IMG/VR virus record: IMGVR_UViG_3300044950_001192
Span: 1-24,086 of that record
Length of the DNA: 24,086 nucleotides
Reading direction: 5' to 3' (one strand)
Source of the DNA: a virus
Both the position numbers and the translations under genes were made by a program. The notes beneath the pieces are model-generated. The model made no database searches and was not told where the DNA came from. It saw only the letters and a program-made list of their open reading frames with translations. Shown here piece after piece: positions 1 to 24,086 of the stretch (the stretch's first letter is position 1; the number at the start of each line of letters is the position of its first letter).

Positions 1-5
1 GTCCC

Positions 6-728
6 TCAAACGCTCTCGCGCCCATCCATCCACTCCCTGCACACCTGCACCAGGGCCTCCGGCGTTCCCTCCAGTCCCCAGCGCTCCTTCGCCATCCGCA
101 TCGCGCTCAGCACCACCTCCCGGTCATCCCACAGCAGGTTCACGCTGAAGACGTGCCGCTCATCCACCGGGCCGCTCTCCTGGGTCGCATCATCCGGCCC
201 ATCATCCTCGCCCTCGCCAGCATCCACGCCCGGCCGGCCATCCTCCGGCTCCACCCGCTCAGTCGCTGGCACTGCTGCAGCACCGGCATGCTCGAACTGC
301 CCCAGCTCCAGGCCGTCGTGCAGCCGCGCCAGATCCGCCTCGCCGAACCCCAGCACCGCCGGGTCGATCTCAATCGCCCCCAGCTCCAGCGCCAGCAGGT
401 CCAGATCCCAGCCCGCGTTCTCCGCCAGCTTGTTGTCCGCGATCACATAGGCCCGCCGCTGCTCAGCCGTCAGGTGGTCGAGCACCACCACCGGCACCTT
501 CGGCAGCCCCAGCAGACGCGCAGCCTCCAGCCGGCCATGGCCCGCCAGGATCCCGTCGTCGCTGTCCACCAGGATCGGCGCCGTGAAGCCGAACTCCTGG
601 ATGCTCGCCGCGATCTGCTGCACCTGCTCAGGGCTGTGCGTCCTGGCGTTGCGCTCATACGGCCGCAGCCGCTCCACCGGCCACATCTGCAGCCGCTTCG
701 CCATCACTACAGGTTGGGTCTTGTCCAT
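6..728 (-). CDS. ParB-like nuclease domain protein
   Basis: 240 aa. Residues 16-105 look like the ParB/sulfiredoxin-type N-terminal domain: an opening LRPYERNARTHS-like segment, ILVDSDDGILAGHGRLEAA around 52-70 with the conserved GHGR box, and a VIADNKLAE segment near 95-103. In phages such proteins are common near terminase and DNA-modification genes. Some act as nucleases and others as NTP-dependent DNA-binding proteins, so the exact role is open. Residues 145-190 are acidic and low in complexity. The last 50 residues form a second small module of unknown function. The chosen ATG has GAGG just upstream but very close; a second ATG lies eight codons in. The gene is last on this strand in the window, 248 bases after the NblA-like gene. 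It is probably late-expressed with the packaging genes expected to the left. Confidence 0.8.
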   Translation of the reverse strand: MDKTQPVVMAKRLQMWPVERLRPYERNARTHSPEQVQQIAASIQEFGFTAPILVDSDDGILAGHGRLEAARLLGLPKVPVVVLDHLTAEQRRAYVIADNKLAENAGWDLDLLALELGAIEIDPAVLGFGEADLARLHDGLELGQFEHAGAAAVPATERVEPEDGRPGVDAGEGEDDGPDDATQESGPVDERHVFSVNLLWDDREVVLSAMRMAKERWGLEGTPEALVQVCREWMDGRESV

Positions 729-976
729 GCCTCACATACAACCACGGGGCCGCCAGAACCGGAACCGGGCTGGAACATCCTCCGGCGTCCTTCCTGATCA
801 GAAAACGCCCCGGCAGGGCCTCCCAAGGATCTCGCAATAAGGGCCTGGTTTTGAGAACCCTTGCGCTGCAATGAATCTGGAACCCACAAAAAGGGCTGGC
901 TCTAGCGAAAAATCGGGAGTCGCGGACCCGTAAGCAACGGGGCGGCGGAGGACCCAAAGGCGTGGGGGGGGTGGGG
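729..976. other. Non-coding gap between NblA-like and ParB-like genes
   Basis: This gap has no convincing gene. It contains a run of nine G residues near 964-972 and a short AT-rich part around 845-925. A reading frame on the minus strand extends upstream of the ParB-like start here, but it has no ribosome site and an unlikely composition. A promoter or packaging-related site is possible, but nothing in the sequence proves one. Confidence 0.4.
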
Positions 977-1174
977 CTAGTTCCGGTTCCGGTTCCCGGC
1001 TGCCTGATGGATGGCCCAGGTGGCTGCTGCCTTCTGGGTCATCCAGCCTTGTAGCAAGAGCTTGGCTATGGATCGCATGGTCTCAATGTCTGAGGTCTCA
1101 TCGATGAAGCGAGCCATGCGCTCCTGCTCGAACTGCTGAGCAGTGGTGAGGCGAATGGGATCAAGCACGGCCAT
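977..1174 (-). CDS. Small NblA-like protein
   Basis: 65 aa, beginning MAVLDPIRLTTAQQFE. The start is the ATG at 1174, with AGGGG just upstream. It overlaps the gpZ-like gene by 14 bases, so translation is probably coupled. The pattern PI.L...QQF, then a predicted helix, a Ser near residue 29, and a second helix ending near IHQ, is the layout I remember for NblA, the roughly 60-residue adaptor that brings Clp protease to phycobilisomes. Identity is low (about a quarter by eye against a remembered NblA), so this is a fold-level suspicion. NblA homologues are known in freshwater cyanophages. The position among tail genes is odd for a metabolic gene. It could instead be a small structural protein or tail chaperone. 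Confidence 0.45.
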   Translation of the reverse strand: MAVLDPIRLTTAQQFEQERMARFIDETSDIETMRSIAKLLLQGWMTQKAAATWAIHQAAGNRNRN

Positions 1175-1718
1175 AGCCCCTGCCCATGGCGCCCAGGGCC
1201 CTGAGGATGCCGGACTCGAGGGCGTCCTCGATGCGCACCTCGGTGCGTGCCTGGAGGGCAGGGGACCACTTGCCACCGGTGTAGATGGCATGGATGGAAG
1301 GGCCATGGATCACGTCGAGGGGCATGCGCTCCTTGCCCTTGCGCCTGAAGGGCTTGCCCTTGGCGATGAAGCCCGACTTCACCAGGGTGCGCTGCCCTCG
1401 GTAGATGCTCATGCTGAGCCCAGTGCTGGTCTGCCGGGGCTTGAACTGCATGGCAGTGATGGGTTTGCGCGAGGTGGTGATCACCGCGGTCTGCCCACCG
1501 TCGGTGATGCGTGCGGTGGGGACGTCCTGCTTGATGCGTGCGGCGGAGAGGCTGTAGCGCTGACCGATCGCCTTGGCGAGGGTGGTGCGGCCTGCTCGGG
1601 CGGCATCACGAACGCCCATGCGGATGGCCTTGGGGATGTCCTGAGAGGACAGCTTGGCCAATGCCTGGGCGAGCTCAGCGTCACCGATGACGCGGGCGCT
1701 GATGTCGATGCGTGCCAT
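1161..1718 (-). CDS. Minor tail protein Z-like (gpZ family)
   Basis: 185 aa. The N-terminal half has the layout of the prophage minor tail protein Z family: a helical stretch ALAKLSSQDIPKAIRMG, then DAARAGRTTLAKAIGQRYSLSAARIKQDV, in which an arginine-rich helix is followed by RYxL and IK. The C-terminal half is beta-rich and ends in a basic tail. In lambdoid phages gpZ acts late in tail assembly near the head-tail connection. The start ATG follows TGAGGG by three bases, and that TGA is the stop of the upstream glycoside-hydrolase-like gene. The short gaps and the overlap with the next gene point to one operon. The assignment is from remembered family pattern and size. Confidence 0.7.
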   Translation of the reverse strand: MARIDISARVIGDAELAQALAKLSSQDIPKAIRMGVRDAARAGRTTLAKAIGQRYSLSAARIKQDVPTARITDGGQTAVITTSRKPITAMQFKPRQTSTGLSMSIYRGQRTLVKSGFIAKGKPFRRKGKERMPLDVIHGPSIHAIYTGGKWSPALQARTEVRIEDALESGILRALGAMGRGYGRA

Positions 1719-1724
1719 GGGCCC

Positions 1725-2606
1725 TCAGGTGATGGAGTCGATGAATGCCCGATCGGGGGCGAGGGAGTCGATGTTCCGGAGCATCGATCCGCGCATGCCG
1801 TCCATGAGCCAGATCGGCCGGCCGGCTTTGGCCGCAATCTGCAGGCCGGGCAGGTTTGACCTGAGGGCCCAGGAGTGGTCGGTGTCAAGCACCTGGGGGC
1901 CAGTGAAGCCGGCCACAGGGGCGGGGCCGCCTGGGGCGATCCAATCGGCGCCAGTGGTGCGCATCCATTGCTGGCCCCCTTCGGGGTGGACAGCGCGGGC
2001 GTAGGAGACGCCGACGGGCTTGTCGGTGAGCTTGTTGACGAGGCCGACGACCCAGCGTTGAAACCAGGTGATGGAGGGTTTGGTGAGCTCGTTGCCGACC
2101 TCGAAAAGCACATTCGAGTACGGCTCCAGGGTGCGGACCATCTTGCGGACGTGGGCCTTCTGGAAGCGGTTCCAGGGGCCCTGGGTGTGGACGTCGTGGT
2201 GGGTTGCAGGGCCATGGCCACGGAAGGGGTGGAACTCCCAGGCGCGGGGAAAGAGGTCGGGAATCGAGCCCTCGAAGAGCACCACCCCGGTCACCATGTC
2301 CCTCTCGTCGGCGGCTGCTACGGCGCGCTCCATGCGGCGGTAGAAGCGTGGGTTGAGGGAGAGGTCTTTGCGCCAGGGGCCGCCCTTGACGCGGATGAGG
2401 CCGGGGTCGTTGCCGGCGAAGGGTGGGCGGGAGTTGACGAATGCCTTGGTCTCCACCGTCCAGAGGCGGGTGAAGTTGCCGGTGAGCTTGTCCAGGCTGG
2501 TGCGGTTGCCGTTGATAGGCTGAACGACGTCCCAGGTGTGGTTACCGGCGAGGGTGAGGGGTCGGCCGTCAACGAGGAACTGATCGCCGCGGATGGTGAC
2601 GGTCAT
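1725..2606 (-). CDS. Glycoside-hydrolase-like TIM-barrel protein
   Basis: 293 aa. The N-terminus (VDGRPLTLAGNHTWDVVQ, residues 12-29) matches the opening of cellulase-like clan A hydrolases, with a small beta hairpin and a first barrel strand. VLFEVGNELTKP at 166-177 matches the end of barrel strand 4, where clan A enzymes carry the acid/base glutamate (here E173 in GNE). Near the C-terminus RPIWLMDGMRG (263-273) sits where the strand 7 nucleophile is usually Glu, but here it is Asp269, so classical retaining activity is uncertain. There is no signal peptide, as expected for a virion component. It lies between gpZ-like and a small DNA-binding-like gene with ATGA overlap. It may act on host capsule or polysaccharide from the tail, or serve as a binding domain. 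Confidence 0.6.
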   Translation of the reverse strand: MTVTIRGDQFLVDGRPLTLAGNHTWDVVQPINGNRTSLDKLTGNFTRLWTVETKAFVNSRPPFAGNDPGLIRVKGGPWRKDLSLNPRFYRRMERAVAAADERDMVTGVVLFEGSIPDLFPRAWEFHPFRGHGPATHHDVHTQGPWNRFQKAHVRKMVRTLEPYSNVLFEVGNELTKPSITWFQRWVVGLVNKLTDKPVGVSYARAVHPEGGQQWMRTTGADWIAPGGPAPVAGFTGPQVLDTDHSWALRSNLPGLQIAAKAGRPIWLMDGMRGSMLRNIDSLAPDRAFIDSIT

Positions 2607-2899
2607 CGGGTCGGGGGGTGATAGACGTACTGGCGAACGCCTTTGATCATCATTCTGGTGCGGGTGTAGCCGAGCCTTCTGAGGGTGGCAGCGACGGCCA
2701 TCTCATTGGCGCGGGTGATGGTGTGGCCGGTCTCTCGCAGAAGGATCTCGGTGGTGCACGGGCCCAGGCGGTGTGCAGCTGAGAGGACGAGGTTGACGGG
2801 AATGGTGGGCTGAGGAAGAGGGGCCTGCAGTTTGGGACGTGCAGGACGAGGCCTGGGAGCTGGGGGGATGTCGGAGTGGCTGATCGATGCCCGAACCAT
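2603..2899 (-). CDS. Stand-alone copy of the VapE C-terminal domain
   Basis: 98 aa. Residues 1-35 are Pro/Arg-rich and probably disordered. Residues 48-92 align with the last 50 residues of the neighbouring VapE-like protein: over 32 aligned positions starting TRANEMAVA here and TRADQMAVA there, 16 are identical, including the LR..GY.R.R.M..G.R pattern. The region has the size and helix pattern of a small winged-helix DNA-binding domain. It is the first gene after a non-coding region and a terminator-like hairpin, and shares an ATGA overlap with the glycoside-hydrolase-like gene, so it may head a late operon. The AGGG before its ATG is unusually close. Possible jobs are a regulator of the late unit or a competitor for the VapE binding site; neither is shown. 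Confidence 0.6.
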   Translation of the reverse strand: MVRASISHSDIPPAPRPRPARPKLQAPLPQPTIPVNLVLSAAHRLGPCTTEILLRETGHTITRANEMAVAATLRRLGYTRTRMMIKGVRQYVYHPPTR

Positions 2900-3153
2900 G
2901 CCCTAGCAAGTGAGAGACCTCACCAGAGTAAGGCATTAAGGCGCTGCCTCTCGTGCCCCTCTGAATTACCCCTCGTCAAAGAGGAGGGGCACCGCTGAGA
3001 TGCCAGGCCACGACTGGGCTTTGCTCTTGTTACCCCTCCTTCCCCTCTAAAGAGTAAAGAAAAGGGTAAAAAGGGGGGGTGGCCATGGGGGGTATTGGTT
3101 TTTCAAAGTCTGCGGAATCCGTAGGGCAGTGGGCATGAGGGGCAGCCAGCAGA

Positions 3154-3178
3154 AAACCCCAGGTGTGGCCTGGGGTTT
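3154..3178 (-). terminator. Terminator-like hairpin after VapE gene
   Basis: A perfect 10-bp inverted repeat (AAACCCCAGG against CCTGGGGTTT) with a 5-base loop. Read on the minus strand the right arm runs into TTTTC. It lies about 50 bases beyond the VapE stop, so it would end the replication transcript. The U tract is short. Confidence 0.6.
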
Positions 3179-3184
3179 GGGCGG

Positions 3185-3229
3185 TGCCTCTCCTCTTTCG
3201 CGAGGGGGCATTAAGTAGCAGGAGAGGCA
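3185..3229 (-). repeat. Nested inverted repeat directly after VapE stop
   Basis: TGCCTCTCC at 3185-3193 pairs exactly with GGAGAGGCA at 3221-3229. Inside, CCTC and GAGG can form a second stem. It begins two bases after the VapE stop codon on the minus strand, so it may protect the transcript end or help termination. Confidence 0.5.
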
Positions 3230-3230
3230 G

Positions 3231-5483
3231 TCAGCTGCGGGACCACCTCCAGGCCCGCTGCCCATCGACCATGGACCTGCGGCGGTCGTAACCCATCGAT
3301 CGGAGGATGTCGGCGACGGCCATCTGGTCGGCCCGGGTCTGGCGCTCGACCGGCTTCTCGATGGCTTCGCAGAGGATGCGCTCGGTGGTGATCACCTCGC
3401 CCATGATGCGGTTGGCCAGCCAGGCGGCCACGGCGGGCTCCCATGGGCTGGAGACCAGGTAAGCCTCGTTCTCGGTGGTCACCTGCTGGGCCAGCTCGGG
3501 GGGGAGGTGGCTGGCGTCGCCATTGCGGTAGGCGTGGACGGCAGCCGACCAGATGGCGTCGCGTTCGGCCATCAGGGTGGGGGTATCGATCGGGTCGAGC
3601 TCGGTTCGGGAGACGGGCACCACCCAGAAGCGGCGGTTGCCGGTGTCGTCCTGGAGGAAGCCGTTCTGGCGGTTAGTCGAGCCGACGATGATGCCGCGGC
3701 GCGGGAAGGCCTCGGTGGACTTGCCGTAGGGGACGCGGAAGAGGTCGGTCGATTGCGAGAGGAAGGCCTTGACCTGACCGGCATGGCGGCGGCCCATGAT
3801 GTGGTCGAGCTCAGCCCACTCCATGATCCAGCTCCTGTGGAGCACCATCAGGTCGTCCTTCGAGGTGCAGTCGCCAAGGGCGTCTGAGAAGAATGGCCCA
3901 CCGAGCGCAGACCAGAAGGAGCTCTTGCGGGCGCCCTGATCGCCCATGAGCACGCAGGCGGTGTCGTGCTTGCTGCCGGGCTCGAAGGCGCGGCGGACAG
4001 CACCGATGAGGGTGCAGCGCAGCATGTGGTCGTAGAGGGTGGGCTGGCCGAGGGCGGCATCTTCGGTGCGGAGGTAGGCGGTGGCCAGGCCGCCGATGTA
4101 GGCGGGGGTGATGGTGGCGGCCACGTGCTCCAGGTAGAGGGTCACCGGGTCATAGGGGTGCTCGCGGGCCACCTGGATGAGGCAGTCGAGGGCGAGGTCC
4201 TTGGTGACCTTGAAGCCCTGCTCAGCGAGGGAGAGGTAGAAGCGCTCGGCACCTTCGAGGGGGCGGCCGTCGATCTCGATGCCCTGGGTGAAGGTGTTGA
4301 AGCGGATGCGGTCTTCGCCGGCTTGGATGCGGAGCATGGCGAGGAGCTCACCAGCTTCGAGCTTCTGCGGCTTGGCGAGGGTGGGTGCGTAAGGCGTAGA
4401 GTCCTTGACGTCGGACTTCTGCGGTTCGTCGTCTGTAGGGGATGCGGCCGGGCCCTTGGAATGGGGCCCGGTTTTTTGTTGTGCGCGTGTGCGGGTGTGG
4501 AAGGCGAGGCGTGACTCGAGCTTGTCGAGCGGTGTGCCTGGTGTGGGGTTGCGGTTGGTGGCGCCATCGAAGCGGTGCCAGGCCTTGCGATCGTCGAAGT
4601 CCTTGGCCTTGTTGCGTGCTGCGTCGATGTGGAGTGCGAAGGCCTGGGAGGCGGTGAGGTCTGGGGCGTGGCCCTGGTGGCGGATCCATGCCTCAGTGCC
4701 CTGGAGGTCGAGGGAGAGGCGGAGCTGGTCGTCGTTCCAGCAGCCTGGGGTGCCGCCGGATTCGACCAGCTCGCGGGAGTCGCGGGTGATGAAGTCGAGC
4801 AGCGGCAGTGTGGCGCTGCTGGGGGGTGGCGGTGGTGTGGTGGGCCTGGCGGTAAGGAGTGGGGTTGGATCTGGCTCGGGGTCGCGCAGGAGGAGCTCGA
4901 TGAGAGCGGTGGGCGCTTCGGTGAGCTGCTGATCGTGGGGGCCGCGGCCTGGGAGCCAGCGATAGCCGGTGGTGTCGGGGTGCGCGCCGATGACGACGGA
5001 GTAGTGGCCGTGCCAGCGGAGGTCGATCTGCTCAGCCTTGCCGTCGGTGCCGAGGACCTTGCCTGGCTTCCCGGTGTTGGGGTCAGGGTCGCCGGTGTAC
5101 CAGAAGCGGCGGCCGCGCAGCGCCGGCCAGAAGTCTGGTGAGATGGTGTAGGCGATCTGGAAGCGGCCATCCCGGCCTGAGGTGAAGGCGAGGGACTTGG
5201 GGAGGTCGCGCAGGGGGAGGCCCAGGCGCTCCAGTTGAGCGGTGGCGGAGATGCCGTCGTGGTCAACGAAGAGGAGGCCGCCGGAGGTGGGGCCTGCGAT
5301 GGCGCCGATGGCCTTGGCGCGGCCGGCGGTGATCTCAGCTGCGGCCTGCTGCTTGGTGAGCGGGTTGGACTGCCAGGCGTCATGGTAAGCGCGCTTGCGG
5401 CCGTCGACAGCGACAAGGCCCCAGGTGTCGGGGAGGAGGGCGAGCTGATCGAGCAGCTGCTGGGAATCAGCAGGGTGTGGCAT
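3231..5483 (-). CDS. VapE-type primase/SF3-like helicase
   Basis: 750 aa, a phage replication protein. Residues 1-200 look like an archaeo-eukaryotic Prim-Pol domain: GLLFVDHDG at 69-77 supplies two acidic residues, and WHGHYSVVIGAHP at 157-169 fits the His-containing motif. A Pro-rich linker at 201-225 and a long low-complexity linker at 330-370 separate it from the virulence-associated E ATPase (about 375-690), with Walker A GDQGARKSS at 514-522, Walker B-like IMEWAEL at 553-559, GSTN at 601-604 and the arginine-finger-like GNRRFW at 615-620. The Walker A has Ala-Arg where Gly is usual before Lys-Ser. Residues 698-747 form a small C-terminal domain that recurs alone in the 98-aa protein. 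It overlaps the upstream gene by 17 bases, so translation is probably coupled. It probably primes and unwinds phage DNA. Confidence 0.85.
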   Translation of the reverse strand: MPHPADSQQLLDQLALLPDTWGLVAVDGRKRAYHDAWQSNPLTKQQAAAEITAGRAKAIGAIAGPTSGGLLFVDHDGISATAQLERLGLPLRDLPKSLAFTSGRDGRFQIAYTISPDFWPALRGRRFWYTGDPDPNTGKPGKVLGTDGKAEQIDLRWHGHYSVVIGAHPDTTGYRWLPGRGPHDQQLTEAPTALIELLLRDPEPDPTPLLTARPTTPPPPPSSATLPLLDFITRDSRELVESGGTPGCWNDDQLRLSLDLQGTEAWIRHQGHAPDLTASQAFALHIDAARNKAKDFDDRKAWHRFDGATNRNPTPGTPLDKLESRLAFHTRTRAQQKTGPHSKGPAASPTDDEPQKSDVKDSTPYAPTLAKPQKLEAGELLAMLRIQAGEDRIRFNTFTQGIEIDGRPLEGAERFYLSLAEQGFKVTKDLALDCLIQVAREHPYDPVTLYLEHVAATITPAYIGGLATAYLRTEDAALGQPTLYDHMLRCTLIGAVRRAFEPGSKHDTACVLMGDQGARKSSFWSALGGPFFSDALGDCTSKDDLMVLHRSWIMEWAELDHIMGRRHAGQVKAFLSQSTDLFRVPYGKSTEAFPRRGIIVGSTNRQNGFLQDDTGNRRFWVVPVSRTELDPIDTPTLMAERDAIWSAAVHAYRNGDASHLPPELAQQVTTENEAYLVSSPWEPAVAAWLANRIMGEVITTERILCEAIEKPVERQTRADQMAVADILRSMGYDRRRSMVDGQRAWRWSRS
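4448..4477 (+). terminator. Intrinsic terminator on the antisense strand inside VapE
   Basis: On the plus strand CCGGGCCC and GGGCCCGG form a perfect 8-bp stem around an 8-base loop and are followed by six T residues. This is the best-formed intrinsic terminator in the window, yet it lies within the coding sequence of the minus-strand VapE gene, in the linker between its two domains (about residues 336-347). It would stop antisense transcription. Confidence 0.65.
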
Positions 5484-5676
5484 CGAGCTCGTCAGCGAGG
5501 CGGCGGAGTTCGTAGACCACGGCGCGCGGCGTAGGGCCTGGCATCTGCTGGAGCAGTGTGGCGCGCTGGCGGAGATGCTCAGCGGTGCGCCGGCGCTCGT
5601 AACCGACGCCAGCGGCCCAGGCTACGGAGTCGCGCAGTTCAAGGATGGCGAGTTGGGGATCGTGGGTGATGCTCAT
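5467..5676 (-). CDS. Small hypothetical protein upstream of VapE
   Basis: 69 aa, MSITHDPQLA at the start and rich in Arg, Leu and Glu. It is predicted to be mostly helical, with a possible helix-turn-helix-like arrangement, but no family is recognised. I chose the ATG at 5676 over one six codons earlier because it forms an exact ATGA overlap with the upstream 58-aa gene. Its 3' end overlaps the VapE start by 17 bases. Both overlaps indicate coupled translation and a role in the replication module, perhaps as a loader or partner of VapE. This is inferred from position only. Confidence 0.6.
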   Translation of the reverse strand: MSITHDPQLAILELRDSVAWAAGVGYERRRTAEHLRQRATLLQQMPGPTPRAVVYELRRLADELDATPC

Positions 5677-5849
5677 GCTGGTTCGTCGTCCCATTCGGGA
5701 TCGAGGACTGCGGTGGAGAGGAGGTAGCCGGGGAGGAGTTCCTGGGCGGTTGTGATGGCGTGAGCAGGTGAGATGGCCATCAGCTTGAAGCGGACGGGTT
5801 CTTCACCGCGTCGGCGGCCGGTGACGATGTAGGGGAGTGGAGCGGTCAT
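5673..5849 (-). CDS. Small hypothetical protein, 58 aa
   Basis: A 58-aa frame that begins MTAPLPYIVTGRRRGEEPVR and ends in the acidic EWDDEPA. Its ATG overlaps the stop of the 79-aa gene as ATGA, and its own stop overlaps the next ATG as ATGA. This is the main evidence that it is real. The sequence YIVTGRR..GEEPVRFKLMAISPAHAITTAQELLPGY reads like a small alpha/beta fold. No family is recognised and there is no membrane segment. Confidence 0.6.
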   Translation of the reverse strand: MTAPLPYIVTGRRRGEEPVRFKLMAISPAHAITTAQELLPGYLLSTAVLDPEWDDEPA

Positions 5850-6085
5850 GCTGCCGGCGCTTGCTGCTGGGCAGCGGTGATGCGGCGATGAAGCTGGCGG
5901 GCCTCGCGGACGGTTGCTTCAGTGACGATGTAGCCCCAGCCGCCGAAGCGGATCTTGTGCTCAGCCCAGAGCTCGGGCTTCTCGGCCCAGGCGATGGCCA
6001 GCTCGTCGGTGGCGGCATCGCAGTGGTTGGCGTCGCGGTAGAGCTTGCGGAGCCGGTGGAGTGCGGTTTGGGCGGTGATGGACAT
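5846..6085 (-). CDS. Small hypothetical protein, 79 aa
   Basis: 79 aa starting MSITAQTALHRLRKLYRDAN. Mostly helical with charged surfaces and a central aromatic stretch FGGWGYIV near 47-54. No ribosome-binding site is visible before the ATG at 6085, and the gap to the upstream VRR-NUC gene is about 73 bases, so it may rely on a leader containing the repeated GTGAC..GTTAC motif at 6148-6162. Its stop forms an ATGA overlap with the 58-aa gene. Function unknown. By position it belongs to the replication operon. Confidence 0.6.
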   Translation of the reverse strand: MSITAQTALHRLRKLYRDANHCDAATDELAIAWAEKPELWAEHKIRFGGWGYIVTEATVREARQLHRRITAAQQQAPAA

Positions 6086-6147
6086 GGTGCGTGGGGGCAA
6101 GGTGCAGGCCCACGCTATGGGCGGCCGGTGCTGCTGGCCTGGTCGTC

Positions 6148-6162
6148 GTAACCCTTCGTCAC
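6148..6162 (-). repeat. Variant copy of dispersed GTGACGGATTGTTAC motif
   Basis: On the minus strand it reads GTGACGAAGGGTTAC, 12 of 15 bases identical to the exact copies and with both 5-base outer half-sites (GTGAC, GTTAC) intact. It overlaps the stop codon of the VRR-NUC gene, as the copy at 19372 overlaps the integrase stop, and reads in the direction of transcription. Confidence 0.5.
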
Positions 6163-6515
6163 AGTCGGAGGATGGATAGGGCGTCAGGGACGGATCGTGC
6201 GATGCCAGCGAGGCCGCCGGCCTGCTGCACCATGGCGACGAAGGCCTGCTGCTGATCGGTGGGGCGGCCGCGGTCCTTGACCTCGATGGCGGAGAAGACG
6301 GCGACGCGCTGGCCCACCATGTCGGGGGTGATGGTGATGGTGCGCAGCCCGATGAGGTCGGATGAGCCCGGGCAGAGGCCGTAGCGCACGAGCTGACCGC
6401 GCTGGTCACGGAGTGCGCCGACGTTGTTGCGCCAGAGGCGGGCGGTGCCGCCGCCGGCAGATGCAGCCAGCTGTATCTCGGACTGGATGCGCCGCTCATC
6501 CGAACGCTCTGCCAT
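6159..6515 (-). CDS. VRR-NUC domain nuclease
   Basis: 118 aa. The short size and the motifs match phage VRR-NUC nucleases of the PD-(D/E)XK superfamily: ERRIQSEIQ near the N-terminus, GSSDLIGL at 50-57 supplying the catalytic Asp, FSAIEVKDRG at 74-83 supplying Glu and Lys, and QQQAFVAMVQQAGG at 88-101 for the conserved Gln helix. In phages and Holliday-junction enzymes this fold cleaves branched or structured DNA. The start ATG at 6515 follows GAGG by five bases and lies inside the 3' end of the helicase gene, giving a 20-base overlap. Pairing with an SF2 helicase suggests joint processing of replication or recombination intermediates. Confidence 0.85.
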   Translation of the reverse strand: MAERSDERRIQSEIQLAASAGGGTARLWRNNVGALRDQRGQLVRYGLCPGSSDLIGLRTITITPDMVGQRVAVFSAIEVKDRGRPTDQQQAFVAMVQQAGGLAGIARSVPDALSILRL

Positions 6516-7899
6516 GGTTGCCTCGGGCCCGGAGGATGTGATCGGTCCAGCCGCGAGAGTAGCCGCGCTCCAGGCGGATCGCTTCGAGCTCTTCGCGGGT
6601 GCGTGCACTGCCGACCTCGGCCTGTCGGCGGCGGGCGACCACGGCGGCCGGCAGTTCCTGGAGCGTGCCATCGACGATGGTGAGCTCGCGGGGCTTTGGT
6701 GGGTCGATGGTGTGGCCGCAGCAGTCGCAGGTGAGCTGCGCTGCTGGTTGGGTGACGAAGCAGGCGGGGCAGACCCTGGTGGGGAGGGCATCGGATGGCT
6801 TGCGCGACTTGCCCTTGGGCCGGCCTTCGAGGGACCAGTCGCGGGGATCGGTGGGCAGGCCGTGGCGGTGGCTGTTGCCGACGTGGTCGTTGATGATGGC
6901 GTGTTCCTTGCCCGGGCATGGGCGGAGGACGCGGCCCACCTGCTGCAGGTGCAGGCCCAGGGAGTCGGTGGGGCGCAGGAGCATGGCGCCGGTGACCGAT
7001 GGGATGTCGGTGCCCTCGCTGATGATGTCGCAGGAGGTGAGCACCTTCAGCTGGCCGGTGCCGAGGTCGTTGATCAGGCGCTTGCGGACGCCTCGATCGG
7101 TGTTGCCATCGAGCATGGCGGCGATGATGCCCTGATTGCGAAAGGCCTCGGCGACGGCTTCAGCGTGAGCGACGGAGATGCAGAAGGCGATGGCGGTGCC
7201 GTTGTGGTGGCCCTCGATGGTGCGGCGGTAGTGGGTGACGGCATCACCCATGGCCTGGCCCTGGCGCAGGCGGTCTTCAGAGTCGTGCTTGCCCTTCTTG
7301 GTGTCGAAGCGGCGGACGCCTGAGAGGTCGATGCCGGGCGGGGCGAAGGTGCGGGCAGGGACGAGGAAGCCCTCCTGGGTGAGCCATGCGGCATCGGGGC
7401 CCTCGATGAGCACGGAGAACTGATCGCCGAGGCCGCGGCCGTCGAGGCGCTCAGGGGTGGCGGTGACGCCGAGGACATGGGCGCGGGGCATGGCGGCGAG
7501 GATCTTGGCCCAGGTGCCGGCGACGGCGTGGTGGGCCTCGTCGACGATGAGCAGCTGGAAGAAGTCAGCCGGGAGGGTGTGGAGCCGGCGGGCGAGGGTC
7601 TGAACGGATGCGACCTGAACGGTGTGGCGGAGGTCCTGGCGGTAGCCGGCGGCGATGATGCCGTGCTCGCAGCCGATGGCGTGCAGTGAGCGGGAGGCCT
7701 GATCAACCAGCTCCTGGCGGTGCACGAGGATGCAGACGCGATTGCCGCGGATGGCGGCCTGCTCAGCGATGTAGACGAAGGTGAAGGTCTTGCCGCCGCC
7801 GGTGGGGAGGACGAACAGGATGCGGCGGTGGCCAGCCATGAAGGCCCCGCGGATCTCGGTAACAGCTGTGGCCTGAAAAGGCCTGAGGTTGACGGCCAT
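6496..7899 (-). CDS. SF2 DEAD/DEAH-box helicase with zinc finger
   Basis: 467 aa. All core helicase motifs are visible: Walker A PTGGGKT at 32-38, HRQEL motif Ia near 60-64, DEAH box VDEAHH at 119-124, TAT at 146-148, SEGTDIP at 294-300 and QQVGRVLRP at 319-327. A zinc-binding knuckle, CPAC...CDCCG, lies at 377-395, and a basic C-terminal tail follows. The order matches the type III restriction-subunit/UvrB-like branch often found in phage replication modules. It is first on the minus strand after the divergent promoter region, so it is probably the first early gene leftwards. The start ATG at 7899 has only a weak GGG before it. Likely work is unwinding or remodelling DNA for replication or recombination. 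Confidence 0.88.
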   Translation of the reverse strand: MAVNLRPFQATAVTEIRGAFMAGHRRILFVLPTGGGKTFTFVYIAEQAAIRGNRVCILVHRQELVDQASRSLHAIGCEHGIIAAGYRQDLRHTVQVASVQTLARRLHTLPADFFQLLIVDEAHHAVAGTWAKILAAMPRAHVLGVTATPERLDGRGLGDQFSVLIEGPDAAWLTQEGFLVPARTFAPPGIDLSGVRRFDTKKGKHDSEDRLRQGQAMGDAVTHYRRTIEGHHNGTAIAFCISVAHAEAVAEAFRNQGIIAAMLDGNTDRGVRKRLINDLGTGQLKVLTSCDIISEGTDIPSVTGAMLLRPTDSLGLHLQQVGRVLRPCPGKEHAIINDHVGNSHRHGLPTDPRDWSLEGRPKGKSRKPSDALPTRVCPACFVTQPAAQLTCDCCGHTIDPPKPRELTIVDGTLQELPAAVVARRRQAEVGSARTREELEAIRLERGYSRGWTDHILRARGNHGRAFG

Positions 7900-7916
7900 A
7901 GGGCCCGACGAATCGG

Positions 7917-7945
7917 TTGACGGTAGGGGAACGATCGCAGATTAT
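7917..7945 (+). promoter_or_regulatory. Putative sigma70-type promoter for the RecE/RecT operon
   Basis: TTGACG at 7917-7922 (five of six to consensus) is followed after exactly 17 bases by GATTAT at 7940-7945 (four of six). A start near 7952 would give a leader of about 50 bases with a strong GGGAGG ribosome site at 7990-7995. Confidence 0.5.
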
Positions 7946-7968
7946 CGTGCGAAATCAATGGGTTGTAA
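7941..7968 (-). promoter_or_regulatory. Putative divergent promoter for the helicase operon
   Basis: On the minus strand TTACAA (7963-7968) and GATAAT (7941-7946, five of six) are separated by 16 bases. The -10 box overlaps the plus-strand -10 box almost completely, so the two promoters would compete for polymerase. The -35 match is weak. Confidence 0.4.
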
Positions 7969-7979
7969 CAGTATGTGAA
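7965..7979. promoter_or_regulatory. Degenerate operator-like GTNAC-N5-GTNAC site
   Basis: GTAAC, five bases, GTGAA: nine of ten outer positions fit the palindromic pattern of the dispersed 15-bp motif. It touches the -35 box of the minus-strand promoter, where a repressor would act. Confidence 0.3.
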
Positions 7980-8002
7980 GTTATGGGGAGGGAGGCCAGA
8001 GT

Positions 8003-8860
8003 ATGTGGAGTGAGGGCTTTATGGTCGGCAGCGACCCCTACATCAGGAGCATGCCTGAGCTCAAACACCTGCCCGGTCTGAGCAACGACGAGTACCACGC
8101 GCTGAAGGCTGTCAGCCCCAGCCAGATCAAGGTGCTCGGCCGCAGCCCGCTGCATTACTTCGACCAGTTCCTGGCGCCGGACCGGGAGAAGAAGCCACCG
8201 ACACCAGCGATGGAGGTTGGCACCGCGCTGCACACTGCGGTGCTGGAGCCAGACCTTTGGAGCCAGACGGTGGCAGTGCCGCCGCACGCCTTCGACCGCC
8301 GCACGAAGGCGGGCAAGGAGCTGGCGGCCGAGTTCGAGAAGGAGGCAGCCGGCAAGATCGTGCTGAGCCCCGACGATGCCGACCGGGTGCGGCGGATGGC
8401 TGATGCGGTGCACAAGCACCCTGCGGCAAGGTTCCTGCTGGAGCTGCCGGGCCGTCGTGAGGCCAGCTACGTGTGGTCCGATCCGGCCACGGGGCTGGAG
8501 TGCAAGACCCGCCCGGACTGGCACAGCGAGGACCGCCGCCTGGTGGTCGACGTAAAGACCTCCAAGGACGCCAGCCGGGTGGAGTTCAGCAAGAGCATCG
8601 CCAACTTCGACTACCACGTGCAGGCGGCCTGGAACCAGGGCGCGCTGGGCGCTGAGCAGTTCCTGTCGCTGGTGATCGAGTCTGAGCGGCCGTTTGCGGT
8701 GGCGGTCTATCCAGCCAGCGGTGCGCTGATCGCTGCCGGTCAGCGGCGGATCGAGGCGGCGATGACGCTGCTGGCCGAGTGTTGGGCCAATGGGGTGTGG
8801 CCCGGTTACGGCGACCTAGTGCAGGAGCCGATCGACCTGCCTGGGTGGTGCCGTGATTGA
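8003..8860 (+). CDS. RecE-like PD-(D/E)XK exonuclease (DUF3799 type)
   Basis: 285 aa from the ATG at 8003, which follows AGGGAGG by seven bases; ATGs at 8021 and 8051 are alternatives, and the family usually begins near MPELKHLPGLSNDEYH (8051). The protein fits the RecE C-terminal nuclease: GTALHTAVLEP at 73-83, E153 in REASYVW, LECKTRPDW at 165-173 with D172, VVDVKTSKDA at 181-190 with the D-x-K pair, and YHVQAAWN at 204-211 for the conserved Tyr-Gln helix. Such enzymes digest one strand of duplex ends 5' to 3' and hand the single strand to a RecT annealing protein, which is encoded two small genes downstream. Confidence 0.85.
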   Translation: MWSEGFMVGSDPYIRSMPELKHLPGLSNDEYHALKAVSPSQIKVLGRSPLHYFDQFLAPDREKKPPTPAMEVGTALHTAVLEPDLWSQTVAVPPHAFDRRTKAGKELAAEFEKEAAGKIVLSPDDADRVRRMADAVHKHPAARFLLELPGRREASYVWSDPATGLECKTRPDWHSEDRRLVVDVKTSKDASRVEFSKSIANFDYHVQAAWNQGALGAEQFLSLVIESERPFAVAVYPASGALIAAGQRRIEAAMTLLAECWANGVWPGYGDLVQEPIDLPGWCRD

Positions 8861-8930
8861 GCAGGAGCTGGCCGTGTACCTGTGGGCTGTTGCCCTGGGG
8901 ATGGCCTACATGGCGCTGCGGCGCCCGTGA
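8853..8930 (+). CDS. Tiny membrane peptide, 25 aa
   Basis: A GTG-started frame overlapping the RecE stop by eight bases, MIEQELAVYLWAVALGMAYM followed by ALRRP. Residues 5-22 form one hydrophobic helix and the C-terminus is basic, a typical single-span topology with the tail inside. The GGGTGG upstream can serve as a ribosome site. No family is recognised. It may be a phage-encoded membrane modulator. A short frame like this could occur by chance; its position in a tightly packed operon favours it. Confidence 0.4.
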   Translation: MIEQELAVYLWAVALGMAYMALRRP

Positions 8931-8938
8931 TCAACCAG

Positions 8939-8945
8939 AGGAGGT
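8939..8945 (+). promoter_or_regulatory. Perfect Shine-Dalgarno sequence before a CTG start
   Basis: AGGAGGT lies at 8939-8945, five bases (AGGAGG end to codon) before CTG at 8950. This is one of the strongest ribosome sites in the window and decides the start of the next gene, which has no ATG, GTG or TTG at a suitable distance in frame. Confidence 0.6.
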
Positions 8946-8949
8946 GTGA

Positions 8950-9132
8950 CTGAGCACAGAGCACGAGTTACCCGAGAGCCTGCAGTTCCTCGAGCCGCCG
9001 ACCGTGGTGGAGGCGCTGCAGGGATTAGAGCACCTGGCAGCCACGATTCAGATCATCGATGAGCTGAACGAAGCAGACCAGGACGCGATCGACCGATTGT
9101 TCCGATTCATTCGATTCCACAAGACACCATGA
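8950..9132 (+). CDS. Small acidic protein with probable CTG start
   Basis: 60 aa: (M)STEHELPESLQFLEPPTV, then helical acidic segments with QGLEHLAATIQIIDELNEAD, ending IRFHKTP. The frame opens immediately after an in-frame TGA, so nothing further upstream can be the start. The first plausible start codon is CTG at 8950, preceded by a perfect AGGAGGT. The only other start within 20 codons is GTG GTG at residues 19-20, which lacks a ribosome site. The stop overlaps the RecT-like ATG as ATGA, which supports this reading frame. The protein resembles small phage accessory proteins in recombination operons. No family is recognised. Confidence 0.6.
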   Translation: MSTEHELPESLQFLEPPTVVEALQGLEHLAATIQIIDELNEADQDAIDRLFRFIRFHKTP

Positions 9133-9884
9133 CTGAGACAACCGCACTGACAACCCAGACAGCGGCCGCGCCAGGCCCCTTGTCGTTCCTGCATGATGGC
9201 GCTGCATTCGAGCACCTATGGCGTGTGGCCAAGGCCTTCTCGATGAGCGGGATGGTGCCAGGACACTTCCAGGGCAAGCCTGAGAGCTGCATGGTCGCCC
9301 TGATGTACGCCCAGCAGCTGGGTGAGCATCCGATGGTGATGTTCCAGGAGGTGACGGTCATCAATGGCCGGCCGGGCACGAGCGCCCGGTTTGCAATCGC
9401 CCGCGCCAACAAGTCCGGCATCTTGGCAGGCCCGATCACGTGGGCGAGCAAGGGCCAGGGCGAGGCGCTGGAGGTCCAGGCCCGGGCGGTGCTGGCCGCC
9501 ACCGGCGAGGAGATCAGCGTAGTGGTGACGATGAAAGAAGCCGTTGCTGATGGTTGGACGCGCAACAACAAGTACAAGAGCATCCCGGAGCAGATGCTGC
9601 GATGGCGTGCCGCGACTCGCCTGATCAATCTCTACATGCCTGAAGTGCTGTTTGGGCTAGGCGTGAAAGACGAGGTTGAGCAAGCCCAGGTTCGTAACGT
9701 TTCCGTGAGCTCCAATGCGGTGGTCGCAGATCTGAACCAACGGATCCAGCGCCAGATTGCGCCTGTAGAAGTGCTTGATGCGCAGCCAGTGGAAGATGTT
9801 GCGCCAACAACAACGCCAGAGCCCGTGGAAGCGGAGCAGCTGGAAACGGCCCAGGACCCGCTTGCGGTCTTCTCAGAGCAATAG
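9129..9884 (+). CDS. recT: RecT-like single-strand annealing protein
   Basis: 251 aa. The region MVPGHFQGKPESCMVALMYA (residues 42-61), then LGEHPMVMFQEVTVINGRPG (64-83), follows the RecT family pattern VPxxxxGKPxxxxxAxxxGxxLGxxPMxxxxxVxVINGRP. The rest of the core carries ARFAIARANKSG and a later MLRWRAATRL helix. Residues 200-251 are acidic, rich in Pro/Thr/Glu, and probably flexible. RecT proteins form oligomers on single-stranded DNA and anneal complementary strands, working with the RecE-like nuclease upstream and the SSB downstream. The start overlaps the preceding stop as ATGA without its own ribosome site, so translation is coupled. The symbol is given by family. Confidence 0.8.
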   Translation: MTETTALTTQTAAAPGPLSFLHDGAAFEHLWRVAKAFSMSGMVPGHFQGKPESCMVALMYAQQLGEHPMVMFQEVTVINGRPGTSARFAIARANKSGILAGPITWASKGQGEALEVQARAVLAATGEEISVVVTMKEAVADGWTRNNKYKSIPEQMLRWRAATRLINLYMPEVLFGLGVKDEVEQAQVRNVSVSSNAVVADLNQRIQRQIAPVEVLDAQPVEDVAPTTTPEPVEAEQLETAQDPLAVFSEQ

Positions 9885-9891
9885 GCGACAC

Positions 9892-10107
9892 ATGACGGCA
9901 GACCGCGCATTTCTGACACCGAAGGAGCTTGCCCAGCGGTGGCGGCTCAACCATCAGACGCTGGCCAATTGGAGGCATAAGCGCCAGGGGCCAGCGTTTG
10001 TGAGGATCGGCACGCGGGTGCTGTATCCAATGGAAGGCGTGATGGCCTTCGAGAAGATCAGTTCAGCTTGGCTGGACACCAATTCCCAATCGCAACTGAA
10101 TCCATGA
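9892..10107 (+). CDS. Excisionase/AlpA-like helix-turn-helix protein
   Basis: 71 aa. FLTPKELAQRWRLNHQTLANWRHKRQGPAFVRIGTRVLYP is the MerR-like winged helix-turn-helix found in DNA-binding excisionases and AlpA-type regulators: helix 2 is KELAQRW, the recognition helix is NHQTLANWR, and the wing is the GPAFVRIGTRVLYP hairpin. The ATG at 9892 follows AGG by six bases. Its stop overlaps the SSB start as ATGA. The natural roles are excision together with the integrase or regulation of the operon. It is a candidate to bind the GTGGGAAC repeats near the integrase or the GTGACGGATTGTTAC sites. Confidence 0.7.
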   Translation: MTADRAFLTPKELAQRWRLNHQTLANWRHKRQGPAFVRIGTRVLYPMEGVMAFEKISSAWLDTNSQSQLNP

Positions 10108-10607
10108 ATGTGATTACACTGGCCGGCCGTGCAGGGCGCGACCCTGAGATGAGGTACTTCGAGACCGGCACGGTAGTGGCGAACTTGACGCTGGCGGTGA
10201 ACAGCGTGAAGCGTGATGAGCAGCCAGATTGGTTCAACCTGGAGATCTGGGGCAAGCAGGCCCAGGTGGCGGGGGACTATGTGCGGAAGGGCAGCCAGGT
10301 CGCGGTCACTGGCCGGATGACGACGCAGCGCTGGACCGATCGGACCACCGGCGAAGAGAAGTCGAAGCCGGTGGTGGTGGTTGATCGGCTGACGCTGCTG
10401 GGCAGCAGACAGGACGCGCAGCAGGAGCAGGGCTATGCTCCGGCCCCGGCTGCAGCCCCGGCCCCGGCCTCGGCTCCGGCTCCGGCTCCTGCTCCGGCTC
10501 CTGCTCCAGCAGCAGCGCCACCGCAGCAGCACCGCCCGCCACAGCAGCAGGTGGCATGGAACAGCGCGCCGCCCCCGGTGGCCGCCGGCGACGACATCCC
10601 GTTCTGA
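10104..10607 (+). CDS. ssb: Single-stranded DNA-binding protein
   Basis: 167 aa. The OB fold spans residues 1-105 (MNVITLAGRAGRDPEMRY, WFNLEIWGKQAQVAGDYVRKGSQVAVTGRM, then a VVVDRLTLLG strand). A long Ala/Pro repeat and a Gln-rich stretch form the linker. The C-terminus GDDIPF is the canonical acidic tip that recruits partner proteins. The ATG at 10104 is chosen over an earlier one at 10068 because it forms an ATGA overlap and gives the normal SSB N-terminus. SSB completes the recombination module by coating strands made by the RecE-like nuclease. Confidence 0.9.
   Translation: MNVITLAGRAGRDPEMRYFETGTVVANLTLAVNSVKRDEQPDWFNLEIWGKQAQVAGDYVRKGSQVAVTGRMTTQRWTDRTTGEEKSKPVVVVDRLTLLGSRQDAQQEQGYAPAPAAAPAPASAPAPAPAPAPAPAAAPPQQHRPPQQQVAWNSAPPPVAAGDDIPF
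10438..10519 (+). repeat. Ala/Pro low-complexity coding repeat in SSB
   Basis: A tandem array of GCNCCG-type hexanucleotides (variants of GCTCCG, GCCCCG and GCTCCT) encodes the Ala-Pro linker of SSB. It is a slippage-prone repeat whose length should vary between relatives. It is coding and not a mobile element. Confidence 0.7.
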
Positions 10608-10610
10608 GCC

Positions 10611-11096
10611 GTGATCGAGGCGGAGTTCCTGGCGTCGCTGCGGCGGCGCCACCGCGTTGAGTTGGTCCTCACCCTGGTGCAGCTGGAGCAGCTGTGCCCA
10701 GGGTGGTGGGCGGACCTGAGCGAGCTGGCGGATCAGTTGGGAACAGACCGCGCATCACTGAACCGGTCGCTGACGAAACTGGAGAGGTTGGGTCTGGTGC
10801 GCCGAGAGCGGATCAGCAACACCGGCGGCAACTGGGTGTGGTGGGTGAAGCGGAGCGAGGCTGATGAGCCGCGACCAGAGGATGAGCCAGGGTGGCGGCT
10901 GCGTGATGTGAAGGTGGGCAAGACGATCCGGGTAACGATTCGTGATCGGTGGCGGTGGGCGGAGCGGCATGGGATCGCGCAGCCGACGATGCAGAGCTTC
11001 CTGGGGGGATACCAGCAGACGCTGCACGGGCGGTGGAAGGTGACGGGCAGCCCGTGGGATGAGAATGTGACGGATTGTTACGACCCGCCAGACTGA
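10611..11096 (+). CDS. Winged-helix DNA-binding protein
   Basis: 161 aa from a GTG start three bases after the SSB stop. Residues 36-75 form a MarR-like winged helix: DLSELADQLGTDRASLNRSL for helices 2-3, LTKLERLGLVRRER for the following helix, and a wing ending NWVWWVKRS. The C-terminal half is Trp/Arg-rich without a known fold and ends in VTDCYDPPD, which is encoded by an exact copy of the dispersed GTGACGGATTGTTACG motif. Similar proteins serve as replication initiators or regulators in phage early operons. I favour a regulator. No repressor of the classic CI type is visible in this window, so this gene is one candidate for that role. Confidence 0.65.
   Translation: MIEAEFLASLRRRHRVELVLTLVQLEQLCPGWWADLSELADQLGTDRASLNRSLTKLERLGLVRRERISNTGGNWVWWVKRSEADEPRPEDEPGWRLRDVKVGKTIRVTIRDRWRWAERHGIAQPTMQSFLGGYQQTLHGRWKVTGSPWDENVTDCYDPPD
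11067..11082 (+). repeat. Exact copy 1 of GTGACGGATTGTTACG
   Basis: Identical over 16 bases to the copies at 15320 and 19372, with 17 bases shared with the latter. It lies inside the last codons of the winged-helix gene, 15 bases before the stop. Its ends, GTGAC and GTTAC, form an imperfect palindrome around five bases. Confidence 0.7.
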
Positions 11097-11165
11097 CCGG
11101 CAATGTGGCTTAGGTTGTGACCACAGGGGGAGACCCCACACGGCAGCCCAGAGGCTGCGACCGAC
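11097..11165 (+). promoter_or_regulatory. Structured leader before a 69-aa gene
   Basis: Three adjacent inverted repeats lie in 69 bases: GTGG with CCAC (about 11105-11124), GGGG-AGA-CCCC (11127-11137) and GCAGCC-CAGA-GGCTGC (11143-11158). The last ends seven bases before the ATG and would hide the ribosome region. There is no T tract, so it looks more like a regulatory leader than a terminator. Confidence 0.35.
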
Positions 11166-11375
11166 ATGACCAGCTCCTTCGTCCTTGAGGAGACTGTCAA
11201 CCTGACCAGCCCCTGCGGCAGCTTTGGTGCGCGATTCGTTCCCAATTCGCGCACTGGCCGGATCGACTGGTTTCGCCAAGACCTGAACAACGGCACCGAA
11301 GAACTGCTGATGGCAGTTCGACACTCCGACGTGGTTCGTCAGCTATGCACCCTCGACGACCTCGGCTGGGCTTGA
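11166..11375 (+). CDS. Small hypothetical protein, 69 aa
   Basis: 69 aa beginning MTSSFVLEETVNLTSPCGSF. It has alternating beta-strand-like segments (GARFVPNSRTGRIDWFRQDL, EELLMAVRHSDVVRQLCTL) and no membrane helix or signal peptide. No family is recognised. AGAGG stands 11 bases before the ATG, far for a ribosome site. A gap of 56 bases separates it from the next gene. Codon composition matches the operon around it, and there is no sign of foreign origin. Confidence 0.55.
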   Translation: MTSSFVLEETVNLTSPCGSFGARFVPNSRTGRIDWFRQDLNNGTEELLMAVRHSDVVRQLCTLDDLGWA

Positions 11376-11431
11376 CCACAGCACACGGCCCGCCGGAGCC
11401 CATCCCGGCACTACCCCATCCCCTCCACACC

Positions 11432-11821
11432 ATGACCCGCACCGTCACGCTCCGCTTCCAGCGACCGCACGGCGAGCAAGCCATCGAGATCAAGCCGGCC
11501 TGGGCTGGCAAGGGCATCGCCATCCACAAGCCGATCGGCTTCGACGGCGACGACGATCAGCCGTACTTCAAGGAGATCCACGGCCTGTGGAACCTCACCC
11601 ATATCAACACCGGCCTTGCCATGGGTGGCTGCATGGGCAGCCTCGATCGCGCCAAGGGGTTTGCCCGCGAGTGGGATGAGCGCTTCGCTGCACTACAGGC
11701 CGGCGAGGCGATGGCGCCCGAGCTGATCGAGGCATGGAAGGCCGTGGCCCTGGAGATGCGCACCGAGCCGCCGCGCAAGCCTCGCCAGCCAGTTCACCGC
11801 CGCGGCCGGGGGGTGGCCTGA
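11432..11821 (+). CDS. Hypothetical protein, 129 aa
   Basis: 129 aa from the ATG at 11432. It looks globular: TVTLRFQRPHGEQAIEIKPA suggests beta strands, a central LWNLTHINTGLAMGGCMG follows, and then a helical segment AKGFAREWDERFAALQ. The C-terminus is basic. No clear ribosome site is visible before the ATG. The stop shares one base with the methyltransferase start as TGATG, so they are translated together. It resembles phage hypothetical proteins found beside DNA methyltransferases, but I recognise no named family. Confidence 0.6.
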   Translation: MTRTVTLRFQRPHGEQAIEIKPAWAGKGIAIHKPIGFDGDDDQPYFKEIHGLWNLTHINTGLAMGGCMGSLDRAKGFAREWDERFAALQAGEAMAPELIEAWKAVALEMRTEPPRKPRQPVHRRGRGVA

Positions 11822-13245
11822 TGTTCAACCCCGACTTCTACCCCACCCCGCCCGAGGTGGCGGCCACCATGCTCGACCCACTCGACCTGCGCGGCCGGGT
11901 GGTGGTGGAGCCCAGCGCCGGCAGCGGCAACCTGGTGCAGGCCTGCCTGCAGCTCGACGCAGCAGAGGTGCTGGCGGTCGAGCCCGAACCGAAGCTACGG
12001 GCGATCCTGGCGCCCATCCCCTGCTGCCGGCTGATTGGCGGCGACTGGCTGCAGGTCACCGCCGATCAGATCAGCCACGTCGACCTGATCGTGATGAACC
12101 CGCCCTTCTCGGCGGATGAGCGGCACATCCTGCACGCCTTCAGCATCGCCCCGGCCGGCTGCGAGATTGCTGCCCTGTGCAACTGGAACACCGTCAGCAA
12201 CGAGCGCTGGGGCAACAGGGCCAGCAGAGAGCTGTGCACGCTGATCGAGCAGTACGGCAGCCGCCAGAAGCTGGGCCCGGTGTTCGAGGATGCCGAGCGC
12301 ACCACGCGCAGCGAGATCGGCCTGGTGCGGCTGACCAAGCCTGGCCAACGTGTAAGCGGCGCTGATGAGTTCGACGGGTTCTTCCTCGGGCCTGACGACA
12401 TCGAGGCCGAGGGCCAGGGCCTGATCCGCTACCGCCGCTCCCGCGACCTGGTGAACCGCTACGTCGAGGCCTGCCGGATCTATGACCAGCAGCTGGAGGC
12501 CGGCGTGCGCCTGCAGGCCCAGGTAGGTGGCATCTACAAAGGCGAGCTGGGCATCCAGATCACGATGGAGGGCTGCGCCGCCAGCCGCAACCGGTTCCGC
12601 AAGGAGCTGCAGAAGTCGTTCTGGGAGTCGGTGATCGCCGAGATGCTGCCGCGCGAGATGGCCACCAGCCAGCTGGCGGGGGACATCAACAAGTTCGTGG
12701 AGCAGCAGACGAAGGTCCCGTTCACTGAGCGGAACCTGTTTCGGATGCTGCAGGTGATCGCCGGCACGACCGAACAACGGATCGATCGTGCGGTCGAGGC
12801 TGCGTTCGATGAGCTCACCCGCCACACCCACGAGAACCGCTGGCAGGTCGAGGGGTGGAAGACGAACGACGCTTACCTGTTCAACCAGAAGTTCATCGTG
12901 CCGTATCTGGTCGAGCCGGACTGGAGCGGCGGCACGGTGAGCATCCGATACGGCGGCAACAAGAGTCGGGAGCAGGATCTGGTGAAGGCCCTGTGCTACA
13001 TCACCGGCCGGAAGTACGAGGAAGTCGAGAAGCCTGATCGGCCCGCCGGGTTCGACCGACTTGAGCCCGGCGTGTGGCACGACTGGGGGTTTTTCGAGTT
13101 CAAGGTGTTCAAGAAGGGCACCGGCCACTTCAGGTTCAAGGACCTGGAGGATTGGGCCGCCCTCAATGCGCGCGTGGCCCGGATCAAGGGCCTCGTGCTG
13201 CCGGAGAAGCTCCGCCGCAAGTCCACTCGCACAACCACCAAATGA
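11821..13245 (+). CDS. DNA methyltransferase with DUF4942 domain
   Basis: 474 aa. The N-terminal 200 residues form a class I methyltransferase: VVVEPSAGSGNL at 27-38 is the SAM-binding motif I and NPPF at 93-96 is the adenine/amino-methyltransferase motif IV. The C-terminal half matches the DUF4942 layout by my recollection (a long helical region from about 205, then a WGFFEFKVFKKGTGHFRF strand pair near 420-437 and a DLEDWAALNARVARIKG helix). It probably methylates phage DNA at the N6 of adenine, which would protect it from host restriction. There is no restriction nuclease partner in the window. It begins at ATG 11821 with TGATG overlap and ends in an ATGA overlap. Confidence 0.85.
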   Translation: MFNPDFYPTPPEVAATMLDPLDLRGRVVVEPSAGSGNLVQACLQLDAAEVLAVEPEPKLRAILAPIPCCRLIGGDWLQVTADQISHVDLIVMNPPFSADERHILHAFSIAPAGCEIAALCNWNTVSNERWGNRASRELCTLIEQYGSRQKLGPVFEDAERTTRSEIGLVRLTKPGQRVSGADEFDGFFLGPDDIEAEGQGLIRYRRSRDLVNRYVEACRIYDQQLEAGVRLQAQVGGIYKGELGIQITMEGCAASRNRFRKELQKSFWESVIAEMLPREMATSQLAGDINKFVEQQTKVPFTERNLFRMLQVIAGTTEQRIDRAVEAAFDELTRHTHENRWQVEGWKTNDAYLFNQKFIVPYLVEPDWSGGTVSIRYGGNKSREQDLVKALCYITGRKYEEVEKPDRPAGFDRLEPGVWHDWGFFEFKVFKKGTGHFRFKDLEDWAALNARVARIKGLVLPEKLRRKSTRTTTK

Positions 13246-13514
13246 CAAACGACATCAGCGCAACACTGAACGAACGCGGCAACCGCTACGGCAACTTCGC
13301 CAGACATGCGCGAGTCACGCAGCATCTCAAGAGCGTGATGTTCACTTACAAGCTCAAGGAAGAACTTGCAGATGATCAAGTGGAAGCACTGGACATGATC
13401 GCTCACATGCTGGGGCGCATCCTGAATGGCGACCCGGACTATGCCGACAGCTGGCACGACATCGCTGGCTATGCCCAGCTCGTCGCCGATCGTCTCAACG
13501 TGGTGGAGCCATGA
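13242..13514 (+). CDS. DUF6378-like phage protein
   Basis: 90 aa starting MTNDISATLNERGNRYGNF. The stretch HARVTQHLKSVM, then QVEALDMIAHMLGRILNGDP and SWHDIAGYAQLVADRL is the pattern I remember for the DUF6378 family of phage and prophage proteins, with the WHDIAGYA motif at 69-76. The all-helical fold resembles MazG-like proteins, and a nucleotide-metabolism role is plausible, which also fits the MazG-like gene two positions downstream. It shares ATGA overlaps at both ends. Confidence 0.75.
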   Translation: MTNDISATLNERGNRYGNFARHARVTQHLKSVMFTYKLKEELADDQVEALDMIAHMLGRILNGDPDYADSWHDIAGYAQLVADRLNVVEP

Positions 13515-13735
13515 TCCAACTCACCACGCCCACCCAGCAGGCCCTGGCGCGCATCGCCACTGCCCCCGCCACCAGTGATCAGCCCCTGGCCCTGCCCACC
13601 TTCCACACCACGCCCGCCGGCGAGATCCGCATCCAGCTGGGTCAGGTGTGCGGCACGGTCAGCAGCTGGCACCTGGTGCCCGTCAAGATCCGGCAGCTTC
13701 GCAGGCTGCTGTTCTCTACCCCCACTGCATCATGA
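13511..13735 (+). CDS. Small hypothetical protein, 74 aa
   Basis: 74 aa beginning MIQLTTPTQQALARIATAPA, with a Pro/Thr-rich N-terminal third, a predicted beta segment EIRIQLGQVCGTVSSWHLVP and a basic helix KIRQLRRLLF. It has no recognised family. ATGA overlaps at both ends place it firmly in the operon between the DUF6378-like and MazG-like genes. Confidence 0.6.
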   Translation: MIQLTTPTQQALARIATAPATSDQPLALPTFHTTPAGEIRIQLGQVCGTVSSWHLVPVKIRQLRRLLFSTPTAS

Positions 13736-14376
13736 GCAACGACTACCGCGCGGAACTGCAACGTCTTGTGCAGGCCTATGACGACCACGGTGGCCGGTGG
13801 CCCCAGCACCATGAGGACGCACTGCACGAAGCCGTTGAAGCGGCCCGCCCCGCACTGGCCCAGCCCGAGCCGGAGGGAGTGACGGATGCCGCCAGCAGGG
13901 TTGCCCACTATTTGGAGCAGCGTCGGCTAATTCGAGGATTAGACCCAGAGGTGATTCACGCCCTGCACGCCGGAACTGATGAGCCGCGACAAGTCACTCT
14001 GACTGCCAGCGACCTAGAAGCACTCACCCATTTCGCCCGCCCCACCATCGAGCCGGTGCCGGTGTATGAGCGGTGGTTGCAGGCGGTTGCCGAAGAGCTG
14101 GCGAAAGCGCAGGCGAAACACCCAGAATGGCCAACTGACCCTCTACACGCGATTGCGATTATTGGCGAGGAGTTTGGAGAGCTGACGCAAGCGGTTCTCC
14201 AGGTCACTTATGAACCGGGCAAGTCGCTGATCACGGATGTGCAGCGCGAGGCAGTGCAAACGGCAGCGATGGCACTGCGGTTTTTACAAAGTATGGATGC
14301 CTATGTTTACGCGGACGACACAAACACGCACCGCCAAGACAACGCCCTGCCGGTGCCCGGTGCGGAGGTGGGGTGA
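13732..14376 (+). CDS. MazG-like nucleotide pyrophosphohydrolase
   Basis: 214 aa. The C-terminal part (about 112-190) matches the all-alpha MazG-like fold: HAIAIIGEEFGELTQAVLQ at 139-157 carries the EExxE motif (E146, E147, E150), and TDVQREAVQTAAMALRFLQ at 168-186 is the second helix. In classical MazG the second motif is ExxD. Here it is E173 followed by Gln176, a variant I associate with phage DUF550-like forms. The N-terminal 110 residues carry no clear domain. The likely action is removal of pyrophosphate from non-canonical or host nucleotides. The ATG at 13732 overlaps the preceding stop as ATGA, and an earlier start at 13648 is less likely. Confidence 0.7.
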   Translation: MSNDYRAELQRLVQAYDDHGGRWPQHHEDALHEAVEAARPALAQPEPEGVTDAASRVAHYLEQRRLIRGLDPEVIHALHAGTDEPRQVTLTASDLEALTHFARPTIEPVPVYERWLQAVAEELAKAQAKHPEWPTDPLHAIAIIGEEFGELTQAVLQVTYEPGKSLITDVQREAVQTAAMALRFLQSMDAYVYADDTNTHRQDNALPVPGAEVG

Positions 14377-14456
14377 TGACTAACGACACCGATGTTCTTA
14401 TCGTTTTAATCTTGGCTGTTGCAGCTGTAAGTATCACCGCATTGTTAACGCAATGA
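14376..14456 (+). CDS. Tiny membrane protein, 26 aa
   Basis: The frame is MTNDTDVLIVLILAVAAVSI then TALLTQ. Residues 7-24 form one hydrophobic helix, acidic at the N-terminus. The ATG shares one base with the MazG-like stop (TGATG), the stop overlaps the next ATG as ATGA, and GGAGGTGGGG lies directly upstream. Exact joining at both ends is strong evidence for a real gene despite its size. Function is unknown. Confidence 0.6.
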   Translation: MTNDTDVLIVLILAVAAVSITALLTQ

Positions 14457-14704
14457 CCACCCCACCCCTCTCCCCCGCCGCGCAGGCTGTGATGGATGCA
14501 GCCGACGGTATGGAGCCTCGCAAGTATCGAGGCAAAGCCTTTGCCGCTGCGCTGATCGCTGCAGTGGATCAGGTGGTGCCCCTTGAGTTAATGCTCCCTG
14601 AACAAGCGCCTATGGAAAGTCATATTAGGCAGGATGAGCGTAGCAAAATCCGCCGCCGCTTTCTCGCCCTCGCCGCCGAGCTGCGGCAGGAGTCCCCGAA
14701 GTGA
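14453..14704 (+). CDS. Small hypothetical protein, 83 aa
   Basis: 83 aa: MTTPPLSPAAQAVMDAADGM, then helical segments with AFAAALIAAVDQVVPLELML and an Arg-rich C-terminus. The opening, a Pro-rich tip then a long helix, occurs in many cyanobacterial phage and prophage proteins by recollection, without assigned function. The stop overlaps the GTG of the next gene as GTGA. Confidence 0.6.
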   Translation: MTTPPLSPAAQAVMDAADGMEPRKYRGKAFAAALIAAVDQVVPLELMLPEQAPMESHIRQDERSKIRRRFLALAAELRQESPK

Positions 14705-15363
14705 CCCCCTCCCGCACCTGCCCCGCCTGCGAAGGCACGCATGTCCAGGTGGCGCTCAGCCATCGGCGCAGATATGGCCTCTACCGCCGGCTGGAGTGCT
14801 GCGCCTGCGGCCACCGATGGACTGATCGTGAAGCGCAGACCGGCACGCCGCCAGCGCCGCGCCACCAATGCCCAGAGTGCAGCTCGGCCGACACTGCTGT
14901 GATCGAGTCGCGCATCACCCCCTACGGCCGCCGGCAGCGGGTGCTCTGTCATGGCTGCAGCCACCGGTGGACCAACCTGATTGGCGACCCGCAGCGGGCC
15001 CGCAGGCAGTCCAAGCGCGATGCCGGTGAGCTGACCGAGGACGAGGTGCGGCTGATGCTCACGTCGCCTCGATCTCTGCGGTCGCTGTCGGTCGAACTGC
15101 GCGTGAGCCCGTCGACCGTGCGCGGTGTTCGCCGGGGTGACCTGCACCGCCAGGTGGCGCCAGAGCTGCCACGCCTGCAGGGTCAGCCGCAGCGGCGGAG
15201 CTGCACCAGCTGCTGGTTCTGGGACCCTGAGGCGGTGCGGCCGTGCACGGAAGGATGGCCAGATCCGGAGACGGATGGGCCTAGGTACGCGAACGAGTGC
15301 GAAGACTACTCGCCGAAGCGTGACGGATTGTTACGAACCCCTACCGGTGCTGGGTTGGGGTAG
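14701..15363 (+). CDS. Zinc-ribbon and HTH protein
   Basis: 220 aa from a GTG start overlapping the previous stop. Two internally repeated zinc ribbons are visible: C7..C10 with C33/C34..C36 in CCACGHRWTD, and C57..C60 with C83..C86 in CHGCSHRWTN, the second ribbon echoing the first in YGxxRR and HRWT. Residues 112-148 (LTEDEVRLMLTSPRSLRSLS, then RVSPSTVRGVRRG) form a helix-turn-helix. A third Cys cluster (C168, C171, C182, C200) follows. The architecture suggests a DNA-binding regulator, perhaps for late genes. An exact copy of the dispersed 16-bp motif lies in its last codons, in a different reading frame from copy 1. Confidence 0.65.
   Translation: MTPSRTCPACEGTHVQVALSHRRRYGLYRRLECCACGHRWTDREAQTGTPPAPRHQCPECSSADTAVIESRITPYGRRQRVLCHGCSHRWTNLIGDPQRARRQSKRDAGELTEDEVRLMLTSPRSLRSLSVELRVSPSTVRGVRRGDLHRQVAPELPRLQGQPQRRSCTSCWFWDPEAVRPCTEGWPDPETDGPRYANECEDYSPKRDGLLRTPTGAGLG
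15320..15335 (+). repeat. Exact copy 2 of GTGACGGATTGTTACG
   Basis: Identical to the copies at 11067 and 19372. It lies within the last 15 codons of the zinc-ribbon gene, just before an inverted repeat (CCCTACC and GGTAGGG), about 30 bases ahead of the next ATG. It is read in a different codon phase from copy 1, so it is conserved as DNA and not as peptide. Confidence 0.7.
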
Positions 15364-15365
15364 GG

Positions 15366-15623
15366 ATGATTGCCTCAGCGGCACACCTTCCTATGCCCTC
15401 TCAGCTCAAATCCCTCGACTACACGGTGAACGGCGTCGACATGCTGAAGCTCAATCAGCTGCTCGAAGCCCGCACCGGCCACTACCTCCAGACCGATGGC
15501 CACGGCTGGCAGATCCGCACCCCCGCCGACAACCTGTTCATCGAATGGGCCGGCGGCACTCAATCGCAGAATGCCGCGGCCTGCATCAACTATCTGGCCC
15601 GCCAGGGCTTCATCCTTCGCTGA
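15366..15623 (+). CDS. Small hypothetical protein, 85 aa
   Basis: 85 aa. The part from MPSQLKSLDYTVNGVDML to the C-terminal INYLARQGFIL is a compact alpha/beta protein of about 76 residues. The ATG at 15366 is preceded by GGGGTAGGG; an alternative ATG at 15393 gives the compact form without the hydrophilic lead-in. QTDGHGWQIRTPADNLFIEW looks like two strands. No named family is recognised. It stands two bases after the zinc-ribbon gene, so it is in the same transcript. Confidence 0.6.
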   Translation: MIASAAHLPMPSQLKSLDYTVNGVDMLKLNQLLEARTGHYLQTDGHGWQIRTPADNLFIEWAGGTQSQNAAACINYLARQGFILR

Positions 15624-15631
15624 CCCTTACC

Positions 15632-15772
15632 ATGCTTGCGAAACTAAAAGGCCTCGCTTTATGGGCGGCACTACTGCCCGCGTTCTGGTTCGTGCTGAAC
15701 GACAGCCTGGAGCAGATGACGCGCAACGACTGCAACGCCGGGATCGCCCGGGCCTGCCGGAGCCTGCAGTGA
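15632..15772 (+). CDS. Small membrane or exported protein, 46 aa
   Basis: 46 aa: MLAKLKGLALWAALLPAFWF is a positively charged start followed by a hydrophobic helix, like an uncleaved signal or membrane anchor. The remainder (DSLEQMTRNDCNAGIARACR) contains two Cys that could form a disulphide outside the cytoplasm. The start follows the 85-aa gene by eight bases, and the stop shares a base with the next ATG (TGATG). No family is recognised. Confidence 0.55.
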   Translation: MLAKLKGLALWAALLPAFWFVLNDSLEQMTRNDCNAGIARACRSLQ

Positions 15773-15966
15773 TGTTCGGATTGATCCGTGGAGCGCAGTG
15801 GATCTGCGCACCCAAGGGTGACGGGAAGCCGATCCCCCCGGTCATTACGGCCGAAGCCAGCCGGGACAATGCCTGGCTGGCCGACAGCCTGGATGAAGCG
15901 ATCGAGCGTCAGCAGCTGCTGCGGATGGCGTTTGGCCTGTCCACTGAGGTGAGGGTGGTTCGATGA
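15772..15966 (+). CDS. Small hypothetical protein, 64 aa
   Basis: 64 aa starting MFGLIRGAQWICAPKGDGKP. Predicted short strands at the start are followed by a helix AWLADSLDEAIERQQLLRMA. TGATG and ATGA overlaps at the two ends join it to its neighbours. No family is recognised. Its charge and length fit small regulatory or scaffold-like phage proteins. Confidence 0.55.
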   Translation: MFGLIRGAQWICAPKGDGKPIPPVITAEASRDNAWLADSLDEAIERQQLLRMAFGLSTEVRVVR

Positions 15967-16181
15967 ACACTCGAGTGCTGAACGCGCAGCCGTGGCGGTT
16001 CACGCCAGGCGACACGGTGTATGTCCGCGGCTGGCCCAGGGAGGAGACGGCGCTGGTGACGGCGCAGATGCCAACGCGGCAAGGCTTCCCGTGTTACCTG
16101 GTGGTGGACAGCGTTGGAATCGAGTGGTGGGTAGCGCAGCTGCGCCTGAGCCATTCGCCACTGCAGGAGGTGGAAGCGTGA
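15963..16181 (+). CDS. Small hypothetical protein, 72 aa
   Basis: 72 aa: MNTRVLNAQPWRFTPGDTVY, with a beta-rich pattern (FTPGDTVYVRGW, ETALVTAQM, CYLVVDSVGIEWWVAQLRLS) resembling a small SH3-like barrel. Such barrels in phages bind nucleic acid or proteins. This is from pattern only. ATGA overlap at the start and GTGA overlap at the end. Confidence 0.6.
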   Translation: MNTRVLNAQPWRFTPGDTVYVRGWPREETALVTAQMPTRQGFPCYLVVDSVGIEWWVAQLRLSHSPLQEVEA

Positions 16182-16474
16182 CTGAGCTCGTCGCCCACCT
16201 GCTGGCCAACCGCCACCGGATTCCGAATCGGGCGATCATCCACTGCTTAGCGCTGGCCAGGCTGGCGCCGAAGCCGACTCAACGCATCAGTGCCGAGCGG
16301 CTGATGGAAGAGCTGCAGATCAGCCACCAGGCCTATCTCAGCAAGGAATTGACCCAGCTCCGCCGTCACGACCTGGTCGAGTATGAAGCGGGAGACCGTT
16401 TCGAGCCGGGTTACCTGTTCTTCCGCGTGGGGCCTCGATCACTGCAGACCAAACCAACCGCAATCAAGCCATGA
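16178..16474 (+). CDS. Winged-helix-like DNA-binding protein, 98 aa
   Basis: 98 aa from a GTG start that overlaps the previous stop (GTGA) and follows AGGAGG by seven bases. IHCLALARLAPKPTQRISAE, then LMEELQISHQAYLSKELTQL and RRHDLVEYEAG form a winged helix: first helix, turn, recognition helix and wing. It resembles MarR-like or replication-associated winged helices. A regulator of this operon, or an accessory protein, is likely; its target is unknown. Confidence 0.6.
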   Translation: MTELVAHLLANRHRIPNRAIIHCLALARLAPKPTQRISAERLMEELQISHQAYLSKELTQLRRHDLVEYEAGDRFEPGYLFFRVGPRSLQTKPTAIKP

Positions 16475-16815
16475 CCGAGCAATATCGCGCCACGCCGGAG
16501 CAGTGGGCATGGGTCAGAGATGCTGCGCATCCGCCCGTGGCCTCTTGCTTTTTTGAACTCCTCGCCCGCGTCGAGGCACTGGAGCGCCAGATCAGCGAAC
16601 TTCAGACCCTACACAACACCGCCGTTGATTGGCGGATGGAGCAGGACGCACGGCTAGCTGCCCTTGAGGCCGCAAAGACCAGCGCTCGGCCAGCCGTCAA
16701 GGATCCCTTGACAGCTCCCCCCGCCCACACCATCGCCGAGTGCGGCGGGCCCTGCGAGCAGGACTTCCGCCTGTGCGATTGCGGGCTGCTCCAGCAGCTC
16801 AACCCCAAGCCCTGA
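16471..16815 (+). CDS. Coiled-coil protein with C-terminal Cys cluster
   Basis: 114 aa. Residues 26-68 have a heptad-like pattern (LLARVEALERQISELQTLHN, then a helix to LEAAK) that suggests a short coiled coil. The C-terminus (CGGPCEQDFRLCDCGLLQQL) has four Cys within 14 residues that could bind zinc. No named family is recognised. It closes the overlapping small-gene chain and lies directly before the first GTGGGAAC pair. Confidence 0.6.
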   Translation: MTEQYRATPEQWAWVRDAAHPPVASCFFELLARVEALERQISELQTLHNTAVDWRMEQDARLAALEAAKTSARPAVKDPLTAPPAHTIAECGGPCEQDFRLCDCGLLQQLNPKP

Positions 16816-16829
16816 CACCTGACGCGCCT

Positions 16830-16848
16830 GTGGGAACTGCGTGGGAAC
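16830..16848 (+). repeat. GTGGGAAC tandem pair 1
   Basis: GTGGGAAC, TGC, GTGGGAAC: two copies with 11-bp period. It begins composite unit A and is identical over 20 bases (with one following G) to pair 3. Confidence 0.85.
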
Positions 16849-17012
16849 GGATCTGAGCTGATCCCCGTAACCCGTTGGAACGACTAGGCTTTACGCCAGC
16901 GCCTTACTTGATCTTGGTTAATTCAAAGTGTCTAAACCATTGATTTTCCTGTCGTTTTTGACCGATTCAACCCCCGGTTTTCCTGATTCGTTCTCTGCGA
17001 TCAGAGCGATTC

Positions 17013-17031
17013 GTGGGAACGGTGTGGGAAC
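17013..17031 (+). repeat. GTGGGAAC tandem pair 2
   Basis: GTGGGAAC, GGT, GTGGGAAC. The spacer GGT is shared with pair 4 and differs from the TGC of pairs 1 and 3. Confidence 0.85.
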
Positions 17032-17044
17032 AGATTGGGGGTCT

Positions 17045-17059
17045 GCGAAGGATTGTTGC
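17045..17059 (+). repeat. Degenerate copy of dispersed GTGACGGATTGTTAC motif
   Basis: GCGAAGGATTGTTGC matches the 15-base motif at 12 of 15 positions, including the central GGATTGTT run. It lies 43 bases before the cargo gene ATG, in the same orientation as transcription. Confidence 0.35.
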
Positions 17060-17101
17060 AGGCCCTCGGTTGTGGACCAGCCGGGTCCGTAGGCTCAACG
17101 T

Positions 17102-17935
17102 ATGGACAACATCACACTTGCTCGCGCTCACCACGAATGGGCAGCAAAGCAGGCCGGGCTGCGCATCACCCCATCTGGCTACATGAGCTGGTTGCAGTAT
17201 GTGCGCGTCACTGTTGAGAACGCCAAGCTCCTCCTCAGCAGCAATGTTCCACCAAGGTCGCAATGCGTAACCGAAACGCTTCAGGCGCTTGCCTGCTTCG
17301 ACGTCCCACCTAGGTATGTTTCGGACAGCCTTTTGAGCGCTTGGCTTCACACTGACGTCCCAAACCTCACCTGGAATCGCCCCTACGTTCTGCCGGGCTA
17401 CGTCCTGTTCTTCCCGCTCGGTGATCACTCCGTAAAGATCGACGGAAGAACTCTGCTGGCCATGCTGGTGCTCAACAAGCACGAAGGACTGGTGGCGATA
17501 CCAGTCACGCAAGTTTGGAGTTCAGGTCAGTGGAACGTGGGGCTGTGCGACATCCTATTGATGCCACCCGGCTACAACTACAAAAGTCCTGACGTCAATG
17601 AAGCCGCAAAGCTAATCGCCAAGTTGGCAATCAACTCCTGGTACACCCACCTCCACGAGCCGGAGCTGATCACTACCGATCCGGTCAGGCCGGTCGGAGG
17701 CAGCGGCTTCGGTCGCAGGGGGAAGCAGGCTCGATCTCCGATCGCCCCCACCTGGATCGGCCGTGACTTCAAGCTGCAGCGGCAGCAGTCGTCAGCGGGG
17801 GCGGGAGAAGGGCGGCTGTCGGTCCGCCCACATTGGCGCTCAGGCCATTGGCACACCGTCCGCTACGGCAAAGGTCGCGAGCACACCAGGACCCAGTGGT
17901 ATCGGCCGGTCTACGTCAACGCGTCGACTGAATAA
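17102..17935 (+). CDS. Cargo protein with AcrVA2-like C-terminal motif
   Basis: 277 aa, more AT-rich than its neighbours, enclosed by two attP-like units and therefore likely acquired as cargo. The C-terminal segment HWRSGHWH at 244-251, then WYRPVYVN at 266-273, is the arrangement I remember in a widespread family of mobile-element proteins that includes the anti-CRISPR AcrVA2. The first 100 residues are helical with aromatic residues, and 95-135 (YVLPGYVLFFPLGDHSVKID and after) form beta strands, matching the order seen in that group. AcrVA2 reduces Cas12a levels by acting on its nascent chain. Similar function here is speculation. Residues 190-240 are Arg/Gly/Ser-rich. Alternatives are a toxin, a superinfection-exclusion factor or a conserved unknown. 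Confidence 0.4.
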   Translation: MDNITLARAHHEWAAKQAGLRITPSGYMSWLQYVRVTVENAKLLLSSNVPPRSQCVTETLQALACFDVPPRYVSDSLLSAWLHTDVPNLTWNRPYVLPGYVLFFPLGDHSVKIDGRTLLAMLVLNKHEGLVAIPVTQVWSSGQWNVGLCDILLMPPGYNYKSPDVNEAAKLIAKLAINSWYTHLHEPELITTDPVRPVGGSGFGRRGKQARSPIAPTWIGRDFKLQRQQSSAGAGEGRLSVRPHWRSGHWHTVRYGKGREHTRTQWYRPVYVNASTE

Positions 17936-17992
17936 TCATCATCAGCCATCACTGCCGCTACTTGCGGATCACCCGCAATAGTTGCGCTGAGC
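17936..17992 (+). other. Hairpin after the cargo gene
   Basis: TTGCGG at 17962-17967 and CCGCAA at 17973-17978 form a 6-bp hairpin with a 5-base loop shortly after the cargo stop. There is no T tract, so termination is unproven. Confidence 0.3.
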
Positions 17993-18011
17993 GTGGGAAC
18001 TGCGTGGGAAC
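17993..18011 (+). repeat. GTGGGAAC tandem pair 3
   Basis: GTGGGAAC, TGC, GTGGGAAC, identical to pair 1 over 20 bases with the following G. It begins composite unit B. Confidence 0.85.
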
Positions 18012-18188
18012 GAAAGTTTGGAGGGTCGCTAAGTTGTTGAAATCAAAAGGGATTTTGAGCAGTTCTATTTAATCTTGGTTCACATGACCTGGCTTACCGG
18101 CGGATCCTCTGGCATCCTCGGAGCCAGGGTTTCTGCGGATGGACCTTCCTCGCGGAATCGTCTACATCACCCCGGATCCTCGGAGTCT

Positions 18189-18207
18189 GTGGGAACGGTG
18201 TGGGAAC
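18189..18207 (+). repeat. GTGGGAAC tandem pair 4
   Basis: GTGGGAAC, GGT, GTGGGAAC, ending one base before the integrase ATG. An in-frame GTG codon lies within it, but the ATG at 18209 is the natural start. Confidence 0.85.
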
Positions 18208-18208
18208 G

Positions 18209-19375
18209 ATGAAGCTGACGAAGACCGTGGTGGAGCGCGCCACCCCCCGGGCCCAGCGGTACCGGCTGAACGACTCCCTGGTGCCGGGCCTCACCCTGCT
18301 GGTGCTGCCCTCCGGGGCCCGCACCTGGTACCTGAGGCATCGGGTCGACGGGCGCCAGCGTGAGCTGAAGCTGGGCACCCCGGCGGAGCTCACCCCGGAT
18401 GACGCAAGGCGGCTGGCCAGGGAGGCCCTCGCCCGCGTGCGCGAGGGTGGGGATCCGGTCGAGGAGCGCAAGCAGCGCCGCGAGGCCCCGACCGGGCAGG
18501 GCCTCTACGAGCGCCACCGCCTGGCGCGGCAGGCCCGGCCCGGGTGGGTGACGGAGGACTTCATCTGGCGCAACCACCTGCTGCCGGCCTTCGGTCGGGT
18601 CCAGGTGGGGCGGATAACCACGCCGATGGTGCAGGAGTTCTACGACCGGGCAGGGCGGCGGCCGGTCGCCCGCGCGGCGGTGCTGCAGCTGGCCAGGGCC
18701 CTGCGGCTGAGCGAGCGGTGGGGGTGGTGGGGCGACGGCCGGGCGCCGCGGCCGTGCCTGGGTGTGGAGCTCGACGCGAAGGTGGCCCGTGAGCGGTACC
18801 TGAGCGGCGACGAGCTGCGCCGGCTGCGCGACGCCCTAGTGCGGTGGGAGGCGGGGGGCCCTGGGGTGCGGTGGCGGTTCTGCCAGCTGATCCGCCTGCT
18901 GCTGCTCACCGGCTGCCGCCTGCGCGAGGTGCTCCATGCGCGGTGGGAGTGGGTGGACTGGACCGGGGGGCGGCTGATCATCCCGGCGGAGCACCACAAG
19001 ACCGGGCGGCGGACGGGCCGTGCCCGGCGGGTGCTGCTGGTGCCCAGGGCGATGGAGATCCTCGAGGAGCTGCGTGCGCATCAGCCGCCCGATGGTGGGG
19101 AGTGGGTGATCGCCGGGGGCCGGCCTGGCCAGCCGCTGGGCGGTTACCACTCGCTGTGGAAGGAGCTGCGGGATGAGGTGGGCCTGGTGGACTGCCGGCC
19201 ACACGACCTGCGGCACACGTTCGCCAGCTACGGGCTGAGCGCGGGACACGGGATCGACGTGGTGGGCCAGCTGCTGGGGCACACCAGCCTCCAGTCAACG
19301 CGGCGGTACGCGCACCTGATCGAGGACGCAGGGCGCGCGGCGGCGGCGCGGGTGAGCGACGACCTGGGAGTGTGA
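18209..19375 (+). CDS. int: Tyrosine-family site-specific integrase
   Basis: 388 aa. Residues 1-90 form the DUF4102-type N-terminal domain that binds arm sites (MKLTKTVVERATPRAQRYRL, then a WYLRHRVDGR strand). Residues 95-170 are the core-binding SAM-like domain. The catalytic domain is complete: R237 in TGCRLRE, K264 in HHKTG, H332-R335 in PHDLRHTFAS, H358 in LLGHTS and Tyr367 in STRRYAHL. The start is ATG 18209 because the GTG nine bases earlier is inside a GTGGGAAC repeat. It faces away from unit B, so unit B is at its 5' end. It should integrate and excise the phage at the adjacent att region. The stop codon overlaps an exact copy of the dispersed motif. Confidence 0.92.
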   Translation: MKLTKTVVERATPRAQRYRLNDSLVPGLTLLVLPSGARTWYLRHRVDGRQRELKLGTPAELTPDDARRLAREALARVREGGDPVEERKQRREAPTGQGLYERHRLARQARPGWVTEDFIWRNHLLPAFGRVQVGRITTPMVQEFYDRAGRRPVARAAVLQLARALRLSERWGWWGDGRAPRPCLGVELDAKVARERYLSGDELRRLRDALVRWEAGGPGVRWRFCQLIRLLLLTGCRLREVLHARWEWVDWTGGRLIIPAEHHKTGRRTGRARRVLLVPRAMEILEELRAHQPPDGGEWVIAGGRPGQPLGGYHSLWKELRDEVGLVDCRPHDLRHTFASYGLSAGHGIDVVGQLLGHTSLQSTRRYAHLIEDAGRAAAARVSDDLGV

Positions 19376-19387
19376 CGGATTGTTACG
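19372..19387 (+). repeat. Exact copy 3 of GTGACGGATTGTTACG
   Basis: Covers the integrase stop codon. A GTG-started frame of 29 codons can be read from it, but the identical codons end after the first six or so, as expected for a conserved DNA site. Confidence 0.7.
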
Positions 19388-19432
19388 GCTACGTGGTAGT
19401 GCTGCAGCCGTGGGTCTACCTTGTGGTCATCG

Positions 19433-19448
19433 GGAGGCAGCCGCCTCC
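19433..19448 (+). repeat. Hairpin after integrase
   Basis: GGAGGC, AGCC, GCCTCC: a perfect 6-bp stem about 58 bases beyond the integrase stop. No T tract follows. It may be a weak terminator or mRNA end structure. Confidence 0.3.
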
Positions 19449-19565
19449 TCCGGGGCATTGACCCCTGGCCCGCGGGGAGCCTGCCAAGCAGTCGGCAATC
19501 CCCGCACCCCATTCACACGGCAGGCCGAGCGCGCCGCCGACCATCACCCCACCGCATTTCCCGTC

Positions 19566-19754
19566 ATGTCCATCGCTTGCATCACCGCCTGGGCCGTCGC
19601 CCTGCTCCTGCTCCCCCTGCTGGTCCTCGCCTGGGCCACCGAGTCGCGCCAGCAACGCGCACGCCGGTGGCGCCGCGACGGCTGGACCCAGCAAGCCATC
19701 GCCGATCGCCTCGGCTGCTCACGCACCACGGTGCGCCGGCTGCTGGCGGCATGA
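19566..19754 (+). CDS. Membrane-anchored HTH protein, 62 aa
   Basis: 62 aa. MSIACITAWAVALLLLPLLV and the next few residues form one transmembrane helix, while GWTQQAIADRLGCSRTTVRR at 39-58 is a helix-turn-helix of the resolvase/Hin type. A DNA-binding helix joined to an N-terminal membrane anchor is uncommon. No catalytic domain is present. No ribosome site is obvious. It is the last plus-strand gene before the convergent terminator, about 190 bases after the integrase. It could tether DNA to the membrane or be a remnant of a recombinase HTH fused to a signal anchor. Confidence 0.5.
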   Translation: MSIACITAWAVALLLLPLLVLAWATESRQQRARRWRRDGWTQQAIADRLGCSRTTVRRLLAA

Positions 19755-19767
19755 CCGCCGCAAGAAA

Positions 19768-19797
19768 GAGCCCCCCGGTTGACCAGCCGGGAGGCTC
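19768..19797 (-). terminator. Intrinsic terminator of the lysis operon
   Basis: GAGCC..CCGG and CCGG..GGCTC form an 11-bp stem with one mismatch and an 8-base loop. On the minus strand the stem runs into TTTCTTGC, right after the endolysin stop. On the plus strand it has no T tract but can also face transcripts from the 62-aa gene. Confidence 0.75.
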
Positions 19798-19815
19798 AGC
19801 AGTCCCTGCCTCAGG

Positions 19816-20259
19816 CTACGAGAGCAGCTCGCGCGGATCCTGCCCTGTTGCCATCATCTGACTTAGGCGCTTCGCGCGCTGCCCGACCTGGCCGGCCCAG
19901 CGAGAGTCGAGCATCATCACCGCCGCCTGCTGATACTGCCCGGCCTGCACTGCCGCCAGCGTCCGCTTGAACGTCAGCAGCGTGCCCAGGCCCATGTTGA
20001 ACGCCATGTCGATCAGCACCCGCTGCCGCACGTCATCGAGGTTCCCCGCCCATGGCAGCGCCTTCAGCAGCGCCGCCTGGGTGGAGGTGATGTCGTTGCT
20101 CAGCAGATAGGCCGACTCCTGCGCCGTGATGCCACGGTCCTCAAGGTTGCGGCCGACGCCGATCGTCAGCTTGCCGGCGGTGCAGCGATACGGCTTGAGC
20201 CGCTCGCCTTCATGCAGCCTGAGCTGACGCACCAGGCGGCTGTGATCGATCAGCGCCAT
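19816..20259 (-). CDS. T4-type lysozyme endolysin (GH24)
   Basis: 147 aa. LHEGERLKPYRCTAGKLTIG is the T4 lysozyme active site: Glu17, then eight residues, Cys26, then five residues, Thr32. T4 has Asp at the middle position. Cys is an accepted natural variant of the E-8-D/C-5-T triad and retains activity in T4 by established mutagenesis. IGVGRN follows as usual and a helical C-terminal lobe completes the fold. It cuts the glycan strands of peptidoglycan. No signal or SAR helix is present, so release depends on a holin. The ATG shares one base with the upstream stop (TGATG). Confidence 0.9.
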   Translation of the reverse strand: MALIDHSRLVRQLRLHEGERLKPYRCTAGKLTIGVGRNLEDRGITAQESAYLLSNDITSTQAALLKALPWAGNLDDVRQRVLIDMAFNMGLGTLLTFKRTLAAVQAGQYQQAAVMMLDSRWAGQVGQRAKRLSQMMATGQDPRELLS

Positions 20260-20471
20260 CAGCGGCGCCCCCGCTTCTCCTGCCGGTCCAGCAGATTGCC
20301 GAGCAGGCTCTCAGGCTTGCGCGGCTCGTAGGGATAGGCCCGGCGGGCGGCATTCAGCAGCAGCTGCAGCACGCCGTTCGATCGGGTGCGGGGGCTGAGC
20401 GACAGCGCCTCCGACAGGAAGAACAGGCCGAAGCCGAGCAGCACCTCGATGTGCACAGAATCCAGTTGCAT
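20259..20471 (-). CDS. Holin-like small membrane protein
   Basis: 70 aa. Residues 7-25 (HIEVLLGFGLFFLSEALSLS) form a transmembrane helix, with a second amphipathic stretch NGVLQLLLNAARRAYPY and a strongly basic C-terminus typical of holins. It starts after a very good ribosome site (GAGGAGGT, four bases from ATG) and its stop overlaps the endolysin start, the usual holin-endolysin order. A single clear membrane helix and no family match leave room for an antiholin or other membrane protein. Confidence 0.55.
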   Translation of the reverse strand: MQLDSVHIEVLLGFGLFFLSEALSLSPRTRSNGVLQLLLNAARRAYPYEPRKPESLLGNLLDRQEKRGRR

Positions 20472-20481
20472 GGTGACCTCC

Positions 20482-21231
20482 TCAGGTGATGGGTTGAGCG
20501 ATGATCGCCCAGCCGTTGCCGGGCGCGTAGCGGTAGCTGTTGCCTGATGGCACCACCTCCCACCGACGACAGAAGTTCTTGAACGAGTAGCGCAGCCTGG
20601 CGCCCCAGTTGTTGATGTAACCGCCGCTCAGCACGTCCATCTCGCCAAACGGGTCGTGGACGATGAAGTTGGTGGCGTCGTAGCCGATGGCGATCAGCCA
20701 GTGGCCGTCGCCGTAGAGGTTGCCGAGGCCGCCCTTGTGGATGCAGCCGAGGGGCACCGGGATCCCCTTGTCGATCTGCGCCTTGACGTCATCGATCCCA
20801 CAGGTCTGGTCCAGGTGGGCGGTGACGCCATAGTGCGCCAGCGCCTTGATCTGGTTCGGGGCCTCGGTGGTGTCGCCATAGCGCAGCACCCGGCCCAGAT
20901 AGGTGTCGTCGCCGTTCGGGCCCTTGAGCGTCCCCGGCTTGAGGGTCTCCAGGAGCATGGCGCAGCTGGAGCTGAAGCACATCCTGAGCGCGTGCGCGGT
21001 GGCCGAGTCGCGCTGGCTGTAGTAGGGCACCTGCAGCGGGTTGCTGAGCGTGCGCGGCTGCTCCTGCTTCCCCGCCCCCTGCCAGGTCTGATACCAGCTG
21101 GCGTCGCGGCGCTTCAGGCTGGCCGGCACCGCCTCCCAGAACTGCTGAGCACCGGCCCGTTGATGAGGGAGGCCTTTCCAGTGCTCGAAGAACGGAACGA
21201 TGTCAGGGAGCAGCCCCGGTTCTTGAGTCAT
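20482..21231 (-). CDS. C39-like cysteine peptidase
   Basis: 249 aa. VPYYSQRDSATAHALRMCFS then SSCAM give the papain-like active site: Gln73 and Cys85 (CFSSSCAM follows the CGPxSxAM pattern). His177 in GDGHWLIAIGY and Asp193 in FIVHDPFG complete the triad. This is the peptidase C39-like fold. In phages next to lysins it may cleave peptide bridges of the cell wall, aiding lysis. There is no signal peptide. The ATG at 21231 is chosen over an upstream one because GAGG lies nine bases before it and the domain then starts normally. It overlaps the XhlA-like gene by 29 bases. Confidence 0.7.
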   Translation of the reverse strand: MTQEPGLLPDIVPFFEHWKGLPHQRAGAQQFWEAVPASLKRRDASWYQTWQGAGKQEQPRTLSNPLQVPYYSQRDSATAHALRMCFSSSCAMLLETLKPGTLKGPNGDDTYLGRVLRYGDTTEAPNQIKALAHYGVTAHLDQTCGIDDVKAQIDKGIPVPLGCIHKGGLGNLYGDGHWLIAIGYDATNFIVHDPFGEMDVLSGGYINNWGARLRYSFKNFCRRWEVVPSGNSYRYAPGNGWAIIAQPIT

Positions 21232-21490
21232 GGCTGCTGGCCTCAGCCGGTGGTCCACCGAAGTGTAGCCGGGCCCCAACTGCCGACCACAGCACCGGTG
21301 CAATCAGGCTGATCACCACCGCCAGGATGACGCCCTGGGCCACGCGCTTCTCTACCTCGACCAGCCGCTTGAACGCATCGGCCAGGTCTGTTCGCTTCTC
21401 CGCAACGGACACCATGACAGCATCGAGCTTCCCCTCCAGGGCGCCGAGCTTGTGGTAGATGTCTCCGTGCGAGACCTCGTGCTCCGGCAT
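21203..21490 (-). CDS. XhlA-like coiled-coil membrane protein
   Basis: 95 aa. Residues 1-52 (MPEHEVSHGDIYHKLGALEG, then KLDAVMVSVAEKRTDLADAF) form a coiled coil and 53-73 form one transmembrane helix (VILAVVISLIAPVLW). This is the plan of XhlA-type proteins that work beside holins. The ATG at 21490 follows GGGG by seven bases; another ATG six codons upstream is possible. It directly follows the tail hub gene and opens the lysis cassette. The C-terminal tail is polar. Function is inferred from layout and position. Confidence 0.55.
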   Translation of the reverse strand: MPEHEVSHGDIYHKLGALEGKLDAVMVSVAEKRTDLADAFKRLVEVEKRVAQGVILAVVISLIAPVLWSAVGARLHFGGPPAEASSHDSRTGAAP

Positions 21491-21513
21491 AGTGGGACCC
21501 CGATCCATGCAGG

Positions 21514-23340
21514 TTACTTCAGCCGCCAGTATTCAGGAGTGCGCCCGTAGTAGCTGGTGTAGCCACTCGGCCGTGCAACCCAGCTGAAGGTCCCCTTGCT
21601 GGAGCTGTTGCTGATGATCGATCCATCGTTCTGCACGATGCCGATGTGGGGATAGGGCGGGTTGCCGTTGTCGCGCATGATAGCGATGGCGCCAGGCTCG
21701 GGGCCTGATAGCAGGGTGCCGGCGCCGCCCGCCAGCGTGCTGCGCACGGTGGGGACGTAGTTGCTGTTGCCCCACGGCGGAGTGATTCCTGCGCTTCTCA
21801 ATACCTTGTTCACGGCATAGACGCAAGCGTTGTTCCCGCTATCCGGACCGCCCCTGGTGTTCATCCCCCTGGCGCTGGTCGCAGCCTTCGCCAGCAGTCG
21901 TGCTTTTTCCGTCGACGGCTTGCCATCGTTCGCCCCGCCCCCGCTGGCCCAGTCGGTGTTGTCCTCGCCCTGGGTGCCGCACTCCACCCGGGTGGTGAAG
22001 CCGCCGTCAGCAAGCTCGTGCACCACCTCCTTGATCAGCCAGGTGCCGTCCACCTCAGCACGAAACCCAGAGAGGGTGACGTCGCCATCAGCATTCAGCT
22101 CCGGCCGGCCGGGCGTCGTGACGCTGATGCGCACCTCGCCAGACTTGAGCGCCTCGAGCTTGCTGGCGGCTGCCTCCTTGGCCTCGTCCTCACTGCGGAA
22201 CAACTGCTTCTCCTCGAACACCGGCAACGGGCCCTTCTGCCCAGCGGTGTAGACCTTCTCCTTGTTGCTCTCCCGGTCCAGATACTTGACCTTCACGGCG
22301 TCATAGGCGCCGCGGTTCTTGAGCGTCGCCCGCCACTGAGTTGCTTCGGTGCCCTTGATGTTGAAGCTGCCGCGCACACCACCGGGCAGGCCACCGAGGC
22401 CAGCGCCTGCGCCCGCCCGCGCGCCGGCGAGGTAGCGCTTGTATGCGCCGGAGCGGTAGACCGACCAGGCGCCGAAGCCTTGCTGCTGGTAGATCGCCCG
22501 CGCTGCCCTGGCGTTGGCCGCTGGGTCGTAGAGCTGCTCATTGCTCGACAGCCCCAGCTGGCGGCGGCGATCGGAGCCAAGACTGCCGATCATGTTGATC
22601 TGCCACAGGCCATAACTCAGGTCGGGCGGCTTGCTGTTCAATGCCCGCACCTGGCCGCCAGATTCAGCCATAGCGATGGCGCCCATGGTGATGGCGTCGT
22701 TGCCGGTAAACCCCGCCTGCCGCGCGAGGGCGACCGCTTGGCCGGCGCTGATCCGCCCGGTAGTGTTCGGCACCGGGCTGGCGCTGCCTTTGCCCCTGGG
22801 CGCGACGATCAGCGTGCCGTCAGCCGGCTTGATCGTCGCGCCGTACTTCTCCGCCAGGCGGGTCAGGAAGCTCTGGTCGGACTCGCTGGTCTGGTCCTCA
22901 TGCTTTACCTTCACGTCGCCCAGCTTGCCTTTCAGGACTAGCTGGAGGCCATTGCGCTTGGCGATCTCCTCGGCGATCTTCCCCAGGGTGGTGTTGTGCC
23001 AGCTCTGGGAGCGCTGCTCCTTCACCAGTTCAGGTGCGGTCTGGGCGGCGGTGGCCTTGATCACCATGGACCGGGGCCCGTTGCCCAGGTCCACCTCATC
23101 GACGGCGTAACTGCCCATGTAGACCGGGGCTTGACCTGCGGCGCGATAGCCCAGCCACACCTTCAGCCAGGCGCCTGAGCGGGGCACTGGAACCTGTGCG
23201 TTGCGGTCATCAAGGGCGACCTCCAGGCTGTCGGATTGCTGGCCGGCCTGATCGGTGATGCGGAGGGAGATGAGGCGATCGGCGATGATTCCCGTAAGGT
23301 CTGTGCCATCAGCCTCCAGGCGGAAGGCGGGGGTGCTCAT
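21514..23340 (-). CDS. gpD-like baseplate hub with two wall-hydrolase domains
   Basis: 608 aa. Residues 1-185 and about 325-455 resemble the P2 gpD/late-control tail hub (PVYMGSYAVDEVDLGNGPRS, and GTWLIKEVVHELADGGFTTR at the end). Between them, residues 198-305 are a lytic transglycosylase-like insertion: catalytic Glu226 in IAMAESGG and YGLWQINM at 243-250. Residues 475-608 form a cysteine-hydrolase-like domain with Cys506 in NACVYAVNKVL and His565 in YPHIGIV, as in CHAP or NlpC/P60 enzymes. A Gly-rich linker (306-322) follows the first insertion. One protein thus combines the tail spike hub with two different peptidoglycan-cutting activities for entry. It starts at 23340 in an ATGA overlap. 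Confidence 0.8.
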   Translation of the reverse strand: MSTPAFRLEADGTDLTGIIADRLISLRITDQAGQQSDSLEVALDDRNAQVPVPRSGAWLKVWLGYRAAGQAPVYMGSYAVDEVDLGNGPRSMVIKATAAQTAPELVKEQRSQSWHNTTLGKIAEEIAKRNGLQLVLKGKLGDVKVKHEDQTSESDQSFLTRLAEKYGATIKPADGTLIVAPRGKGSASPVPNTTGRISAGQAVALARQAGFTGNDAITMGAIAMAESGGQVRALNSKPPDLSYGLWQINMIGSLGSDRRRQLGLSSNEQLYDPAANARAARAIYQQQGFGAWSVYRSGAYKRYLAGARAGAGAGLGGLPGGVRGSFNIKGTEATQWRATLKNRGAYDAVKVKYLDRESNKEKVYTAGQKGPLPVFEEKQLFRSEDEAKEAAASKLEALKSGEVRISVTTPGRPELNADGDVTLSGFRAEVDGTWLIKEVVHELADGGFTTRVECGTQGEDNTDWASGGGANDGKPSTEKARLLAKAATSARGMNTRGGPDSGNNACVYAVNKVLRSAGITPPWGNSNYVPTVRSTLAGGAGTLLSGPEPGAIAIMRDNGNPPYPHIGIVQNDGSIISNSSSKGTFSWVARPSGYTSYYGRTPEYWRLK

Positions 23341-23549
23341 AGATCCCAGATCCTGAGTGTGGTGGTGGTTTCAGGATCTGGGAGATCAGGCAGCTCGATG
23401 GTCAGGCCTTCGGGCAGCACCGGCATGAGATCGGCCAGGTTGGGGTTGGCCACCATAAGCGCCTCGACGGTCTGCTGGGTGCGGCCGTAGAACCGCCAGC
23501 AGATCAGGTCGAGCTCATCGAACTGGCGGGTGACATAGAGCTGGCTCAT
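23337..23549 (-). CDS. gpX-like tail protein
   Basis: 70 aa: MSQLYVTRQFDELDLICWRF, then YGRTQQTVEALMVANPNLAD and LPEGLTIELPDLPDP. The pattern, a short LysM-like repeat with LDxICWxxYG and ANPxLADxxPxLPxGLxIxLP, is that of P2 gpX, a baseplate or tail component next to gpD. It shares an ATGA overlap with the hub gene and a TGATG with the beta-helix gene, which fits a tail operon with gpX before gpD. Confidence 0.85.
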   Translation of the reverse strand: MSQLYVTRQFDELDLICWRFYGRTQQTVEALMVANPNLADLMPVLPEGLTIELPDLPDPETTTTLRIWDL

Positions 23550-24086
23550 CAGGTAACGACGGGGATGGCCTGGAGGTTGTCTGTAAACCCTGCGAACAGC
23601 GCAGCTCCGGTGTTGGTGACACCGGCATGGGTCCAGCTGTTGTTGGAATGCAGCACCTGCACCATCCGGTCCAGCTTGATTGGCGGGTTGGCCGATGGGC
23701 CGTTCACGAACACGCAGTCGAAGATGATCAGCGGGTCGTAGCAGTTGGCCCCCACGGCTGGGCTGAGAATCGCGTGGCTGGTGTTTGTCCAGCCGGACAC
23801 GTAGACGTCCTGGATCGAGGTGATCCGGGAGGTTGGGGTCGAGATTGTCGAGTTCCGCTCGTAGAGCAGCCGGGAGCCAACAGAGCTGCAACGGCGGATG
23901 GAATTGGCCCTGGAGTCGTTCGGCTCCACCACGTCCGCAGTGCTGCTGCGGTAGAAGCGGCAGTTCCTGATCAGCGCCTGGCCGTTGCCAGTGAACACCC
24001 CCACGGCGTTGTCGTAGAAGTGGCAGCCATCCACGTTGATCATGTAGTCGTTGTAGTTGGTGGCGCTGAGGCCGGTGCCGCAGTTG
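23549..24086 (-). CDS. Beta-helix tail spike-like protein (partial)
   Basis: Reading on the minus strand from the window edge, at least 178 residues ending AIPVVT, with no start codon required inside the window. An internal Met at 24043 is preceded by more open frame (NCGTGLSATNYNDY). The sequence shows right-handed parallel beta-helix coils: VDGCHFYDNAVGVF, ALIRNCRFYRSSTADVV and IIFDCVFVNGP, with the Cys/Asn/Phe ladder typical of pectate-lyase-like tail spikes. Such proteins bind and often cleave host polysaccharide. Only the C-terminal part is visible. It may cooperate with the glycoside-hydrolase-like protein at the left end. Confidence 0.65.
   Translation of the reverse strand, partial: NCGTGLSATNYNDYMINVDGCHFYDNAVGVFTGNGQALIRNCRFYRSSTADVVEPNDSRANSIRRCSSVGSRLLYERNSTISTPTSRITSIQDVYVSGWTNTSHAILSPAVGANCYDPLIIFDCVFVNGPSANPPIKLDRMVQVLHSNNSWTHAGVTNTGAALFAGFTDNLQAIPVVT

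Follow-up and report, generated by a model that had tools for sequence, protein, structure and literature searches.

The window (the whole stretch of viral DNA analyzed, 24,086 nucleotides) contained a gene for a baseplate hub of the gpD type, in which two domains were predicted to be wall hydrolases. With a probability of roughly 77%, this protein, the counterpart of T4 gp27, is the hub of a contractile, P2-like temperate picocyanophage and opens the host wall at entry with two enzymes. The loop that joins the two hub halves would house a glycan-cutting domain (SLT_3), and a flexible C-terminal linker would bear a CHAP domain that cuts peptides (Table 1). Tail contraction would push the hub, presumably assembled as a trimer, through the outer membrane. 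Both domains, if catalytic as we infer, would then cleave glycan strands and stem-peptide cross-links at one spot, and the local hole in the peptidoglycan would provide a passage for the tail tube.

Table 1. Features of the hub gene and of neighboring genes in the window.
Feature	Position	Strand	Basis or remark
gpD-type baseplate hub gene, two predicted wall-hydrolase domains	21514..23340	-	608 aa
Hub N-terminal half, aa 1-190	22771..23340	-	phrog_52, Phage_GPD and 6u5h matches at aa 4-188
Inserted SLT_3 lysozyme/lytic-transglycosylase-like domain, aa 195-309	22414..22758	-	Pfam SLT_3 and c-type lysozyme profile matches
Glu226 codon	22663-22665	-	Predicted catalytic Glu of the SLT_3 insert
Hub C-terminal half, aa 325-456, resuming the hub past the insert	21973..22368	-	Homology to SLT-less relatives with clean junctions; PHROG and fold matches
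Linker, aa 457-489, fast-changing, low-confidence	21874..21972	-	pLDDT <50 at 457-469; dN above neighbors in close pairs
CHAP/NlpC-P60-like Cys peptidase or amidase domain, aa 490-608	21517..21873	-	Pfam CHAP, invariant C/H/N, alpha-beta order in model
Cys506, His565 and Asn578 codons	21823-21825; 21646-21648; 21607-21609	-	Predicted catalytic residues of the CHAP-like domain
gpX-like tail protein, upstream of hub, 4-nt overlap	23337..23549	-	Phage_tail_X, E 3.2e-22
Small membrane-like protein after hub (101 aa); holin-like as a guess	21203..21508	-	Place kept in relatives; weak phrog_5225
C39-like peptidase, PHROG endolysin family	20482..21303	-	Peptidase_C39_2, E 7.7e-10; phrog_10051, E 3.4e-59
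GH24 phage lysozyme, likely lysis endolysin, separate from hub enzymes	19816..20259	-	Phage_lysozyme, E 3.9e-13
Tyrosine integrase, temperate phage	18200..19375	+	Phage_integrase, E 4.1e-20

The hub ORF starts with ATG, which overlaps the stop codon of the gpX-like gene (ATGA). Its product matched Pfam Phage_GPD (51.5 bits against a cut-off of 30.1, E 1.1e-13) and the PHROG tail family phrog_52 (E 1.6e-104), and the pyocin R2 hub (6u5h) was its closest relative among solved sequences (E 9e-46). The AlphaFold model, calculated from a 59-row alignment, had a mean pLDDT of 76.5, which makes the domain folds usable, but a low pTM of 0.48, at which the placement of the domains is not. It superseded a model from 30 close hubs, which was dropped for its poor insert and its mean pLDDT of 67. 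In Foldseek searches the full model matched 6u5h (4e-21), Mu gp44 (4e-14) and T4 gp27 (1e-9), as well as the hubs of prophage MuSo2, P1 and cyanophage A-1(L); only hub matches were returned, none of them supporting enzyme folds. The hub fold is strongly supported, and these matches bear out an earlier note that had called the product gpD-like on sequence grounds and had placed E226, YGLWQI, C506 and H565 exactly. Chance or an assembly chimera was ruled out as the origin of the dual-domain hub, because full-length dual-domain homologues were found in many independent contigs.

The gpX-like gene is present in the window, and the full tape-U-X-D neighborhood was seen in relatives. Their order sheath-tube-tape-U-X-hub-small ORF-C39-GH24 was conserved, followed by the integrase where the contigs reached that far. 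The window also encodes a VapE-type primase/helicase, RecT, SSB and Minor_tail_Z. The gene order and the integrase, VapE, RecT and SSB genes therefore indicate a temperate contractile P2-like phage with its lysis-type enzymes in separate genes. The least probable reading, and a highly improbable one, takes the element for a contractile injection system or a tailocin that uses the enzymes for killing competitors or delivering effectors. The hub of an Anabaena contractile injection system was the best fold match of the model and a weak VgrG-related NCBIfam match was obtained, but this reading is opposed by the five phage genes just named, by the source of the window (a virus record) and by the location of relatives on viral contigs of 48-51 kb.

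Full-length relatives occur in genomes of Cyanobium and other picocyanobacteria. Relatives were located on contigs of Cyanobium (L085) and Synechococcaceae (L086), in a Cyanobium isolate (L087) and on a 2.7-Mb cyanobacterial chromosome from the same class (L107/L139). The Cyanobium hub of L085 was 74% identical to an SLT-less query over its full length. The cyanobacterial host named in the earlier note agrees with these locations, and assignment to freshwater picocyanobacteria of the Cyanobium/Synechococcus group is supported. A literature search on Cyanobium prophages and cyanobacterial wall thickness returned nothing usable. No tRNA that might serve as an attachment site was found in the window. 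A tRNA-Met with 23 flanking bases lies beside the integrase, 99% identical, in a Cyanobium contig (L085:16741-16840) and a phage contig (L037:11601-11700), and this shared region is a possible attachment site. Elsewhere in the window, a 293-aa ORF (1725-2606, minus strand) looked glycoside-hydrolase-like by eye (NE motif) and had no Pfam, PHROG or PDB match.

The inserted transglycosylase-like domain proposed in the earlier note was recovered as SLT_3, at 65.4 bits against a curated cut-off of 27 (E 6.6e-18), and Pfam SLT was likewise above its cut-off. A profile of the insert from 20 diverse relatives matched c-type lysozymes (2fbd, E 3e-8) and aligned Glu226 with the catalytic Glu. This residue (context AMAESGG) and the SYGLWQIN motif (YGLWQI at 243-248) were invariant in the 20 relatives, which included tape-measure and other tail proteins. 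The column of Asp52 of the c-type lysozymes was occupied by Ser242, as read off the profile alignment. Since a second acidic residue is lacking, the insert might act as a transglycosylase, as a lysozyme of weak activity or as a mere glycan binder. Judged from sequence, it is equally c-type-lysozyme-like, and both a lytic transglycosylase and a one-Glu lysozyme are possible, with an anhydro or a hydrolysed product, respectively. SLT matches in INPHARED phage records were confined to Prochlorococcus, Synechococcus and Streptomyces phages.

Compared with dual-domain relatives 65-93% identical overall, SLT had a dN/dS of 0.11-0.34 and CHAP one of 0.06-0.23, which in most pairs was about equal to or below the hub core; these low values show purifying selection on both domains and count against a decayed insert. 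SLT was absent from most close relatives and is therefore dispensable for the hub family. No SLT relative that might compensate was matched elsewhere within the DNA fetched for the SLT-less loci. This absence, together with a nearly universal C-terminal peptidase and the missing Asp52 equivalent, would fit a hub in which CHAP alone is active as wall enzyme, with the SLT_3 insert turned into a module that binds peptidoglycan or serves as an anchor and so brings the peptidase into position. We consider that arrangement unlikely, given the invariance of Glu226 and SYGLWQIN, the strong purifying selection on SLT and the fact that lytic transglycosylases (GH23) require just one Glu. A hub with two active enzymes is preferred.

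The C-terminal domain had been described as Cys/His hydrolase-like, and this description stands. CHAP (PF05257) scored 25.5 bits in the hub, just below the Pfam cut-off of 26, and 31.3 bits in the 48%-identical relative L108. Cys506, His565 and Asn578 were invariant in relatives down to 36% identity. Their order in the model was papain-like, with Cys at a helix N-terminus, His on a strand and Asn on the next strand. The profile of the domain matched solved NlpC/P60 or CHAP structures weakly (E about 0.01). Within phage records this CHAP family was found in Synechococcus phages only, and CHAP-only matches in the genome scan, a non-exhaustive one using few peptide patterns, were all from cyanobacteria. 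The same CHAP family also forms the C-terminus of non-hub proteins longer than 600 aa in cyanobacterial genomes (L122, L126, L128, L132 and L134), several of which have GH19- or lysozyme-like domains ahead of it. They are possibly conjugation or secreted wall enzymes.

Related CHAP-bearing proteins sit in an 'endolysin' PHROG and the hub gene adjoins the lysis cassette, as might be expected if the two domains served mainly in lysis or virion release. We regard this as very unlikely. Both enzymes are part of a structural protein, the hub, whose synteny is conserved, and the hub hydrolases of the Anabaena phage A-1(L) have been assigned to entry (PMC10966104). We infer action in entry rather than in lysis also because GH24 and C39, as lysis-type genes, are present separately, downstream of the hub.

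A hub-targeted scan and the first scan together gave 74 distinct hub cores, with counts biased by the seeds. Among them, 36 carried CHAP only, 20 an M23-like domain only and 15 SLT with CHAP; SLT with M23, another lysozyme with M23, and no enzyme were each found once. A C-terminal peptidase (CHAP or M23-like) was thus predicted in 73 of the 74, and a glycan-cutter in addition in 17, at two insertion sites. The M23-like domain looks circularly permuted, as its halves matched M23 structures in reverse order. Apparently permuted M23 C-termini, with an HLD/HLH motif ahead of HxxxD, were seen in L020:2017-3879, L086:1874-3250 and L087:9998-11995. On the hub-core tree the SLT+CHAP type required five changes, at least three of them forced by well-supported branches, and the labels were strongly clustered; the tree was a quick one, and recombination within hubs could inflate the number of changes. 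A-1(L)-type hubs from two cyanobacterial genomes (L108 and L110) had a C-terminal CHAP of the same family, with a lysozyme-like insert in L108 and a GH19-like insert in L110 (GH19 match below the Pfam cut-off). From such sequence comparisons the hub enzymes look like swappable modules that were gained, lost and exchanged repeatedly among relatives.

Hub proteins in three further cyanobacterial genomes (L109, L111 and L117) were enzyme-free, indicating that cyanobacterial contractile elements do not universally require the enzyme pair. The thick cyanobacterial wall, suggested earlier as the reason for the pair, can be offered only conditionally, because many close relatives have the peptidase only. 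There is in our judgment an even chance that the hub of contractile cyanophages is a two-slot platform, with a near-obligatory swappable C-terminal peptidase and an optional glycan-cutter at varied sites. At similarly balanced odds, the slots would hold CHAP, permuted M23 or classical M23 as peptidase, and SLT_3, another lysozyme, a GH19-like domain or RlpA as glycan-cutter. If true, this would overturn the textbook rule of one catalytic domain in tail lysins of phages with Gram-negative hosts, and would link lysin number to wall architecture, not to Gram type. Since cyanobacteria combine an outer membrane with a peptidoglycan that is unusually substantial in the usual account, matched phages whose hubs either have or lack the second enzyme would be a natural experiment on the share of each cut in entry. 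The hub enzymes are also candidate lysins against picocyanobacteria.

Among known systems, the hub of A-1(L) (gp15, PDB 8KEA; records OR360731 and KU234533) resembles the picocyanophage hub in being a cyanophage contractile-tail hub with glycan- and peptide-cutting domains and a C-terminal peptidase. It has three hydrolase-like domains, two of which were active on host cells, and catalytic mutants were weaker (PMC10966104). However, its enzymes are a classical M23 and, inserted close to the N-terminus (from aa 56), a lysozyme-like domain together with one of the RlpA/DPBB type, whereas SLT_3 follows aa 190 and CHAP is C-terminal in the picocyanophage hub. Whole-protein BLAST between the two gave an E of only 0.01, and the host of A-1(L) is the filamentous Anabaena PCC 7120. 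No BLAST similarity was found between the L087 insert and the A-1(L) lysozyme. The 'endoglucanase' domain of gp15 (L137:12979-15678) was above the cut-off as an RlpA/DPBB lytic transglycosylase in NCBIfam and Pfam, a match suggesting that it deserves a different activity name.

P2 gpD and the pyocin R2 hub have a core homologous to both hub halves and the same gpX-gpD neighborhood, but they are without enzyme domains (the pyocin hub has 329 aa). In T4, gp27 matches the hub fold and the puncturing device also bears the wall-cutting function, but as a single lysozyme in the spike gp5, outside the hub. The comparison with gp5 made in the earlier note is thus misplaced: gpD corresponds to gp27, so the hub enzymes sit on a different part than the T4 lysozyme.

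Kyanoviridae phages S-CAM7, ACG-2014e and S-SCSM2R share the CHAP family of the hub (44-48% identical), and the S-CAM7 protein adds a lysozyme-like domain to which the L087 insert is related. Pfam detected no GPD domain in the Kyanoviridae proteins named 'late control gene D protein (GPD)' (L082:1841-4747 and L083:2606-4504), and that label is probably a misannotation.

According to reviews, Gram-negative phages have single-enzyme tail lysins, while two-enzyme lysins are tied to thick Gram-positive walls. Phages of Gram-positive hosts have several tail lysins with two domains (PMC5380687), among them phi29 gp13 (PMC9863714), and two reviews restrict the type to such phages (PMC5380687, PMC9863714). 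The picocyanophage hub family and A-1(L) contradict this restriction. Phi29 gp13, SP-beta CwlP and phiMR11 gp61 each combine a glycosidase with a peptidase or amidase within one tail protein (PMC5380687, PMC9863714), with scaffolds and hosts that differ from those of the picocyanophage hub. Two activities in one hub had been called unusual. This is correct relative to the pyocin hub and to the gpD of enterobacterial P2, but not relative to A-1(L) (PMC10966104) and the Gram-positive lysins (PMC5380687, PMC9863714). The idea is therefore not new, as a two-enzyme hub was published for A-1(L) in 2024 and Gram-positive phages have two-domain tail lysins; what is new is the enzyme pair, the site of insertion, the occurrence in a lineage of temperate P2-like picocyanophages and the exchange of modules on repeated occasions.
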